Source: Bacteroidales bacterium (GTDB taxonomy: Bacteria; Bacteroidota; Bacteroidia; Bacteroidales; P3). From it: a DNA stretch of 64,000 nt. The stretch spans positions 1 to 64,000 of the forward strand of contig JAFZTV010000030.1 in the NCBI GenBank assembly GCA_017618625.1, read 5' to 3'. Shown here one piece after another: positions 1 to 64,000 of the stretch. The notes under the pieces were generated by a model that saw only the letters and a program-made list of their open reading frames with translations, ran no database searches and was not told the DNA's origin. How positions within the stretch are numbered: position 1 is the stretch's first letter; each line of letters opens with the position of its first letter. Made by a program: the position numbers and the translations under genes.

Positions 1-2
1 CA

Positions 3-533
<531 letters not shown>

Positions 534-561
534 GAGCTTGCCCGCACAGGGCGAGACGACA

Positions 562-596
562 ATTTTGAAAGTTGAAATTAGAATTTGAAATTCAGC
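562..596. repeat. Degenerate 7-bp tandem repeat between atpD and atpC
   Basis: Five successive heptamers (ATTTTGA, AAGTTGA, AATTAGA, ATTTGAA, ATTCAGC) fill the short spacer just before atpC. The words drift but the 7-bp phase is kept. Similar arrays recur in other spacers of the window. Confidence 0.6.
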
Positions 597-600
597 GGTC

Positions 601-837
601 ATGAACGTAAGAATCATAAAACCCGACAGCACCCTGTATGAGGGACCAGCTAAACTAGCCCAGTTGCCAGGTACGAACGGATTATTTGAAATCATGGAGA
701 ACCACGCACCCATCATCTCGGCTCTGAAGAAAGGCGTAGTGCGCCTTGTGCTGAAAGAGGGCGAGGAGCAGAAGTTCGACATCCGCGGCGGTGTAATCAA
801 AGGCCAGCAGAACGACATATTAATAATGGTACAGTAG
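601..837 (+). CDS. atpC: ATP synthase F1 subunit epsilon, short form
   Basis: A 78-residue protein matching the N-terminal beta-sandwich domain of the epsilon subunit, the rotor-stalk part that couples F1 to the c-ring. It starts MNVRIIKPDSTLYEG and contains the typical NGLFEIMENHAPIIS segment (canonical form: G..eil.nHap). The C-terminal two-helix inhibitory domain of E. coli epsilon is absent. Such short epsilons are, to my knowledge, usual in Bacteroidota, so I read it as complete and not truncated. It follows atpD on the same strand. Confidence 0.93.
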   Translation: MNVRIIKPDSTLYEGPAKLAQLPGTNGLFEIMENHAPIISALKKGVVRLVLKEGEEQKFDIRGGVIKGQQNDILIMVQ

Positions 838-900
838 TGGTTGGTATCCAGCAAATACATTTGTCAAATCACTAATTCCATAAACAATTAACTAAAAAAG

Positions 901-2181
901 ATGTCTCTTTTCATAAAGGATGTCCTACTCAACGGCAAGACGACATCCATATTTATTGAAAATGACACGATAGTCGGCATTGGCAATGATTTGTCAATGC
1001 CGATTGACGTTAATGTCATTGACGGCTCACGCCGCGCTGTATTCCCCACTTTCGCAAATATGCACACCCACGCTGCCATGACGCTTTTTCGCGGATATGG
1101 CGACGACCACCCGCTGCAGGAATGGCTCAACGAGTGGATATGGCCAGCAGAACGCAACCTGGACGACGAAATCATATATTGGGGGACTCGGCTTGCCTGC
1201 CTTGAAATGATAAAGAGCGGCACCACGCTGTTCAACGACATGTACTTCTACCCTGCCGCCGCCATGCGTGCCGTGAAGGATTCGGGTATACGTGCTATGA
1301 TAGGTTTCACGGGGTTCGACTTCTTCAATAAAGAGACGGCAGAAAAGATGAAGAAGGATATCGCGGAATGGTGGTCGGCGATCAGCAAGCAATGTTCGGC
1401 AGACAACTGTCAAATCATTCTAGTGGTGGCACCGCATGCGCCATACACCGTGTCGGGCGAGACGCTGGTGTGGCTGGCAGACTTTGCCGCAGAACGCGGG
1501 CTACACTACCACATACACATGTCGGAAACGGAGAGCGAAGTGGCCGAGTCGCTGAAACAGTATGGACAGCGGCCTTACACAAGGCTTGAAAAGCTCGGTG
1601 TGCTTGAACGCTGCGGAAAGCGATTCATCGGAGCGCACTCGCTGCATCTCGACGACGAAGAGATACGCCTTATAGGGCAACATCACGCCTCAGTGGTGCA
1701 CAATCCCAACTCGAACCTGAAACTAGGGTCGGGCTACCGATTCATGTACAACGAGTTGCGCGATGCTGGAGCCAACGTCACGTTGGGCACAGACGGATGC
1801 TCGTCGAGCAACAACTTGGATATGCTGGAAGCCACCAAGACGATGGCGCTGCTACAAAAAGGCTGGAGAGGCGACCCCACAGCCATGCCGGCCGGAGAGG
1901 CACTGAAGGTGGCTTCGAGTAACGGTTTCGGAGCAGCGGGCGTGAACGCAGGAAAGATTGAAGTCGGAGCAAAAGCAGACCTGCTGCTGGTGGATATCGA
2001 CAACATAGGATTCATCCCTGACAACGACACGCTGTCGAACTATATCTATGCCGCCCACAGCGAGGCGATAGACACAGTTTTGTGCGCAGGCAACATCGTG
2101 ATGCAGAAACGCGAGGTCAAAGACGAGAAGCTGATAAAAGACGAGGCGAGAAGAGTGGTAAAGAACCTGATAAAGAAATGA
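901..2181 (+). CDS. mtaD: Amidohydrolase, MTA/SAH deaminase type
   Basis: A 426-residue cytosolic metal-dependent hydrolase of the amidohydrolase superfamily, closest by motif to 5'-methylthioadenosine/S-adenosylhomocysteine deaminases, which release ammonia from the adenine ring. Metal and catalytic positions are visible: MHTHAAM near residue 56 (first HxH), HIHMSETESE, GAHSLHLDD, and the aspartate in GTDGCSSSNN. The length fits the family. The stop overlaps the start of the next gene in an ATGA, so it is translationally coupled to the solute-binding lipoprotein. Guanine or cytosine deaminase-like relatives share the fold, so the substrate is inferred. Confidence 0.85.
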   Translation: MSLFIKDVLLNGKTTSIFIENDTIVGIGNDLSMPIDVNVIDGSRRAVFPTFANMHTHAAMTLFRGYGDDHPLQEWLNEWIWPAERNLDDEIIYWGTRLACLEMIKSGTTLFNDMYFYPAAAMRAVKDSGIRAMIGFTGFDFFNKETAEKMKKDIAEWWSAISKQCSADNCQIILVVAPHAPYTVSGETLVWLADFAAERGLHYHIHMSETESEVAESLKQYGQRPYTRLEKLGVLERCGKRFIGAHSLHLDDEEIRLIGQHHASVVHNPNSNLKLGSGYRFMYNELRDAGANVTLGTDGCSSSNNLDMLEATKTMALLQKGWRGDPTAMPAGEALKVASSNGFGAAGVNAGKIEVGAKADLLLVDIDNIGFIPDNDTLSNYIYAAHSEAIDTVLCAGNIVMQKREVKDEKLIKDEARRVVKNLIKK

Positions 2182-3803
2182 ACAACAGACGCATAGCCAT
2201 TTCCGTAGGCTGTCTCTTTGTGATACTCGCGATGGCAGGATGCCGAGTGCCCGACAATTCGGACAAGATGATTTTCCGATACAACGAGTCGGCAGGCATT
2301 GCAACACTCGACCCCGCATACTCAAAAGACCAGGCCCTGAACTGGGGCTGCTCGCAGATATACAACGGGTTAGTGCAGCTGGATACGGCATTGGAACCAC
2401 AGCCCTGCATTGCAAAAAGGTGGAGCATATCGGACGACGGAAAGAACTATACCTTTATATTAAGGGACGACGTCTATTTCCACAAATCGGAATGGTTCGG
2501 CACAAAAGATTCAACACGCCGAGTGGTGGCTGCGGATTTTGTATATAGCCTTTCGAGAATACTCGACCCGAAGGTGGCATCGCCAGGACTGTGGATTTTC
2601 AGCGAAGTGGACACTACTTGCGGCAATGGGTTCGAGGCGGTGAACGACACCACGTTTACAATACGGCTCAAACAACCTTTCTCGCCATTTATCGGACTGC
2701 TTTCGATGCCGTACTGCTCGGTGGTGCCGAAAGAGGTGGTGGAACACTACGGGGTCGATTTCCGCAAACACCCATGCGGCACAGGTCCGTTCAAGATGCA
2801 GATGTGGAAAGAGGGCGTGAAACTGGTGCTGCGACGCAACGAACAATATTTCGAGAAAGACGAGAATGGCACTCCCCTGCCCTATCTCGACGCTGTGGCG
2901 GTGACGTTCATTGTTGACAAGCAGACGGCGTTTCTGGAGTTTGTGAAAGGCAACCTGGACTTCATGAACTCTATAGCGCCGAGCTATAAAGACGAATTGC
3001 TGACATCGACGGGGCAGCTGCGACAGAAATATGCCGACCGCATAGATATGGTGAGTACGCCGTTTCTGAACACCGAGTATCTGGGATTCCTGATGGACGG
3101 AGACGACAGTCCGTTGAAAGACAAACGCATACGGCAGGCGATATGCTATGGTTTCGACCGTCGCAAGATGATGAAATACATGCGCAACAACATCGGACGA
3201 CCTGGCTGCAACGGATTCATACCGTACGGGTTGCCCGGATTCGACACGGCGGCGAACCGATATGAGTACAATCCCGAACGCTCGAGGCAACTGCTGGCAG
3301 AGGCCGGCTACCCGGGCGGGAAAGGGCTGGCGGAACTGAAACTGGCGACCACGGCGACATACGCCGACCTGTGCAAGTATATACAGCAGCAGCTGGGCAT
3401 GGTGGGCATAAACGTAAGCATCGACGTGAACCCACCGGCTGCATTAAGAGAGCATATAGCTCAGAGCAAGTCGGCTTGGTTCAGAGGCAGCTGGATTGCC
3501 GACTATCCTGATGCCGAGAACTACCTGTCGCTGTTTTACACGCCGAACTTCTGCCCTGCAGGACCGAACTACACCCACTTCTCGAACAAGAAGTTCGACC
3601 GCCTGTATGAGCAAGCCAAACGCGAGACTGACCCCGACAGACGCACAGAGATATACAAGGAGATGGACGCGCTGGTGATGGAGGAAGCACCGGTGGTGGT
3701 TTTGTACTACGACCAAATACTGCATTTCACGCACAAGAACGTCACGGGATTGCGCAGCAACGCCATGAACGCGTTGGATTTGAGGAGAGTGAGAATCGAC
3801 TGA
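2178..3803 (+). CDS. ABC transporter substrate-binding lipoprotein, family 5 (peptide/nickel type)
   Basis: A 541-residue solute-binding protein of the DppA/OppA family. The ATG at 2178 overlaps the stop of the amidohydrolase gene. It gives a clean lipoprotein signal ending in MAGC near residue 22, so it is preferred to an in-frame ATG at 2082 inside the upstream gene. Family features include ATLDPAYSKDQA, KRWSISDDGKNYTFILRDDV, the central NEQYFEK and the CYGFDRRKMM region. No permease or ATPase genes are adjacent. It may serve a transporter encoded elsewhere or, as in some Bacteroidales, act alone as a binding lipoprotein. The ligand cannot be read from sequence. Confidence 0.9.
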   Translation: MNNRRIAISVGCLFVILAMAGCRVPDNSDKMIFRYNESAGIATLDPAYSKDQALNWGCSQIYNGLVQLDTALEPQPCIAKRWSISDDGKNYTFILRDDVYFHKSEWFGTKDSTRRVVAADFVYSLSRILDPKVASPGLWIFSEVDTTCGNGFEAVNDTTFTIRLKQPFSPFIGLLSMPYCSVVPKEVVEHYGVDFRKHPCGTGPFKMQMWKEGVKLVLRRNEQYFEKDENGTPLPYLDAVAVTFIVDKQTAFLEFVKGNLDFMNSIAPSYKDELLTSTGQLRQKYADRIDMVSTPFLNTEYLGFLMDGDDSPLKDKRIRQAICYGFDRRKMMKYMRNNIGRPGCNGFIPYGLPGFDTAANRYEYNPERSRQLLAEAGYPGGKGLAELKLATTATYADLCKYIQQQLGMVGINVSIDVNPPAALREHIAQSKSAWFRGSWIADYPDAENYLSLFYTPNFCPAGPNYTHFSNKKFDRLYEQAKRETDPDRRTEIYKEMDALVMEEAPVVVLYYDQILHFTHKNVTGLRSNAMNALDLRRVRID

Positions 3804-4303
3804 TGCAAACACACGTCAGTGAGATAAAGGCCTCGGCTCTGAGAGCCCAAAAGGATGCAAAGTGGCGACAACAGCTGTTTTGCACAATGGCCGAAGGAGC
3901 CACAAGGGAGGCGGCAACGGCGGCGTGGACACTAACCCACTTGCCAAAAGATTGCAACAAACACCTTGAAAACAACAAGGCCATGATTGTGAACGTGGCC
4001 ACACATACCGACAGCACGACCATACGGCGGTTGGCATTGACATTGCTGGAACGGTTGGAATGGGCAGAGGGCGATATATGCATACTGGATTGGTGCCTGG
4101 AACACATGATGCTTGGCGACGAGCCATACGGAGTACGCTCACTCTGCATAAAACTGGCGCACAAGCAGTGCCGACACTACCCGGAGCTGTGCGAAGAACT
4201 GAAGCAGACGCTGATGCTGATGGACCCAGCCGAAATGGGGCCAGGATTGAAACATACATGGAAAAAGACGCTCGCCGAAGTTGGCGAGCGTCAAGGATTC
4301 TAA
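3803..4303 (+). CDS. Small all-helical (HEAT-like) protein of unknown function
   Basis: A 166-residue cytosolic protein whose ATG overlaps the previous stop by one base (TGATG), making it the third gene of the amidohydrolase operon. It is rich in Leu, Ala and charged residues, with repeated helix-pair patterns such as TTIRRLALTLLERLEW and YGVRSLCIKLAHKQC. These resemble HEAT or ARM repeats used for protein contacts. No catalytic motif or signal peptide is visible. Its 3' end contains a strong hairpin that acts as a terminator for the convergent gene. I do not recognise a named family. Confidence 0.7.
   Translation: MQTHVSEIKASALRAQKDAKWRQQLFCTMAEGATREAATAAWTLTHLPKDCNKHLENNKAMIVNVATHTDSTTIRRLALTLLERLEWAEGDICILDWCLEHMMLGDEPYGVRSLCIKLAHKQCRHYPELCEELKQTLMLMDPAEMGPGLKHTWKKTLAEVGERQGF
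4261..4292 (-). terminator. Intrinsic terminator for the convergent dehydratase gene
   Basis: Read on the minus strand, a perfect 10-bp stem (GACGCTCGCC paired with GGCGAGCGTC, 6-nt loop, 4267-4292) is followed directly by TTTTTC. It lies 28 bp past the stop of the minus-strand dehydratase gene and inside the last codons of the plus-strand helical-protein gene. Confidence 0.8.
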
Positions 4304-4319
4304 CCGTAGAAATGAATTC

Positions 4320-6326
4320 CTAGGCCTCGGTGTCGAGAACTTCGTAAACAGAGTTATTGCTCTTGTATTCAGGCACGATGGCTTTCATCTTGCGAACGGT
4401 AGCCATATTGTCGAACTGCTTGGAGATGTCAACGAGTTCCTCTATCTCGCGGTTGACCTCGTCGTAGTTGTATTCGCGCACCTGCGCGATACGAATCTTC
4501 TCGTGGAAAGTGGGCTTCGTGCCCTCCAAGTCGTTGAGCACCTCTTCGTAGAGCTTCTCCCCTTCGCGGAGACCCGTGATTTTGATTTCTACGTCTTTTG
4601 CGTTGGAGAGAGCAATCATGCGCTTTGCAAGGTCGATGATTTTGACAGGGTTGCCCATGTCGAAGACGAAGATTTCGCCACCGTTGCCTTTGGTACCCGC
4701 CTCGAGCACAAGTTTGCAAGCCTCGGGGATGAGCATGAAGAAACGTACGATGCGCTCGTCGGTGACCGTGACCGGACCACCCTTGCGAATCTGCTCTCTG
4801 AAAAGAGGTATGACAGAACCGTTGCTACCCAGAACGTTACCAAAACGCGTGGTGACAAACTGGGTGTATTCTTTACGTGGCGAAGCTTCGGAAGTGCCGC
4901 TGGAACGCATGGCCTCCATTGCGTCGAGCTTGAGCTTGCGGTCGAGGCTCTGGACGTAAATCTCACAGATGCGCTTGGAGCATCCCATGACGTTGGTCGG
5001 GTTGACAGCCTTGTCGGTGGATATCATGACAAACTTGCGGGCGCCATATTTGACGCTCATGTCGGCTATGACCTTGGTGCCGTAGATGTTGTTCATGACG
5101 GCCTCGCTGGGGTTGTCCTCCATCATCGGGACATGCTTGTAGGCGGCGGCGTGGAAGACATAGTCGGGACAGAAGGCCGAGAAGACCTCTTCCATGCGGG
5201 TGCGGCGGCTGATGCTGGTGACAACCACATCGGCTTCGACATCGGGAAACTCGTTGGCCATCATGAGACGGATGTCGTGCTGCGGCGTTTCGGCCTGGTC
5301 GATGAGCATCATCTTCGATGGCTTGAACACGGCCACCTGACGTACTATTTCAGAGCCTATGGAACCGGCGGAACCTGTGATGAGCACACGTTTGCCAGTC
5401 AGCTGCTCGCCGACGGATTTCATGTCAACACGTATCTCGGAACGAGGAAGAAGATCCTCGACGCTGACCTCGTGAAGACGGTAGCTGGCATCGTCGTCGA
5501 ATGTTAACTCTCCGTTTTTGACGCTGGCCTCCTTGGCCTCTGGGGTCATGAATATCTTACAGCCGGCATTGATGAGGAGGTCCTGGATTTCCTGATTCCT
5601 ACGGAAGTCGTTGACCCTCAAGGGGCTTACCAGCACGGCCTGAACTCGAAGTTTGCGCACGACGGAGGCGATGTCCTCGTCGAAGGTGAAAACAGGAACT
5701 CCGAGGAGTTTCTTGTCCTTGATTCGTTTTTCGTGGGAGATGAAGCCAACAAGCTCAAAGCGTTTCGGGGATTCGGCACGGATGCTTTTGGCCAAACCTA
5801 TGCCACCTGTAAGAGCACCGTAGATAAGGACGCGAGTGCCCTTGGTGGTTGTGTTGACAGCGTCGAAAAGCAGTTTCACTATAATTCGCACGCCCCACAT
5901 CAGCATCGTGGCCATAAAGAAGGTCAACATGGTGTTGACAACCGTGAGCATGCAGAAATAATCGAAATGGAAATAGCTGGATATTTTGCTGACGACGATG
6001 GCGAGGAACAGGGAAAACAAGTTGGCATAAATCAACTTGAGGAGGTCGACAAAGCTGCTGTAGCGCAGTACTCCCGAATAGGTGCGGAAAATCTTGGCAC
6101 CGACCCAGCTGAGGATTGCATACAACAAGGCGGTGCAAACGAGCGGCCCACGATGCTCGTAGGTCATGATGGTGCGGTGGGTGACCCAATAGACGAAAAC
6201 CGCCGAGACGAAAACAATGGCGGCATCGACGAGCAAAATGACCCAATAGGGCAGCATCCGCTTGCTAAAATACCATGTCGAGACCTTTTTGACAGGGTTT
6301 AGGTTGGTTATGTCTTCTTTGGTCAT
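4320..6326 (-). CDS. Membrane nucleotide-sugar 4,6-dehydratase (WbpM/PglF/CapD family)
   Basis: A 668-residue protein with four N-terminal membrane helices (about residues 20-150), a Rossmann-like middle domain (VLIYGALTGGIGLAKSI), and a C-terminal SDR domain. The SDR domain has the NAD motif ITGSAGSIGS and the active-site region STDKAVNPTNVMGCSK. In this extended-SDR group the usual catalytic Tyr is replaced by Met before the Lys. Family members convert UDP-GlcNAc to the 4-keto-6-deoxy sugar at the inner membrane for capsule, O-antigen or glycoprotein glycans. No other sugar genes are adjacent. Its 3' end faces the helical-protein gene. Confidence 0.93.
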   Translation of the reverse strand: MTKEDITNLNPVKKVSTWYFSKRMLPYWVILLVDAAIVFVSAVFVYWVTHRTIMTYEHRGPLVCTALLYAILSWVGAKIFRTYSGVLRYSSFVDLLKLIYANLFSLFLAIVVSKISSYFHFDYFCMLTVVNTMLTFFMATMLMWGVRIIVKLLFDAVNTTTKGTRVLIYGALTGGIGLAKSIRAESPKRFELVGFISHEKRIKDKKLLGVPVFTFDEDIASVVRKLRVQAVLVSPLRVNDFRRNQEIQDLLINAGCKIFMTPEAKEASVKNGELTFDDDASYRLHEVSVEDLLPRSEIRVDMKSVGEQLTGKRVLITGSAGSIGSEIVRQVAVFKPSKMMLIDQAETPQHDIRLMMANEFPDVEADVVVTSISRRTRMEEVFSAFCPDYVFHAAAYKHVPMMEDNPSEAVMNNIYGTKVIADMSVKYGARKFVMISTDKAVNPTNVMGCSKRICEIYVQSLDRKLKLDAMEAMRSSGTSEASPRKEYTQFVTTRFGNVLGSNGSVIPLFREQIRKGGPVTVTDERIVRFFMLIPEACKLVLEAGTKGNGGEIFVFDMGNPVKIIDLAKRMIALSNAKDVEIKITGLREGEKLYEEVLNDLEGTKPTFHEKIRIAQVREYNYDEVNREIEELVDISKQFDNMATVRKMKAIVPEYKSNNSVYEVLDTEA

Positions 6327-6905
6327 TATATTATATCAAACAAATTGTCAATCGTTATAATACTGTGTACAAGACATGTATGGCATGAGAACACCATACA
6401 AATTGGAAATGCAAATATTGCAAAAATAATTGAGCTGTGCAAGAAAAATTAGAAATATTATAAAAAGGACATCTTTGGGGGTAACAAACATGGTTTTCAC
6501 CCAAAAAAACAAGAATTTTACATATACTTGAAAACCAGTACTGTATATTTATTCTAGTATGGTTGTCCGCAAGGGGCATCTACGCTGAAAGCAGCCGTAT
6601 TTTTCAGAAGACAGCTTATTGACAATGTGCAAATTAACCGTTTTCAGCTTAACAAAAAACACCCAAAATAGGGCTTGTAACATTCTGTAGAACAATAAAA
6701 TAAAGTTACAGGTTTTGCTCACCTTTTGCTCACCTTTTGCTGAACTTTTGTGTTGAGACGATATAAAACCGACTTTGACACGACTCAGGGCCAACCGTGA
6801 ATCAATCGTGGTGCAACCATGGAGTTGGCGAGGGCGTACAGTGGGCGGTTTGGCAAAGGACGAGGAGCAGAGTCGGAAACGAAAAAAGTACATCTTTGAC
6901 CAAAA
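6327..6905. other. AT-rich divergent spacer, no gene seen
   Basis: The gap between the divergently transcribed dehydratase and mutL genes is AT-rich and has no open frame with family-like composition. I could not place a convincing TAnnTTTG box for the dehydratase. A short direct repeat (caccttttgct, about 6719-6742) occurs in the middle. Confidence 0.5.
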
Positions 6906-6937
6906 TTTATGCGTGCGCAAAAAATATCGTACCTTTG
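6906..6937 (+). promoter_or_regulatory. Bacteroidota-type promoter of mutL
   Basis: The -7 box TACCTTTG (6930-6937) matches TAnnTTTG. A -33-like TTTA (6906-6909) lies 20 bp upstream, one mismatch from TTTG. A start a few bases after the box leaves a leader of about 25 nt before the mutL ATG at 6969. Confidence 0.7.
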
Positions 6938-6968
6938 CAGTTTCAAACACGACACTACAAGCACATAA

Positions 6969-8786
6969 ATGTCTGACATTATTAATATTCTCCCCGACAG
7001 CGTGGCCAACCAGATTGCGGCAGGCGAGGTGGTTGACCGTCCAGCTTCGGCAGTGAAGGAGCTGATGGAGAACGCTATGGACGCCGACGCAACACAGATA
7101 CAACTCATAGTAAAGGATGCGGGACGCACCCTTATTCAGGTGATTGACAACGGTTGCGGCATGAGCGACAGCGACGCAAGACTCTGCTTTGAACGCCACG
7201 CCACTTCGAAAATACACAAGGCCGACGACCTGTATGCCCTCCACACCATGGGATTCAGAGGCGAGGCACTGGCTTCGATTGCTGCCATCGCCCAGGTGGA
7301 GATGAAAACGCGCCAACACGACGCCGAGCTGGGCACACAAGTGGAGATAGAGGGATGCTCGGTGAAAGACCAACATGCATGCAGCTGCCCTTGCGGCACC
7401 TCGATTGCGGTTAAGAACCTGTTTTACAACGTGCCTGCACGACGCAACTTTCTGAAAAAAGACACGATAGAGCTGAGCCATATAGAGGAGGTGTTCCGTC
7501 GCATAACACTTATACACAACGATATATCATTCACGTTCCACAGCAACGGAAAGCTGCTCTACGACCTTAAGTCGGACACGATGCTGCAACGCATCTGCCA
7601 GGTGTTCGGCGACGGGTACAAGGAGAAGTTCTATCCTGTGGAGGAGGAAAGCGACGTGGTGTGCATAAAAGGCTACGTGGCCAAGGCGGAGTACGCAAAA
7701 CGCTCACGCAGTGAACAGTACCTATTTGTCAACGGACGATACATCAAACATCCGATGCTGGCGGCGGCCATAGAGAAAGCCTACACAGAGATGATACCCG
7801 AAGGGAACCACCCTGCCTTTTTCGTGTCGCTGACGGTGGACCCCTCGCGTATGGACGTGAACATACATCCCACCAAGACGGAGGTGCGTTTTGTCGATGA
7901 GAGTGCTATGTTCGCCATACTGCGTGCGGCGACCAAGAAAGCCCTGGGACAGTTTTCGCTGGCAACGGAGTTTGAGTTCAACCCTTCGACCGAGTTTGAT
8001 TTCAAGCCGATGCCGAAGGGCTATGTGCCTGCAGAACCGAAGATTGACTACAACCCAACGTACAATCCTTTTGCAGAAACACGCGACACAAACAAGCGAG
8101 ACGACCACAACCGCGACAACTGGAAAAACTTCTTCGAGGAACGGACCTGCGACAGCACCCCAAGTATGGAAAGCCATGTGGGTCAAACAAACGTTCCCAA
8201 TGGTGATTTTAAAGCAACTGAAAACCAAGAGTTTTTCCAAATACAAAACCGATATATAGCATGTCCAACCAACGACGGACTGCTACTAGTAGATCAACGG
8301 TTGGCACACGAAAGAATTCTTTTTGAAAGACTTACACAGAAAGAGAAAGCCGTGGGCGGACAGCAGCTATTGTTTCCTGTCAACTGTCAGTTCTCGGCTG
8401 CCGATGCCGACATCATGGAGGAGATGAAATCAGAGCTGGAACACAGTGGCTTCAAAATACAACGGATGGCCGGAAGCAATGTGTTTGTAGTTTCAGCCTC
8501 ACCTGCAGACTTGAACGACAGCGAATTGCAGGATTTTTTCGATACACTTGTACGCGAATACAAAGGGGCAATGATGGAGAAATTCAGCGATCGCGGCACT
8601 AAAATATATATGAGCATAGCAAGACGTATGGCAATCAAAGCCGAAAAAGTTCTTCAAAAAGAGGAGATGCGGCAGATTGTAAAAGACCTCATGGAATGCA
8701 ACATGCCAGCTGTAGCACCAGGTGGAGAACGAACCACGACACTCCTGACTGCCGACAAGATAAGACAGATATTCGTTAATTCATAA
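6969..8786 (+). CDS. mutL: DNA mismatch repair protein MutL
   Basis: A 605-residue mismatch-repair matchmaker that links MutS recognition to strand removal. The N-terminal GHKL ATPase domain is clear: VANQIAAGEVVDRPASAVKELMENAMDA, DNGCGM, and the ATP lid TSKIHKADDL followed by TMGFRGEAL. A long Asn/Asp-rich linker runs from about residue 330 to 430. In the C-terminal domain, the endonuclease motif DQHA(x2)E reads DQRLAHE and the CPHGRP region reads APGGER. The usual metal ligands are therefore not intact, as in several Bacteroidota MutLs as far as I recall. The promoter at 6930 supports this start. Confidence 0.96.
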   Translation: MSDIINILPDSVANQIAAGEVVDRPASAVKELMENAMDADATQIQLIVKDAGRTLIQVIDNGCGMSDSDARLCFERHATSKIHKADDLYALHTMGFRGEALASIAAIAQVEMKTRQHDAELGTQVEIEGCSVKDQHACSCPCGTSIAVKNLFYNVPARRNFLKKDTIELSHIEEVFRRITLIHNDISFTFHSNGKLLYDLKSDTMLQRICQVFGDGYKEKFYPVEEESDVVCIKGYVAKAEYAKRSRSEQYLFVNGRYIKHPMLAAAIEKAYTEMIPEGNHPAFFVSLTVDPSRMDVNIHPTKTEVRFVDESAMFAILRAATKKALGQFSLATEFEFNPSTEFDFKPMPKGYVPAEPKIDYNPTYNPFAETRDTNKRDDHNRDNWKNFFEERTCDSTPSMESHVGQTNVPNGDFKATENQEFFQIQNRYIACPTNDGLLLVDQRLAHERILFERLTQKEKAVGGQQLLFPVNCQFSAADADIMEEMKSELEHSGFKIQRMAGSNVFVVSASPADLNDSELQDFFDTLVREYKGAMMEKFSDRGTKIYMSIARRMAIKAEKVLQKEEMRQIVKDLMECNMPAVAPGGERTTTLLTADKIRQIFVNS

Positions 8787-8799
8787 ACGTTTTTTGCGC

Positions 8800-8839
8800 A
8801 ATAACGCACCCACTCAATAACACAATAACTCTATCCAAT
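8800..8839. repeat. Degenerate 8-bp tandem repeat
   Basis: Five octamers (AATAACGC, ACCCACTC, AATAACAC, AATAACTC, TATCCAAT) fill the mutL-rhomboid spacer up to the ATG at 8841. They are the reverse-complement sense of the octamer family seen at 49.8, 51.1, 52.8 and 54.2 kb. Confidence 0.6.
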
Positions 8840-8840
8840 C

Positions 8841-9479
8841 ATGTCACAATACTCCCCACAAGGATTCTCAGTACTGCCCAATGGCGTGAAATATCTGCTG
8901 ATTGCCAATGTGGTAATGTTTGCAGCCACCTTTGCATTGGAGCGGCTTGGGTATCTTGAAATAACAAACCTGCTCTGTTTGTGGCCAGTTACGACACCAT
9001 TGTTCCGAATCTGGCAACCAATAACTTATATGTTTATGCACGCTGGATTCGGTCATATCTTTTTCAACATGTTCGCCTTGTGGATGTTTGGGTATGTACT
9101 TGAAAACTACTGGGGTACGAAACGGTTTGTGATATATTATATGATATGTGGACTCGGAGCAGCGGCAACACATATAGCCATGAGCCTAATATTCCACATG
9201 CCAGTGGCACCAACCGTCGGTGCCTCGGGTGCGGTGTACGGTATCCTGCTTGCCTTCGGCATGATGTTTCCCAACGAACGGATATACCTCTATTTCCTTA
9301 TGCCCATCAAAGCCAAGTGGTTCGTCATAGGCTACGCCCTCATCGAGCTCTACGAAGGATTCTTCAGAGCCGACAATGTGGCACATTTCGCGCACCTCGG
9401 AGGCATGCTTTTCGGATTGATTCTTATACTGTTATGGCGGCGACACAATCGCAATAGCAACCCATACCAGATGTATTGA
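8841..9479 (+). CDS. Rhomboid-family intramembrane serine protease
   Basis: A 212-residue six-helix membrane protease that cleaves within transmembrane segments. Diagnostic features are the helix-2 pattern YMFMHAGFGHIFFNMFALWMFG, the catalytic serine motif GASGAVYG near residue 130, and the catalytic histidine in AHLGGMLFGL near residue 188. The His-Asn pair in the second conserved helix is present. The C-terminus is a short Arg-rich tail. It lies between mutL and rarD on the same strand. The substrate is unknown. Confidence 0.93.
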   Translation: MSQYSPQGFSVLPNGVKYLLIANVVMFAATFALERLGYLEITNLLCLWPVTTPLFRIWQPITYMFMHAGFGHIFFNMFALWMFGYVLENYWGTKRFVIYYMICGLGAAATHIAMSLIFHMPVAPTVGASGAVYGILLAFGMMFPNERIYLYFLMPIKAKWFVIGYALIELYEGFFRADNVAHFAHLGGMLFGLILILLWRRHNRNSNPYQMY

Positions 9480-9503
9480 AAGATTGCGTAAATGATTGAT
9501 TAA

Positions 9504-10373
9504 ATGTCCGAATACCGCAAAGGACTGCTACAAGGTTTCCTCTGCTACCTTATCTGGGGGCTTTTTCCGCTTTATTGGAAAATGCTCGAGAGTGTCGATT
9601 CGTTTGAGATTCTGGCACATCGGATGCTTTGGTCGTGTGTGTTTATGTTGCTGTTTTTCTGCGTTTACAAAGGGGTACGCCTGCGGAACCACATAAAACG
9701 ACGCAACCTACCGCTGCTAATGCTTACCGGCACCCTAATGACCTTTAACTGGGGACTTTACATCTGGGCAATCAACCACCACTACATACTCGAAAGCTCA
9801 TTGGGCTACTATATCAACCCACTGCTAAATGTGCTGCTTGGAACACTTTTCCTGAGAGAGCGGCTAACCCGTTGGCAGATAGTGGCATTGATTTTCGCCG
9901 CAGCCGGAGTGCTTTATTTCACAGTCGATTACGGACGGTTTCCCATCATCTCCATATCACTTGCCACCTCGTTCGCCATTTATGGGTTGCTGAAAAAGAA
10001 AATGGGGCTCAACGCCACTGCAGCATTAACGGTAGAGACGATATGGATGATGCCTATTTCATTGATTTACATAGCTTGGCTCTGCATGCATGGACAAAGT
10101 GCACTGTGTTATTTCAATGTGTGGATATACATGCTGCTGCTAGGAGCCGGAGTTGTGACCGCTGTGCCGCTGCTGCTTTTCGGAAAAGCCGCCGAGCGCA
10201 TACCACTCTCCACTTTAGGATTCCTGCAATACGTCTCCCCAACAGGACAGTTCCTGCTCGGGATATTGGTTTATCACGAAACATTCACGACATCGCATAT
10301 CGTATGCTTCGTGTGTATCTGGATAGGTCTGATTATCTACACGATAGACATAATGAGGAAGAGGGTAAGCTGA
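9504..10373 (+). CDS. rarD: EamA-family transporter RarD
   Basis: A 289-residue inner-membrane protein with about ten predicted helices arranged as two EamA repeats. It matches RarD from its opening (GLLQGFLCYLIWGLFPLYWKML, ESVDSFEILAHRMLWS) through NWGLYIWAINHHYILESSLGYYINPLLNVLLG to TLGFLQYVSPTGQFLLG. RarD belongs to the drug/metabolite transporter superfamily. Some members affect chloramphenicol sensitivity, but the physiological substrate is not settled. The gene ends 7 bp before the stop of the convergent GH2 gene, with no clear terminator between them. Confidence 0.93.
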   Translation: MSEYRKGLLQGFLCYLIWGLFPLYWKMLESVDSFEILAHRMLWSCVFMLLFFCVYKGVRLRNHIKRRNLPLLMLTGTLMTFNWGLYIWAINHHYILESSLGYYINPLLNVLLGTLFLRERLTRWQIVALIFAAAGVLYFTVDYGRFPIISISLATSFAIYGLLKKKMGLNATAALTVETIWMMPISLIYIAWLCMHGQSALCYFNVWIYMLLLGAGVVTAVPLLLFGKAAERIPLSTLGFLQYVSPTGQFLLGILVYHETFTTSHIVCFVCIWIGLIIYTIDIMRKRVS

Positions 10374-10380
10374 CACTCGA

Positions 10381-13300
10381 TCACCTCACCCCTATCTCGT
10401 CAATCATCAGCCAGGCTTTCTCACCTTTGTAGTCATGCCACTGTGGCAATTTGGCAGGATGATTGAACTTAAGTCGTAGATACTTAGCCTTTACCTTAGA
10501 GAATTCTGCCCTATAACGCAACCTTTTGTTGTCGGTTTGAGGGTTCAAGACCGGGTTAATCGGCTTAACCTCTTGAGCCTTTGACCATGACAATTCATCC
10601 TCAGACCACTCGACGGTCACCTTATCGGGAGCAACAACCCAGTCTCCAGGAGCAGTTGCCACTCCAACCTCCAACTCGTTGATTGAACGAAGGCTATCGA
10701 GGGTAAGTGAGAATACAACATTTTGTTGGTCAAGGAAACCACTCCACTGCTCTGTCCAATCCCCAACGACACCTTTACGGCAGTCAGTCATGTTTTTGGG
10801 GAACTTTGCATAATATTTCTTGTCTGGTTTCACGTTGCTTTTAACCTTCTTCAAGAAGGACTTTCCAGGAGCAATATGAGTCGTGAAAATAGTATCACTT
10901 GTCAATGCCGATTGATTGGACATCAAAACATTAATCGAATTTACATCAACCTTTGATGGAACAAACGTAAAACGATAATTGTATTTTTTATCCCCAGGAA
11001 TCAAGTATTGACTTTCAACACCAGGACCACATGTGGCAGTGCCTAGACCAGACTGACGGTAGTCCATGTTGACCACATAATGACCGGCTGGAGTCAAATC
11101 TTTTATCCTCTTGGCACTTGTAAGCACACTGTCGTCGTAATCCCTTACACTGAATGAGAATTCTCTTGACGAAGAATATACCGTAAGAGACTTGTTTCCA
11201 GCCGAAAGAGACACCCACTTCGCCTCTCGGTTGCCACTTTCCTGCGGCACAGGATGCATCTCGCCAAGAATGGCATCGGTTGACTGGCGATGCATACCCA
11301 CCTTTTGTGCAACCCTGCGGTCAGGATAAGTTTCATACAGGTTTCCTCCCCACTCTGTCCGCGAAAAAGCATGGTCCAATCCAAACTGTACGCCCAGCTT
11401 AGGAAGTGTACGATAAGACAATTCAGCACTGACTACATAATTGACATTCAATAAACCATCATTATTTATATCAACTATTTCCTTAACCAAAAGATACCCA
11501 TCTTCAGGACTTATCAAGAGGTATTCAAGGGCGATGGAATTTGGAGTTATTTTAGGCTTTGCAACCAAACGAGGCTCAAGTCGGTCCAATCCCAACCAAC
11601 ATTTAAGGCCATTACGGTCGGCAATGTCGTTGAGCGTGGGCGGTCTCCAAAAGTTATAACGAATCGGAGCCGCAAGAATTTCACATTCCTTTGACTTGTA
11701 ACTAACTATATATCCGTTAGAAGTGTCAATCTTGGCCGAGTAACCTGCTGCCGAGATGGTTACTCCTTTGTATTCTGCAACTTGCTGTTTATCCGAACCT
11801 TGATGAGACCTAATTTTGGACTGACGGCTGTTCAACATAGGATCAACCTTGGATTTAGCACCGCCAAAGAGTGCGGCGACTTCGTAATAATGAGAGTGGG
11901 GACGCCTATCGGATGTCACAAGTCCGTTAGCGCAGAACGCATCGTCGTCATCAACACCTGGCAGCTTGCCCAAATCCCCTCCGAGAGCATACCAAAGATT
12001 ATGATTATTAGTCTTCTGGAGTGATTGGGGCGAAGTAATACGTCTGTTGCCGTCCATGACGAAAGTCTGGTCAACCCAATCCCATATAAAACCACCCTGC
12101 AATGGTTTGTATTTGCCGATAGTGTCCCAGTAGTCTTTTAGGCCACCAAGGCTGTTGCCCATCGCATGACAGTATTCGGCAATTATGTAGGGACGCTTCA
12201 GCTCACCTGATTTCTTCTTCATTTCACCAACGGCATATTCAGCGATATACCTCGTTGACGGGTACATACTCATCACGATATCAGTATATTCACCCATTTC
12301 GGCACGTTCATTGCAAACAGGACGAACCCTGTCCAAAACTTTCAATCTCTTATAAGCTTCGACAAGGCAGACCCCCATGCCGCACTCGTTGCCCAACGAC
12401 CATGCGAACACACACGGATGATTGCGGTCACGCATATACATATTATTGATTCTGTACCACATGGCATCAGTCCACTCAGGACGACGAGCCAGACTGTTCT
12501 CTCCATAGCCCTGCCCGTGGCTTTCGTTGTTAGCTTCGTCCATAACGAGTATTCCGTAGCGGTCACACAGCTCATACCAATATTCATCATTAGGATAGTG
12601 ACTGGTTCTCACTGCGTTGAGACCTGCGGCCTTCATAAGTTTCACATCGGTTTCCATTTCCTCACGTGTGAGGTAATGACCACCGAATGGACTGTGTTCG
12701 TGACGGTTGACGCCTTTTATTGTAACCGGTATGCGGTTGAGCTGCAGCAGCCCGTTGGCAAAATCAATCCGACGGAAGCCCACCTTGCCACCAACCAATT
12801 CTAACTCGTTGTTTACCTGATCCTTAAGTCTTATCGCTAGGTTATAGAGAGTAGGGGTGACTACCGACCATATCTTTGGTTTTCGAACTTCAAACTTGAA
12901 GTGAGCAACACCGTCGTTACCAATGGTTTCCGTACCTGATGCTACTTTGTGGCCATCATAAGACAAGAGAGCTTCAACCTGCAAGCCAGCTGCCGACTCG
13001 CACCATACATTGAGCGAGCAAGTTCCGTTATCGTTTGCGTTCAGGTCGGTTAACACCTCATAATCCGCCACATACGACTTTGGCGTAGAATACAGCACCA
13101 CATCACGAGTAATGCCGCTCATACGCCACATATCTTGACATTCGAGATAGCTGCCGTCGCAGAAACGGTAAACGGCGGCAGCCAACCTGTTGGTTCCCTT
13201 GGCTATATACTTTGTTATGTCGAACTCGGCAGGAGTCTTGGCATCCTCAGAATAGCCGACATACTTACCATTAATGTAAAGTTTTATGGCCGACTTGACG

Positions 13301-13788
13301 GCACCGAATTTCATCACCACCCTCCTACCCTTCCACTCGACAGGAACCTCAAAATCCGTAACATAGCACCCAACGGGGTTGAAGTCGGTCGGGACGTATG
13401 GCGGGTTAGCTTCGAACTCGTTGCGAGTGTTGACATAGACCGGCACGCCAAAGCCTTGCAATTCAATGTTGCCCGGGACCTGAATGTCACTCCATCCGCT
13501 CACGTTGTATTTCTTGGCATAGAACTTGTTGGGGATGTCAGCCGGCCGATCCACATAGTTAAACTTCCATGTGCCGTTGAGCAGACAGCACCACGGCGAG
13601 CCGTAGTAGTCGAGCTTGTCAATGGCCGCCTCGCTTCCATAGGGTATCACCAATGTGTGCGGAGCCAACTTGTTCTCTTCCATAACCTTCAAGTCATTCC
13701 AAGGTTCCTGCGCAAACATCGGAAAGACACTAACAAACGGCAGAAAAGCTAAGATACACCATCTACAAAAAAACTTAAAAGACTTCAT
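10381..13788 (-). CDS. lacZ: Secreted GH2 beta-galactosidase-type glycoside hydrolase
   Basis: The ATG at 13788 gives a 1135-residue protein with a signal peptide (CILAFLPFVSVFPMFAQ), preferred over an upstream in-frame GTG/ATG. Domain order follows LacZ: an N-terminal jelly roll (WKFNYVDRPADIPNKFY), Ig-like domains, then a TIM barrel (NRHEHSPFGGHYLT). The acid/base is in SLGNECGMG and the nucleophile in IIAEYCHAMGNS. A small-chain domain follows, then an extra C-terminal ~150-residue beta domain that looks like an F5/8 (discoidin) carbohydrate-binding module. It probably trims beta-galactosides in the periplasm. No SusC/SusD pair is nearby, so it is not in an obvious polysaccharide utilisation locus. 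Confidence 0.92.
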   Translation of the reverse strand: MKSFKFFCRWCILAFLPFVSVFPMFAQEPWNDLKVMEENKLAPHTLVIPYGSEAAIDKLDYYGSPWCCLLNGTWKFNYVDRPADIPNKFYAKKYNVSGWSDIQVPGNIELQGFGVPVYVNTRNEFEANPPYVPTDFNPVGCYVTDFEVPVEWKGRRVVMKFGAVKSAIKLYINGKYVGYSEDAKTPAEFDITKYIAKGTNRLAAAVYRFCDGSYLECQDMWRMSGITRDVVLYSTPKSYVADYEVLTDLNANDNGTCSLNVWCESAAGLQVEALLSYDGHKVASGTETIGNDGVAHFKFEVRKPKIWSVVTPTLYNLAIRLKDQVNNELELVGGKVGFRRIDFANGLLQLNRIPVTIKGVNRHEHSPFGGHYLTREEMETDVKLMKAAGLNAVRTSHYPNDEYWYELCDRYGILVMDEANNESHGQGYGENSLARRPEWTDAMWYRINNMYMRDRNHPCVFAWSLGNECGMGVCLVEAYKRLKVLDRVRPVCNERAEMGEYTDIVMSMYPSTRYIAEYAVGEMKKKSGELKRPYIIAEYCHAMGNSLGGLKDYWDTIGKYKPLQGGFIWDWVDQTFVMDGNRRITSPQSLQKTNNHNLWYALGGDLGKLPGVDDDDAFCANGLVTSDRRPHSHYYEVAALFGGAKSKVDPMLNSRQSKIRSHQGSDKQQVAEYKGVTISAAGYSAKIDTSNGYIVSYKSKECEILAAPIRYNFWRPPTLNDIADRNGLKCWLGLDRLEPRLVAKPKITPNSIALEYLLISPEDGYLLVKEIVDINNDGLLNVNYVVSAELSYRTLPKLGVQFGLDHAFSRTEWGGNLYETYPDRRVAQKVGMHRQSTDAILGEMHPVPQESGNREAKWVSLSAGNKSLTVYSSSREFSFSVRDYDDSVLTSAKRIKDLTPAGHYVVNMDYRQSGLGTATCGPGVESQYLIPGDKKYNYRFTFVPSKVDVNSINVLMSNQSALTSDTIFTTHIAPGKSFLKKVKSNVKPDKKYYAKFPKNMTDCRKGVVGDWTEQWSGFLDQQNVVFSLTLDSLRSINELEVGVATAPGDWVVAPDKVTVEWSEDELSWSKAQEVKPINPVLNPQTDNKRLRYRAEFSKVKAKYLRLKFNHPAKLPQWHDYKGEKAWLMIDEIGVR

Positions 13789-14183
13789 ACCTATTCGTCT
13801 AAATTGACATACAGATTCAAGTTTCACTATGCGCCACACACATATACCTGGTGTGCACTTACAACTTGATGGGTTTCAAAATAAGATATCATAAAAAAGA
13901 CTTACCCCCTACCCTTACAACGAAGTAAAACTGATGAATTCTATAGCGCATGCAACCTGTGAAATCATCTTGACCCAGCCAACAGTCTACCAACCATCAC
14001 CATACATGAAGAGATGCGAATCAGGAATGCTTCGTCTTTCAAAACAGGCTTATCGTTTTCTATGAATCCCGACACTTCAGCGCGTCTATCTAACTAATAT
14101 TACGAATATAAGGTTCGGTTTGTTTGGGGGATTCCGTAATGCGGTGACAAGGCTAACGAATACGGCGTCAGAAAGGATAACCG
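13789..14183. other. Spacer between GH2 and rhodanese genes, no gene seen
   Basis: About 395 bp upstream of the GH2 gene and downstream of the rhodanese gene, both on the minus strand. I see no coding frame, clear TAnnTTTG box, or hairpin with a T-run. The GH2 promoter must lie here but I cannot point to it. Confidence 0.4.
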
Positions 14184-14576
14184 CTATCTCACCACCGTGC
14201 GTGATTCTTTTTGCCAGGCCATGATGCCTCCGGTGAGGTTTACGACCTGATAGCCCATCTCAGACAGCACTTTGGCGGCCGCCATGCTGCGCCTACCGCT
14301 ACGACAGTACACCGCCACGGTCTTTTTCTTCTTTATCTTCAGCTTCTCAAAGTCGGGCTTGAAGGTCTTGTCTGCCCACACCACGTTGGTCGCGCCATCA
14401 ATGTGCCCTTCGGCATACTCCTTCTCGGAGCGCACATCCAGGAGTACAACATCCTTCTTCTTTATCACCTCGGCGAAGTCAACCACAGAGAGTGACTTCA
14501 CATTGCCGGCAGACGCCTGCGCAAACAATGGCAGCGTCGCGACCAGAGAAGCCACCATCAATATAAATTTTTTCAT
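14184..14576 (-). CDS. Exported single-domain rhodanese-like protein
   Basis: A 130-residue protein with a signal peptide (MKKFILMVASLVATLPLFAQ) and one rhodanese domain. The CH2A-type segment VLLDVRSEKEYAEGHIDGATNV is followed by the active-site loop YCRSGRRSMAAA, whose Cys would carry persulfide sulfur. The ATG at 14576 is chosen; the longer frame needs a TTG. It lies 6 bp behind the LEA-like lipoprotein gene and is the last gene of the C69 peptidase operon. A periplasmic sulfur-transfer or thiol role is likely; the partner is unknown. Confidence 0.9.
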   Translation of the reverse strand: MKKFILMVASLVATLPLFAQASAGNVKSLSVVDFAEVIKKKDVVLLDVRSEKEYAEGHIDGATNVVWADKTFKPDFEKLKIKKKKTVAVYCRSGRRSMAAAKVLSEMGYQVVNLTGGIMAWQKESRTVVR

Positions 14577-14582
14577 GGTCAA

Positions 14583-15215
14583 TCAGCTTTTCTTGGTCTG
14601 AACGCTTGTGTTGCTGGCCTTCTTGCCGATATTTTTCTCGATGGTAATGTAGTTGGGGGTCTTGAGAACCTGGTTACCGACGTTGAGGCTAGGACGCACC
14701 TTGATGCCCACCTTGGATGAGGTGCCATCGCTCTTAAAACTGCTAGCGAAGCCCTTCAGCGACTCGATGCCGTCCTTGGAGAAGATTCGGTACATGTCGG
14801 TTGCCACGCTCAGCGGAACAGTGGAGGTGCGTTTGGCGTTGATGGTGTAGCTCTTGGTAGTGGAACCCTGGGCGAGCTGTGTGTTTTGGACGTTCACAAT
14901 CCAGTCCATCATAGAGAGCATGGCTTTGGTCTCGGTGGGATTTTTGATACCCACATTGAAGTCCATAGCCAAGGGAATCTGCTTGTTAAGGATGGAAGCG
15001 GCAAGCTTCGCCACATCGGTGACACCTATTTGTCCGCCGGCAACCTTCTTAACATCAACTCCAGCCACCGAGACATTGGAAACATTGTTAAGCGAATACT
15101 CGCAGTTAGCGAGATTGGCTATACCTTTCAGTTGCTCAGCGACGCCGCTCAAAACCGAGCAGGACGAGAGGAATACGCAAAGAGAAAATAGGGAGGCAAA
15201 TATAATTTTTTTCAT
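14583..15215 (-). CDS. Lipoprotein with LEA14/WHy-like domain
   Basis: A 210-residue lipoprotein starting at 15215 (MKKIIFASLFSLCVFLSSC, lipobox LSSC). The mature part has the pattern of late-embryogenesis-abundant type 2 (WHy) domains: VSVAGVDVKK, IPLAMDFNVGIKNPTETKAMLSMMDWIVNV, and a later VPLSVATDMYRIF. Such domains form a small beta sandwich of unclear bacterial function. The in-frame extension upstream (to 15266) would bury the signal peptide and is rejected. The gene lies 55 bp behind the C69 peptidase and 6 bp before the rhodanese gene, so the three form one operon. Confidence 0.78.
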   Translation of the reverse strand: MKKIIFASLFSLCVFLSSCSVLSGVAEQLKGIANLANCEYSLNNVSNVSVAGVDVKKVAGGQIGVTDVAKLAASILNKQIPLAMDFNVGIKNPTETKAMLSMMDWIVNVQNTQLAQGSTTKSYTINAKRTSTVPLSVATDMYRIFSKDGIESLKGFASSFKSDGTSSKVGIKVRPSLNVGNQVLKTPNYITIEKNIGKKASNTSVQTKKS

Positions 15216-15270
15216 AGTAGAACTGAGTTTAAAATTAAAAAAGGTTGAATATGACACGTTTCTCATTACA

Positions 15271-16899
15271 TCAGAATCCAGTCCTGAACATGAACCAGAA
15301 CTGGTTCTCTAGGTTCTGCCATTCGGCGGAGGTCTGGTCGTATATTTTCTGGGTGTATGCGTTGAGCAGGTTGTCAATTTGGGTCTGGTAGCGTTTGCGG
15401 TCGGAGGCGTACTGAGCGTCGTCGCGGTTTTCTACGAGGGATTTGACTTGTTTCTCGAGAGCGTCGAGTTTAGTGAAGGCGATGTTTTCCTGACTAGCGA
15501 TGGACTTGTTCATGATGTCCTTAGTGCGCTGCCATGCGACGGTGGCAAGTTTGTTGGCTTTGCGATATTTCCATATGGCCGCGTCGGGGTTGTATTCGTT
15601 CTGACCACAAAGGGCGAAAGAGGTTGGGAGGATTGTAGTGCCACTGAAGACAGGCACACGGGGAGACTGAGCTGGGTTGTCGAAAGAGAGCCAGCAGACA
15701 CCACCGACCTCATCGGGAAGCCAGTCGCGGAGCTGGATGACGGTGGAGTAAGAACACCAAGCAACAGCAACGGTACGACGGAAGGTGACAGCATTCTCGT
15801 CGAGAGTGTTGTAGGTACTTTGGGTTGCGCTGGTCATCCATGGATTGGCAACCGGGCTGAGGAGGGTGTCACGCTGGGTGCGGCCGTTCTTGTCCTTGGA
15901 GTTTTTGACGTATTTTATGTTCTGGCACATGTCCAGGTCGGTACCCTCGTAGGTGGAGCGGAAGAGTTCCATGACCTTGCGAACGTCCACATGCTTGTCG
16001 GGACGGACGGAAAATGGAAGCTCGTCCATATCCATGGAGAGTTTCAGAGAGGGGGCGAGAGCGTTGAGGATGAAGTATTCGCGTTCGCGGAAGTTCTTGC
16101 CATTGGCGTAGTCTGGGATGAATGCTTTCCAGAAGATGAACTCGCCTTTGCCGTTCCAGAGTTTGTATTTTTTTGCCACTTTCTCGACGTTGTCGGAGGC
16201 CATGAAATATTCGGTGTTGGCACGGTTCATACGGCCGATGCGTGGTATGTTGGCCGAGACACCGACGTGCTCGTCGGGGATACGCTGGGCGGCCCAGATG
16301 GCACCAATCTCCTTCTCTCCGCAGCCCATGATTTCGAGCTGCCAGACTTCGTTGCGGTCGGCTATGGTGATGCACTCGCCTTCGTCGCCATAGCCGTACT
16401 GTTTGACGAGGTCACCGATGAGACGTATGGCGTCACGAGCGTTGTCGCAACGTTTCAGAACGATGCGCATGAGCTCCTCGATATTGAACATGCCGTCTTT
16501 GTTGACGAGGCATTTGGGGCCACCGAAGGTGGTTTCGCCAATGGCGAGCTGCTTTTCATTGAGGCAGGGGTAGGCGGAGTTGAGGTAAGCATAAGTGTGG
16601 GCAACCTGGGGGATGGTGCCGACGAGGCGGAGGCCAGTGGTGTCGGTGCGGTAGGATGTGTGGACGGTGCCCTTGTAGATATTCTCTTCAGCCTTTGAGT
16701 TATAGTCCTGAGCGGGTTCGACAGCAACCCAGGTGCGGTAGATGCCATCGCAAGTGTGGGAGGTGATGACACTGCCATCCATAGAGGCTTTTTTGCCCAC
16801 CATGATGCTGGTGCAGTTCTGGTGGTCATGGGGATAATCCTGGGCTTTGACGCCAAATGTCAGAAATAAAACTGCTGAGAGAAGAAGTAACTTTTTCAT
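15271..16899 (-). CDS. Secreted C69-family dipeptidase (PepD-like)
   Basis: A 542-residue N-terminal nucleophile peptidase of family C69. After a signal peptide ending near GVKAQ, the sequence HQNCTSIMVGKKASMDGSVITSHTCDG supplies the Cys that becomes the N-terminal nucleophile after processing, and the conserved DGS. Further family segments are GETTFGGPKCL, ECITIADRNEVWQLEIMG and the late CWLSFDNPAQSPRVPVFSG. It probably degrades di- and tripeptides in the periplasm, fitting the amino-acid-fermenting habit of many Bacteroidales. It is the first gene of a three-gene operon driven from the box at 16992-16999. Confidence 0.93.
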   Translation of the reverse strand: MKKLLLLSAVLFLTFGVKAQDYPHDHQNCTSIMVGKKASMDGSVITSHTCDGIYRTWVAVEPAQDYNSKAEENIYKGTVHTSYRTDTTGLRLVGTIPQVAHTYAYLNSAYPCLNEKQLAIGETTFGGPKCLVNKDGMFNIEELMRIVLKRCDNARDAIRLIGDLVKQYGYGDEGECITIADRNEVWQLEIMGCGEKEIGAIWAAQRIPDEHVGVSANIPRIGRMNRANTEYFMASDNVEKVAKKYKLWNGKGEFIFWKAFIPDYANGKNFREREYFILNALAPSLKLSMDMDELPFSVRPDKHVDVRKVMELFRSTYEGTDLDMCQNIKYVKNSKDKNGRTQRDTLLSPVANPWMTSATQSTYNTLDENAVTFRRTVAVAWCSYSTVIQLRDWLPDEVGGVCWLSFDNPAQSPRVPVFSGTTILPTSFALCGQNEYNPDAAIWKYRKANKLATVAWQRTKDIMNKSIASQENIAFTKLDALEKQVKSLVENRDDAQYASDRKRYQTQIDNLLNAYTQKIYDQTSAEWQNLENQFWFMFRTGF

Positions 16900-16991
16900 A
16901 TTGTTTGATTATTGTTTTTTCATTTATACCGTTCCGTTTTACGCCGTTCGAACAGCAACAGACGTGAGTACATAAGACGCACTTTAATCTG

Positions 16992-16999
16992 CAAAAATA
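16992..16999 (-). promoter_or_regulatory. -7 box for the C69 peptidase operon
   Basis: On the minus strand, TATTTTTG followed by CAG matches the Bacteroidota -7 consensus TAnnTTTG. It lies 93 bp upstream of the peptidase ATG. A weak TTTA sits about 22 bp further upstream. Confidence 0.65.
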
Positions 17000-17033
17000 C
17001 TAAATATTTCGATATTATATATAAATCACTCCA

Positions 17034-17068
17034 AAACAAAAAAAAGAACCCCTTAAGATGAGGAGTTC
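17034..17068 (-). terminator. Intrinsic terminator of the murD-M20 fusion gene
   Basis: On the minus strand, a stem of GAACTCCT with AGGGGTTC (one G-T pair, 7-nt loop) is followed by eight or more T. It lies about 33 bp past the fusion gene stop and just upstream of the C69 operon promoter. Confidence 0.8.
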
Positions 17069-17100
17069 GAGGTTAGTTTTGTTTGCTCCAAAACAGCGTT

Positions 17101-19752
17101 CTAGAGCTCATTGGAGAGGATAGTGATGAAACTTTCAGCGGCAGGCTCGATGAGGGCGTCGGGGAAGTCGTATGCGGGATGATGAAGTTCTGGACAGAGG
17201 TCGCCGGCACCGATGCCGAAAAAAGCACCACGGTAGCGGAGTAGGTAATTGGCAAAATCTTCGGACCAACGGAAGGGCTTTTGGATGCGCCGCACGGTGA
17301 AACCAGCAGAGGAAAGGGACTTTTCGAGGATGTCGGTGAGCTGGGCATCATTCTCGGTGGCCATGAATGGGTCACACACTGCGACGGCCATCTGCAATCC
17401 ATATTTCGTGCAGACGTCGGACACTATAGCATCGGCGTCGGCACGCAGGGAGTCCATGCGTTTGTTTGTGAAGGCCCGCAGAGTGAACATAACCTCGGCC
17501 GAACCAGCGGAAGTACCGTAGGCCTCCTCGCCGAGACGCACACAGATGAGGGTGCTCTGGGAGAAGGAATACAGAGGGTCGGGCTGGACAGTCTGGCTGG
17601 GCTGGCTGTTTTTGTCGTTCTTGGTGTTATGGTTTTTATTGCGCCAAGGAGTCAGAATGCTCGGTATGATAGAAAAACTCTGGGGGTTCGGCGCTTCAGG
17701 GGTGACGGTGCTATCGGCACTACAATTCAACCGCTCAAAACGCTCGATAATCTCGGACACGGCTTTGCCAGGGTTCAAGCCCTTCTCGGGTGTGGAGGCA
17801 TGGGTCTGGCGGCCAGCTATGGTGTATTTCACGCCAACGGAAGCAGCCGCGAAAGTGTCGCCACTCAAGAGTACTTCGCCCAATGGAACCCCGGGGATGT
17901 TGTGCAAGCCGTAAACGGCACGTATGTCGTAGCGCTGCATAATGCCGCTGTCGAGTATCTTCTGAGAGCCGCAACCCGTCTCCTCCTCTGGCTGGAAGAT
18001 GAGCATAATATTCTTGTCAGCGTAGAGGGAAGGCGCCTGGGCAATCATATCGGCGACCCTAAGCATTATGGCTGTGTGACCATCGTGCCCACACTTGTGA
18101 GAAACGCCTCTCACGGTGGAGCAGTATGGAAGCTCTGATGTTGAAAGAGATGGGCTGTCGTGATTCTCGGTCTCGCCATTGACAACTTGAAACTCGGAAG
18201 TAGAGACCGTTCCCTCATCGATGGGCAGGGCATCGGTGTCGGCACGCAGAGCTATGGTAGGGAAATCAGGATTATCGCCGAAGACTGCCACAACACCGTA
18301 GCCGCTGACACGGCCAAAGAACTCTGATGGAGTGTCGGATGACTCGCCAGAAGAGCCCGCATCGCCCACATAGGAGAACACGGTGCAGTCGGGATAGGCA
18401 TTAAGGCAGCCAACAATCATATCATGGGCGAACACCTCGTTGCCCGAAAGACCGGGATGGGCGTGGAGTTCGTGCCGCACATGGCAGCGTACCAGGTCTT
18501 TGAATACGCGTCCACGTTCCTCGAAATTCTTGAAGCTATCATAACTAGCTGCAGCAGGAGAAAGCAGGCACACCTTGCCGACCTCGGTCACCTTGAAACA
18601 CCACTCAACAATCTTGCCATAGTCGTTCTCCTTTATAATATTCCTCTCACCACCAACCGGCCACCGAGTACAGGCCAAATCATACATACGCTCACCCGCC
18701 GCACCTACGAAGGCGATGTTTCTCACCTCGCTATTGGCCAGAAAATCTATCAAGCCGGCGTAGTCTATTCCACGGTCGAAACCACCAAGAATTAGAGTTT
18801 GCACGTCACCGACGGCCTTAACCGCCGCCTCGCAGGCTGCCGGAATAGTAGAGATGGAGTCGTTATAGAAACGAATTCCCTTGTATGCACCAACATATTC
18901 AAGCCTGTGTTCCAAGCCCTTGAACTCGGTCACCGCCCGTTTGAACACCTCGCCATCTATGCAGTACAACTGCGCCACATGGGCAACAGCCTCAATGTTG
19001 CTACGGTTGTGTTCGCCTGGCAGACGACTTGACACACTGCCGTAAACAGGCTGGTCGTCAGCCGAATAGGATTCAACCTGAGAACGGAACTGCTCTTGGC
19101 AGGAGTCGACCAAAGAGGATAGCTCGGCGTTGTCTTTACAATATATAAAGGTGTCGCCGTCACACTGGCGCAAGCCAATCTGCATCTTGGCCATCTTGTA
19201 GCCGTCATAGCTCTCATAGTGGTCCAGATGCTCCTGAAAGAGATTGAGCAGAACTCCGATATGCGGACCACGGTGTATGTTCTCCAACTGATGGCACGAC
19301 AACTCAGCCACAACTATGGTTGAGATGTCCATCTGCTCGACGAGTTCAAAAAGCGGTATGCCTATGTTGCCGCCCAACAGCACATTGTAGCCAGCGGCCT
19401 TGAACACATTGTATATTAACGAGGTCGTGGTGCTCTTTCCTTTGGTGCCGGTGACACCGATTACCTGGTCGCCATAAACCCGCAGGAAGACGTCGGTCAT
19501 GGAAGTCACCTCGGTCTTGCGGCACAAGTCACTCAGCACACTCATAGGAACGCCAGGGGACTTCACCACCATATCGTAATTATTATCAGTGAGAGCCGCA
19601 CGAATCGCCTCGTTGTTCTCGGCTGTAGCAACCTCGGCACAGACTCCCAGCTTCTCAAGCAGAGCCAGCGCCGACTTGCCCTCACGCCCCAAACCGGCAA
19701 TCAAAACCCTTTTGCCTTCGAAAATACGCCGTATATCCGCTTCTAGATACAC
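17101..19752 (-). CDS. MurD2-type ligase fused to an M20D amidohydrolase
   Basis: One uninterrupted frame of 883 residues. Residues 1-421 are a Mur ligase of MurD type: GLGREGKSALALL, P-loop TGTKGKSTTT at 101-110, LNLFQEHLDHYES, and KNFEERGRVFKDLV at the end. The usual NDSKATN of MurD reads NDSISTIP (297-304), as I recall for the L-glutamate-adding MurD2 group. From residue 423 an M20D amidohydrolase follows without a linker: RHELHAHPGLSGNE, metal motif CGHDGHT (554-560), GLHNIPGVPLGEVL, and SEDFANYLLRYRGAFFGIG then HHPAYDFPDALIEP. All expected metal ligands appear present. murL lies immediately upstream. I infer synthesis of UDP-MurNAc-L-Ala-L-Glu by the first half. The role of the second half is unknown; acyl-amino-acid or acetyl-DAP deacylation are family activities. 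Confidence 0.88.
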   Translation of the reverse strand: MYLEADIRRIFEGKRVLIAGLGREGKSALALLEKLGVCAEVATAENNEAIRAALTDNNYDMVVKSPGVPMSVLSDLCRKTEVTSMTDVFLRVYGDQVIGVTGTKGKSTTTSLIYNVFKAAGYNVLLGGNIGIPLFELVEQMDISTIVVAELSCHQLENIHRGPHIGVLLNLFQEHLDHYESYDGYKMAKMQIGLRQCDGDTFIYCKDNAELSSLVDSCQEQFRSQVESYSADDQPVYGSVSSRLPGEHNRSNIEAVAHVAQLYCIDGEVFKRAVTEFKGLEHRLEYVGAYKGIRFYNDSISTIPAACEAAVKAVGDVQTLILGGFDRGIDYAGLIDFLANSEVRNIAFVGAAGERMYDLACTRWPVGGERNIIKENDYGKIVEWCFKVTEVGKVCLLSPAAASYDSFKNFEERGRVFKDLVRCHVRHELHAHPGLSGNEVFAHDMIVGCLNAYPDCTVFSYVGDAGSSGESSDTPSEFFGRVSGYGVVAVFGDNPDFPTIALRADTDALPIDEGTVSTSEFQVVNGETENHDSPSLSTSELPYCSTVRGVSHKCGHDGHTAIMLRVADMIAQAPSLYADKNIMLIFQPEEETGCGSQKILDSGIMQRYDIRAVYGLHNIPGVPLGEVLLSGDTFAAASVGVKYTIAGRQTHASTPEKGLNPGKAVSEIIERFERLNCSADSTVTPEAPNPQSFSIIPSILTPWRNKNHNTKNDKNSQPSQTVQPDPLYSFSQSTLICVRLGEEAYGTSAGSAEVMFTLRAFTNKRMDSLRADADAIVSDVCTKYGLQMAVAVCDPFMATENDAQLTDILEKSLSSAGFTVRRIQKPFRWSEDFANYLLRYRGAFFGIGAGDLCPELHHPAYDFPDALIEPAAESFITILSNEL

Positions 19753-19867
19753 CCTTTGAGTTTGCTTGAATGAGTTATTGTTTAGTGAGTTAGCGATTAA
19801 CTTTGTTTATATTCCGTTGCCTTTGTAAGCGACGTGGAAAACCATACGCTCACTTAGCAACAAATTG

Positions 19868-19875
19868 CAAAAATA
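19868..19875 (-). promoter_or_regulatory. -7 box for the murD-M20 fusion gene
   Basis: Minus-strand TATTTTTG followed by CAA matches TAnnTTTG and lies about 115 bp upstream of the fusion gene ATG, in the 171-bp gap after murL. The fusion gene therefore seems to have its own promoter in addition to any read-through from murL. Confidence 0.6.
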
Positions 19876-19923
19876 CGATTTTTTGCCAAAACATATACCT
19901 TAAACGTAGCCTAGGCTGAAAAG

Positions 19924-21279
19924 TTACGCTATGGAAGCTTTAAGTATTCCTAGTTCTGCGGCCGACAAGTTGTGGTCGTTGAAAAGGGTTTCGGTGCTTA
20001 CCATTTCGCCACTGTAATCGAAAGCTCTCAGTAGAGCAGGCATGTGGGAGTCGGTATACCAGCGGCGTTTGGCCATCATGAGGGCTGTATTGACTTCGCT
20101 GATAGTGCCGACACACTCGAAAGGCTTGCTTTCGGTGTGGCCAGTCAGCTCCTCGAAATAGCCGCGAAGCTCGCAGTCGTCGAGCATCGACTTGCCGAAT
20201 ATGGCGTTCAGACGGTCAGGCTCGATGAACGGCGAAAGAATGATGTATGCAAAAAGGCACTTGGCGCATCTGCCGCACCAGATGTCCTGCTTGCTGCCGG
20301 CATTGCAGCTCTTAAACACATCGAAATACTTGTCGTGACGGGAGAAAAGCATGGCAATCTGCAACTCGCTAAGCGGTCGCAGGAAGCTGAAATAGTTCAC
20401 ATTGGCCGTCACATATTTCGCCACATACGTACGGAAATCGTTCTCAAACTCAAGACTTTTTGAATACTGATGGTTCACTGTACTGCCTGCCACCGTTGAT
20501 TCGTTGGCACTATTCTCGTTGGACAAGGCAACGTTACGTACCCCTGCCAGCGTCGCCGCCAACAGCGTATAAAAGGCCAGCATGGCCGAGAAGGGAGTGT
20601 GCCCGTTCAGACAGCCCTTGGCATTCAGGCCAAGCAGTGTTGAATCGATACGACGATTGATGATAAGAGTCTCCTCCGGCGAGAAACCGCCTCGCTCGGC
20701 ACACATAGTCGTAGCTCCGCGAGGGTTCATTATCAACGGCCTAACACCTTGGTTGCGTAGAAGTTCGAGCGTTACCACCGAGTCTTTGCCGCCTCCGATG
20801 GGAACGAGATAATTGGTAGCCTGATTGAATGACTTCATGGTAGATGGAGTATTTGCATCTGGATTATTGCACTCACATTCGATAGTCATGAAGTCATCTA
20901 TCGTGGCACGGATGCCGTTGGTGTAAAAGAACTCGCCCAAGCCGTTGAAGTAAATCTTCTTCCAGAATCGGACCTGCTCGGAATCGAGGCTATGGGGCAG
21001 CACCCTTACCACTTTGGGGCATACGCACTTCCAATAACTCACCAACTCTATCATGCCGATATTGAAAACCAGCGAATCCATCAGCTCTTTCGGCTGATCG
21101 AAATTCAAAAAAGGTCTATGCGGAATCGAGGCCGTCGGATGAAACACAATCTTATCGTTCAGCCGAAACGAAAACTCCATCCGAAGTCCCTCGGCATCGA
21201 CGGTATACGAGTAGTTCTCGTACACCATCTCGCCGAAAGTCATCCGGTATGTGTTATATTTTTTTTGATTGCTAACCAC
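19924..21279 (-). CDS. murL: UDP-MurNAc-L-Ala-L-Glu epimerase (MurL family)
   Basis: A 451-residue cytosolic protein with the hallmarks of MurL, the ATP-dependent enzyme that inverts the terminal L-Glu of UDP-MurNAc-L-Ala-L-Glu to D-Glu (shown in Xanthomonas oryzae). Visible are the PP-loop-like LVPIGGGKDS (158-167), LNGHTPFSA (224-232), SNENSAN (253-259), NHQYSKSLEFE (269-279), the SCN at 324, the Cys cluster WCGRCAKC (334-341), and KPFECVG. The frame opens with GTG at 21279; an ATG at 21243 is a possible alternative start. It lies 30 bp behind the coiled-coil lipoprotein gene and upstream of the MurD2-like fusion, the same pairing as murL-murD2 in Xanthomonas. Confidence 0.9.
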   Translation of the reverse strand: MVSNQKKYNTYRMTFGEMVYENYSYTVDAEGLRMEFSFRLNDKIVFHPTASIPHRPFLNFDQPKELMDSLVFNIGMIELVSYWKCVCPKVVRVLPHSLDSEQVRFWKKIYFNGLGEFFYTNGIRATIDDFMTIECECNNPDANTPSTMKSFNQATNYLVPIGGGKDSVVTLELLRNQGVRPLIMNPRGATTMCAERGGFSPEETLIINRRIDSTLLGLNAKGCLNGHTPFSAMLAFYTLLAATLAGVRNVALSNENSANESTVAGSTVNHQYSKSLEFENDFRTYVAKYVTANVNYFSFLRPLSELQIAMLFSRHDKYFDVFKSCNAGSKQDIWCGRCAKCLFAYIILSPFIEPDRLNAIFGKSMLDDCELRGYFEELTGHTESKPFECVGTISEVNTALMMAKRRWYTDSHMPALLRAFDYSGEMVSTETLFNDHNLSAAELGILKASIA

Positions 21280-21309
21280 TAACGGATTTTTTACCTATGA
21301 GGGAACGCA

Positions 21310-23373
21310 CTATTTCAAAGTAAAGCTCACCTTGCCGATTTCGTTACCGTTGGCATACAGGGTGACCCAGTAGAGGCCAGGCTCCATGACCACACTGTCG
21401 AGTTTGCGCCATACGATGCTCACCTTGCGGGAGCCGCCCCAGAACTCGATGTCCTGCTTTGCGGTGTATTGAATTTCGGTGTCGCCGCTCTTGAAGGTGT
21501 CGGAATTGGCGCCCTCGTTGCTCACCAGACGGTTCTTGGAGTTGGAGATGCGAGCGTATATCGTGATGGTGCCAGGGTCAACCACATAGTTGTCAAGGAT
21601 GGTAGCGTCGATTTTTACGAGCTTCACGTCACTGCCTTTTGAGGCCTCTTTCACCACGGTGCCGCTGATGCTCTTGCCGGGAGTAGCCACCACGTCGGTG
21701 GTGACGAGTATGCTGGCTTTCTCAAGTTTCTGACGGATTTTATCGCTCTGGCTGTCAAGTTTGCGCAGTTCGCTGTTTTCGGCTTTGAGCTGCCCGTTCT
21801 CGGCTTTGAGCTGCTCGTTTTCGGCACGCAGACGTTCGATTTCGGCGACATAGCTGTCACACAGCTTCTGCAGCTCGGAAAGTTTCTGGTTGACATTGGA
21901 TGCCGAAGGAGCGGAAGCGCTGGCTTGAACGGATACGTTGGCGTTGGCCGAAGCACTAGCCTTAGCGTCAGCCGCCTCTTTCAGAGCGGCCTCGGTCCTG
22001 TTGTTGGCAGCGGTGAGGTCGGCCTGAGCCTTGGCGAGGACCGCTTCCTTCTCGTTCAGCTGCTTCTGCAGTTTTGCCAGGTCGGCCTTCTGGTTCTCAA
22101 CCTGAGCCTGCAATGTGGCAATCTGCTGTTCATATTTTGCGTTGGCTGAGACGTTGGCCGAAGCCGAAGCAGCAACCGAAGCGTTGGCTTTAGCCAGGTC
22201 GGCGTCCTTCTTCGACAGGTCGCTCTGAGCGGCAGAAAGCTGTGCCTCAAGTTCTTTCACACGAACGTTAAGATTAGAGACGCTGGCTTCCAGCTGTGCG
22301 GATTTGGAGTTGCACTGGGAGAGCTGGGCTTCGAGTTGCTGGTTGGCTGACACATTGGCCGAGGCCGAGACGCTGGCGGAAGACTCGAGTTTCGACACCT
22401 TCTCGTTGCACTGGGAGAGCTGGGCTTCAAGCTGAGCCTTGGACTTCTCGAGCTGAGAAAGCTGAGCGTTGAGCTGCTTCACCTGACCTTCGAGCTGCAC
22501 GTTGGCAGAAGCGGAAGCGGAGGCAGAGGCCTGCTGGCTGTTGAGGACCTTCATCTGGTCGTTCAATGCGGCGATGTCTGACTCGAGTTTCGTTATCTTG
22601 GCGCTCAACTGTGCGTTCTTGGTGTTCAGTTCAGCGTTCTGCTTGGAGAGACTTTCGTTCTGTTTTGTGAGAGCCGAGACATTGGCTGAGACATCGGCTT
22701 TTGCCGAGCCCGAAGCCTTGAGCTCGCCATTCAAGCCCTCAATACGAGTGTTGAGAGAAGAGATCTGGCCGTTAAGGTTTGCAATAACGCCCTCCTGCTG
22801 AGATACTTGCTTCTGGAGTTTCTCTACCTGGGCCTTGCACTGAGCCTCACTGGCGGAAGCGTTGGCAGAAACGGCGGCAGAAGCTGAAGCGGACGCCGAG
22901 GCATTATTCTTCAACTGGGCAATCTCTTTCTCCTGAGCGTCGAGACGGCGCTGGAGTTCTTTTATGACCGACTCTTTAGAGCGCAACTCAGCCTCCTGTT
23001 TGCTGCAATCGGCCGAGACCGAAGCGGAGGCAGAGACGTTTCCTCCAGCAGTAGCCTGGGCACTCACACTGGACGATTGTCTGGACGACTTCTGACTGCT
23101 CCTCGCACGGCGCAGCTGGGCAAGGAGGTCGCGAATCTCGGCAGCCTGGGCATTGATGGTGCTGTCTTTCTGCGTCATCTGACCGTCGAATTCCTGGTTG
23201 TCAGCCTTCACTTTTGCATACTGTTCCATTATGCTGTCGTAACGCTCCTGCATGGCGATAAGTTCCTTTTCGGACACTTTCACACCGCTTTTGTCACAGG
23301 ACACCGTCGATAACATCGTAGCCACGGTCACTGCCGCAACTATCAAAAACCGCTTACTGTAATTCATTTTCAT
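21310..23373 (-). CDS. Long coiled-coil lipoprotein with Ser-Ala-rich spacers
   Basis: A 687-residue lipoprotein starting at 23373 (MKMNYSKRF), with an ATG two codons later as an alternative. The lipobox is STVSC. Most of the chain is heptad coiled coil rich in Gln, Lys, Glu and Leu (LNGQISSLNTRIEGLNGELKA, and the RLRAENEQLKAENGQLK run). It is broken at least seven times by low-complexity stretches such as ASASASASAAVSANASAS and SASVSASANVSANQQ. The last ~150 residues form a beta-rich domain (GTITIYARISNSKNRLVS; YWVTLYANGNEIGKVSF). It probably spans part of the periplasm from a membrane anchor. The gene has its own promoter and may be co-transcribed with murL. No named family recognised. Confidence 0.85.
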   Translation of the reverse strand: MKMNYSKRFLIVAAVTVATMLSTVSCDKSGVKVSEKELIAMQERYDSIMEQYAKVKADNQEFDGQMTQKDSTINAQAAEIRDLLAQLRRARSSQKSSRQSSSVSAQATAGGNVSASASVSADCSKQEAELRSKESVIKELQRRLDAQEKEIAQLKNNASASASASAAVSANASASEAQCKAQVEKLQKQVSQQEGVIANLNGQISSLNTRIEGLNGELKASGSAKADVSANVSALTKQNESLSKQNAELNTKNAQLSAKITKLESDIAALNDQMKVLNSQQASASASASANVQLEGQVKQLNAQLSQLEKSKAQLEAQLSQCNEKVSKLESSASVSASANVSANQQLEAQLSQCNSKSAQLEASVSNLNVRVKELEAQLSAAQSDLSKKDADLAKANASVAASASANVSANAKYEQQIATLQAQVENQKADLAKLQKQLNEKEAVLAKAQADLTAANNRTEAALKEAADAKASASANANVSVQASASAPSASNVNQKLSELQKLCDSYVAEIERLRAENEQLKAENGQLKAENSELRKLDSQSDKIRQKLEKASILVTTDVVATPGKSISGTVVKEASKGSDVKLVKIDATILDNYVVDPGTITIYARISNSKNRLVSNEGANSDTFKSGDTEIQYTAKQDIEFWGGSRKVSIVWRKLDSVVMEPGLYWVTLYANGNEIGKVSFTLK

Positions 23374-23408
23374 GTATCTTAATGTTTTGTTTGTTTCCAA
23401 ATAGGCTG

Positions 23409-23441
23409 CAAAAATACTCTTTTTTATATAAGCATTCCAAA
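23409..23441 (-). promoter_or_regulatory. Promoter of the coiled-coil lipoprotein (and murL)
   Basis: On the minus strand, a -33 TTTG (23438-23441) and a -7 TATTTTTG (23409-23416) are 21 bp apart. This is the best full match to the Bacteroidota sigma-ABfr consensus in the window. The -7 box is followed by CAGCC, the same as in the divergent box at 23520. Confidence 0.8.
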
Positions 23442-23480
23442 AAAGATTTCAACAGCCAGTGAACTTCGGATGTTCTCAAT

Positions 23481-24410
23481 ATGCCAAACGAAAAGAGCCG
23501 TTTAACTGGAAAATTATTGTATTTTTGCAGCCGAATTGCACATAACACACCTGTCATCACGCATTCTTACAATCATATACACCTTCAACTGACGGCGATT
23601 ACCCTATGGCTGCTTTGTGTGGTCGGTGCATACGGACAGACGACAGGGCATCCTAGGTTTTCGCTAACGGTGAGCAATGGGAGCGGATACGGAGAGGTTC
23701 GCGACCTGGGGACGTCACCGAGGGTTTATGACAATCTTTCGCTCAGACAGGGTTTGGAGTTCAACGCAGAGACGGTGGGTTGGTCGTTTTCGGGGCGTTT
23801 CGGCGTAAGCGGTGCGTTAAACACCTCGAAGATAAAATACCTGTTGAAAAAAGGGAGCTATTCGGGATATTCCGGCAGTGTGGACATAGCCATTTCAGCC
23901 CTAAGGCAAGTGTGGTGCAACAGTGAAGCCACATGGAGCATTGCCGTCGGAGGAGGCTTGTCGAACCACACGTACATCGGATATACACCGAAATTCATGA
24001 ACGCCTCATTCGCCCTCACCGACCTCTTCCAGCCGGATTTCCAAGTGATGGTACAATACAACCTGCCCAACTCGAACCCGTTGGTTGTGATGCCAGGATG
24101 GTTTGCAGCGTTCGCTTCAGTAACGGTATCGCCGATTGGTCTTGCCTACCGCCCAGGCTATTCATTTATAGACAACTATACCGATGGCCGCGAGGTAAAA
24201 AACTACATCTTCAACACATATCGCACCGCCTTTGCGTGGCTACCACAATTAACCGCCGAACTGGGTGTGAGATTCAACCTGCGCAGCGGCAACCGCATAT
24301 CGCTGGCATACATGTGGAACTACCGCTCGTCGCACGGCACGGCGGATTGGCAGTTCGACGAGGTAAACCATCTACTGTCGATAGAGTTAAACATACTGTT
24401 GAAAAAATGA
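23481..24410 (+). CDS. Putative outer-membrane beta-barrel protein
   Basis: The frame from the ATG at 23481 encodes 309 residues. A hydrophobic export-signal-like segment (LTAITLWLLCVVGAYGQTTG) lies about 35 residues in, followed by alternating aromatic strands such as VGWSFSGRFGVSGAL, VMVQYNLPNSNPLVV and LTAELGVRFNLRSGNRISLAYMWNY. The protein ends in a beta-strand-like ELNILLKK. This fits a small outer-membrane barrel. The start is unsettled. A good -7 box at 23520-23527 would place transcription after the ATG, and no in-frame ATG, GTG or TTG lies between it and the signal peptide. The stop overlaps the S41 peptidase start (ATGA). Confidence 0.72.
   Translation: MPNEKSRLTGKLLYFCSRIAHNTPVITHSYNHIHLQLTAITLWLLCVVGAYGQTTGHPRFSLTVSNGSGYGEVRDLGTSPRVYDNLSLRQGLEFNAETVGWSFSGRFGVSGALNTSKIKYLLKKGSYSGYSGSVDIAISALRQVWCNSEATWSIAVGGGLSNHTYIGYTPKFMNASFALTDLFQPDFQVMVQYNLPNSNPLVVMPGWFAAFASVTVSPIGLAYRPGYSFIDNYTDGREVKNYIFNTYRTAFAWLPQLTAELGVRFNLRSGNRISLAYMWNYRSSHGTADWQFDEVNHLLSIELNILLKK
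23520..23527 (+). promoter_or_regulatory. -7 box inside the 5' end of the barrel gene frame
   Basis: TATTTTTG followed by CAGCC matches TAnnTTTG and is arranged divergently to the box at 23409. It lies 39 bp inside the longest frame of the barrel gene, which raises doubt about that frame's ATG. Confidence 0.55.
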
Positions 24411-25435
24411 GACGCACCACACCATTAATAATACTTGCCACAGCCTTGTTTTTCATCTCGTGCGAGAAGGCTTTTCTGCGCAATCCCGACGCCGAACCCA
24501 CGAAGGTATTTGAGTATCTGTGGCAGAGGGTGGACAGGCAGTATGCACTGTTCGACGTGAAGGGTGTGGATTGGGACTCGATACATGATGTGTATGCAAT
24601 GCAAGTGAATGACGGGATGGACGACGACAGTTTGTTCAGGGTGCTTGCGGCGATGCTCAACACATTGAACGACGGGCATGTGAACATCGTGTCACCGTTT
24701 GACGTATCGCGCAGCGAGGAAATATTCCTTCAAACATACGGACGGCGCAACATAGAGCCCAACGTGGTGACGCTCAACTATCTCGGTGCACACTACCACT
24801 CAGCAGGCGGATTTGCATACAATACGTTGCGAGGCGATTCAGTGGTGTATATCCGATATGGGTCGTTCTCAAACTCGGCATCAACTGCGACACTCAACAT
24901 GATTTTGAAACGTTACCCGTTGGCGGCAGGCGTGATTTTCGACATACGGCAAAACGGCGGAGGCTCGCTAGAGAACATCTGGAATATACTCGCCCTGATG
25001 CCCGCCATGCACGCACATCTCTACACCACACAGATAAAGTCCGGTCCTGCACACGATGACTTCTCGGAAGCGGAGAAGGTGTATTCGCCATTCACAAACG
25101 ACGACTATGAACCATATAGAAAACCGTTTGTTGTACTCACCGACAGGGGATCGTACAGTGCCTCGTCGTTCTTTGCGCTGTGCGCGAAAGCGTATGACAA
25201 CATGATAGTTATGGGTGACACTACAGGAGGAGGTCTTGGTCTTCCTAACGGAGGCGAGCTACCCAACGGCTGGACATACCGCTTCCCTGTGACCCGCACG
25301 ATCGCGCCCGACGGGAAGAACTATGAAAACGGGGTACCGCCGGACACGGTGGTGATGCTGGAAGCGGCGGCCACGACAGCGGGGAAGGACAACGTGATAG
25401 AGGCGGCTGCGGACCTGATACTCAAAAACCATTGA
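24407..25435 (+). CDS. S41-family C-terminal-processing-type peptidase, lipoprotein
   Basis: A 342-residue lipoprotein starting at the ATG at 24407 that overlaps the upstream stop. The signal peptide ends in the lipobox FISC. An N-terminal helical part (FEYLWQRVDRQYALFDVKGVDWDS; LAAMLNTLNDGHVNI) precedes the S41 core. The core has VVYIRYGSF, GVIFDIRQNGGGSLENI, and the catalytic serine region VLTDRGSYSASSFFALCAK, followed by DTTGGGLGLP. A PDZ domain is not obvious. The expected lysine four to five helical turns after the serine appears as AKAYDN. It is likely a periplasmic tail-type protease coupled to the barrel protein gene. Confidence 0.88.
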   Translation: MRRTTPLIILATALFFISCEKAFLRNPDAEPTKVFEYLWQRVDRQYALFDVKGVDWDSIHDVYAMQVNDGMDDDSLFRVLAAMLNTLNDGHVNIVSPFDVSRSEEIFLQTYGRRNIEPNVVTLNYLGAHYHSAGGFAYNTLRGDSVVYIRYGSFSNSASTATLNMILKRYPLAAGVIFDIRQNGGGSLENIWNILALMPAMHAHLYTTQIKSGPAHDDFSEAEKVYSPFTNDDYEPYRKPFVVLTDRGSYSASSFFALCAKAYDNMIVMGDTTGGGLGLPNGGELPNGWTYRFPVTRTIAPDGKNYENGVPPDTVVMLEAAATTAGKDNVIEAAADLILKNH

Positions 25436-25548
25436 CGAGGCTTCGACACGACTCCAGGAAGGGTCTGCATGTATTTTTACATATACACACAATAAAAGAG
25501 CAGTTGATTAGTTAATGTTTATTATATTGCAGAACTAAAAACTTATAT

Positions 25549-26139
25549 ATGATGAAAACAATACTTTACATTCACGGCTACCGTTCAAACAGCGGAGCCC
25601 GGAAGGCAGGGGAGCTGAAAGAGATGTTTCCTGACTGCAGGGTTCTTGTGCCCGACTTTGAATACAACCACTACACGGCGCAGGAGATAGGGGCGCAGAT
25701 AAGGGAGATTGTGGAGAAGAACAATGTGGACATGCTGGTGGGCAGCAGCCTAGGCGGTTTTTTCGCACTGTGTGCGACGGAGTGGTTTGAGGGACCGGTA
25801 TGGGGCATCAATCCAGCCATCCACCCTGTAGAGCAGTTTAACAAACACATAGTGCCGAAGCTGATGAAACGCTCGCCGCAGCTGATGCCGATAGCGAAGA
25901 AGAACCTGGAGTCGTATCAGAAATGCGAGGACGAGGTGTTTGCGAAGCTGCCGAAGAGAGATCATCAGATAAACCTAGCGCTGAGCACCGACGACGACAC
26001 TCTGGGAGACCACAAGGAGACGATAGCGGCTTTCCCGAATGCGGATCAGGTGGTGTGGCAGGACAATTCAGGACACCACTGCACGAGGTTCCCCGAGCTG
26101 AAGGAGCAGATGCAGAAGTCGCTTGACAGGATTGCCTGA
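25549..26139 (+). CDS. YqiA/YcfP-type alpha/beta hydrolase
   Basis: A 196-residue cytosolic hydrolase. It begins with the family pattern TILYIHGYRSNSGARKA and carries the nucleophile elbow GSSLGGFFA (residues ~65-73). It also has the strand PVWGINPAIHPVEQF and ends with the catalytic-histidine region NSGHHCTRFPEL. YqiA-type enzymes act on short ester substrates; the physiological target is not known. The gene stands alone between the S41 peptidase and parC, followed by an 8-bp repeat array. Confidence 0.87.
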   Translation: MMKTILYIHGYRSNSGARKAGELKEMFPDCRVLVPDFEYNHYTAQEIGAQIREIVEKNNVDMLVGSSLGGFFALCATEWFEGPVWGINPAIHPVEQFNKHIVPKLMKRSPQLMPIAKKNLESYQKCEDEVFAKLPKRDHQINLALSTDDDTLGDHKETIAAFPNADQVVWQDNSGHHCTRFPELKEQMQKSLDRIA

Positions 26140-26217
26140 GTGATTGAATGACAGAGTAACAGAGTGCTTGAATGTTCAATTGCTTGAGAGATTGAGCGAT
26201 TGTATGTTCAAGCAATT
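26138..26217. repeat. Degenerate 8-bp tandem repeat after the YqiA gene
   Basis: Ten phase-locked octamers starting with GAGTGATT, GAATGACA, GAGTAACA, GAGTGCTT and GAATGTTC overlap the stop codon of the hydrolase gene and run to 26217. The words change while the 8-bp register holds throughout. Confidence 0.75.
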
Positions 26218-26248
26218 TTCGATTTTTTGGAACATTAAACCGTAACAA

Positions 26249-28933
26249 GTGGACAACGAAGAGACCAACATACCAAACGAGGATGAACTGAACGAGAATA
26301 CGACAGCGTCGTCGGAATTTGTACCATCGCAAGATGAAGAGCCTGCCGGTGAAGGCGAGACCATATCGCTGGGCAACATGTTCCGCGACTACTGGATAGA
26401 CTATGCATCGGATGTGATACTGGACCGTTCGGTGCCGGACATCAACGACGGACTGAAACCGGTGCAGCGACGCATACTGCACACGATGAACGAGATGGAC
26501 GACGGACGGCTGAACAAGGTGCAGAGCATAGCGGGTCATACGATGACGTACCATCCGCACGGCGACCAATCGATAAAAGACGCCCTGGTGAACCTCGGAC
26601 AGAAAGAGCTGCTAATAGACTGCCAGGGTAACTGGGGAAACATACTTACCGGCGAAGACGCGGCTGCAGGTCGATATATAGAGGCAAGACTTTCGAAATT
26701 TGCAAAAGAGGTGGTGTTCAATAAGAAAACCACGCAATGGAAGCCGAGCTACGACGGACGCCACCAGGAGCCCGTCACGCTGCCTGTGAAGTTTCCGCTG
26801 CTGCTGGCACAGGGGACCAAAGGCATAGCTGTGACGCTGACATCGGTGATACTGCCACACAACTTCTGCGAGCTGATGGAGGCAAGTATCAACATACTGA
26901 AAGACGAGGAGTTCGAGATTTATCCCGACTTTCCGACAGGCGGACTGATTGACGTGTCGAAATACAACGATGGAGCACAGGGCGGCAGGCTGAGGATACG
27001 AGCCAAGATGCACTATGACGAGAAGCGCAAGGCAATAGTGATAACCGAAGTGCCGTACTCGGTGACCACCGGCGATTTGAGAGAGAGCATTATCAAGGCG
27101 TTCGAGAAGGGGAAGATAAAGATAAAGAAGGTGGAGGACTACACGGCTTCGGAGGCCGAAGTGGTAGTGTTCCTGCCCAGCGGAGTGTCGCCCGACCAGA
27201 CGATAGACGCGCTGTATGCCTTCACTCTGTGCCAGATATCGTTCTCGCCGCAGACATGCGTGATTGTCGACAACAAGCCGGTGTTCATGACAATATCGGA
27301 CATACTGCGCCATTCGACCATGAGAACCCGCGAGCTGCTGAGGAAGGAGCTGGAAATACAGCTGGAAGAGCTGAACGACCGATGGTACTGGGTGTCACTT
27401 GAGAAGATATTTTTTGAGAAGGGGATATACAAGAAGATGGAGAAGAAGGACAGCACGGACTGGGAGGAGCAGGTGGACGAGATGTGGAAAGCCTTCGGTC
27501 CATACAAGAAGAAGCTGAAACGGGAAGTGAGCCGCGAGGATGTGCTGAAACTGACCGAGAAACCAGTGAAGAAAATCTCGAAGTTCGACATAAAGAAGGC
27601 GGCCAACGAGATAGAGGAGATTGAGATGAACATGGACGAGGTGAACAACCACCTGGCCCACCTCACCGACTATGCCATCTCGTATTTCAAGCACATACTG
27701 GATAAATACGGCGAAGGGAGAGACCGCAAGACCGAGATACGAAACTTCGAGGACATACAGGCGGCAACGGTGGCTGTAGCCAACGAGAAACTGTATGTGA
27801 ACCGCACTACGGGATTCGCCGGATACGGCTTGAAACGAGAGGAAGGCGTCGAGTTTGTGTGCGACTGCTCCAAGATGGACGACATCATTGTGTTCCGCCG
27901 CGACGGCTCGATGATGGTGACGAAGGTGCAGGACAAGTGCTTTGTGGGTTCAGCCGACTGCACTGAAATAATATTCATATCGGTATTCCGCAAACGAGAC
28001 GAGCGCACAGTATATAACATGGTATATCGCGACGGCTCGGCAGGATATATCTTTGTCAAGCGTTTCTCCGTGACAGGTATTACCAGAGACAAACCCTACG
28101 ACCTTACCAAAGGCACAAAGAACTCGAAGATACTCTATTTCACGGCCAATCCCAACGGTGAAGCCGAGGTGATAACCATACACCACGTGAGCAAGCCGAA
28201 ATTGAAGAAGACCAGCTTCGACTTCGACTTCGCAACCCTTGCCATCAAAGGGCGTCAAGCTATGGGCAACATACTGACCCGCAACGCCGTACGCAACATA
28301 AACAAGGTGGGCGAAGGCATCTCGACACTCGGAGCCCGCAAGATATGGTTTGACGAAAGCGTGAAGCGGCTGAACGTCACCGAAGCGGGCCGCCTACTGG
28401 GCGAGTTCAAGGGGGCAGACAAGATTTTCACACTCATGCAGTCGGGCATTTTCCGCAATACCAACTTCGACCTCTCTAACCACTTTGAAGACGACCTGCT
28501 GGAGATTCGCAAGTACAACCGCCACAACATTGTGACCATCATATACAAGGAGGCCGAAGGCGGCAGTTACTACGTGAAGCGTTTTTCGATCGAGGACGCA
28601 AGCGACAAGAAGCTCTCTTTCCTCGAAGAAGGCAGCGGTGACACAATGGTGACATATTCGATGGACACCTACCCTCGGATGGAGATGATATATGACGAGA
28701 ATTCAGGTAAGAAGGTAGAGTCGGAGATTGTGAATATCTATGACTTCATAGCAGTAAAGGGCTACAAGGCCAAAGGAAAACGGTTGACAACCGCCGAGGT
28801 AAAGGAGTTCCGTTGGCTCGACCCACTGCCAGAACCCGAATATGAGGAGGACCCCGAACCAGAACAACCTGCCGACGTCGAAGGCGACGACCGCATGGGT
28901 TTTGCCGAAGGAATACAAAGTGAACTCTTTTAA
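26249..28933 (+). CDS. parC: DNA topoisomerase IV subunit A (GyrA/ParC family)
   Basis: An 894-residue type IIA topoisomerase A subunit using a GTG start. After an acidic N-terminal tail (to residue ~45) it has the winged-helix/tower core: VPDINDGLKPVQRRILHTM, AGHTMTYHPHGDQSIKDALVNLGQ, and the catalytic tyrosine in AAAGRYIEARLS. A long coiled coil (LRKELEIQLEELNDR; EIEEIEMNMDEVNNHL) and a beta-propeller C-terminal domain follow. The propeller ends in an acidic tail (EPEYEEDPEPEQP). Together with ParE, which is not in the window, it decatenates chromosomes. The ParC assignment over GyrA rests on overall Bacteroidales likeness. Confidence 0.9.
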   Translation: MDNEETNIPNEDELNENTTASSEFVPSQDEEPAGEGETISLGNMFRDYWIDYASDVILDRSVPDINDGLKPVQRRILHTMNEMDDGRLNKVQSIAGHTMTYHPHGDQSIKDALVNLGQKELLIDCQGNWGNILTGEDAAAGRYIEARLSKFAKEVVFNKKTTQWKPSYDGRHQEPVTLPVKFPLLLAQGTKGIAVTLTSVILPHNFCELMEASINILKDEEFEIYPDFPTGGLIDVSKYNDGAQGGRLRIRAKMHYDEKRKAIVITEVPYSVTTGDLRESIIKAFEKGKIKIKKVEDYTASEAEVVVFLPSGVSPDQTIDALYAFTLCQISFSPQTCVIVDNKPVFMTISDILRHSTMRTRELLRKELEIQLEELNDRWYWVSLEKIFFEKGIYKKMEKKDSTDWEEQVDEMWKAFGPYKKKLKREVSREDVLKLTEKPVKKISKFDIKKAANEIEEIEMNMDEVNNHLAHLTDYAISYFKHILDKYGEGRDRKTEIRNFEDIQAATVAVANEKLYVNRTTGFAGYGLKREEGVEFVCDCSKMDDIIVFRRDGSMMVTKVQDKCFVGSADCTEIIFISVFRKRDERTVYNMVYRDGSAGYIFVKRFSVTGITRDKPYDLTKGTKNSKILYFTANPNGEAEVITIHHVSKPKLKKTSFDFDFATLAIKGRQAMGNILTRNAVRNINKVGEGISTLGARKIWFDESVKRLNVTEAGRLLGEFKGADKIFTLMQSGIFRNTNFDLSNHFEDDLLEIRKYNRHNIVTIIYKEAEGGSYYVKRFSIEDASDKKLSFLEEGSGDTMVTYSMDTYPRMEMIYDENSGKKVESEIVNIYDFIAVKGYKAKGKRLTTAEVKEFRWLDPLPEPEYEEDPEPEQPADVEGDDRMGFAEGIQSELF

Positions 28934-28940
28934 TTGAACG

Positions 28941-30188
28941 ATGAAGATACTCGCTGTACTTCCAAGGTTCCCCTACCCTCTCGAAAAAGGAGACAAACTG
29001 CGAGCCTACCACCAGCTGCGACAGCTGGCCAAAAGCAACCAGATATACCTTTTCTGCACCACCCACACAAAGCTCAGCCCCGAAGAAATCGAGGCTGTGA
29101 GCGTATTCTGCGCCGACGTCAAGATTGTGAAGACAACCAAACTCAAGTCGCTACTCAACGCCGCCATCTATTTTGCCACAGGACGTTCGCTCCAGCTAGG
29201 ATACTGGGATTCCCTGACCACCCGTTCCGCCTTCCGGCGCTTCGAGCAGAAGGTGAAGCCCGACGTGCTCTATTGCCAGATGGTGCGTACAATGCCGTGG
29301 GTCGAGAAATCAAAAACCACCAAGGTAATAGACTATCAGGACTCGCTGTCAACCAATGTAGCCAGACGAGCCAAGATGTCGTCTGGCCTATGGAAACGGA
29401 TATTAAACCACGAGGCAGCCTGCCTCGAAAAAGCCGAGCAGAAAGCCCTGACCATGTTCGACCGCCACACAATAATTTCTAGACGCGACCGTCGAGCCGT
29501 GAGAAAAGAGAGCGATATCCACATAGACGTGGTAACCAACGGCATAGACTCCGATTATTTCGCACCGTCGGATATCGAGAAGACCGCCGATATAGTGTTT
29601 TGCGGCAACATGCAGTATGAACCCAACGTTAACGCTGCCAAGTTCTTAGTGGAACGCATAATGCCCAAAGTATGGCGAACGCTGCCCGACACAACCGTTG
29701 TGCTGGCTGGAGCAGAGCCCACCAAGGCAGTGAGAGCCCTCGCCGGACCGAAGGTGACTGTCACCGGATGGGTGCCAGACATACGCCCCTGCTACCAGTC
29801 GGCCCGTATATTCGTGGCACCGATGCTATCAGGCTCGGGACTGCAGAACAAACTGCTTGAGGCCATGGCAATGGGCATCCCCTGCGTTACCACCTTGGTC
29901 GCAAACGGCACCCTCGGTGCCACCTCCAAACAGGAGATTCTTGTCGGCAAATGCCCTGACGCCATGGTCAGCCACATCGTAAGACTCCTTGGCGACAGCA
30001 GTCTGCGAGAGCGCCTCTCGGTCAAAGGCAGAACTTTTGTGCAGAAGAACTATTCGTGGGAAGAGAGCGGAAAACACCTCGAACTCGTGCTCCGCCAGGC
30101 CGCAAAGAAAGACGAACCAAAACCACAAAGACGAAAAAAATGGGTGCCAAATGGAAACCGGACAAAGGTAAATGGAAAGACGGAATAG
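28941..30188 (+). CDS. GT4-type glycosyltransferase (TIGR03087-like)
   Basis: A 415-residue cytosolic glycosyltransferase with two Rossmann domains. The N-terminal half starts KILAVLPRFPYPLEKGDKLRAYH, typical of the sugar-PEP-CTERM/Stp2-like group. The C-terminal half has the GT4 donor site: VVTNGIDSDYF, IVFCGNMQYEPNV, VTGWVPDIRPCYQSARIFVAPMLSGSGLQNKLLEAMAMGIPCVTT. An Arg/Lys-rich tail ends the protein. Its last 49 bp overlap the start of hflX. It probably adds a sugar to a surface glycan; no partner sugar genes adjoin it. Confidence 0.88.
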   Translation: MKILAVLPRFPYPLEKGDKLRAYHQLRQLAKSNQIYLFCTTHTKLSPEEIEAVSVFCADVKIVKTTKLKSLLNAAIYFATGRSLQLGYWDSLTTRSAFRRFEQKVKPDVLYCQMVRTMPWVEKSKTTKVIDYQDSLSTNVARRAKMSSGLWKRILNHEAACLEKAEQKALTMFDRHTIISRRDRRAVRKESDIHIDVVTNGIDSDYFAPSDIEKTADIVFCGNMQYEPNVNAAKFLVERIMPKVWRTLPDTTVVLAGAEPTKAVRALAGPKVTVTGWVPDIRPCYQSARIFVAPMLSGSGLQNKLLEAMAMGIPCVTTLVANGTLGATSKQEILVGKCPDAMVSHIVRLLGDSSLRERLSVKGRTFVQKNYSWEESGKHLELVLRQAAKKDEPKPQRRKKWVPNGNRTKVNGKTE

Positions 30189-31426
30189 GGACATGGGAGT
30201 CCGAGAACCGTAAACGGCCCACGCCCCAGCAACGCAACACCTTCGATACCAAGCCTGTGGCCGAGAAGGCCATTCTTGTGGCTGTATGCCCTTCTGGTAC
30301 CAAGATTGAATACACCGAGGAGTGCCTGGCCGAACTAGAATTTCTGCTTCAGACCGCCGGCGGCATACCCGTCAGGAAAGTGATTCAAAAGCTAGAACGC
30401 CCCGACACACGCACCTATATCGGAAGCGGCAAGATTGAGGAAGTGCTGGGATACAAGGACACACTGGAAGCCGACATCATGGTTTTCGACGACGAACTCT
30501 CGCCGGCTCAGCTGCGCAACCTTGAACGCACCTTCAACTGCCGAATACTCGACCGCACCACACTCATTCTCGACATCTTCGCCAAGCATGCCCGAACCTC
30601 CACCGCCAAGACACAGGTCGAACTGGCTCAGCTACAATACATGCTGCCCCGACTCACCCGACTCTGGACCCACTTAGAGCGGCAACGCGGCGGTATCGGA
30701 ATGAGAGGCCCCGGAGAAACACAGATTGAGACAGACCGCCGGCTCATCACCGAGAAGATAAGCCTGCTCAAGGAACGACTAAAAGACATCGACAAACAGA
30801 AGACCCTCCAGCGCAAAAACAGAGAAAGCCTCGTCCGTGTCGCACTTATCGGCTATACCAACGTCGGCAAGTCAACACTCATGAACTTACTCAGCAAAAG
30901 TGACGTCACCGCCGAAAACAAACTATTCGCCACCCTCGACACCACAGTCCGCAAGGTGGTCATAGACAATCTGCCCTTCCTGCTGACCGACACAGTCGGA
31001 TTCATCAGAAAACTCCCCCACGGCCTTGTAGAATCCTTCAAGTCAACCCTCGACGAAGTGCGTGAGGCAGATCTCCTTATGCACATTATAGACATCTCAC
31101 ACCCCAACTACGAGGAACAGATAGCCGCCGTCAACCGCACCCTCGACGAGATTGGCTGCGCCGACAAACCCACCATCATGGTGTTCAACAAAATAGACGC
31201 ATACACATACACCCCCAAGGAGGAAGACGACCTCACACCAATGACCAAGGCCAACTGGACCCTCGACATGCTGAAAGAGACCTGGATGGGCAAGAACCCC
31301 GACCATAAGACCATATTCATATCGGCTGCCAACAAAGAAAACGTCGATGCACTCCGAACAATGATGTACGACGACATAAAGCGCATACACGCCATCCGTT
31401 ACCCCTACAACAACTTTCTCTACTGA
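30140..31426 (+). CDS. hflX: GTPase HflX
   Basis: A 428-residue ribosome-associated GTPase that splits stalled or stressed ribosomes. The N-terminal domain contains PVAEKAILVAV and TRTYIGSGKIEEV. The glycine-rich linker RGGIGMRGPGETQIETDRR leads into the G domain, with G1 GYTNVGKST, G3 DTVGF and G4 NKID. I chose the ATG at 30140 (MGAKWKPDKGK); an earlier in-frame ATG at 30056 lies deep in the glycosyltransferase gene. It overlaps that gene by 49 bp, and its stop overlaps mtgA's ATG (ATGA), so the three appear co-expressed. Confidence 0.95.
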   Translation: MGAKWKPDKGKWKDGIGTWESENRKRPTPQQRNTFDTKPVAEKAILVAVCPSGTKIEYTEECLAELEFLLQTAGGIPVRKVIQKLERPDTRTYIGSGKIEEVLGYKDTLEADIMVFDDELSPAQLRNLERTFNCRILDRTTLILDIFAKHARTSTAKTQVELAQLQYMLPRLTRLWTHLERQRGGIGMRGPGETQIETDRRLITEKISLLKERLKDIDKQKTLQRKNRESLVRVALIGYTNVGKSTLMNLLSKSDVTAENKLFATLDTTVRKVVIDNLPFLLTDTVGFIRKLPHGLVESFKSTLDEVREADLLMHIIDISHPNYEEQIAAVNRTLDEIGCADKPTIMVFNKIDAYTYTPKEEDDLTPMTKANWTLDMLKETWMGKNPDHKTIFISAANKENVDALRTMMYDDIKRIHAIRYPYNNFLY

Positions 31427-32292
31427 TGAAACCCAAGAAACCCGCAAAGAAAAGCCCCGGCAAATCAAAAGGTAAGAAATCACACCGCCTCACAGGCTGG
31501 AAATCACTCCCCCTGTGGCGCAAGCTGCTGCGGCTCATCTGGCTTGTCCCACTCGTTCTGTGGCTCCTCTCCCTGCTGATAGTAGTCGCCTATCGATGGA
31601 TCAACCCACCCATCACGCCACTAATGGTGCAACGCTTCAACCAGCAACTTTTCCAGAAAAACCGCCCCGTCAACTACGAACATAAAAGCGTCAAGATAGA
31701 GAACATCTCTCACTATATGGTTGACTGCGTTGTCGCATCCGAAGACGGTCTCTTTATGTACCACCACGGCTTTGACGTCAAACAGCTCAAGCAGTCCTAC
31801 AACGAAAACAAGCGAGGACGCCGCATCAGAGGCGGAAGCACCATCTCCATGCAGACCGCCAAGAACGTCTTTCTACCGCACAAGCGTAGCATGTGGCGCA
31901 AAGCCCTAGAAGCCTACTATACCCAGCTCATCGAGTGGTTATGGGGCAAGAAACGCATCATGGAAGTCTATCTCAACGTCATCGAGTTCGGCGACGGCAT
32001 TTACGGCGTCGAAGCCGCCAGCCAGCACTACTACGGCTGCCCCGCCTCCGAACTCTCACGCCACCAGGCCGCCGAACTAGCGGTCAGCCTGCCAGCACCG
32101 CTACGCCGCAACCCCGGCAACCCTTCGGCCTATTTCCGCAAACGTACCCGAGCCATCGAAGCCCGCTCCAAGCAGTACGGCCGCATCAATCTCGATGCAA
32201 AGAAAGAAGACCTCAACCCAAAATATCGCAACCAAGAGTCCATCCTAGACTTTGTCAAGTGGTATCGTAAGCAGAAAAAGAGCGAAAAGTAA
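31426..32292 (+). CDS. mtgA: Monofunctional peptidoglycan glycosyltransferase
   Basis: A 288-residue inner-membrane GT51 enzyme that polymerises lipid II into glycan strands. It has a basic N-terminus, one membrane helix (LIWLVPLVLWLLSLLIVVAY, residues ~38-57), and the GT51 motifs in order. These are the catalytic glutamate in ASEDGLFMYHHGFD, GGSTISMQTAKNVFL, KRIMEVYLNVIEFGDGIYGVEAASQHYYG, and QAAELAVSLPAP. No transpeptidase domain follows, so it is monofunctional. The start overlaps hflX by ATGA. It links this window to cell-wall synthesis together with murL, the MurD-type fusion and dapF. Confidence 0.95.
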   Translation: MKPKKPAKKSPGKSKGKKSHRLTGWKSLPLWRKLLRLIWLVPLVLWLLSLLIVVAYRWINPPITPLMVQRFNQQLFQKNRPVNYEHKSVKIENISHYMVDCVVASEDGLFMYHHGFDVKQLKQSYNENKRGRRIRGGSTISMQTAKNVFLPHKRSMWRKALEAYYTQLIEWLWGKKRIMEVYLNVIEFGDGIYGVEAASQHYYGCPASELSRHQAAELAVSLPAPLRRNPGNPSAYFRKRTRAIEARSKQYGRINLDAKKEDLNPKYRNQESILDFVKWYRKQKKSEK

Positions 32293-32325
32293 TCAGTTTT
32301 GAGTTTCAAGAATTGAGTTTTTAAC
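32291..32325. repeat. Degenerate 7-bp tandem repeat
   Basis: Five heptamers (AATCAGT, TTTGAGT, TTCAAGA, ATTGAGT, TTTTAAC) occupy the mtgA-xerD spacer and overlap the last bases of the mtgA stop. Confidence 0.6.
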
Positions 32326-32386
32326 AAAATCTATCAAGGTGCAGGTCAATATAGACAGTACGATTATAACAAAACGCTGGCGTGAG

Positions 32387-33271
32387 ATGGAGCGTGAATT
32401 CGAGACCCACCTGCGCCTCGAACGCGGCCTTTCTGCCAACACCACCGCCGGCTACCTCAGCGACCTGAGCCACCTTGAGCGCTACGCCACCGAGCGTGGC
32501 ATAACTCCTGACAAGGTTGAAACCTCCAATATCGAGTCCCTGATAGCCGAATTGAACGAACTCGACATCGCCGCCACGACCCAGAGCCGCTTCGTCTCTG
32601 CTTTCCGCTCCTTCTACCGTATGATGATACTCGACGACCGTATGAAAGAGAACCCCGCTGAGTTCGTCACCCTCCCAAAACGCCCAAAACACCTCCCCGA
32701 CATACTCACCGACGCCGACATCGACGCCATCCAGCGCACCTTCGACCGCTCCACCCCCGACGGCGAGCGCAACTACGTCATCATCGAAGTGCTCTACGGC
32801 TGCGGACTCCGTGTCAGCGAGCTCGTAGGGCTGAAACTGGGCAACATCTACGAGCAGGAACAGTGCCTCCGAATCTTCGGCAAAGGCGACAAAGAACGCT
32901 GGGTGCCCATCAACCAGCGGGCCCTCGACCTCATGCTCACCTATATCCACAACGTTCGTTCCCACCTCGACATCAAGAAAGGCGAGGAAAGCTATGTCTT
33001 CATCAGCCGTCTGGGGCGGCATCTAAGCAGGAACTTCGTCTTCATGTTCCTGCAGGACGCCGTTAAGAAAGCAGGCATCAGCAAGCATGTCTCGCCCCAC
33101 AGCCTGCGACACAGCTTCGCCACCGAACTCGTCAACGGAGGTGCCGACCTCAGGGCAGTGCAGGAGATGCTGGGGCACGCCCACCTTGCCACCACCGAGA
33201 TATACACACACCTCTCGCCAGGATACCTGCGTGAGACCATCGAGACTTATCACCCACACTATAAGAATTAA
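32387..33271 (+). CDS. xerD: Tyrosine recombinase XerD
   Basis: A 294-residue site-specific recombinase that resolves chromosome dimers at dif. The ATG at 32387 gives the usual N-terminus MEREFETHLRLERGLSANT; an in-frame GTG at 32339 would add 16 residues. The SAM-like core-binding domain is followed by the catalytic domain with all active residues. These are Arg in GCGLRVSELVGL, Lys in GKGDKERWVPI, HxxR in SPHSLRHSFATEL, and His and Tyr in LGHAHLATTEIYTH. The gene stands alone and is not flanked by att-like repeats, so it looks like the housekeeping XerD and not an integrase. Confidence 0.95.
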   Translation: MEREFETHLRLERGLSANTTAGYLSDLSHLERYATERGITPDKVETSNIESLIAELNELDIAATTQSRFVSAFRSFYRMMILDDRMKENPAEFVTLPKRPKHLPDILTDADIDAIQRTFDRSTPDGERNYVIIEVLYGCGLRVSELVGLKLGNIYEQEQCLRIFGKGDKERWVPINQRALDLMLTYIHNVRSHLDIKKGEESYVFISRLGRHLSRNFVFMFLQDAVKKAGISKHVSPHSLRHSFATELVNGGADLRAVQEMLGHAHLATTEIYTHLSPGYLRETIETYHPHYKN

Positions 33272-33360
33272 GCTAGCGGTCAGGTGAGGGTCAGCATGGG
33301 GCGAATAGAGGTTAGCAGTCAGTATAAGCAATCACATTTGTCAGACACTATTCACACTTC
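33272..33360. repeat. Degenerate 7-bp repeat running into comEC
   Basis: Heptamer-phased words (for example GCTAGCG, GTCAGGT, GAGGGTC, then AGCAGTC, AGTATAA, TATTCAC, ACTTCAC) fill the xerD-comEC junction. They continue through the first ~20 codons of comEC. The register is less perfect than at other sites. Confidence 0.45.
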
Positions 33361-34957
33361 ACATAACAACCCTTTCCTCTATGCCGTGGCTTTTGCCGTT
33401 GGATGCGGCATCGGCACTTACGGCAACCTCGACGGCGTCGCACACATCCTGCTGCCATGTGCCGTAGGGCTCTGCCTGCTGAACGCACTCCTCCTCATCC
33501 ACCAAACCCGGAACCACCGCAGGCTTTCGCTTGCCACCACCCTCGTCATCGCCGTCTTGCTAGGACTGACGGCCTATGACCTACGCAACCCCATTCACCG
33601 TGAGGACAACTACATCCGTCACGTCGAGGATATGGCCCCGACCTGCTTTGTGGCCGAAGTTAAAAGCGAGCCACAACGGACAACCAAGCGTCTGAAAGCC
33701 ATCGTCGAAGTCACGGCAATAAAAGATGGCGACAGCCTTGTGACCACCGTCGGCAAAGCCGTCGTTTACTACGACACTCTCGCCACCTGGGTGGCACCGG
33801 GAGTGCGGATTATGGCCGTCGGCAAATTTCAGCCACTGCCATCCACCGTCGGGCCAGAACGTTTCCGATACCGCCAATACATGCGACGCAAAGGTGTTAT
33901 GAGCCAATGTTTCGCCACCGGCATAGAACCCGTTGAATCGGGCGACAGACTGATGCTGCGGATACGACGCTGGCGCAACACCCTCGCCAAGATTGTAAAC
34001 TCCAGCCATCTGTTGCCCGAACGGCAAGGTATAGCAAAAGCGCTTGTCCTGGGCGACCGAAGCGCACCCAACGAAATCACCAAAGCCGAGTTCCGAGCCG
34101 CCGGGCTGTCGCATCTTTTGTGTGTGTCGGGGCTGCATGTGGGCATCGTGGCGCTGATAGTGGGGCTGATTTTCCGTCCATTCGGCACAAACAAGCGTAC
34201 ACGGCTACTTAAAGGGTTGGCCGAGCTAGTGGCGGTGTGGCTGTTTGTCCTCATGACGGGTGCGGCCCCATCGACTCTGCGAGCCGGGACGATGTTTTCT
34301 TTCATCATCGTGGGACGGCTGGTCACCAACCGCCCGGCATCGCTGGTAGCCCTTGGGTTGTCGGCCTTGACGTTGCTGATGATACGTCCCACACTGATTG
34401 CCGACATCGGCTTCCAGTTTTCATACACGGCGGTGACGGGAATAGCGGTATTCTACTACCCCATCCACGACCTGCTGCCACTGAGACGGCTGGGTGACGC
34501 TTCTGAATATATGGGTGAAAAGCTGTCAAGGAGGCAAAGACGATGGCGGCGGTTGAAATGGTTGTGCAGGAGGGTGGCGGCGGACGGTCTGGAGCTGCTT
34601 TGGAAAAGCACGGTGCTGACCATAGTAGCGCAAGTGTGTGTGATGCCGCTGACGCTGTATTATTTCAATTATCTGACGCCGTGGTTTCTCATGGCCGGCG
34701 TTCTCATTGTGCCGTTTATGGGGCTGCTGCTGGGTAGCATAATGGTGATGATGGCGACAAGCGGATGGCCGTGGGGCTGGCAGACGATGACAGAGGTTGT
34801 GAACTGGGAACTGGGAGTGGTGAGCGACCTGACCCAATGGGTGGCGGCATTGCCCGGGGCGATGGTGGAGGATGTGCGGTTCACCCTGCCGATGCTGATA
34901 GTGGCAATGCTGGCCTTGACAACGGCTGCAGTGTGGCTGCGTAGCGTTAAGAAGTAG
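33296..34957 (+). CDS. ComEC/Rec2-family DNA-uptake channel protein, short form
   Basis: A 553-residue integral membrane protein. An OB-like soluble region (AEVKSEPQRTTKRLKAIVEVTAI; PEGRF-type FQPLPSTVGPERFRYRQYMRRKGV) is followed by the competence domain with many helices. That domain holds the motifs LLCVSGLHVGIVALIVG, FVLMTGAAPSTLRAG, and IADIGFQFSYTAVTGIAVF. The C-terminal metallo-beta-lactamase domain of Bacillus ComEC is missing, which is common in Bacteroidota. The ATG at 33296 is chosen over a GTG at 33284; both lie in repeat DNA. Codon third positions switch from C-rich to G-rich near 34.1 kb. Confidence 0.9.
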   Translation: MGRIEVSSQYKQSHLSDTIHTSHNNPFLYAVAFAVGCGIGTYGNLDGVAHILLPCAVGLCLLNALLLIHQTRNHRRLSLATTLVIAVLLGLTAYDLRNPIHREDNYIRHVEDMAPTCFVAEVKSEPQRTTKRLKAIVEVTAIKDGDSLVTTVGKAVVYYDTLATWVAPGVRIMAVGKFQPLPSTVGPERFRYRQYMRRKGVMSQCFATGIEPVESGDRLMLRIRRWRNTLAKIVNSSHLLPERQGIAKALVLGDRSAPNEITKAEFRAAGLSHLLCVSGLHVGIVALIVGLIFRPFGTNKRTRLLKGLAELVAVWLFVLMTGAAPSTLRAGTMFSFIIVGRLVTNRPASLVALGLSALTLLMIRPTLIADIGFQFSYTAVTGIAVFYYPIHDLLPLRRLGDASEYMGEKLSRRQRRWRRLKWLCRRVAADGLELLWKSTVLTIVAQVCVMPLTLYYFNYLTPWFLMAGVLIVPFMGLLLGSIMVMMATSGWPWGWQTMTEVVNWELGVVSDLTQWVAALPGAMVEDVRFTLPMLIVAMLALTTAAVWLRSVKK

Positions 34958-34993
34958 TGATCAGGCAAATAGGTTTAATGTGAACCCTGCCCA

Positions 34994-35037
34994 AAGTCCG
35001 AGTCAAGTCCGAGTCAACTCCGAATCAACTCCGAGTA
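34994..35037. repeat. Degenerate 11-bp tandem repeat (4 units)
   Basis: Four contiguous 11-mers, AAGTCCGAGTC, AAGTCCGAGTC, AACTCCGAATC and AACTCCGAGTA, in the comEC-mscS spacer. Confidence 0.85.
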
Positions 35038-35098
35038 TAGCTTGAGCAAAAACCATTAAAACAACAACAACAAGTCCACATCACCAACATCCGCCCCC

Positions 35099-35263
35099 TA
35101 TGTTTTCTCTATGTTTTCTCTATGTTTTCTCTATGTTTTCTCCATGTTTTCTCCATGTTTTCTCAATATTTTTTCTATCCATTCTCTATGTTTTGTCTAA
35201 GGTTGGGCTAAGGTCGGGCTATGGATGGGCTATATTTGGTCTATCCAATCCCTATGGCAGACA
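35099..35263. repeat. Degenerate 11-bp tandem repeat (about 15 units)
   Basis: TATGTTTTCTC is repeated four times exactly and then drifts through CATGTTTTCTC, AATATTTTTTC, TATCCATTCTC, TATGTTTTGTC, TAAGGTTGGGC, TAAGGTCGGGC, TATGGATGGGC, TATATTTGGTC and TATCCAATCCC, always in an 11-bp register. Most units begin TA and end C. Together with the array at 34994 it explains most of the 476-bp spacer. Confidence 0.9.
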
Positions 35264-35405
35264 TAGGATGCGACTCACATAGCGTTCTCGTAACCACTCG
35301 TTTTCAATTATTTAAACACAACGCCACCCATCCAGCGGCATTCACAAAAAGTGGTTGGTGAAAGCTCGCTAGGCATCGGATGGTGTCTATTTGAAATTGT
35401 TTTTG

Positions 35406-35413
35406 TATCTTTG
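35406..35413 (+). promoter_or_regulatory. -7 box for the mechanosensitive channel gene
   Basis: TATCTTTG followed by CA is a perfect TAnnTTTG box, giving a leader of roughly 14 nt to the ATG at 35434. No well-spaced -33 TTTG was found. Confidence 0.7.
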
Positions 35414-35433
35414 CATTTTATTATATATACATA

Positions 35434-36432
35434 ATGACATTATTAGATGACAACAACACGCAGCTGCTCATGGCTGCTGCAGCACAGAAGGGACCGAAGG
35501 GCGAGGTGCCGGTGGATGAGTTCGGACAGAAGCTGCTGACGCAGGACAGCATTGCACAGACAGTCAAAGACAGCCTGAGCAACATGAACCTGGCAGAGAT
35601 AAAGGATGTGGTGACTGGTGAGAACACGCTTCTGAAGGACGGCCTGAAGACTTTTGTGGACATGACCGTTAGCTTCGTGCCTAAGCTACTGATAGCCATA
35701 GTGGTGCTGTGGATAGGCTTGAAGTTGACGAAGCTACTGAAAAAGAGCATCGTGAGGCTTCTTGAGAAGCGCAACGCCGAGGGAACGCTGAAGACTTTCC
35801 TGGCGTCGCTGGTGGATGTGCTGCTCAAGGTGATGCTGGTTATCATGGTGATGGACATCATCGGCATAAAGGCGACGTCGTTCATCGCGGTGCTGGGAGC
35901 GGCCGGACTGGCGGTTGGCATGGCACTTCAGGGCACGCTGCAGAACTTTGCCGGCGGTGTTATAATACTGCTTATGAAGCCTTTCAAGGTAGGTGACTAC
36001 ATCGAGTGCGGCGCATTCAAGGGCTATGTGAAGGAGATAAGGATATTCCACACCATAATGCAGCCGTTCAACGGCAGGACCATAATAGTGCCCAACTCGT
36101 CGCTGGCTACCACGTCGCTCATCAACCACACCAAGCAGCCCGAGATAAGGCTTGACGTGGTGGCAAGCGTGGCATACGGCACAGACCTTGACTATGCCAA
36201 GGAGGTGCTGAGGGAAATCATCGACAGAGACCCGCTGATATTGAAAGATCCGGCGGCGAAGATAGCAGTAAGCGAGCTGGGAAACAGCTCGGTGGACATC
36301 TCCCTGTGGATGTGGGTGAAAACCGAAGACTACTGGACGGTCTGGATGAGGATACGAGAGGAGATATACAAAGGATTCAACGAGAAAGGAATATCGATAC
36401 CCTTCCCGCAGATGGATGTGCATGTTAATTAG
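35434..36432 (+). CDS. Small-conductance mechanosensitive channel (MscS family)
   Basis: A 332-residue inner-membrane channel that releases solutes on osmotic downshock. A ~75-residue N-terminal region of unknown role precedes three helices: FVPKLLIAIVVLWIGLKL, LVDVLLKVMLVIMVMDIIGI, and the pore helix LGAAGLAVGMALQGTLQNFAGGVIIL. The cytoplasmic beta domain follows, with PFKVGDYIECG, IVPNSSLATTSLINH and a conserved C-terminal alpha/beta part. The pore helix shows the alternating Gly/Ala pattern typical of MscS. It is a single gene with its own promoter. Confidence 0.95.
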   Translation: MTLLDDNNTQLLMAAAAQKGPKGEVPVDEFGQKLLTQDSIAQTVKDSLSNMNLAEIKDVVTGENTLLKDGLKTFVDMTVSFVPKLLIAIVVLWIGLKLTKLLKKSIVRLLEKRNAEGTLKTFLASLVDVLLKVMLVIMVMDIIGIKATSFIAVLGAAGLAVGMALQGTLQNFAGGVIILLMKPFKVGDYIECGAFKGYVKEIRIFHTIMQPFNGRTIIVPNSSLATTSLINHTKQPEIRLDVVASVAYGTDLDYAKEVLREIIDRDPLILKDPAAKIAVSELGNSSVDISLWMWVKTEDYWTVWMRIREEIYKGFNEKGISIPFPQMDVHVN

Positions 36433-36508
36433 TTTCAAGTTCAAAATTCACAGCTCACAAAAAATCTCATTTGTCTATTCACCATTCACTATTAATACCA
36501 ACCAACCA
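36432..36508. repeat. Degenerate 7-bp tandem repeat
   Basis: Eleven heptamers (GTTTCAA, GTTCAAA, ATTCACA, GCTCACA ... ACCATTC, ACTATTA, ATACCAA, CCAACCA) start at the last base of the mscS stop and end about 15 bp before the C10 peptidase gene. Confidence 0.75.
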
Positions 36509-36522
36509 AAAAATATCAACCG

Positions 36523-39363
36523 ATGAACAAACGTGTCTTAGCGATTATGCTTGCGGTGGCAGGCTTGCAACTTTTCTCGGTCAGCGAGGCGTGGGCCCAG
36601 GCCATGAAGGAGATTGCCACGGGTCTGCAAAACGTGAAACTGTATGTCGGAGTTGACCGCTTCGAGGTGAGGAGGGCATCCGACGGCCTCACCATCGCCT
36701 ACGGCCACTGCCCCACGGGCAACCAGCTGCCGCCGGCCATGCTGTGGTGGATGGGCGAGTATGACCGCGAGATTGAGTTCGCCAAAGCTCAGGGCCTCTC
36801 GGTCGGCAACGGCCACTGGGCCGAACGCAACGGACGCACCAAGGCCGCCGGCGACACCGTGGCTCCTATGATCGACTCTCGCTGGCGTCAGTACATCGGC
36901 TACAACCGCCACTGTCCCGACGACACCACTCTGGCCGACCTGGGCGGGCATCCGACCACGGGTTGCGTGGCTACGGCCATGGCTCAGATTATGCGCTACT
37001 GGCAGTTCCCGCAGCACGGCATGGGGAGGATAAGCTACTCTCACGAAGGCGAATACGAATGTTGGCGCTACGGTGTGCAGACCGCCGACTTCGCCAACAC
37101 TCAATACGACTGGGCCAACATGCCTCCGATGCTTACCGACAGCAGCTCCGAGGCGCAGATAGAGGCCGTCTCCACGCTGTGCTACCACTGCGGCGTCAGC
37201 GTGAAGATGATGTACAACAGCGACTGCTCCGGCAGCAGCGGCGCCTACAGCTCTCACGCCTCCACCGCCTTCACTAACACGTTCCACTACAAGCCCAACC
37301 ACTGCCTGAACCGCAACAGCTATTCCCTCAGCCAGTGGCAGATGATACTGAAAAACGAGATGGACAACGGCCGCCCGGTCCTTTACGGCGGTCAGTCTAT
37401 TGAGGACACGGCCCGTGGCATCGGCGGCGGCGGCCACGCCTTCATCGCCGATGGATACGACACCAACGGCTATTTCCACATCAACTGGGGCTGGGGCGGC
37501 TGGTACGATGGCTATTTCGCCATCTCCATGCTCAACCCCGCCGAGCGTTACGAGTTCAACTATGCCCAGCAGGCGGTAGTAGGCGTTGAACCCGAACACA
37601 ACGCACTGGCCGTGCCGCTGCTCGTCCAAGGCATCGACCTCGACGGCGAGGACTTCCAGACCGGCGGCAACGTGAGGGGCAGCTATGCCGTCGCCAACGT
37701 GGGCGACACCGTGTATGACGGCTACATCGGCGTCAACGTCTATAAACCCGGTTCCTACGACTTCTACGGCTGGCTCGACGCCACCGAGGTGCACATACAG
37801 CCCGGCGACACCGTCTTCAGAACCTTCGACAACCCCGGAATGACTCGTCCCGTAGGCGTCTATTACGCTTTGGGCCAGTATAACGCCACTCCCCTTTACA
37901 TAACAGACGAGGTCGACAACGCCCTTGCCTGCTTCGACAACGGCCAGGCCTTCTTCAAATCGATCGACACCAACCGCTCCGAACTGCGTAACGTGACCAT
38001 TTGCGTCTCCTTTGCCGACGAGCAGGAATGGCTCAGCCGCACCCCCTCAAGCCTTGCCTCCGACATCGAGACCGAAGGCGGCGACAGCTTCTCCCTGCAC
38101 AACTACGTCTTCGCCACCACCGACCAGCACACCCACCTCCGTACCATCATGGCCAACGGCGAGTGGCACGACACCATCATCACCTACATCGACCCCAACC
38201 CTCGCAGCCACTACCTGCCCTACTCTGCCGACAACCCCGACGGTTACCTCTGCGAATCTAACCGCACCATGCGTATCAACGAACTCATCGGCGACATGGT
38301 GGCGGCCCTCACCGAGGCCGGCATCATCGACTACGACCTCGTTATCGACGGCGACGGCGACGGATACATTGACCTGCTCACCATCATCTTCAAGGACAGC
38401 CTGCCCATTTTCGAAATCGGCTACAAACCCGAAACCGGCTTCTACGGCGGCAACGCCCACCTCAACTACCGCAAAGTCGGCAACTACACCATCGTCAACG
38501 AAAACGCCGACGTCAGCGCCCACTGCTACGGTGCCATGCGCATGCTGGGTCTGCCCGACATGAGCCATCGGCAGGCCTGGACTCGGGTCGAACCCCTCGG
38601 CGAGTGGGACATGATGGACCGCCCCAACCGCCAGCAGCCTTCCTACATCCTGAAACACCGTTTCCTGAACCTCGGTGACGAACCCACCGTCCTGACCGAA
38701 AGCGGTTGGTACAGCCTGGGCGACGGCACCCAGTGCTACAAAATCCCCTTCACAATCGACCCCAACAGTAGCTTTCTGCTCGAAATGCGTGACCAGTCCA
38801 ACCTCTTCGACCAGGGCGTGCCGGCAAGCGGCCTCACCGTGGCTCGCTGGAACAGCGACGGCTGCAACGCCGAATTCGACAACGCCAGCACCCCTCACCT
38901 GCTTTGGATGATGCGTCCCGGCTCCGACTGCGACACCGTCCAGGGCAGCCTCGACCTCGCCGCCGTCAACGAACTGCGTACCTTCTGGACCGGCGACAGC
39001 AGCTACTTCACCATCGACTCGGTGAGCATGACCGAAAGCCTTTCTAACAACATCTTGACCTTCAAGCTCACCTTCTTCACCGTCGAACCTGAACCCGAAC
39101 CTGAACCTGAGCCCGAACCCAACGCCATCGACAACGCCTCGGCCTCTGGCATCGCCGTCTATCCCAACCCCACCAAGGGCATGGTTTACATCAAATCCGA
39201 CGTCACCCCGCTCGTCGAGGTCATCTCCGTCACTGGCCAGACCATGATTAAATCCCAAGGCCGAACCATCGACCTCACCCAACTCTCTCCCGGTATCTAC
39301 ATGCTCCGTATCTCCAACTCCCACGGCACCACCGTCAAAAAGGTGATGCTGACCGAGCAATAA
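36523..39363 (+). CDS. Secreted C10 (streptopain-type) peptidase with degenerate M6-like domain and T9SS tail
   Basis: A 946-residue secreted protein. The signal peptide ends near AWAQ (residue 26). A C10 cysteine-peptidase domain follows, with nucleophile Cys148 in TTGCVATAMAQIMRYW and His305 in GGGGHAFIADGYD. Residues ~510-830 resemble an M6 (InhA-like) metallopeptidase: DYDLVIDGDGDGYIDLLTIIF, then MLGLPDMSH and GEWDMMDRPNRQQPSYILKHRF. The zinc motif HExxH, however, reads HCYGA at 667-671. A Glu-Pro repeat linker leads to a type A sorting domain (AVYPNPTKGMVYI, ending VKKVMLTEQ) that would direct it through the type IX system. The C10 half looks active and the M6 half inactive. Confidence 0.9.
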   Translation: MNKRVLAIMLAVAGLQLFSVSEAWAQAMKEIATGLQNVKLYVGVDRFEVRRASDGLTIAYGHCPTGNQLPPAMLWWMGEYDREIEFAKAQGLSVGNGHWAERNGRTKAAGDTVAPMIDSRWRQYIGYNRHCPDDTTLADLGGHPTTGCVATAMAQIMRYWQFPQHGMGRISYSHEGEYECWRYGVQTADFANTQYDWANMPPMLTDSSSEAQIEAVSTLCYHCGVSVKMMYNSDCSGSSGAYSSHASTAFTNTFHYKPNHCLNRNSYSLSQWQMILKNEMDNGRPVLYGGQSIEDTARGIGGGGHAFIADGYDTNGYFHINWGWGGWYDGYFAISMLNPAERYEFNYAQQAVVGVEPEHNALAVPLLVQGIDLDGEDFQTGGNVRGSYAVANVGDTVYDGYIGVNVYKPGSYDFYGWLDATEVHIQPGDTVFRTFDNPGMTRPVGVYYALGQYNATPLYITDEVDNALACFDNGQAFFKSIDTNRSELRNVTICVSFADEQEWLSRTPSSLASDIETEGGDSFSLHNYVFATTDQHTHLRTIMANGEWHDTIITYIDPNPRSHYLPYSADNPDGYLCESNRTMRINELIGDMVAALTEAGIIDYDLVIDGDGDGYIDLLTIIFKDSLPIFEIGYKPETGFYGGNAHLNYRKVGNYTIVNENADVSAHCYGAMRMLGLPDMSHRQAWTRVEPLGEWDMMDRPNRQQPSYILKHRFLNLGDEPTVLTESGWYSLGDGTQCYKIPFTIDPNSSFLLEMRDQSNLFDQGVPASGLTVARWNSDGCNAEFDNASTPHLLWMMRPGSDCDTVQGSLDLAAVNELRTFWTGDSSYFTIDSVSMTESLSNNILTFKLTFFTVEPEPEPEPEPEPNAIDNASASGIAVYPNPTKGMVYIKSDVTPLVEVISVTGQTMIKSQGRTIDLTQLSPGIYMLRISNSHGTTVKKVMLTEQ

Positions 39364-39383
39364 TCCGCCAACACAACCCTCCA

Positions 39384-40607
39384 ATGAAAAAGTCACTGAC
39401 CATACTCCTCACTCTCTGCCTAGCCTTCTTCGGGGCGAAGGCCCAGCAGCAGTCCCAGCTCCCGCTCTCCCCCACCGCCTGGGCCGGACTCCTGACCTGC
39501 GAACCCAGCAACGAGCTCTACACCTCCTTCAGCCATAGCGCTCTCCACATCTGCGACACCGCCTCCGGCATCGATGTCGTTTACAACTACGGCACCTTCG
39601 ACTTCTCCACCCCTCATTTCGTCTGGAAGTTCGCCACCCGCACCCTCGACTACTGCATCTCCCGTGAGAGCTACCGTTCCTTCATCTACGACTACACCTG
39701 TCAGCGCCGTGCCGTCTGGGAGCAGCGCCTCCGCCTGACACCGCAGGAAGTCTGCAACCTCTTCCTCATGCTCGAGTTCAACTACCAGCCCGAATACCGC
39801 TGGTACCGCTACGACTTCTTCCGCGACAACTGCGCCACCCGTATTCGCGACATCGTCTGCAAGTCCCTCGACCACCGCGAAATCGCCTACCCCACTACCG
39901 ACTGCACAGGCAAAAGCTACCGCAACATAGTTTATACCACCAACGAAAAGACCAAACTCTGGTGGCGCTTTGCCATCGACCTGGCTCTTGGTGCTCGCTG
40001 CGACCGAGACCGCTCCACCTGGGAGCGAGCCTTCCTCCCCTTGGAGATGATGCGTCAGTTCGACACCCTCACCTTCAGCGGCTCCGGCGAACGCATCGCT
40101 GACCACCCCGTCCTTCTCCTCCAAGACCGACGCGAACCGTTGAAAATGAGCGTCTCGCCCACCATCACCTTCTGGCTTCTTTTCTTTGCCGTGGCGGTCC
40201 TCACCATACTCGGGCGCCGCAAAGGTTGGTCGCTGGCCTGGCTTGACATCCCCATCTTCCTTCTGCCCGCCCTGCTTTCGCTTCTAGCCCTATTCCTCTG
40301 GTTCTGCTCGGCCCACTGGTGTGCCAAATGGAACCTCAACCTCCTCTGGGTCAGCCCTCTGTTTTTCTATCTGGCAGGAGCCCGGACCCGCTGGTCAAAA
40401 GTCTGCACCGGCAAACGCCAATCGACCGCCTTCCGCCTGGTGGCGTTCATCCAGATCGCCCTGCTGCTCGCCGTCATCGGCATGATGGCCACTGGCTGGC
40501 CGCAGCAGTTCAACCGTGCCGTCCTCCCCATTGCCCTCATCCTCTTCACCCGGATCATGGCCGACCTGGCCTCCCTCAGCCGCAGCCGTCAACTTGGCAG
40601 CAACTGA
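39384..40607 (+). CDS. DUF4105/Lnb-like membrane protein (possible lipoprotein N-acyltransferase)
   Basis: A 407-residue protein with a signal peptide (LTLCLAFFGAKAQ) and a periplasmic DUF4105 domain. The domain has LYTSFSHSALHICD, VYNYGTFDF, and YDFFRDNCATRIRDIV. About five C-terminal membrane helices follow (WLLFFAVAVLTIL, IFLLPALLSLLALFLWFC and others). This architecture matches the family that, as I recall, includes Lnb, the recently described Bacteroides lipoprotein N-acyltransferase. That identity is inferred from family knowledge, since many Bacteroidales have several DUF4105 paralogues. It lies 20 bp after the C10 peptidase gene. Confidence 0.8.
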   Translation: MKKSLTILLTLCLAFFGAKAQQQSQLPLSPTAWAGLLTCEPSNELYTSFSHSALHICDTASGIDVVYNYGTFDFSTPHFVWKFATRTLDYCISRESYRSFIYDYTCQRRAVWEQRLRLTPQEVCNLFLMLEFNYQPEYRWYRYDFFRDNCATRIRDIVCKSLDHREIAYPTTDCTGKSYRNIVYTTNEKTKLWWRFAIDLALGARCDRDRSTWERAFLPLEMMRQFDTLTFSGSGERIADHPVLLLQDRREPLKMSVSPTITFWLLFFAVAVLTILGRRKGWSLAWLDIPIFLLPALLSLLALFLWFCSAHWCAKWNLNLLWVSPLFFYLAGARTRWSKVCTGKRQSTAFRLVAFIQIALLLAVIGMMATGWPQQFNRAVLPIALILFTRIMADLASLSRSRQLGSN

Positions 40608-40643
40608 TTTTTTCATAACCCGAAACAAGTAAAACATCACATA

Positions 40644-42548
40644 ATGACAACGAAAAAAATCTTTTTGACAACGCTGGCCCTGCTTTTAGCCGTATGCTAT
40701 GCACGGGGTGAAAACCAGCGCACCATCTACGATTCCACCTACGTCTATATGGAGTCCAGCGGCCTCAGCCATGTCTATGGCCACAAACTGGTCGAGATGA
40801 AGACCGCCAAGGGCTGCAGCGACAACAGCGTGATAAAGCTCGACTACGACCCCCTCTCGACCTATGTCGAGTTCCAGTTCGTCGTCATCCACCGCTTCAG
40901 CGGCAGGCTCGACACCCTCGTCGGAGGTCGCAACGATGTCAAAATTTACGACTACACCGCTCCCGCCAGGCTCATCTACTGGGGCGCCAAACAGAAGATG
41001 GTCGAGGTCGGCCACCTCGATGTGGGCGACAAACTCGAATACCGCACCTATCGCAAAGGCTTCACCTACGCCCTCCTGGCCGGCAACGACGACAAATACA
41101 TTCCTCCCATGAGGGGCCACTTCTACGACATCGTCCCCTTCTGGTCCAGCGAACCCGTCGACCTCAAGGTCTATCGCCTCAACGCATTGACCGCCAAAAA
41201 CATGCGCTATCAGGTCTATAACGGCAAGGTCAAGACCGAGACCGTAAAGTACGGCAAACGCACCATCTACACCTTCAGCAAACGCGACATCAAGCCTCTC
41301 AAGGCCGAGCAGGGCATGCTCGCCCACAACGACGTCGAGTGCAAGCTCCTCCTCTCCACCAGCCCCGACTGGCAGGCCAAGTCCGTCTGGTTCTACAATG
41401 TCAACGAGGACTACGGCAGCTTCAACGCCACAAAGGAACTCGTCCGTCATGTTGACCTCCTCCTGGTCGGTGCCAAGGACGAGCTCGACAGCATCAGCCG
41501 CCTCACCCACTGGGTCGCCGACAACATGCGCTATGCCGGCATCTCCATGGGCCCCGGCGAAGGCTACACCCTCCACAACGCCCAGATGAACTTCACCGAC
41601 CGCTGCGGCGTCTGCAAGGACAAGGCCGGTCTCCTTGTCGCCATGCTCAGGGCCGCCGGATTCAAAGCCTACGCCGCCATGACCATGGCAGGCGAGCGCA
41701 TCGACCGCATCCCTGCCGACCAGTTCAACCACAGCGTCTGCGTCGTCCAGCGTCGCAACGGCGACTACCAGCTCCTCGACCCCACCTGGGTCCCCAACGT
41801 ACGTGAGCTCTGGAGCAGCGCCGAGCAGCAGCAAGGCTACCTCATGGGACTCCCCGACGGCGCCGACCTCATGGAGACTCCCCTCTCCCCTCCCGAGAAC
41901 CACCACCTGACCATTAATGCCGAGACCGCCATCGACAAAAACGGCACCCTCACCGGCACCATCACCGTCTCCGCCGAAGGCCAGAGCGACGCCGCCGTCC
42001 GGCGTGTCTTCTCCCGTCAGGCCGACTGGCTCGACGCTCTCGAAATCGAGCTCCTCAAAGTCTGCCCACAGGCTCAGGTGCGCATCGCCAGCCACACCCG
42101 CCCCGAGGACTACCTCCGCCTGCCCGTCAAGATTGTCTATCAGGTCGAGATTGCCGACTATGCCGTCGTCACCAAGGACCAGGCTGTCTTCGTCCCCATC
42201 GCCCTGCGCAACATCTTCAGCCGAGCCATGACGCACCTCCGTTTCGACACCTCCGCTAAAGAGCGTAAACTCCCCTTCGCCGACGCTTGCTCCAGGCTGG
42301 TCCGCATGTCCGAGTCTCTCTCCCTGCCCTTCGAATACAAGTCCTGCCGCTACGCCCTGCCTCAGTCCCTCGACGACGCCACCGGCGCCTACTCCCTCGA
42401 ATACAACCTCCACGGCAAAGCCTTCGACATCATCGAGACCGTGAAGCTCAACAAACGCAAATACGAAGCCTCCGACTGGCCCACCTTCCGCCAAATCGTC
42501 GAAAACCAAAACCAAGCCGCCGCCACACCCGTCGTCCTAGTGAAATAA
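40644..42548 (+). CDS. DUF3857/transglutaminase-like exported protein
   Basis: A 634-residue exported protein (signal peptide to about ARGEN). It has an N-terminal DUF3857 beta domain, a transglutaminase-core domain and a C-terminal DUF2569-free beta domain. The papain-like triad is visible: Cys324 in DRCGVCKDKAGLLVAML, His363 in DQFNHSVCVV, and Asp379 in LLDPTWV. The family is abundant in Bacteroidota, and its substrates are mostly unknown. A divergent paralogue follows directly. Codon third positions are strongly C-rich, as in its neighbours. Confidence 0.87.
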   Translation: MTTKKIFLTTLALLLAVCYARGENQRTIYDSTYVYMESSGLSHVYGHKLVEMKTAKGCSDNSVIKLDYDPLSTYVEFQFVVIHRFSGRLDTLVGGRNDVKIYDYTAPARLIYWGAKQKMVEVGHLDVGDKLEYRTYRKGFTYALLAGNDDKYIPPMRGHFYDIVPFWSSEPVDLKVYRLNALTAKNMRYQVYNGKVKTETVKYGKRTIYTFSKRDIKPLKAEQGMLAHNDVECKLLLSTSPDWQAKSVWFYNVNEDYGSFNATKELVRHVDLLLVGAKDELDSISRLTHWVADNMRYAGISMGPGEGYTLHNAQMNFTDRCGVCKDKAGLLVAMLRAAGFKAYAAMTMAGERIDRIPADQFNHSVCVVQRRNGDYQLLDPTWVPNVRELWSSAEQQQGYLMGLPDGADLMETPLSPPENHHLTINAETAIDKNGTLTGTITVSAEGQSDAAVRRVFSRQADWLDALEIELLKVCPQAQVRIASHTRPEDYLRLPVKIVYQVEIADYAVVTKDQAVFVPIALRNIFSRAMTHLRFDTSAKERKLPFADACSRLVRMSESLSLPFEYKSCRYALPQSLDDATGAYSLEYNLHGKAFDIIETVKLNKRKYEASDWPTFRQIVENQNQAAATPVVLVK

Positions 42549-42569
42549 CCCTCCGCAAAACATCTGTCC

Positions 42570-42618
42570 AAGCACTGACAACTAACCACCAATCACCAAT
42601 CACATATCCACATCTAAT
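42570..42618. repeat. Degenerate 7-bp tandem repeat
   Basis: Seven heptamers (AAGCACT, GACAACT, AACCACC, AATCACC, AATCACA, TATCCAC, ATCTAAT) reach the ATG at 42617 of the next gene. Confidence 0.7.
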
Positions 42619-44149
42619 GAAACATTCATCAATCATAGCCCTTCTGGCAATCATCTGTTTCCAGACGCCCATCTTCACCACCTCACAGGCTCAAACCATC
42701 GCCAAACCCGACGCCAAGTACAAACTCATTCGGCAGCACTACACCGTCCGCCGCGACGGCACCACCGAATACAACTACCGCAAAGAGCTCACCCTGCTCC
42801 GCAACCGCGCCATCACCGCCTATGCCGACAAAGGTGAGACCTTCATCACCTACAACCCCAGCTTCCAGAGCCTCACCGTCAACGAGTGCTACACCATCCG
42901 CAAAGACGGCAGCCGCGTCAAAACCCCCGACAACGCCTTCGTCGAGCAGCTCCCCTCCGAGTGTGAGAGCTGTGGTCGCTTCAACGGCCTCGTCGAACTC
43001 GCCATCGTCCACACCGCACTCGAATACGACTGCACCGTCGTGCTCGACTACACCATCACCTCTAAGACCGACATCCTGCAGGACAAAATCCAACTCACTC
43101 AGGACTGCCCCGTCGAACGCTACGAGATAATCATCGACCAGCCCTACGACATGGAGCTCTACTACCGAATCGCCGACAACGGCGCCCAGCTCCAGCAGCC
43201 CGACGACAGACACTCCCTGCACATCGTCGCCAAAAATCTCCCTCAGTCCTACGCCGACCACTACCTACCCCCTGCCGAGACCATCTACCCCACCCTCTGG
43301 TTCTCCAACCGCCCCACCGTCAACCCCTCCATGCAGCAAGTGCGTGGCAAACTCATCGACGCCATCCCTCTCATCAACTCCGAACGCGTCCGTATCCGTA
43401 AGCTCGGCAACCTCAGCCAGCACCAGCGCAACCTCCTCCTCGTCGAAGCCCTGCGTGACCACGTCATCGATAACATCCGTTGCAACCGCCTCACCCCCGC
43501 CCAGCTGCAATACAAAAGCGCCGAAGCCGCCGAAGTGTGGCAGAGCGGTTGCGGCACCCCCTTCGAAAAAGCCAAGACCTTGGCCGCTCTCCTCCAGCAG
43601 GCTGGCTTCTACGCCTACGCCTCAGTCAACGAAGAGGACCTCCTCACCGCCGACGACAAACGATTCAGCCTCGTCGCCAGCGGCGAAGCCACCGTGTTCG
43701 TCGTAGTCGACGACGAGCAGCTGCAGCTCTCCGCCACCCACAAATCTTCTACTCACTCCAAGGCCCTCTCCTCAGGCAAACCATCCAAGAAGACCGCCGG
43801 CGACTTCATCATCTACACCATCCCAGCCTCCGACTGCCCATTCGACATCAACCCCGCCTACCTCCCGTCTCACCGCAACACCCCTCTCCAAGCCGCCCGG
43901 TGCGACCAGGAATACTCCTATACCCTCGACAACGAGAAAGGCTCTCTCCTCAAACCCGTCAACATCGCCTACTCCATCGAAGGGCTCGGCTCCATATCCA
44001 TCTCCATCAAGCAGAACGGTGACCATACCGATGTCATCAAACACCTCTCCATTGAAAAAGACATCATCTCCCCTGAAGAATACCAAGACTTCCGCCGCCT
44101 CATAATCGACTGGACCCAATACAACACCATCTACATGGTGTGTAAATGA
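42617..44149 (+). CDS. DUF3857-type exported protein with degenerate transglutaminase core
   Basis: A 510-residue paralogue of the preceding protein, starting at the ATG at 42617 with a signal peptide (IALLAIICFQTPIFTTSQAQ). The DUF3857 half is recognisable (LIRQHYTVRRDGTTEYNYRKELTLL). In the transglutaminase-like half, GCGTPFEKAKTLAALLQQAGFYAYA aligns with CGVCKDKAGLLVAMLRAAGFKAYA of its neighbour. The catalytic Cys is thus replaced by Pro315. The matching His and Asp positions are also lost (EATVFVVVDDEQLQLSAT). It is probably a non-enzymatic partner or binding protein. Confidence 0.8.
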   Translation: MKHSSIIALLAIICFQTPIFTTSQAQTIAKPDAKYKLIRQHYTVRRDGTTEYNYRKELTLLRNRAITAYADKGETFITYNPSFQSLTVNECYTIRKDGSRVKTPDNAFVEQLPSECESCGRFNGLVELAIVHTALEYDCTVVLDYTITSKTDILQDKIQLTQDCPVERYEIIIDQPYDMELYYRIADNGAQLQQPDDRHSLHIVAKNLPQSYADHYLPPAETIYPTLWFSNRPTVNPSMQQVRGKLIDAIPLINSERVRIRKLGNLSQHQRNLLLVEALRDHVIDNIRCNRLTPAQLQYKSAEAAEVWQSGCGTPFEKAKTLAALLQQAGFYAYASVNEEDLLTADDKRFSLVASGEATVFVVVDDEQLQLSATHKSSTHSKALSSGKPSKKTAGDFIIYTIPASDCPFDINPAYLPSHRNTPLQAARCDQEYSYTLDNEKGSLLKPVNIAYSIEGLGSISISIKQNGDHTDVIKHLSIEKDIISPEEYQDFRRLIIDWTQYNTIYMVCK

Positions 44150-44208
44150 CTCTTGCCGCAGGCGCTCCGCTGGCACTCCTCCTGAAAAAAAATTAACCCC
44201 CTCCAACT

Positions 44209-45816
44209 TTGAACTACGTTTCCATCAATAAAAACAAAACACTGCTCTCCATCCTCGAGAACAGTCTGCACCGTTGGGCTAATCGCCCTATGGCTCAATT
44301 CTCTAACGGCGAACAAGCCTACTCCTATGACTCTTTCGGCAAACAGGTTCTGAACGTTTCCGCTCTCCTCGACAACTACAAAGTCTCTCCTACCGCCAAT
44401 GTCGCCATCCTCGCCGAAAACATGCCCAACTGGACCGTCGCCTTCTTCGCCGTCGCCTCCGCCGGCAGGGTCGCCGTCCCCATCCTCCCTGGCTCCACGG
44501 CCTTCGAGGTCGACAATATCCTTAACCACTCCGAAAGCGAGGCGCTCTTCGTTTCTCGCAAACAGCTGCCCAAAATCGCCGACCTCCTGAAAATGAAAGC
44601 CGTCATCCTTATCGACGACTTCAGCACCGTCTCCTCCCAACCCCCAAGCGACGCCCATCCCCTCACTTCCTCAAGGCCCGAAATCACCGACCAGACTCTC
44701 GCAACCATCATCTACACCTCCGGCACCACTGGCAACGCCAAAGGCGTTATGCTCAGCCACGGCAACCTCTACCACAGCGTGGTCGAAGCCAAACACGCCC
44801 AGCCGGCCTCCTGCAACGACCGCTGGCTCTCCATCCTCCCCATGGCCCACGCCTACGAGATGGCCTTCGGCATGCTCTATCCCCTCTCCGTCGGCGCCAC
44901 CGTTTACTACCTCCGCGAGATGCCCACCCCCTCCATACTCATCCCCACGATGAAAAAGGTGCGCCCCACCATCATCTGCTCCGTCCCTCTGGTCGCCGAA
45001 AAACTGCACAAAGCCATACTCCGCCGCATCGACGAAAGCCCCAAACTGAAGGCTATACAAAAACATGCCCCGTGGCTCATGTTCACTCTAATTGGCATCA
45101 CCCTCAAAAAACAGACCGGCGGCAAAATAAAATTCTTCGGCATCGGCGGAGCCAAACTCAACCCCGAAGTCGAAGAGTTCCTCAAAAAGAGCCATTTCAA
45201 CTACGCCATCGGCTACGGCACCACCGAGACCGCTCCTCTCATAACCAACGCCTGCGTCCATCGCACCAAGGTCGGCTCCATCGGCGTCCCCGCCTACGGA
45301 GTCGAGGTCGACCTGGCCGACCTGAACCCCAAGACCGGCATCGGCGAAATCATCGCCAAAGGCCCAAACGTCATGCTCGGCTACTTCAAAGACCCCGAGC
45401 GCACAGCCTCCGTACTGTCCCAAGACGGCTGGTACCACACCGGCGACCTTGCCTGCCGCGACAAACTCGGACGACTCTACATCAAAGGGCGGCTCGGCAG
45501 CATGATTCTCGGCCCCTCCGGCGAAAACATCTACCCCGAAGAGATTGAACAGGTCCTCAACACCTACCCCAGCGTCATCGAATCCCTTGTGGTAAAACGT
45601 GGCAAACAGCTAGTTGCACTCATTCAACTCGACGAAAACTTCAAAGCCCGACTCAACAAATCTCTCAACACGAAACTCAACGAACTCACCGACAACATCC
45701 GCGAATTTGTCAACAAACGTGTCAGTGTACAAAGCCAGATAGCCCTCGTTCAACTCATGGACGAACCCTTCAAGAAAACCGCCACCCTCAAAATCCGACG
45801 CTACCTCTACCAATAA
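44209..45816 (+). CDS. AMP-forming long-chain fatty-acid--CoA ligase
   Basis: A 535-residue adenylate-forming enzyme that activates fatty acids with ATP and CoA. Motifs in order are the A3 loop TIIYTSGTTGNAKGVMLSHGN, LPMAHAYEMAF, YGTTETAPLIT (A5), GWYHTGDLACRDKLGRLYIKGR (A7-A8), and the hinge plus GENIYPEEIE. The catalytic lysine near the C-terminus is in FKKTATLKIRRY. The frame opens with TTG at 44209; the next ATG (44290) would remove conserved N-terminal sequence. It ends 9 bp before the LytTR regulator, so the two are probably co-transcribed. Confidence 0.92.
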   Translation: MNYVSINKNKTLLSILENSLHRWANRPMAQFSNGEQAYSYDSFGKQVLNVSALLDNYKVSPTANVAILAENMPNWTVAFFAVASAGRVAVPILPGSTAFEVDNILNHSESEALFVSRKQLPKIADLLKMKAVILIDDFSTVSSQPPSDAHPLTSSRPEITDQTLATIIYTSGTTGNAKGVMLSHGNLYHSVVEAKHAQPASCNDRWLSILPMAHAYEMAFGMLYPLSVGATVYYLREMPTPSILIPTMKKVRPTIICSVPLVAEKLHKAILRRIDESPKLKAIQKHAPWLMFTLIGITLKKQTGGKIKFFGIGGAKLNPEVEEFLKKSHFNYAIGYGTTETAPLITNACVHRTKVGSIGVPAYGVEVDLADLNPKTGIGEIIAKGPNVMLGYFKDPERTASVLSQDGWYHTGDLACRDKLGRLYIKGRLGSMILGPSGENIYPEEIEQVLNTYPSVIESLVVKRGKQLVALIQLDENFKARLNKSLNTKLNELTDNIREFVNKRVSVQSQIALVQLMDEPFKKTATLKIRRYLYQ

Positions 45817-45825
45817 ACTCCCATC

Positions 45826-46548
45826 ATGACCGTCACCTGCTCCATAGTCGAAGACGAACCCCTCGCCCTGCAGCTCATCCAGGCCTACGTCCAGCGCACC
45901 CCCTTCCTCCAACTCAAGAAAACCTACCTCGACGCCGAACTGCTAGCCCTCGACATCCAGCGTGGCGACCTCCCCATGCTGCTTTTCTCCGACATCCAGA
46001 TGCCTCAAATCAACGGCATCGAACTCTCACGACTCCTCCCCAACTCCACCAAGGTCATCTTCACCACCGCCTACTCCCGCTATGCCCTCGACGGCTTCAA
46101 GGTCTCGGCCCTCGATTTCCTCCTCAAGCCCATCTCCTACGACGACTTCCTAGCCTCTGCCACCAAAGCACGCGACTGGTTTGAAAAAGAGCAGAAAGTC
46201 GCCCACGCCGACCACCTAATGAGGCAATCTCAACCCATGCTGCAGGTCAAATCCGAACGCCACACCGTCGTCATCCCCATTGCCGACATCATCCGCATCG
46301 AAGGCCTCAAAGACTACGTCAAGATAATACGCCGCGACGGCACCGTCACCATTTCTCTCATGCGTATGAAGAAAATGATGGACCTCCTCCCTCAGGATCA
46401 GTTCGTCAGGGTTCACAAATCCCATATCGTCCGCACCTCCGAGATTACCAGCTTCGACAAAAGCCACCTGTCCATCGGCGGCGACACCATACCAGTTTCC
46501 AACAACATCGACTTTAACAAATTCGAACAAATAAATTCCAATTACTAA
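45826..46548 (+). CDS. LytTR-family response regulator
   Basis: A 240-residue two-component regulator. The receiver domain has the acidic pair in SIVEDEPLALQLI, the phospho-acceptor Asp in LLFSDIQMPQINGIEL, the Thr in VIFTTAYSRYALDGF, and the Lys in DFLLKPISYDDF. The C-terminal LytTR DNA-binding domain shows IPIADIIRIEGLKDYVKI and FVRVHKSHIV. No sensor kinase gene is adjacent, although in Bacteroidota such regulators usually pair with a LytS/YpdA-type kinase. It follows the acyl-CoA ligase closely and precedes lemA. Confidence 0.92.
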   Translation: MTVTCSIVEDEPLALQLIQAYVQRTPFLQLKKTYLDAELLALDIQRGDLPMLLFSDIQMPQINGIELSRLLPNSTKVIFTTAYSRYALDGFKVSALDFLLKPISYDDFLASATKARDWFEKEQKVAHADHLMRQSQPMLQVKSERHTVVIPIADIIRIEGLKDYVKIIRRDGTVTISLMRMKKMMDLLPQDQFVRVHKSHIVRTSEITSFDKSHLSIGGDTIPVSNNIDFNKFEQINSNY

Positions 46549-46560
46549 TTACTAACAATT
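46533..46560. repeat. Short degenerate 7-bp repeat
   Basis: Four heptamers (AAATTCC, AATTACT, AATTACT, AACAATT) span the end of the response-regulator gene and the spacer before lemA, so the last codons of the regulator are encoded by repeat. Confidence 0.5.
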
Positions 46561-46573
46561 AAAAAAAGAGAAA

Positions 46574-47173
46574 ATGAAAAAAGGAACAATCCTCATCGTG
46601 GCCTTGGTCGCCATCGTCGCAATCTGCGTCCTCTGGGGCGTTGGCGTCTATAACAAACTCGTCAACCACGACGAAAACGTAAAAGAAGCCTGGGGTCAGG
46701 TCGAAAACGTTTACAAACGCCGTGCCGACCTCATTCCTCAGCTCGTCGCCACCGTCCAGGGTGCCGCCAACTATGAGAAAGGTACCCTGACCGAAGTGGT
46801 CGAAGCCCGTGCCAAAGCCACTTCCGTCCAGGTTGACGCCAACAACCTCACCGAAGAGAACGTCGCTCAGTTCCAGAAAGCTCAGGACAACCTCACCGGC
46901 GCACTCAGCCGTGGCCTCAACGTCATCGTCGAACGCTATCCTGAACTGACCGCCACCAAGGGCTTCCAAGACCTTCAGGTTCAGCTCGAAGGCACCGAAA
47001 ACCGCATCGCCACCGAGCGTGCTCGCTTTAACGAAACAGTGGCCGCTTACAACAAGACCATCCGCCGCTTCCCCAACAGCATCATTGCCGGTATCGGCGG
47101 TTTTGAAAAGAAGGGCTACTTCACCGCTCCCGAAGGCAGCGACGAACCCGTCAAAGTGGAGTTCGACTTCTAA
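46574..47173 (+). CDS. lemA: LemA-family protein
   Basis: A 199-residue protein with one N-terminal membrane helix (TILIVALVAIVAICVLWGVGVY) and a four-helix LemA domain. Family motifs are NKLVNHDENVKEAWGQVENVYKRRADLIPQLV, ENLTGALSRGLNVIVERYPEL and ARFNETVAAYNKTIRRFPNSI. The final segment reads KGYFTAPEGSDEPVKVEF. LemA proteins are tail-out membrane proteins of unclear function, often encoded with TPM-domain proteins, as here (47219-48007). The pair probably forms one transcription unit with the upstream regulator. Confidence 0.95.
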   Translation: MKKGTILIVALVAIVAICVLWGVGVYNKLVNHDENVKEAWGQVENVYKRRADLIPQLVATVQGAANYEKGTLTEVVEARAKATSVQVDANNLTEENVAQFQKAQDNLTGALSRGLNVIVERYPELTATKGFQDLQVQLEGTENRIATERARFNETVAAYNKTIRRFPNSIIAGIGGFEKKGYFTAPEGSDEPVKVEFDF

Positions 47174-47218
47174 CCCACCTATCAAAGCATTGGTTTCTAA
47201 CATCATTACAAATCTCAC

Positions 47219-48007
47219 ATGAAGAGATTATTCATGACCCTCCTTGTGCTGGCAGCGGCTGCCTTGTCGCTTCCGGCACAGGAGTTATGGTGTCCCACCC
47301 CGACCAACCGTCTTGTCAATGACTACTCTGGCATGCTCTCTACCGACGAGGCGGCATCGCTTGAGCAACGGCTGGTTGCCTTCGACGACAGCACCTCCAA
47401 CCAGATTCTGGTCATCATCACCCCGTCGCTCCACGGCTGCGAAATCATGGAACTCGGCACCCGTATCGGCACCACATGGGGTGTCGGACAGAAAGAACTG
47501 CGTAACGGTTTGGTCATCCTGATAAAGTCCAAGACCGACGACGAGCCATACGGCGACGTAGCGCTCGTCCCCGGCTACGGCCTCGAAGGCGCCCTCCCCG
47601 ACGCATTCTGCAAGCATATCATCGACGACAAGATGATTGAACCGCTCTCCAACGGCGACTACTACAAGGCTCTGACTCAAGCCCTATCTATCATCGAACC
47701 CGTTTGTCGGGGCGAATACAGCTACAGCGACTACAAACGCAAGGAAAACCGTGAAGTCCTATACGCTCTTTTGGGCTTTATCGCAATCACCGTCCTGGTC
47801 ACCATACTTCTCAGCAAGCTGGCTAAAAAACACGGCGGCGGTAGCGGCAACGGCGGCACACCCTTCCTCGGCGGCAGCTCCCGTGGTGGCTATTGGGGAG
47901 GCGGACTCGGCGGTTCGTCCGGCGGCTTCAGTAGCGGCGGTGGTGGCGGCTTTGGTGGCTTTGGCGGCGGTAGCTTCGGCGGTGGCGGTGCCCACGGAAG
48001 GTTCTAA
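47219..48007 (+). CDS. TPM-domain (YgcG-family) membrane protein
   Basis: A 262-residue protein. After a signal peptide (ending near SLPAQ), the TPM domain covers residues ~30-150: LVNDYSGMLSTDEAASLEQRL, SNQILVIITPSLHG, GTTWGVGQKELRNGLVILI, and VPGYGLEGALPDAFCKHII. One membrane helix (VLYALLGFIAITVLVTILL) and a Gly/Ser-rich tail (SSGGFSSGGGGGFGGF) complete it. TPM proteins are related to phosphatases or assembly factors in other lineages; here the role is unknown. It is paired with lemA and ends overlapping the stop of the convergent ABC-F gene by 4 bp. Confidence 0.92.
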   Translation: MKRLFMTLLVLAAAALSLPAQELWCPTPTNRLVNDYSGMLSTDEAASLEQRLVAFDDSTSNQILVIITPSLHGCEIMELGTRIGTTWGVGQKELRNGLVILIKSKTDDEPYGDVALVPGYGLEGALPDAFCKHIIDDKMIEPLSNGDYYKALTQALSIIEPVCRGEYSYSDYKRKENREVLYALLGFIAITVLVTILLSKLAKKHGGGSGNGGTPFLGGSSRGGYWGGGLGGSSGGFSSGGGGGFGGFGGGSFGGGGAHGRF

Positions 48008-49788
48008 CCGTTGACAACCTCGTCCAATTCCAGCCATCGCAGCTCTTTCTCATCCAACAAGGCGATAACTTCGCCAATGCGCTTGGACGCTTCAACCACT
48101 TTTTCAGCATCAGACGATGCCGAGAGAGTGGTTTCCAATTCTTGCTTCTCGGTGTTCAGCGCCTCTATTTCCGCCGTCAACGCCTCGTATTCTTTCTGTT
48201 CCTTGTATGTGGCCTTGCGTTTAGCCGACTTCGGCCTCTCATACTGCGGCTTCTCCTCCTTGCGTACCGCGTTCTCGGCCTTGCGACGCCTTTCACGCTC
48301 AAGCATATAGTCGGTATAGTTACTGTGGTAGTCGCGTATCACCCCACCTTCTTCAAAGACAAACAGATGGTCAACTATATGGTCCATGAAACTGCGGTCG
48401 TGGCTGACTATCACCAGGCACCCCTTGTAGCCACGCAAAAACTGCTCCAATATCTGCAAGGTATAGATATCCAAGTCATTGGTCGGCTCGTCGAGGATGA
48501 GGAAGTTGGGGTTGGCCATCAGCACCTTCAGCAGATAGAGCCGTCGCCTCTCACCGCCGCTGAGGTTACCGAAGTAGTTATATTGTGCTGTGTCGTCAAA
48601 GCCGAAATAACTGAGAAACTGGTGGGCAGTCATCTTCTTTCCGCCCTCAAGGTCAATCACTTCCGCCACATCCTTCACTATATCCAGCACCCTCTTGTCG
48701 TCTTTCTCCTTGAGCCCCGACTGGGTGTAGTAGCCAAACTTTATTGTCTGCCCAACCACTACTCGTCCCTTGTCCGGACGTTCACTTTCGGTCATTATGT
48801 TGAGCAGTGTCGATTTACCTATGCCGTTAGGACCAACGATGCCAATCTTCTCGCCTCGTTTGAATACGTATGAGAAGTCGTCAAGCAGACAACGTCCGTC
48901 GAAATATTTGGTTATATTATAGAGTTCCAGTATCTTGCCACCTATCCGCTCTGTCTTTACCGACAGTTCTGGTTTCTCCTCGTCAAATCTGGTATGGGCT
49001 TTTGCTTGCAGGTCGTAGAAGGCGTCTATGCGGGCTTTCGACTTGGTACCTCGAGCCTGTGGCATACGCCGCATCCACTCCAACTCGGTACGGTAGAGGC
49101 TGCTTGCCTTCTCTACTTCAGCCTTCTCTATCGCCTCTCGTTCGGCCTTCTTCTCAATGTAGTAGGCAAAATCGCCACGGTAGCGGTACAGCTGGCTGTT
49201 GTCTAGTTCTATGATGTCGTCGCATACATGGTCGATAAAGTAGCGGTCGTGGCTCACCAGAAGTATGGCCAGTCGCTGCTTCGAAAGGAAATCCTCCAGC
49301 CACTCAATCATTGAGATGTCCAGATGGTTGGTCGGTTCATCCAGGATGAGGAAGTTCACATCGTCGAGAAGTATGCGGCTCAGTGCCACCTTCTTCTGCT
49401 CGCCGCCACTCATCTGGTTCAGATGCTTGTCGAGGTTGGTTATCTTCAGCCTGCTCAGCACCTCTTCCACCCTTTGTTCAAACGCCCATTCGTCCTCATT
49501 CTCATGAGGATGAGCCGAATAGACATACTGTCTCACCGTCATCTGTCCGTCAGTCACAGGGTTCTGTGGCAAATAAGCCACCCTTGCAGCATTGCTGAAC
49601 GTCACCTTGCCGTCGTCAGGCAACACACTTCCCGTCAAGATGTTGAGCAATGAACTCTTGCCATATCCGTTACGGGCAATGAGTGCCGTCTTCTGTCCAG
49701 CATTGATGCCGAACGAGATATTCTCAAACAGCACCTTGTCGCCATACGACTTGGAAAGATTTTCAACAGAAAGAAGAGCGTCCGCCAC
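48004..49788 (-). CDS. uup: ABC-F family ATPase (Uup type)
   Basis: A 594-residue soluble protein with two ABC ATPase domains and no membrane part. Domain 1 has ARNGYGKSSLLN (Walker A), LNQMSGGEQKKVALSRILL (signature), and FLILDEPTNHLD (Walker B). The interdomain linker contains RRMPQARGTKSKARIDAF. Domain 2 has GPNGIGKSTLLN, LSGGERRRLYLLKVLM and FLILDEPTNDLD. A C-terminal coiled coil (ALTAEIEALNTEKQELETTL) points to Uup among ABC-F proteins, which act on ribosomes or branched DNA intermediates. It converges on the TPM gene with a 4-bp overlap. Confidence 0.93.
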   Translation of the reverse strand: MADALLSVENLSKSYGDKVLFENISFGINAGQKTALIARNGYGKSSLLNILTGSVLPDDGKVTFSNAARVAYLPQNPVTDGQMTVRQYVYSAHPHENEDEWAFEQRVEEVLSRLKITNLDKHLNQMSGGEQKKVALSRILLDDVNFLILDEPTNHLDISMIEWLEDFLSKQRLAILLVSHDRYFIDHVCDDIIELDNSQLYRYRGDFAYYIEKKAEREAIEKAEVEKASSLYRTELEWMRRMPQARGTKSKARIDAFYDLQAKAHTRFDEEKPELSVKTERIGGKILELYNITKYFDGRCLLDDFSYVFKRGEKIGIVGPNGIGKSTLLNIMTESERPDKGRVVVGQTIKFGYYTQSGLKEKDDKRVLDIVKDVAEVIDLEGGKKMTAHQFLSYFGFDDTAQYNYFGNLSGGERRRLYLLKVLMANPNFLILDEPTNDLDIYTLQILEQFLRGYKGCLVIVSHDRSFMDHIVDHLFVFEEGGVIRDYHSNYTDYMLERERRRKAENAVRKEEKPQYERPKSAKRKATYKEQKEYEALTAEIEALNTEKQELETTLSASSDAEKVVEASKRIGEVIALLDEKELRWLELDEVVNG

Positions 49789-49806
49789 AGAAGGAAATGA
49801 TTGATT

Positions 49807-49882
49807 GCGCTATTGTGTTATTGCGTTAGGGTGTTATTGCGTTAGTAGCTGACCACTTAAACTTAAAACTCAAAACTCCTAA
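49807..49882. repeat. Adjacent 8-bp and 7-bp degenerate repeats
   Basis: Octamers GCGCTATT, GTGTTATT, GCGTTAGG, GTGTTATT, GCGTTAGT and AGCTGACC (49807-49854) pass directly into heptamers ACTTAAA, CTTAAAA, CTCAAAA and CTCCTAA (49855-49882). The array fills the rarA-uup spacer, where both genes run on the minus strand. Confidence 0.8.
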
Positions 49883-51132
49883 TACCCATACTTCCCGTTC
49901 CATCTGGCATGCAACAGTTTGCGAGTGTCGTTCTCTCTGGCGTTCTCTCCAGGAGTGTAGAAACGAGAACCCTCAAGACCGGCAGGCAGATATTCCTGCA
50001 CAGCGAAGTTGCCCTCGTAGTCGTGGGCATATTTGTATCCATCGCTGTAGCCCATCTGTTTCATCAGCTTGGTGGGGGCGTTGCGTATGTGTAGTGGAAC
50101 CGGCAAGTCGCCGAAACGGCGAACCGCCGACTGTGCCTCGTTGAGAGCCATATATGTCGAGTTGCTCTTGACCGAGCATGCGAGATAAACGGCACATTGC
50201 GAAAGGGTTATGCGGCATTCGGGGTAGCCGATCTTGCTTACCGCCTCGAAGCAGGCGTTGGCCAGAAGCAGAGCGTTGGGGTTGGCGTTGGATATGTCCT
50301 CCGAGGCGAATATAAGCATCCGTCGGGCAATGAAAAGCGGGTCTTCCCCACCCTCTATCATACGGGCGAGCCAGTAGACGGCACCGTTGGGGTCGCTGCC
50401 TCGCATCGACTTGATGAAAGCCGAGATGATGTCGTAGTGCATCTCGCCCTGTTTGTCGTAGTAGGCGAGGTTCTGCTGTATGGTCTCGGTCACCTTGCGG
50501 TTGTCTATCTCCACCGTGGGCGACTGGTCTTTCGACACCACCAGTTCTAGAGCGTTGAGGAGCTTGCGTCCGTCGCCGCCGCTGATGCGCATTAAAGCGT
50601 CGCGTTCTTTCAGTACGATGGTGCGTTGCAGTGTGGCGTAGTGTTTGACCGCTCGGTCAAGCAGGTCGTTCATATCCTCCTCGCCAAATTCCTTCAACAC
50701 ATACACCTGACAACGTGAGAGCAATGCCGATATGACCTCAAACGAGGGGTTCTCGGTGGTGGCTCCGATGAGGGTTATGACCCCTCGCTCGACAGCACCC
50801 AGCAGCGAGTCCTGCTGACTTTTGTTGAATCGGTGTATCTCGTCTATGAAGAGTATGGCGCCCTCTTCCGACTGGGCTTTCTCTATCACCTCCCTTACCT
50901 CCTTCACGCCGCTGCTTATGGCGCTGAGGGTGTGGAAGGGGCGTTCCAGTTGGTTGGCGATGATGCCTGCAAGTGTCGTCTTGCCGGTTCCCGGAGGTCC
51001 CCAGAATATCATCGAGGGTATGCGACCGCTCTCGATAAGGGTGCGCAGAACAGCCCCCTTGCCTACCAAGTGGTTCTGCCCGACATATTCGTCGAGCGTC
51101 TGCGGGCGTAGTATTTCAGCAAGCGGAGCCAT
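49879..51132 (-). CDS. rarA: Replication-associated recombination protein A
   Basis: A 417-residue AAA+ ATPase (MgsA/RarA, Mgs1/WRNIP1 family) that acts at stalled replication forks with SSB. It starts APLAEILRPQTLDEYVGQNHLVG and has Walker A GPPGTGKTTLAG, Walker B with FIDEIHRFNKSQQDSLLGAVE, sensor 1 GATTENPSFEV, and an arginine finger in LLSRCQVYVL. The tetramerisation domain is typical: YYDKQGEMHYDIISAFIKSMRGSDPNGAVYWLARMIEGGEDPLFIARR. The length fits the family. It lies upstream of uup on the same strand, separated by the repeat array. Confidence 0.96.
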   Translation of the reverse strand: MAPLAEILRPQTLDEYVGQNHLVGKGAVLRTLIESGRIPSMIFWGPPGTGKTTLAGIIANQLERPFHTLSAISSGVKEVREVIEKAQSEEGAILFIDEIHRFNKSQQDSLLGAVERGVITLIGATTENPSFEVISALLSRCQVYVLKEFGEEDMNDLLDRAVKHYATLQRTIVLKERDALMRISGGDGRKLLNALELVVSKDQSPTVEIDNRKVTETIQQNLAYYDKQGEMHYDIISAFIKSMRGSDPNGAVYWLARMIEGGEDPLFIARRMLIFASEDISNANPNALLLANACFEAVSKIGYPECRITLSQCAVYLACSVKSNSTYMALNEAQSAVRRFGDLPVPLHIRNAPTKLMKQMGYSDGYKYAHDYEGNFAVQEYLPAGLEGSRFYTPGENARENDTRKLLHARWNGKYGY

Positions 51133-51134
51133 TA

Positions 51135-51174
51135 TCTAATTGTCTTATTGTGCTAATGTTTAGGTGCTTGGTAC
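51135..51174. repeat. Degenerate 8-bp tandem repeat
   Basis: Octamers TCTAATTG, TCTTATTG, TGCTAATG, TTTAGGTG and CTTGGTAC lie immediately upstream of the rarA ATG, in its leader region. Confidence 0.65.
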
Positions 51175-51234
51175 TAATTTATTTTTCATTCCATCACCAG
51201 AGTATATGATTCGTACATAGAACAAGGGCTTATC

Positions 51235-51987
51235 CTAAAGCGCAGGACGCACTGGCCGGACGGAAGGTCCGTTGGAACGACGGCAAAAGGTCCTCAAGCT
51301 CGTACTGTCGGCATTGAAAAGAAAGCGCTTTGCATAACGTGGGTCGCCAGTATTGAGAGACGACGACCAGTATAAACCATGCTCGCCTGCATAGTCGAGC
51401 CCCGCTGTTCCCTGTCGTCCAGCTGCAGGAATGAACAAGCTGTTGCCATTGGGGGCGGTAAACTTGCGTCCACAAACATCGTTCACCGATGTCCACTCAG
51501 CCGTGGTGTTATCCAACAGTTCTTGCCAGTCGGCCTCGGTTGGTATTCTTGCACCATTGCCCAAAATGGCAGAGGCAGCGTCGTCCTCCGGTTCAAGCAC
51601 GGTCTTGCCATCCACCGTGCCGAAGGATTCTTTGGTGTTGTATTTGGTCAAGGTCGATAGGTTGCCTTCCGTATCGACCGTGGCATAGCGGTATGTACTC
51701 CAGTTATATAACTCCTTAGCACAGGTCTCTCCCCATGAATAGTAGCCGCCAAAACCTTCGGGGCACGTCGCACCGAGGTTGCACGTTGCCCACAGCAAGC
51801 CGCTCGGAAGTCCAAGGTCAACAAAACCGTCTGGAACGGTAGGTCTTGCGGTTGTGTCAGACGGAGGGGTGGTCTGAGTATTCGACGTGTCCGGTGTATT
51901 CTGATTCGACGTGTTGTCTTCCTTCTGACACGATGCCATCGCTATGGCCAGCAACGCCGCAGCAGCAATGAAGAAAAGCCGTTTCAT
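51235..51987 (-). CDS. Lipoprotein with FISUMP/DUF1566-like C-terminal domain
   Basis: A 250-residue lipoprotein (MKRLFFIAAAALLAIAMASC, lipobox MASC) with a Thr/Asn-rich linker to about residue 48. The C-terminal domain is of the Fibrobacter-succinogenes-paralogous type: VDLGLPSGLLWATCNLGA, YYSWGE, ARIPTEADWQELL, FIPAAGRQG, and GLYWSSS then SVRPVR. The same domain type ends the 701-residue lipoprotein at 56.1-58.2 kb (FLPAAGYRSG, GNYWSS, SVRLVRD). It is probably displayed on the outer membrane surface; the function is unknown. Confidence 0.85.
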   Translation of the reverse strand: MKRLFFIAAAALLAIAMASCQKEDNTSNQNTPDTSNTQTTPPSDTTARPTVPDGFVDLGLPSGLLWATCNLGATCPEGFGGYYSWGETCAKELYNWSTYRYATVDTEGNLSTLTKYNTKESFGTVDGKTVLEPEDDAASAILGNGARIPTEADWQELLDNTTAEWTSVNDVCGRKFTAPNGNSLFIPAAGRQGTAGLDYAGEHGLYWSSSLNTGDPRYAKRFLFNADSTSLRTFCRRSNGPSVRPVRPAL

Positions 51988-52079
51988 GGTTATGTTCTGT
52001 TTTTATCTTTTGTCGGTTTGCTTTAGGTCTTCCTTATCCTTACCCTCTATGGCATATACAAGTGATGACCATGCCTACA

Positions 52080-52790
52080 CTACGCCATATTGTGGAACAC
52101 GTTGACCACGTCGTCATCGTTTTCGAGACGCTCTATCAGGCCGTTCACATCTTCCTGTTCCTCGGGCGAGAGTTCTCTCATTGTCAGCGGTATGCGCTCG
52201 AATTTAAACGACTTGATTTCATAGCCGTTGTCTTCGAGGTATTTCGATATAGGACCGTAGTTCTTGAAGTCGGCATATATCATTATCTCGTCCTCGTCGC
52301 GGAACAGCTCGTCTATGTCGCAGTCGATGAGTTCCAGTTCCAGCTCGTCCATGTCTATGCCGTCCTTCCAAGCCACGACAAACGAGCATTTGCGTTCAAA
52401 CAGGAAGTCGTTCATGCCCATGGTGCCCAGTTCGCCCTTGCCTCTTACGAAGGCAGCACGAATGTTAGCCACCGTACGGGTTGGGTTGTCCGTAGCCGTC
52501 TCCACCACGAAAGCGGTGCCGTGAGGTCCCTTGCCGTCATACACCACCTCCTTATAATCCGAGGTGTCCTTGGAGGTGGCACGCTTGATGGCGCGTTCCA
52601 CGTTGTCTTTCGGCATACTTTCGTTCTTGGCCGTCTGCATGAGCAGACGCAGGCGCAGGTTCGACGCAGGGTCGGGACCACCGGCCTTCACCGCCATCTC
52701 GATTTCCTTGCCAATCTTAGTGAACGTGCGGGCCATATTGCCCCAACGTTTCAGTTTCCGTGCCTTACGGTATTCAAATGCTCTTCCCAT
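52080..52790 (-). CDS. YebC/PmpR-family protein (transcription/translation regulator)
   Basis: A 236-residue YebC-family protein. The N-terminal motif is clear: RWGNMARTFTKIGKEIEMAVKAGGPDPASNLRLRLLMQTAKNESMPKDNVERAIKRA. It is followed by VYDGKGPHGTAFVVETATDNPTRTVANIRAAF and the acidic domain DELELELIDCDIDELFRDEDEIMIY. Family members bind DNA as regulators. Some were recently shown to act on ribosomes stalled at proline stretches; which applies here is open. The leader (from the box at 52952) contains an 8-bp repeat array. Confidence 0.95.
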   Translation of the reverse strand: MGRAFEYRKARKLKRWGNMARTFTKIGKEIEMAVKAGGPDPASNLRLRLLMQTAKNESMPKDNVERAIKRATSKDTSDYKEVVYDGKGPHGTAFVVETATDNPTRTVANIRAAFVRGKGELGTMGMNDFLFERKCSFVVAWKDGIDMDELELELIDCDIDELFRDEDEIMIYADFKNYGPISKYLEDNGYEIKSFKFERIPLTMRELSPEEQEDVNGLIERLENDDDVVNVFHNMA

Positions 52791-52811
52791 TGTATAAAAT
52801 GTTTTATGATT

Positions 52812-52891
52812 GCGTTAGTGTGTTAATGTGTTATTTCTTTAGTGTGTTAAAGTGTTGATAGGTAGATATGTTAAAGTGACATTTGTTAATT
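52812..52891. repeat. Degenerate 8-bp tandem repeat
   Basis: Ten octamers (GCGTTAGT, GTGTTAAT, GTGTTATT, TCTTTAGT, GTGTTAAA, GTGTTGAT, AGGTAGAT, ATGTTAAA, GTGACATT, TGTTAATT) lie in the leader of the YebC gene. Confidence 0.8.
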
Positions 52892-52951
52892 CACTATTTA
52901 CCCACGAGTCTTTTTCGATGTAAACCGACCACGCACTCTAACTCGAAACTG

Positions 52952-52959
52952 CAAAAATA
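52952..52959 (-). promoter_or_regulatory. -7 box for the YebC gene
   Basis: Minus-strand TATTTTTG followed by CAG matches TAnnTTTG, about 160 bp upstream of the YebC ATG. No well-spaced -33 TTTG is visible. Confidence 0.6.
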
Positions 52960-53068
52960 CCATTTTTTTGCCAGATGGAACATTTTTTATCAAACTAAAA
53001 TTAAAACTTGTGCCGAAGGCCTTGAGCACCGTTGAAATGAGAAACAGTCATGAGCACCACTGAATCAA

Positions 53069-53125
53069 ATAACTTAAGCGAACAACTAAATTAAACGAAG
53101 CGAATAAACTTAAAACTGAAAACTT
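53069..53125. repeat. Weak 7-bp repeat upstream of queA
   Basis: Heptamer-phased words (ACTTAAG, CGAACAA, CTAAATT, AAACGAA, GCGAATA, AACTTAA, AACTGAA, AACTTGT) precede queA. The words cttaagcgaa and gcgaa recur near 60.37 kb. Confidence 0.45.
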
Positions 53126-53187
53126 GTAACATTACACAATATATTTACGTAAAATGAGTTTTGTAAAGGCAAACAAAACAAACTAAG

Positions 53188-54243
53188 ATGAAGTTATCGC
53201 AATTCCGGTATTCGATGCCCAAAGACTTAGTGGCACTGAGACCGGCGAAGTACCGCGACGAAGCGCGACTCATGGTGGTGCACCGCGACTCATGTGAAAT
53301 CGAGCACCGCATTTTCAAAGACATCACAGAATATTTCGAGCCACATGACGTCATTGTGGCCAACAACACCAAGGTCATGCCCTCCCTTCTGAAAGGCGAA
53401 AAGGAGAAGACAGGTGCCAGCATCACCGTCTTCCTCCTGAGAGAGCTTAACGAAGAGACACGCCTTTGGGACGTCATAGTTGACCCCGCACGTAAAATAC
53501 GTATCGGCAACAAGCTCTATTTCGGTGCCGGCGACGAGTTGGTCGCCGAGGTCATCGACAACACCACCTCCCGTGGCCGCACCGTGCGCTTCCTGTTCGA
53601 AGGCAGCCACGACGAATTCATGGCCGCCGTCAAACGTATCGGCACCACTCCCCTGCCCGACGAGCTCCGCAAGCTCCGAGACATTGAGAAAGAAGATGCC
53701 GAGCGCTACCAGACCTACTATGCCAAAGTCGAAGGCGCCATGGCCGCACCTTCCGCAGGCTTCCATTTCAGCCGTGAGCTACTGAAACGCCTCGAACTCA
53801 ACGACGTAATCTGGACAGAGCTCACCATGCATGCTGGCATAGGCAACTTCAAGCCCATCGAAGTCGAGGACCTCTCCAAGCACCGCATGGACGCCGAGGA
53901 GATGTATCTCAGCCAGGAGACATGCGACATTGTGAACAACGCCATCAACGAAGGCCACCACGTATGCGCAGTAGGCGTAACCACCATGAAGGCGCTGGAG
54001 TCGGCGGTCACCATACCCGGCAAGATAAGCCCCTACGAAGGTTGGAGCAACAAGTTTATCTTCCCGCCCTATAAGTTCACCATCGCCGACCGTTTCATCA
54101 CTGGGTTCCACCCTTCGATGTCGTCGATGTTCATCCTGGCATCCACCTTCGGAGGTCCCGAACTGATTATGAGAGCCTACCAAATCGCCATAAAAGAGAA
54201 GTACCATTTCGGCACCTACGGCGACGCCATGCTGATTATTTGA
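53188..54243 (+). CDS. queA: tRNA preQ1(34) S-adenosylmethionine ribosyltransferase-isomerase
   Basis: A 351-residue enzyme that transfers and isomerises the ribose of SAM onto preQ1 at tRNA position 34, forming epoxyqueuosine. Family segments include MKLSQFRYSMPKDLVALRPA, DVIVANNTKVMPSLLKG, the segment from AERYQTYYAKVEGAMAAPSAGFHF, ELTMHAGIGNFKPIEVEDL, MDAEEMYLS, and the C-terminal HPSMSSMFILASTFGG. All are typical of QueA and the length is normal. No other queuosine genes adjoin it. An 8-bp repeat array begins within two bases of the stop. Confidence 0.96.
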   Translation: MKLSQFRYSMPKDLVALRPAKYRDEARLMVVHRDSCEIEHRIFKDITEYFEPHDVIVANNTKVMPSLLKGEKEKTGASITVFLLRELNEETRLWDVIVDPARKIRIGNKLYFGAGDELVAEVIDNTTSRGRTVRFLFEGSHDEFMAAVKRIGTTPLPDELRKLRDIEKEDAERYQTYYAKVEGAMAAPSAGFHFSRELLKRLELNDVIWTELTMHAGIGNFKPIEVEDLSKHRMDAEEMYLSQETCDIVNNAINEGHHVCAVGVTTMKALESAVTIPGKISPYEGWSNKFIFPPYKFTIADRFITGFHPSMSSMFILASTFGGPELIMRAYQIAIKEKYHFGTYGDAMLII

Positions 54244-54245
54244 TT

Positions 54246-54293
54246 GCGTTAGTGCGTTAATGTGTTAATGTGTTAGTGTCTAACTGCTGACCG
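54246..54293. repeat. Degenerate 8-bp tandem repeat after queA
   Basis: Six octamers: GCGTTAGT, GCGTTAAT, GTGTTAAT, GTGTTAGT, GTCTAACT, GCTGACCG. The words are nearly those at 49.8 and 52.8 kb. Confidence 0.8.
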
Positions 54294-54326
54294 ATTAATC
54301 ACCCCCGTGCGTGCGCGCACCTTTGA

Positions 54327-54486
54327 GCGAAGCGACAAAGAGTTTTCGCATTTTTCGCAAAGCAAGAGGCAAGAACTCTTTTCGTGTTTTTTCGTGTTTT
54401 TCGATGTTTGAAAAGTTTTCGCACGTTTTCGCAATAAAACCACACCTTTGCGTAACTAAACAAATAGATTTTCGTGTTTTCGATGT
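54327..54486 (+). repeat. Dispersed repeat block, copy 1
   Basis: The spacer before the DUF2147 gene shares several strings with 60303-60460. These are gcgaagcgacaaagagtt (54327-54344; 17 of 18 match at 60303), a 22-nt identical string at 54387-54408 and 60385-60406, and a ttcgtgttttcgatgt-type word (54471-54486; similar at 60443-60460). The order of words is partly kept. Confidence 0.7.
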
Positions 54487-54500
54487 AAAAAACAACACCC

Positions 54501-54974
54501 ATGAATAAGTGTCTCCTATTGTTTCTGTTACTCACAACAGCGTTGTTCCCGCTCAACCCCTTGCAGGCACAGAACAAGCTTAACGATGCCGCCGACAATA
54601 TCGTCGGATTGTATGAGGCATGGCAGAACAAAGACCACTTCAAGGCAAAAATCGTAAAACTGAGCGACGGCAGCTACAAGGGCCAAATCGTCTGGGCGGA
54701 GACCGACAAGGACAAAGACGGCAACAAACGCCTCGACAAAAAGAACCCCAACAAGAAACTGCGCTCCCTGCCGCTCGACCAAGCCGTGCTTTTCAGCGGT
54801 TTGAAATACGACGCGGACAAACACGAGTGGAACGGCACGAAAGTATATGACCCGCAGCGCGGTGTGCGTGCCAACATGGACGCCCACTTCCTCGACGACG
54901 GCCGCCTGCAAATACGAGGCACCTTTATGGCTTTCAGCGAGAAATGCATCTGGAAAAGAATTGGCGGACAGTAA
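54501..54974 (+). CDS. DUF2147 domain exported protein
   Basis: A 157-residue exported protein (signal peptide LLLFLLLTTALFPLNPLQAQ). Its mature part is one DUF2147 domain: DNIVGLYEAWQNKDHFKAKIVKLSDGSYKGQIVWAE, then LRSLPLDQAVLFSGLKYDADKHEWNGTKVYDPQRGV, ending RGTFMAFSEKCIWKRI. The pattern of a small beta barrel around Gly-x-W/Y is typical of the family, whose function is unknown. A weak box (CACCTTTG, one mismatch) lies near 54443-54450. A strong hairpin follows the stop. Confidence 0.9.
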   Translation: MNKCLLLFLLLTTALFPLNPLQAQNKLNDAADNIVGLYEAWQNKDHFKAKIVKLSDGSYKGQIVWAETDKDKDGNKRLDKKNPNKKLRSLPLDQAVLFSGLKYDADKHEWNGTKVYDPQRGVRANMDAHFLDDGRLQIRGTFMAFSEKCIWKRIGGQ

Positions 54975-54997
54975 TAGTCCCTCGCCAGATAGTAAAC

Positions 54998-55030
54998 AAC
55001 GGGTACACTTGTTTATCAAGTGTGCCCGTT
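54998..55030. terminator. Strong hairpin, probable bidirectional terminator
   Basis: A 14-bp stem (AACGGGTACACTTG with CAAGTGTGCCCGTT, one G-T pair, 5-nt loop) lies between the DUF2147 gene and the stop of the convergent toxin gene. The flanking T content is modest on both strands, so strength is uncertain. Confidence 0.65.
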
Positions 55031-55077
55031 ATACTTTGGCCAAGATCCTTAGTTTGCCCTTGTGACAGGTTCCAGTT

Positions 55078-55392
55078 TTAATGGCTACATAGTTGTTTTT
55101 TCAAACTGTCGATGTCACGCCGAGTCTGCCATACGGTAACTATGTTCACTGTTTCGCCGTCGATGTAATAGACTATACTATTCAGTCTGGATGAGAACGC
55201 GCGGTAGTCAATGCCAAATTCCTCGTCCTTTATGAATGGGCTTCCCAATTTGGGAAAGTCCTTCAGCATCTCAGCCTGGCTGCGTATCTCCGCAAGCACC
55301 GATTTTGCCTTTCGTCCACCGAAGTTCGCTCCGACATACTCCAATATCTTGCGTAGGTCTTCGCGAGACTGTTCACCCCATTTAATCCGCAT
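55078..55392 (-). CDS. RelE/ParE-family toxin
   Basis: A 104-residue protein of the RelE/ParE superfamily: IKWGEQSREDLRKILEYVGANFG at the N-terminus, FPKLGSPF, and the C-terminal strand pattern DYRAFSSRLNSIVYYIDGETVNIVTVWQTRRD. The pattern is closest to ParE-like proteins, which poison gyrase. RelE-type ribosome-dependent mRNA cleavage is the alternative. Its start overlaps the end of the antitoxin gene by 11 bp, the usual antitoxin-first arrangement. Both genes read from a box at 55676. Confidence 0.88.
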   Translation of the reverse strand: MRIKWGEQSREDLRKILEYVGANFGGRKAKSVLAEIRSQAEMLKDFPKLGSPFIKDEEFGIDYRAFSSRLNSIVYYIDGETVNIVTVWQTRRDIDSLKKQLCSH

Positions 55393-55645
55393 AGCTTTCG
55401 AGCACTTGTTCCATTTCCTGCATCACCGCTTCGTGGGGTATGAGTTTGGCGCGACCGGCCTTGATGTCGCTGCCGCGCTGCAAGGTCATGGCTTTTGCCT
55501 CTTCTTCGGTAAGGCTCTGCAAATCGTTGTCCTCGTTGGCTATGCGGCTGCGGAAGGCGTCGCGCACACGCTGTGATTGCTGCTGGTAGAGCGTCCACAA
55601 AGCATCCACCGCCGACATATCCTGATAGTTTGCTGCTGTTTGCAT
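55382..55645 (-). CDS. Antitoxin partner of the RelE/ParE toxin
   Basis: An 87-residue protein encoded immediately upstream of, and overlapping, the toxin gene. It is largely helical (VDALWTLYQQQSQRVRDAFRSRIA; AVMQEMEQVLESYAD) with an acidic middle (EDNDLQSLTEEEAKA). This fits an antitoxin with a toxin-wrapping C-terminus. No classic ribbon-helix-helix or HTH motif is obvious. The assignment rests on position, size and overlap. Confidence 0.75.
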   Translation of the reverse strand: MQTAANYQDMSAVDALWTLYQQQSQRVRDAFRSRIANEDNDLQSLTEEEAKAMTLQRGSDIKAGRAKLIPHEAVMQEMEQVLESYAD

Positions 55646-55675
55646 ATATGTGTGTTCGTCTATTTTTCAATTTGC

Positions 55676-55683
55676 AAAGTTAC
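55676..55683 (-). promoter_or_regulatory. -7 box for the toxin-antitoxin operon
   Basis: Minus-strand TAACTTTG followed by CAAA matches TAnnTTTG, 30 bp upstream of the antitoxin ATG. The surrounding TTTTGCAAT/TTGCAAA words may be an autoregulatory site, which is inference only. Confidence 0.65.
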
Positions 55684-55887
55684 AAAACATTTTGCAATCT
55701 ATCATCGATTGTCCATTGAAACCTAGCGATTAGTGGCCATTTTTTAACATCTAAAAGCCCTAAAAAACACGAAACCCTTGGTTATGCGTTAGTGTTTTTA
55801 TGCGAAAATTTGCGAAATGGGAGAATATATGCTAAAATTGTTTCTTGCTTCGCTCGAAGTGATGGCTTGGATACAGTGAGCGCTATA

Positions 55888-56042
55888 TGGGATTGCAAAT
55901 CCCGAGAAAAAGAAGTGCCGGATTTTCAAATCCGGCACAACGGGTGTTTCGAACTTTCACGCTGTAGTATTTTTTTTACTGTTGGCATACTATTGACTTA
56001 TCTCCTTTCGGCGAGTGGCGGGCGGCAGAGACCGCCCGCCAC
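55888..56042. repeat. Cluster of three perfect palindromes (REP-like)
   Basis: Three hairpins stand in a gene-free stretch: GGGATT/AATCCC with a 3-nt loop (55888-55902), GTGCCGGATTT/AAATCCGGCAC with a 2-nt loop (55914-55937), and GTGGCGGGCGG/CCGCCCGCCAC with a 6-nt loop (56015-56042). The first two share the core GATT..AATC. A 26-bp T-rich stretch separates the last two blocks. No transposase gene is present. Confidence 0.75.
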
Positions 56043-56070
56043 AATATTTTGATGATTTCAATATTTTAAT

Positions 56071-58176
56071 TTAATCCCGAACTAGGCGTACCGATTGGCC
56101 GCTGTAGCGATCGCTGACGCTCACGCCCAGGCCACTGTTGTAGAAGACCATGTAGTACGCGTAGTACTCATTGTTGTACGTACTCGACCAATAGTTGCCG
56201 TACATACCCACGAAGTTCACCTCCGAACCGCTGCGGTAGCCCGCAGCGGGGAGAAACACGCAACCGGCATCTTCCATCTGGCTCCATTGCGACTCGGTAT
56301 AGGTATTAGTATTGAATGATGTCGCGCTGTTGTTGATACCCGAAGGATAGCTCATGCCGCTGGGCATCGTGAAATTGTCGGGGAAAAGGACCAATCCATT
56401 TACACCATTGACAACCGCCTTTGCATAACGAGCGTTCGCCACACCGTTTATTGTCGAAGCAGTACGGCTGTTCAACAGATAATTCCACTCGACTCTTGTC
56501 AGCGTACGCCACATTCCAGCTTGGGTGCCACCATTGCTGATAGCGTTATACACGCCCCAGTCGGCGTTGGCGTATGCTCCTACCAAGCTGTTAGTATAGC
56601 TGCCGCCAGGATAATAATAGCTGGATGTTGTGCTTGTTGCCCAGGGCTGGTAGGCGTTGGCACCGCTGTTCCACCCGCTGGTGGCCCAGCCGAAGAGGTC
56701 TATCCAACCTGTGTATGTTGATGATATATTACTATTGGCACTACCAATATAATCCCACTGATGCTCGGCAAAACGCCAAGTGCCCGTCGATGCCCGATAC
56801 TGCAGATTTCCGCGTGAGAAATGCACCGTACGCCCCGATGCAACTGTGAACACGGCATTCGAAGCTCCGTTCTGGTCGAATCCTCCAACACTTGTCGTAA
56901 ATGTTTTTTCTTCACCGTATGCTGTGCCAACACTGTTTGTGGCGTATGCACGGACATAGTATGTAGTGTTTTGCGTCAACCCAGTCATACTGCCGGTAAA
57001 GCTGCCTGTTCCACTGCCATTGGTTGTATGGCTAGTACTGATTGTTGGATTGTGGCTTGTACTCCAACAAACGCCTCTTGCAGTAACGGTTGTATTCCCA
57101 TCATTTGTAACATTTCCACCGCAAGTGGCAGAACTGGATGTTATACTGCTTACCGTTGAAGTGGTTACAGTGGGCAGCGTTGTAGTTGTAAATGTACGTT
57201 CTTCTCCGTATGCAGTGCCAACACTGTTTGTGGCATACGCTCTGACATAGTATGTAGTGTTAGCAGACAATCCAGTCATGCTGCCTGTAAAACTTCCCAT
57301 GCCATTTCCGTTGGTAGTATGGCTATTACTGATTGTTGGATTGTGGCTTGTACTCCAGCATATACCTATTGCCGTAAGGGTTGTATTGCCGTTACTGGTT
57401 ACATTTCCACCACAGGTAGCAGAACTTGTGGTTATATTGCTCACGGCTGATGTTGTAACCGTGGGTAACCCTGGTAATGTTGCAAATTCACGTTCCTCTC
57501 CGTATGCAGTACCGGCACTGTTTGTGGCGTATGCACGAACATAGTAGGTTGTGTTAGGAGACAACCCGGTCATGGTGCTGGTAAAGTTGCCAGTACCGCT
57601 GCCGTCGGTGGTATGACTGCCATTTATGGTTGGATTATGGCTTGTACTCCAACAAATGCCCCTTGCCGTAACAGCGGCATTACCGCTATTGTTAATAATA
57701 CCACCGCATTTTGCTGATGTTGCTGTTATATCACTAACAGGTATTGTGACAATTGCTGCACTTGGATTACCAAAATAGATGGATTTGACTTCTCCCTCTG
57801 CTAATTCTTTGTCTCCCTTCCTCAGAACTGCGCAGTAATAGTATGTGGTATCATATACATCTGGCACTATTTCAACAAAAAATTGCCCAATGTTATTGGT
57901 AGGTTTGTTTTTATAAAAGTCATCCGATGAAAATGATGAAGACACAATCCATGAATCTTTTAATACAGAATCAAAACCCACCTTAAACGCACATTTCCAA
58001 GTGTTTTTACAACCATTGTCCTCTATACAGTATTCTCCAGAAAATGTGAGTCTTTTCACGTCAATATTTGCGTCAAGCGTATTGACGTACTTTATCTGGT
58101 CGAAGACAGGATCCTTTATGCATGCTGAGCATATGAATACGCATGCAAACAATAAGATTGTTGATATTCTATTCAT
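56071..58176 (-). CDS. Large lipoprotein with three FN3-like repeats and a FISUMP domain
   Basis: A 701-residue lipoprotein (lipobox ICSAC). An N-terminal unique domain (residues ~22-135) is followed by three ~95-residue repeats of fibronectin-III character. Each has ITTSSATCGGNV, then GICWSTSHNPTIS, and NTTYYVRAYATNSVGTAYGEE. The C-terminal ~270 residues are of FISUMP type: FSRGNLQYRASTGTWRFAEHQW, WRTLTRVEWNYLLNSR, VFLPAAGYRSGSEV and SVRLVRD. It is a likely surface adhesin or structural protein. Its start overlaps the end of the coiled-coil barrel gene by 8 bp, so it is the last gene of a three-gene operon. Confidence 0.87.
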   Translation of the reverse strand: MNRISTILLFACVFICSACIKDPVFDQIKYVNTLDANIDVKRLTFSGEYCIEDNGCKNTWKCAFKVGFDSVLKDSWIVSSSFSSDDFYKNKPTNNIGQFFVEIVPDVYDTTYYYCAVLRKGDKELAEGEVKSIYFGNPSAAIVTIPVSDITATSAKCGGIINNSGNAAVTARGICWSTSHNPTINGSHTTDGSGTGNFTSTMTGLSPNTTYYVRAYATNSAGTAYGEEREFATLPGLPTVTTSAVSNITTSSATCGGNVTSNGNTTLTAIGICWSTSHNPTISNSHTTNGNGMGSFTGSMTGLSANTTYYVRAYATNSVGTAYGEERTFTTTTLPTVTTSTVSSITSSSATCGGNVTNDGNTTVTARGVCWSTSHNPTISTSHTTNGSGTGSFTGSMTGLTQNTTYYVRAYATNSVGTAYGEEKTFTTSVGGFDQNGASNAVFTVASGRTVHFSRGNLQYRASTGTWRFAEHQWDYIGSANSNISSTYTGWIDLFGWATSGWNSGANAYQPWATSTTSSYYYPGGSYTNSLVGAYANADWGVYNAISNGGTQAGMWRTLTRVEWNYLLNSRTASTINGVANARYAKAVVNGVNGLVLFPDNFTMPSGMSYPSGINNSATSFNTNTYTESQWSQMEDAGCVFLPAAGYRSGSEVNFVGMYGNYWSSTYNNEYYAYYMVFYNSGLGVSVSDRYSGQSVRLVRD
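56883..57760 (-). repeat. Three tandem ~290-bp coding repeats
   Basis: DNA repeats inside the large lipoprotein gene, about 56883-57180, 57181-57474 and 57475-57760, encode the FN3-like domains. The first two are visibly the most alike at DNA level, including long shared runs around the SHNPTIS codons. Confidence 0.75.
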
Positions 58177-59062
58177 CCTCTATCACCTCCATTTCTTCTT
58201 GTTTCTGTTCTTGAGACTGTTTTTGCTTCTGTTTTTTGCTGCCAAATGAATATCCAACACCAACTTTTATCTCGTTGGCATGACCTGATTCTGACAATAG
58301 AATCGAATAGCCCAATTGAAGTGTAAAACCTTTTATGTTACCAATAAGTCCTATCTCCAAATCAGCGCAATTGCCAAGGTTGTACTCACCTTTTGGATAC
58401 TGTACCCAGTTGCCATCTGCAGTTTTATAGTTAAGCCCTCGGTATGCGTAGCCGGCTCCAGCGTATGCAAACACTGGTTTGGCAACTCTTATAACGCCTC
58501 CAACAGTGAACGATATTCGTGGATGCGACTTTTTGTTTGTTACAAAATACTGGTCCATCGTTCCATCAACATTTGCGGTGTGCCATTCAAGACCAGACAT
58601 CGCATTAACATAAAATCCGCCGAATTTGCAACGGGCGTAAGTAAGACCCACGTTACTTGTGCCTCCAAGCAAGGTTAAGGAATAGTTCAAAACAATGCTG
58701 TTTGTCCACTCCAAATTCCGTCTATACTCACGACGTTCCTGACGTCTTTTCTCGGCTTTTTCTTTCGCAACACGCTCTGCTTCCAGTCTTTCTTGACGTC
58801 TTTTTTCAGCTTTTTCTTTCGCAACACGCTCTGCTTCCAGTCTTTCTTGCATAAGCTTCTTTTGCCGTTCCCGCTCCTGCTGCTCATACAATTCTCTTTC
58901 AAGTCGTTCGCGCTCTCTTTCTTGCTCCTCGCGTTCGCGTTTTTCACGATGTTCCTTCTTTTCCTTCTTTATCGCACCGCCGCTACGATAGACACCCACC
59001 TGTGCCTGTGCGGCACCGGCGGTGAACGCCACAAGAAGCAACGCAACTATGATACGTTTCAT
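58169..59062 (-). CDS. Exported protein with charged helix and outer-membrane barrel-like domain
   Basis: A 297-residue protein with a signal peptide (VALLLVAFTAGAAQAQ). It has a long Lys/Arg/Glu-rich helix (residues ~30-112) and a C-terminal domain of alternating strands. Those strands include NSIVLNYSLTLLGGTSNVGLTYARC, PRISFTVGGVIRVAKPVFAYAGAGYAYRG and GFTLQLGYSILLSESGHANEIKVGVGYSFG. The strands fit a small outer-membrane barrel; a Gln/Lys/Glu tail follows. The helix contains an 18-residue unit duplicated almost exactly. The gene overlaps both neighbours (4 and 8 bp), so it is translated as part of an operon. Confidence 0.82.
   Translation of the reverse strand: MKRIIVALLLVAFTAGAAQAQVGVYRSGGAIKKEKKEHREKREREEQERERERLERELYEQQERERQKKLMQERLEAERVAKEKAEKRRQERLEAERVAKEKAEKRRQERREYRRNLEWTNSIVLNYSLTLLGGTSNVGLTYARCKFGGFYVNAMSGLEWHTANVDGTMDQYFVTNKKSHPRISFTVGGVIRVAKPVFAYAGAGYAYRGLNYKTADGNWVQYPKGEYNLGNCADLEIGLIGNIKGFTLQLGYSILLSESGHANEIKVGVGYSFGSKKQKQKQSQEQKQEEMEVIEDE
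58741..58848 (-). repeat. Duplicated 54-bp coding unit
   Basis: Two adjacent 54-bp units (58741-58794 and 58795-58848) differ at only two positions. They encode the helix unit RLEAERVAKEKAEKRRQE twice, a length close to five helical turns. Confidence 0.9.
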
Positions 59063-59595
59063 AACTTAAAAATACTTTTCTTGTTCGAACTGGGTTCCGC
59101 ACTACTATCTCCTTTATCTCCTTGGCCGTAGAATTTCAATATCATATCGGCATCGTCCTTAGTTATTGTACGGAAGTTTTTGTATACTGCAGGATAGCCT
59201 GTTACTGTAACTACAAGCACACCTTCTTTCTTAGGGTGAGGGGCTATCTCAAACATTGGGGCGACCATATCGTCAGCATGGAAATGCTTCGCTGTCTGGG
59301 CTAACGCCTCTTTTTTCCAGCCGAGCACAATGGACGACTCCTTGCCGTTATTGTTGGCTGATATGATTGACTTGATGTCTTTTTCCGAGATTTCCACTTC
59401 GAGTTCCACGCTGTACTCGATTCTTTCACTCTGCACTTCCATTTCAGCGGTTACAGGCTTGATGAAACCTGTACGCATAAGCTCCATGTAACGGGCGGTA
59501 CTTTCACGATAGGTGTAAGTGTATGCAGACTCGCAGGATGAGAGTGTGACGGTCAGCAGTGCAATTGCTGCAAAATAGAATAAAGTTTTTTTCAT
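59059..59595 (-). CDS. Lipoprotein of unknown function, first gene of the barrel operon
   Basis: A 178-residue lipoprotein starting at the ATG at 59595 (MKKTLFYFAAIALLTVTLSSC, lipobox LSSC); the 16-residue in-frame extension upstream is not signal-like. The mature part has two alternating-strand segments (FIKPVTAEMEVQSERIEYSVELEVEISEKDI; APMFEIAPHPKKEGVLVVTVTGYPAVYKNFRTI) and a Lys/Ser-rich tail. I do not recognise the family. It overlaps the barrel gene start by 4 bp. Transcription probably enters through the structured leader at 59648-59790. Confidence 0.75.
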   Translation of the reverse strand: MKKTLFYFAAIALLTVTLSSCESAYTYTYRESTARYMELMRTGFIKPVTAEMEVQSERIEYSVELEVEISEKDIKSIISANNNGKESSIVLGWKKEALAQTAKHFHADDMVAPMFEIAPHPKKEGVLVVTVTGYPAVYKNFRTITKDDADMILKFYGQGDKGDSSAEPSSNKKSIFKL

Positions 59596-59647
59596 TGTTG
59601 TGATGATTTTAAGTGAATAAATATGTTTGATGATTAGATGCAAATAA

Positions 59648-59879
59648 AAAAGAACCGCGAACTTTCATGCGGTGTCCGAGGTCCTAGGAAAACCTACTCC
59701 GTACGCACAAAAGCTTGCGGTCAAACGCAAGCGTTTCGTTTTTTGACGGAGTTGATGTCTAAAATTTCCTAGGTTTTGGACACTCTTAAAAAACTATTAA
59801 CGCTTTAATTCAGATTGTTATGCTGTTGTTCTGTTTCTTCGTTTTTTATTTTGTTTGTTTATTTGCTTTGATTGATATG
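59648..59879 (-). ncRNA. Structured RNA candidate with terminator upstream of the lipoprotein operon
   Basis: Read on the minus strand from the box at 59886, an A-rich single-stranded leader (~80 nt) precedes one long interrupted hairpin. Its stems are GTGTCC/GGACAC, CCTAGGAAA/TTTCCTAGG, ACTCCGT/ACGGAGT and GCTTGCG/CGCAAGC, nested in order, with asymmetric internal loops. An ACCGC/GCGGT hairpin and a TTCTTTTTT run follow directly, ending near 59648. The rod shape with a central bubble resembles 6S RNA. A transcription attenuator for the downstream operon is the main alternative. Confidence 0.6.
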
Positions 59880-59885
59880 AAACCG

Positions 59886-59893
59886 CAAAGATA
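59886..59893 (-). promoter_or_regulatory. -7 box for the structured RNA / lipoprotein operon
   Basis: Minus-strand TATCTTTG followed by CGG is a perfect TAnnTTTG match. It would start transcription near 59879, at the A-rich end of the structured RNA candidate. Confidence 0.7.
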
Positions 59894-59899
59894 CAAAAA

Positions 59900-60160
59900 T
59901 ATTTTGATTACGTTATTTTGGGGATGTGTTATCGTGTTGGTTTGTTGTTGCGAATTCGAAAATCAGAAACAACGGTTCTATCCATCTAAATATTTATAAG
60001 AAAGTGTTTGTTGGGTTGCGAAAGTATTCGTATATTTGTGGTGTGAAGCCGATTGGTATGAACATACGCAAGAATGTGCCTGTCAGGTTATTGTACAGAT
60101 GCGTGTATTCAACCTTGCAGAATTTGCCGCTGCAACATGTTGATGTACAGCGATAAAGTG
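59900..60160. other. Spacer without recognisable gene
   Basis: A 76-codon plus-strand frame is present here, but it has no family likeness, promoter or composition typical of the neighbouring genes. I see nothing else of note before the 11-bp repeat array. Confidence 0.4.
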
Positions 60161-60303
60161 TCTTTACCTCCGTATCATCTCCGTATCAAAGCCGTATCAA
60201 AGCCGTTACCCCTCCAGGGTTCATCCAGGGTAACTTAATGGTAACTCCAAGGTTCATCCAGGGTAACTCCAAGGTGGCTCTAAGGTAACTCTAAGGTCGC
60301 AAG
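60161..60303. repeat. Degenerate 11-bp tandem repeat (13 units)
   Basis: Contiguous 11-mers: TCTTTACCTCC, GTATCATCTCC, GTATCAAAGCC (twice), GTTACCCCTCC, AGGGTTCATCC, AGGGTAACTTA, ATGGTAACTCC, AAGGTTCATCC, AGGGTAACTCC, AAGGTGGCTCT, AAGGTAACTCT, AAGGTCGCAAG. The register is unbroken over 143 bp. Confidence 0.9.
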
Positions 60304-60460
60304 CGAAGCGATAAAGAGTTCCCCCAACTTCGCCCTTTTGCCCTTTTCGCAATCAAAACAACCAACTTAAGCGAAGCGACAAGTTTTTTTCGTGTTTTTC
60401 GATGTTCAAAAAAAATGACCGCTGACTGCCGACCGCTAAACATTCGTGTTTTTCGATGTT
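60303..60460 (+). repeat. Dispersed repeat block, copy 2
   Basis: Shares a gcgaagcgataaagagtt word (60303-60320), gcgaagcgacaag (60371-60383), a 22-nt identical string (60385-60406) and a ttcgtgtttttcgatgtt word (60443-60460) with the spacer at 54327-54486. Words such as gaccgctgactgccgaccgc of the 7-bp family lie between. Confidence 0.7.
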
Positions 60461-60518
60461 AAAAAACAGCCCAGTGGCGCACTTGAAGAACAAGTGTGTC
60501 CGTTTCAGTTTTTTTTCT

Positions 60519-60526
60519 TACTTTTG
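60519..60526 (+). promoter_or_regulatory. -7 box for dnaX
   Basis: TACTTTTG matches TAnnTTTG and leaves about 20 nt to the ATG at 60553. An in-frame ATG at 60496 lies upstream of it and is therefore unlikely to be the start. Confidence 0.6.
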
Positions 60527-60552
60527 TAAATTATTTCACACTTATCCATACT

Positions 60553-61677
60553 ATGGAAAACTTCATTGTATCAGCACGCAAGTACCGTCCCGACACATTC
60601 CGTTCGGTTGTCGGACAGGGGCATATCACCTCTACTCTGCAAAACGCCATAAAGCAGGGCAAACTGGCTCAGGCGTTCCTTTTCTGCGGCCCCAGGGGGG
60701 TCGGCAAGACTACCTGCGCCAGAATTCTGGCCAAAGCCATAAACTGCGAGAACTTCGGCGAAAACCTGGAGCCCTGCAACTCGTGTCCTTCATGCAACGA
60801 CTTCAACAACGGCACCTCGATGAACATCTTCGAATTGGACGCCGCCTCAAACTCGAGCGTCGAGGATGCGAGGGAACTGATTCGTCAGGTTGCCATACCT
60901 CCGCAGACGGGGAAATACAAGGTGTATATAATCGACGAGGTGCACATGCTGTCGCAGAACGCCTTCAACGCGCTGCTCAAAACCCTTGAGGAGCCTCCGG
61001 CATACGCCAAATTCATACTCGCCACCACTGAGAAACACAAGATTATACCGACCATACTCTCGCGCTGCCAGGTATTTGACTTCAACCGCATCTCGCTGCA
61101 GGACATCGTGGACCACCTGGAATATGTGGCAAAGAGCGAGGGGGTGAACTGCGAGAAGGATGTGCTGCACCTTATAGCCCGCAAGGCCGACGGCGGAATG
61201 CGCGACGCGCTCTCGACCTTCGACCAGCTGGTGAGCTTCACGGGCGGCAACATGACCCGCGAGGCCTGCCTTCAGAACCTCAACATGCTCGACAGCGGCT
61301 ACTTTTTCCGCATGGTCGATAACTTCCTGAGGGGCGACATTGCTTCGTCGCTACTGCTTTACAAGGAAATACTGGACAGAGGCTTCGACGGACAGCATTT
61401 CATCACGGGATTGAGCGAGCACCTGCGCAACCTGATGGTGGCTATAGACCCCGCCACACACCCGCTGCTGGAGGTGTCGGACAACGACCGCACCCTTTAT
61501 GGCGAGCAGGCGGCGAAATGCGGCATAGGCCTGATACTGAAATATCTGACGCTGTCGAGCGACTATGAATACCGCTACCGCGACGCTGGAAACAAACGCC
61601 TGTTCACAGAGGTCTGCCTGTCGAGGCTTTGCTCGATTCAGGCGAACCTTGGCGGTCAGCAGGCGGCTGCCAGTTAG
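60553..61677 (+). CDS. dnaX: DNA polymerase III gamma/tau subunit, gamma-like part ending at an in-frame TAG
   Basis: 374 residues of the clamp-loader ATPase that opens the sliding clamp. It starts MENFIVSARKYRPDTFRSVVGQ and has Walker A GPRGVGKTTCARILAKA, the zinc-binding Cys set CNSCPSCNDF, Walker B with IIDEVHMLSQNAFNALLKTLEEPP, and sensor ATTEKHKIIPTILSRCQVFDF. Domain III ends near the Gln/Ala stretch GGQQAAAS, where TAG (61675-61677) stops it. The same frame then stays open to 62451 and encodes a tau-like tail. Bacteroidota DnaX is usually one longer frame, so this is either a short gamma form or an interrupted gene. Confidence 0.92.
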   Translation: MENFIVSARKYRPDTFRSVVGQGHITSTLQNAIKQGKLAQAFLFCGPRGVGKTTCARILAKAINCENFGENLEPCNSCPSCNDFNNGTSMNIFELDAASNSSVEDARELIRQVAIPPQTGKYKVYIIDEVHMLSQNAFNALLKTLEEPPAYAKFILATTEKHKIIPTILSRCQVFDFNRISLQDIVDHLEYVAKSEGVNCEKDVLHLIARKADGGMRDALSTFDQLVSFTGGNMTREACLQNLNMLDSGYFFRMVDNFLRGDIASSLLLYKEILDRGFDGQHFITGLSEHLRNLMVAIDPATHPLLEVSDNDRTLYGEQAAKCGIGLILKYLTLSSDYEYRYRDAGNKRLFTEVCLSRLCSIQANLGGQQAAAS

Positions 61678-61880
61678 ATTGCAAGAGCGCCGGAGGCGGG
61701 ACATATAAGCAGTCAGCAGTCAGGTGCCAGCCGCACGGACGATAACAGCGGCCAGCAGGCTACGGCGGTTAGCGGCCAGCAGGTTGTTAATGGTCAGCAG
61801 GCAGCGGTTAGCGGGCAGCAGGCGGCGGCTAATGGTCATCAGGCAGCGGTTAGCGAGCAGCAGGCGGCGGCGCCAGCGAT
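61630..61880 (+). repeat. 7-bp-phased repeat inside the dnaX linker
   Basis: Heptamers such as AGCAGTC, AGCAGGC, AGGCAGC, GGTTAGC, GGGCAGC, AGGCGGC and GGCTAAT run through the linker and combine into 21-bp units encoding GQQAAVS/GQQAAAN. The TAG codon lies in a unit that reads AGTTAGA. The words match those of noncoding 7-bp arrays (for example near 33.3 kb and 60.42 kb). Confidence 0.8.
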
Positions 61881-62451
61881 ACTCTCGATGGCCGACCCCT
61901 ATTCGGAGAAGAAAGACGCTACGCAACCACCGGCTGAACCATCGGCTGAAGACAACCCTCCGGCGGCGAAACCCGGATTGCTGTCGATGGCGACCCCATA
62001 CGCCGACGCAGCCGTAAACAACGCGACTCCCAACGCAGCGGCTGCCGCCGTTGTAGAAACAGCATCGGAAAGCCAACACCTGACGCAAACGACGCTCGAA
62101 GACTATTGGGAAGTCATGTTCGCACCCGAGACGCTAGCCACTTTCTCAGAACCAGAAAAGGTGACCAACTTCCTCAAAGGGGTCAAACCCGAACTCGGCG
62201 ACGACGGCAAATCGGTGGTAATCACGCTGACCAGCAGCTTTGCGGAGCATGAGGTGAAGAAGGTGCTGCCGGAGATAATGAGCCGGATACGCAGCGTAAG
62301 CGGCGAACAGGAGCTGACGCCCAAAATAGTGGTCAAGGCGGAGGAACGAGCCGCAAAGCCCTACAAGTCGGGCGAGAAATACGAGGCAATGTTGAAAATC
62401 AACCCGGCTTTGGCCGAACTTCGCAAAGTGTTGCAAGATATTGATATTTAG
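61678..62451 (+). CDS. dnaX: dnaX 3' part: linker and tau-like C-terminal domain, after the TAG
   Basis: The frame continues from the codon after TAG for 257 residues. First comes a Gln/Ala/Ser-rich repeat linker with several GQQAAVS-type units, then a proline-rich stretch (QPPAEPSAEDNPPAAKPG). A globular domain follows, with LEDYWEVMFAPETLATFSEPEKVTNFLKGVKPEL, SFAEHEVKKVLPEIMSRIRSVSG and NPALAELRKVLQDIDI. That domain has the look of the DnaX C-terminal region that binds the polymerase. If translated alone, the first ATG is at 61888. Read-through, a separate start, or a broken gene are all possible; the domain itself shows no decay. Confidence 0.75.
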   Translation: MARAPEAGHISSQQSGASRTDDNSGQQATAVSGQQVVNGQQAAVSGQQAAANGHQAAVSEQQAAAPAILSMADPYSEKKDATQPPAEPSAEDNPPAAKPGLLSMATPYADAAVNNATPNAAAAAVVETASESQHLTQTTLEDYWEVMFAPETLATFSEPEKVTNFLKGVKPELGDDGKSVVITLTSSFAEHEVKKVLPEIMSRIRSVSGEQELTPKIVVKAEERAAKPYKSGEKYEAMLKINPALAELRKVLQDIDI

Positions 62452-62538
62452 TTTTAAGTTTTAAGCTGTAAGTTTTGAGTTTTGAGTGGTCGGTCAACAC
62501 GCAATAGAACAATAAGGCATTAACGAAATCATCTCATT
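62451..62538. repeat. 7-bp then 8-bp degenerate repeats after dnaX
   Basis: Heptamers GTTTTAA, GTTTTAA, GCTGTAA, GTTTTGA, GTTTTGA, GTGGTCG and GTCAACA (62451-62499) pass into octamers ACGCAATA, GAACAATA, AGGCATTA and ACGAAATC. As at 49.8 kb, the two periods adjoin. Confidence 0.8.
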
Positions 62539-62541
62539 TCC

Positions 62542-63789
62542 TTGGGTTCTACGTTCATAATACTTGGTTTGCTGATTTTCAGCGCCCACCTGTTTTCCGC
62601 CATCTTCAGCAAGCGGCGCATACCCGACGTGGTGCTGCTGATGGGTATCGGCATCATCGTGGGGCCTGTGCTGGGACTTGTACACCCCAAGGACCTTGAG
62701 AGCATCGGCGCGCTCTTTTCATCGCTCACCCTGCTTTTCATACTGTTCGACAGCGGATTGGACCTGAGCATCGACACCATACGACGGTATTGGAAGGGAA
62801 TGGTGCAGGTGACCATCATGTCGTTCATACTCTCGATGGCGGCGGTGATTTGCTTCTCCCACTATGTGCTACATATCGACTGGCTTGCCTCGGTGCTGGC
62901 CGGCTCGATAGTGTCGGGTACAGCCGCCGCCATAGTAATCCCGCTCGTCAACCAACTCAAAGTGAGCGAGAAAGCCCGCATGGTGCTTACGCTGGAATCG
63001 GCAGCCAGCGGAGTGCTCTGTATCGTGGTGACCATAGCCACCCTAGAAATATCCACCGTACCCAACATGAGCGCAATGGGCATCACGGGGATGGTCTTTC
63101 GTGTGGTCGGCGGCATACTATTCGCCCTACTGCTCGGATTGGCCGGCGGCATTTTGTGGGCGGGATTGCTCGACAAGGTACGCAAGCTGCAGAACTCCAT
63201 GTTCCTCACACCGGCCTTCGTATTCGTAATATACGGCATCGCCGAGATGCTGGGATATAGCGGCGCCATAGCTGCATTGGCCTTCGGCATAGTGCTGGGC
63301 AACGTGTCTTATTTCAGGATGCCGCTGCTCGGAGCCATGAAGCTCGACAAGATGCACCCCCTACGCACCGAAGAGAAGAGTTTCTTCAAGGAGATAGTTT
63401 TCATACTAAAGAGTTACTTCTTCGTGTATGTCGGCATATCCATACCGTTTACCAATCCAATGGAGCTGCTTTACGGATTGATGATAACCGTGGTGCTGTT
63501 CGTGTTGAGGTTCCTGCTGCTCTGCGTGGTGGGACGGGAGAACACCAAGTCGGAGCGGCTCGTGGTGTCGATGATGATACCGAAAGGACTTGTGGCAGCC
63601 GTACTGGCCGCCATGCCCGAGCGGGTGAACATAGAAGCGGGATATACCGTCATACCCGGCGCAACGACCATAAAATACATAGTTTATTCTGTGATATTCT
63701 GTTCGATAGTAATCACCTCGCTGCTGGTATTCCTGTCACGCAAGCAGCTGGTTGAGAACAAAGACCGGCAAACCACATTGAATTTCTAA
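62542..63789 (+). CDS. NhaP/CPA-type cation:proton antiporter
   Basis: A 415-residue inner-membrane protein with about 12 helices, starting with TTG at 62542 because no ATG lies before the first helix. Family features are SKRRIPDVVLLMGIGIIVGPVLGL, LLFILFDSGLDLSI, SIVSGTAAAIVIPLVNQL, LTLESAASGVLCIVVT, and the late helix MMIPKGLVAAVLAAMPE. At the position where related antiporters carry an acidic residue (ESxxxD), this protein has Gly, so ion coupling may differ. It ends 5 bp before dapF, suggesting co-transcription. Confidence 0.87.
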   Translation: MGSTFIILGLLIFSAHLFSAIFSKRRIPDVVLLMGIGIIVGPVLGLVHPKDLESIGALFSSLTLLFILFDSGLDLSIDTIRRYWKGMVQVTIMSFILSMAAVICFSHYVLHIDWLASVLAGSIVSGTAAAIVIPLVNQLKVSEKARMVLTLESAASGVLCIVVTIATLEISTVPNMSAMGITGMVFRVVGGILFALLLGLAGGILWAGLLDKVRKLQNSMFLTPAFVFVIYGIAEMLGYSGAIAALAFGIVLGNVSYFRMPLLGAMKLDKMHPLRTEEKSFFKEIVFILKSYFFVYVGISIPFTNPMELLYGLMITVVLFVLRFLLLCVVGRENTKSERLVVSMMIPKGLVAAVLAAMPERVNIEAGYTVIPGATTIKYIVYSVIFCSIVITSLLVFLSRKQLVENKDRQTTLNF

Positions 63790-63794
63790 TTACG

Positions 63795-64000
63795 ATGATA
63801 CAATTCTATAAATTCGACGGAGCAGGCAACGACTTTGTGATGATAGACAACCGCGATGGAAAGATATGCCTCGACGCCAAACAGATAGAACGCATCTGCC
63901 ATAGGCGTATCGGCGTGGGTGCCGACGGTCTGATACTGCTCGAAAGCCCCAAGACGGCCGACGACGGAGACTTTGTGATGCGCTACTACAACAGCGACGG
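63795..64000 (+). CDS. dapF: Diaminopimelate epimerase, N-terminal part (cut by window edge)
   Basis: The first 68 codons of DapF, which converts L,L- to meso-diaminopimelate for lysine and peptidoglycan synthesis. The start IQFYKFDGAGNDFVMIDNR contains the conserved GAGNDF. The first catalytic Cys region appears as ERICHRRIGVGADGLILLE, and MRYYNSDG leads into the substrate loop. The gene runs off the window. It indicates meso-DAP peptidoglycan and fits the cell-wall genes mtgA and murL in this window. Confidence 0.95.
   Translation, partial: MIQFYKFDGAGNDFVMIDNRDGKICLDAKQIERICHRRIGVGADGLILLESPKTADDGDFVMRYYNSD

Follow-up and report, generated by a model that had tools for sequence, protein, structure and literature searches.

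In a bacterium related to the Bacteroidales of rumen and gut, two neighbouring genes on the minus strand of the window (the whole 64-kb stretch of DNA that was analysed) encode a MurL-like epimerase and a fusion of a MurD2-type ligase with an M20 amidohydrolase. The features of the locus are as follows.

19924..21279, minus strand: murL-like epimerase gene (451 aa, GTG start), with a match to NF041275, conserved motifs and a QueC/QatC-like model fold
20779..20796, minus strand: GGGKDS, PP-loop-like motif of MurL, invariant in 19 aligned rows, with a fold match to PP-loop enzymes
20257..20280, minus strand: WCGRCAKC, cysteine motif of MurL, a possible metal site
17101..19752, minus strand: murD2-M20 fusion gene (883 aa, GTG start)
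18487..19752, minus strand: MurD2-type ligase part (residues 1-422), with a TIGR01087 match and E and R at D182 and K348 (E. coli numbering)
19213..19236, minus strand: QEHLDHYE, with E at E. coli D182, MurD2 determinant by alignment and the available text of PMC8788868
18763..18786, minus strand: GGFDRGID, with R at E. coli K348, MurD2 determinant on the same basis
18841..18864, minus strand: NDSISTIP, at the NDSKATN site of MurD, with I at the K319 column in 20/20 rows reaching the site, window included
17104..18483, minus strand: M20 amidohydrolase part (residues 424-883), with a TIGR01891 match, candidate DAP deacylase

The MurL-like protein and the fused ligase

A first-pass annotation had recognized MurL at 19924-21279 by four hallmarks. 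All four were present, far beyond chance, starting at residues 162 (GGGKDS), 253 (SNENSAN), 269 (NHQYSKS) and 334 (WCGRCAKC). Residues 29-409 matched the NCBIfam MurL model NF041275 with an E value of 2.5e-80, but with 270 bits against a cut-off of 700 in this Xanthomonadales model. In a 19-row MurL alignment, GGGKDS (which we take to be a PP-loop motif), NHQYSK and the W, C, C, K and C of WC..C.KC were invariant; variation within the motifs was confined to position 4 of SNENSAN, the last S of NHQYSKS (T once), and the G, R and A of WCGRCAKC.

A Pfam scan of the window MurL at E <= 0.001 returned DUF6395 alone, below its cut-off, with no match to the QueC family PF06508, and a PDB sequence search returned nothing credible (best E 0.26). 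In a database search, the 120 MurL relatives listed carried PF26298 and PF26299. By fold, the predicted MurL structure was QueC/QatC-like (PP-loop). By contrast, sequence identity to these proteins was 8-14%, and the substrate of MurL would be a nucleotide-linked peptide instead of deazaguanine. The likeness is one of fold, and MurL would work like QueC at most; such a PP-loop fold would suit the ATP-to-AMP chemistry of MurL. The discoverers of MurL reported no known conserved domain in the protein, according to the available parts of PMC8788868 and PMC5808125.

The neighbouring gene had been annotated as a Mur ligase. Residues 15-422 of its product matched the murD model TIGR01087 (292 bits; cut-off 212), and the assignment is refined by the fusion to M20. 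The NDSISTIP sequence noted in the ligase begins at residue 297, but it is not diagnostic: a second MurD of the relative G021, unlinked to MurL, reads NDSVSSSP. We therefore rejected loss of K319 as a mark of MurD2. Glutamate occupied the position of E. coli D182 in all 21 MurD2 rows (window plus 20 relatives), and arginine that of K348 in 20/20 rows reaching the site, window included, the G011 row being cut short. In X. oryzae MurD2, these two positions set L-Glu specificity, as described in the available text of PMC8788868. MurD2 followed MurL at 20 of 24 loci of relatives and was fused in 4. These comparisons support a ligase of MurD2 type with L-Glu determinants in the window.

The locus resembles MurD2/MurL of X. 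oryzae (XOO_1320/XOO_1319) in its gene pair, the E and R of its ligase and the family match of its MurL, and differs in its Bacteroidales host, the fusion of MurD2 to M20 and the score of MurL below the cut-off of the Xanthomonadales model. The taxa printed for MurD2/MurL in the available parts of PMC8788868 and PMC5808125 are Gamma- and Alphaproteobacteria and rare actinobacteria, and Bacteroidota are absent there; the part of PMC12502697 that was available mentions neither MurL nor MurD2.

From residue 424 on, the fusion protein matched the M20 amidohydrolase model TIGR01891 (168 bits; cut-off 154). It carries RADTDALP, HKCGHDGHTA, EEETGCG and HHPAYDF, presumably the usual M20 metal-site motifs. 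Whether fused or separate, M20 followed MurD2 at 11 of 20 loci, and we regard an acyl-DAP deacylase feeding MurE, as opposed to an unrelated passenger, as possible rather than probable. MurE carried DNPR, which we take to mark DAP, in 24/24 MurL genomes. No DAP dehydrogenase was found in 23/24, and in 23/24 the LL-DAP aminotransferase model TIGR03542 found no match above its cut-off; however, this model represents one aminotransferase type, and weaker aminotransferase matches occurred in 24/24. The DapD succinyltransferase model NF008808 was exceeded in 5/5 scanned ORFs (G001, G004, G006, G014 and G023; 5 of 8 fetched loci), and where DapD is present a deacylase is expected, although the dapD model TIGR00965 remained below its own cut-off. 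Three separate M20 relatives matched the diaminobutanoate deacetylase DoeB2, below the DoeB2 cut-off, whereas matches of M20 to DapE models were weak. A place for M20 within the DapH acetyl route was rejected, because the DapH model was not reached in 24/24 genomes and the five scanned matches were DapD.

Distribution of MurL and MurI

The first-pass annotation had proposed an L-glutamate-first route, and comparison with relatives argues for it, both through the E and R determinants and through the lack of murI above cut-off in MurL genomes (0/24, with one weak match). In these Bacteroidales relatives, as in the X. oryzae route, no D-amino-acid transaminase exceeded its cut-off either; fuller matches below it occurred in G017 (E 3.5e-28) and G019 (E 3.8e-29). 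Among 393 genomes of the order, mostly MAGs by title and of unstated completeness, MurL was present in 124 and strong murI in 243, and no genome had both. Strong murI was thus found in 0/124 MurL genomes and in 243/269 MurL-less genomes. Fisher and rank tests throughout the analysis ignore kinship. Weak murI-family matches appeared in 27/124 MurL genomes (best E 6e-22), and the MurL of G076 is a fragment (E 7.5e-5). Elsewhere in the phylum, only G001 had a convincing MurL among 296 genomes drawn, with two partial matches (E 1.0e-4 and 2.9e-4). The closest MurL in the genomes searched was 85% identical to that of the window, and from such relatives we infer that murI is absent from the window organism.

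No dcw gene was detected in the 64-kb window when 13 proteins of G001 were searched against it with tblastn (E <= 1e-3). A canonical dcw murD together with murI, the combination named as a refutation in the first-pass annotation, was found in none of the MurL relatives (murI above cut-off), but many of them keep a full-length dcw murD of the D-Glu type. In many others, unlike the X. oryzae route, the dcw murD is cut to its C-terminal domain.

A half-length MurD and a probable internal start

New here, and outside the window, is this half-MurD at the place of dcw murD in MurL genomes. Among 137 MurL genomes, the dcw murD encoded the C-terminal domain only (162-199 aa) in 65 and was full length in 72, including G131, G076 and G119, which were scored full although cut; G403, cut by a contig end, was left unclassed. 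The short form was present in all 13 genomes G001-G013, which carry the first 13 MurL loci and are the nearest of those compared, whereas murD was full length in 53/53 matched murI genomes. No dcw-type match was found in six of the 124 MurL genomes (G044, G101, G153, G184, G205 and G259) or in two of 80 MurL-less genomes (G041 and G323), a set in which G276, with neither MurL nor strong murI, had a 391 aa frame.

By sequence and fold, half-MurD is the C-terminal domain of canonical MurD, and its gene is flanked by mraY and ftsW except in G006, where it lies elsewhere. Its model had a mean pLDDT of 76, with low values in the first 45 residues, and the best 33 PDB matches were MurD. By contrast to canonical MurD, with three domains and an ATP P-loop, it has no N-terminal or ATP-binding central domain and has lost most catalytic residues; it is probably a short, non-catalytic protein. 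Fusion to ftsW, suspected from frames of 585-622 aa in G004, G005, G007 and G024, was rejected, as all four have a separate gene of 178-179 aa next to ftsW.

The truncation, at one Met codon (or close to it), accounts for 16 tree changes, 12 of them forced, in a FastTree tree that carried warnings of long branches meeting, with one-way counts resting on midpoint rooting and transfer of whole dcw clusters possible. On this tree, the murD cut arose many times. Of 187 half-MurD pairs with dS < 2, the 40 of lowest dS included 8 with dN < 0.3, whose dN/dS was 0.05-0.23; the other 32 gave 0.29-0.88, with dS taken as saturated. By these ratios, close half-MurD pairs show purifying selection.

In full-length genes, a synonymous codon measure revealed a start-like signature (A-rich, G-poor) at murD M265 of MurL genomes, weak in murI genomes. 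Across 20 MurL genomes, the M265 site had the highest score (z 6.0) among 2901 inner windows in seven dcw genes, as against real starts at 4.1 or less, and 48 further murD genes of MurL genomes agreed. The same site reached z 1.8 in 40 murI genomes. A first MurL-minus set, mixed with respect to murI, had hinted at an internal start general to Bacteroidales murD, which we rejected on this weak signal. Thirteen genomes without MurL or strong murI were intermediate, with a median z of 1.65 and Met in 12/13 (p 0.088 against murI genomes).

From codon choice, a short MurD is probably made from the internal start in full-length genes. We consider it unlikely that the stretch reflects instead a property of the mRNA or linker, with no short isoform. 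Such a property would fit the weak signal of murI genomes (median z 0.65), similar with Met (0.68) and without (0.63), and an earlier run in which the M265 window ranked 20th of 437, below its neighbours. However, the synonymous measure removes residue choice, the signal is stronger in MurL than in murI genomes, and the gene begins at the same site in half forms.

Proposed route and its meaning

The entry of D-Glu belongs to the textbook account of wall synthesis. MurD2 would attach L-glutamate to the wall precursor, and MurL would then flip it to the D form on the nucleotide precursor. The locus very probably encodes these two enzymes of an L-glutamate-first route. We infer that this is the only route in the clade, because in G001-G013 no murI was found and only the C-terminal domain is left of dcw murD.

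It is improbable that MurL and MurD2 fill only part of the pool while another racemase, such as a bifunctional DapF, and canonical MurD make the precursor. Bifunctional DapF has a reported precedent in Chlamydia (available text of PMC5885031), and in 69/69 scored full-length dcw MurDs from MurL genomes the P-loop K, K319 and K348 are retained, with D (N in one) at 182; part of the MurL group may therefore still use D-Glu from another source. By contrast, 65/137 MurL genomes, all of G001-G013 included, no longer have the catalytic part of dcw MurD, which therefore cannot be required there.

Production of the MurD C-terminal domain as a stand-alone protein appears to continue in MurL-using Bacteroidales. 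That half-MurD is a functionless, decaying remnant of a dispensable murD, its constant length an accident of ancestry, is very unlikely: DSKAT is intact in 19/65 half forms and the K348 equivalent kept in 20%, the G018 and G023 proteins diverge strongly (49 and 55 bits), and in G265, which lacks both MurL and a strong murI, the copy is broken, but many independent truncations share nearly the same starting codon, low-dN pairs are under constraint, nine structural positions are kept at 92-98%, lengths between 199 and 443 aa are confined to four contig-end-cut frames and G036 (379 aa, doubtful start call), and 67 of 120 matches listed for one half form (candidates of about 100-318 aa) have exactly 182 aa.

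In our view, half-MurD most likely serves the wall-precursor enzymes as a non-catalytic subunit for docking or assembly. In a fuller proposal, to which we give about even chances, the dcw murD of MurL-using Bacteroidales would yield its C-terminal domain as a protein of its own, from the internal start in full-length genes or, in many lineages, from a gene shortened to that start. This protein would be a non-catalytic partner dedicated to MurD2 and MurL (e.g. an adaptor docking the two incoming enzymes to membrane wall machinery), and selection for it, rather than for D-Glu ligation, would keep the locus. The short MurD would serve the MurL route; as a guess, the MurD C-terminal domain would do the same docking job where MurI is used.

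In this major order of the gut and rumen, the rarer route appears to be used by about one-third of the genomes sampled (124/393). The essentiality of murI and the targeting of MurI by drugs may not carry over to MurL genomes, in which MurD2 and MurL would be narrow-spectrum targets. The QueC-like predicted fold gives MurL a testable chemistry, and the repeated murD cut is a natural experiment, implying that the MurD C-terminal domain may have a job apart from catalysis.

The murL locus and its ligase

The two ORFs that the first-pass annotation had paired as murL and a MurD2-type ligase lie on the minus strand at the coordinates it gave:

19924-21279, minus strand: MurL relative gene, NCBIfam NF041275 match
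17101-19752, minus strand: MurD and M20 amidohydrolase in one frame, TIGR01087 then TIGR01891
17104-18483, minus strand: M20 amidohydrolase part, fused to MurD2; a separate neighbour gene in other relatives

In profile searches, the first is a MurL relative by NF041275 (E 2.5e-80, 270 bits, below the 700-bit cut-off of a model whose name marks it as a Xanthomonadales equivalog). The ligase call was borne out for residues 15-422 (TIGR01087, 292 bits against a cut-off of 212), but the actual gene continues in frame, from residue 424, into an M20 amidohydrolase (TIGR01891). A gene for a long coiled-coil protein with many Ala/Ser-rich stretches and generic coiled-coil Pfam matches only (21310-23400) lies 5' of murL, and a C69 dipeptidase family gene (15271-16899) lies 3' of the fusion on the shared strand. 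The window also encodes a C10-family peptidase ending in a Por secretion C-terminal tail (36523-39363).

A profile scan of genome contigs found 24 MurL loci. Apart from a single Delongbacteria and a single Clostridium genome, the titles name Bacteroidales, Bacteroidetes or Colimorpha MAGs, many of them of rumen or gut origin; the nearest MurL is 85% identical to that of the window. MurD2 follows MurL at 20 of the 24, with about 2 kb in between at locus L004, and MurL-MurD2 fusions occur at L009, L010, L018 and L023. An M20 gene follows MurD2 or is fused to it at 11 of 20 loci, fused, as in the window, in L001, L002 and L004. MurL-MurD2 pairs among the 24 include L020 (Delongbacteria) and L021 (Clostridium), two phyla absent from the review's taxon list in its available portion.

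According to PMC8788868, E197D/R358K, equivalent to E. coli D182 and K348, made X. oryzae MurD2 use D-Glu, and E. coli MurD with K319T accepted L-Glu. In our alignment, E occupies the D182 column in the window and 20/20 MurL-linked relatives, and R and I occupy K348 and K319 in the window and all 19 relatives whose sequence reaches both sites. Full-length dcw MurDs of two relatives (G015 and G017), aligned with the MurD2s, have D, K and K at D182, K319 and K348. The Clostridium genome (G021) retains a second, full-length MurD besides its MurL-linked pair. Because this second MurD, which is not MurL-linked, reads NDSVSSSP at the NDSKATN site, K319 by itself is not decisive; the NDSISTIP motif singled out by the annotation has I at K319, as does every MurL-linked row reaching it, but is not diagnostic alone.

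Since MurE carries DNPR in 24/24 relatives, they should require DAP. DapD was present in 5/5 ORFs scanned from relatives, and LL-DAP aminotransferase (TIGR03542) and DAP dehydrogenase were absent above cut-off from most relatives in profile searches; a deacylase is therefore expected. The M20 domain adjoining or fused to MurD2 is a candidate DAP deacylase.

Sources of D-Glu in MurL genomes

In line with the proposed L-Glu-first route, profile searches found murI above cut-off in 0/24 MurL genomes (sole match in G020, E 1.9e-5). D-amino-acid transaminase was likewise above cut-off in 0/24; weaker matches in 22 of them were mostly short stretches of 338-405 aa frames, with fuller ones in G017 (E 3.5e-28) and G019 (E 3.8e-29). 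Across 393 genomes of the order of G001, with strong murI defined as E <= 1e-25, MurL was present in 124, murI in 243, both in none and neither in 26. Weaker murI-family matches alone occurred in 27 of the 124 (best E 6e-22), and one of the 124, G280, has almost every base on a single contig. The 26 genomes with neither (e.g. G039, G265 and G178) may be incomplete assemblies or may use a third D-Glu source. Among 296 genomes drawn from the phylum, MurL was convincing in G001 only.

A reduced murD in the dcw cluster

Between mraY and ftsW, dcw clusters of relatives carry a gene of mostly 178-182 aa encoding the MurD C-terminal domain alone (half-MurD), which in G006 lies between ftsL and ftsI. 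Examples, from relatives, are:

L069:7843-8391, half-MurD
L056:7267-7806, half-MurD (63 further genomes likewise)

Divergent forms occur in G018 (186 aa) and G023 (162 aa), and dcw murD is full length in G015 and G017. Searching all 124 MurL genomes with a half-MurD profile gave a dcw-type match in 118, of which 117 could be classed (47 half, 70 full); with 20 more MurL genomes from the source of the 24-locus scan, 137 comprised 65 half and 72 full. Half forms span 162-199 aa, exactly 179 or 182 aa in 40/65. As a control, the profile was run on 80 genomes that lack MurL. Of the 54 among them that have strong murI, 53 matched, each with a full-length frame of at least 444 aa. The short controls, G039 (a frame of 212 aa) and G265 (broken), belong to the other 26, which have neither MurL nor strong murI.

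The catalytic set is intact in 69/69 scored full-length dcw MurDs of MurL genomes, one having N at D182, and no D-Glu source is evident in these genomes. Salvage, a bifunctional racemase or another role of the long form are candidate explanations.

A putative internal start and probable retention of the half form

At the place of the half-MurD start codon (M265), 68/69 full-length murD genes of MurL genomes have Met; at the strict column, the counts are 66/68 versus 29/40 in murI genomes. The 20 bases 5' of this Met in MurL genes have A 0.48, G 0.07 and A at -3 0.76; the same measures are 0.33, 0.21 and 0.35 for other internal Mets, and 0.38, 0.16 and 0.62 for the 29 murI-genome genes. When residue choice was removed, the top 12 of 437 windows for synonymous A-excess in 67 MurL genes spanned 5 codons before to 12 after the Met. 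When seven dcw genes were compared in 20 MurL genomes, no other of the 2901 inner windows scored as high as this place (z 6.0; z for G, -3.6). Its A-excess exceeds that of real starts, but in 40 murI genomes its z is at most 1.8. Another 48 MurL genes agree (median z 1.76 versus 0.65 in murI genomes, p 1.9e-6, kinship ignored). We read this A-rich site as a putative internal translation start in MurL lineages. Among the open-access matches listed for these topics, none described MurL in Bacteroidota, a half-MurD or an internal start in murD; the annotation, too, had known of no experimental account in Bacteroidota.

On a tree built from mraY+ftsW for the 137 genomes, the distribution of half and full murD requires 16 changes, 12 of them forced by starred branches; 100 bootstraps gave 14-20 changes, or 16-22 with one-way truncations and midpoint rooting. 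dN/dS was 0.05-0.23 in the eight half-MurD pairs closest by dN and 0.29-0.88 in 32 deeper pairs among those listed. In half-MurD, W86, I87, V108, G115, A141, V142, S158, P159 and F177 (numbered by the conservation alignment, not E. coli MurD) are kept at 92-98%, and catalytic positions are decaying. Decaying catalytic sites, conserved positions, repeated cuts and low dN/dS together make a non-ligation role likely: the domain is probably retained for a purpose other than ligation, and we would guess that the short form may serve as an adaptor.
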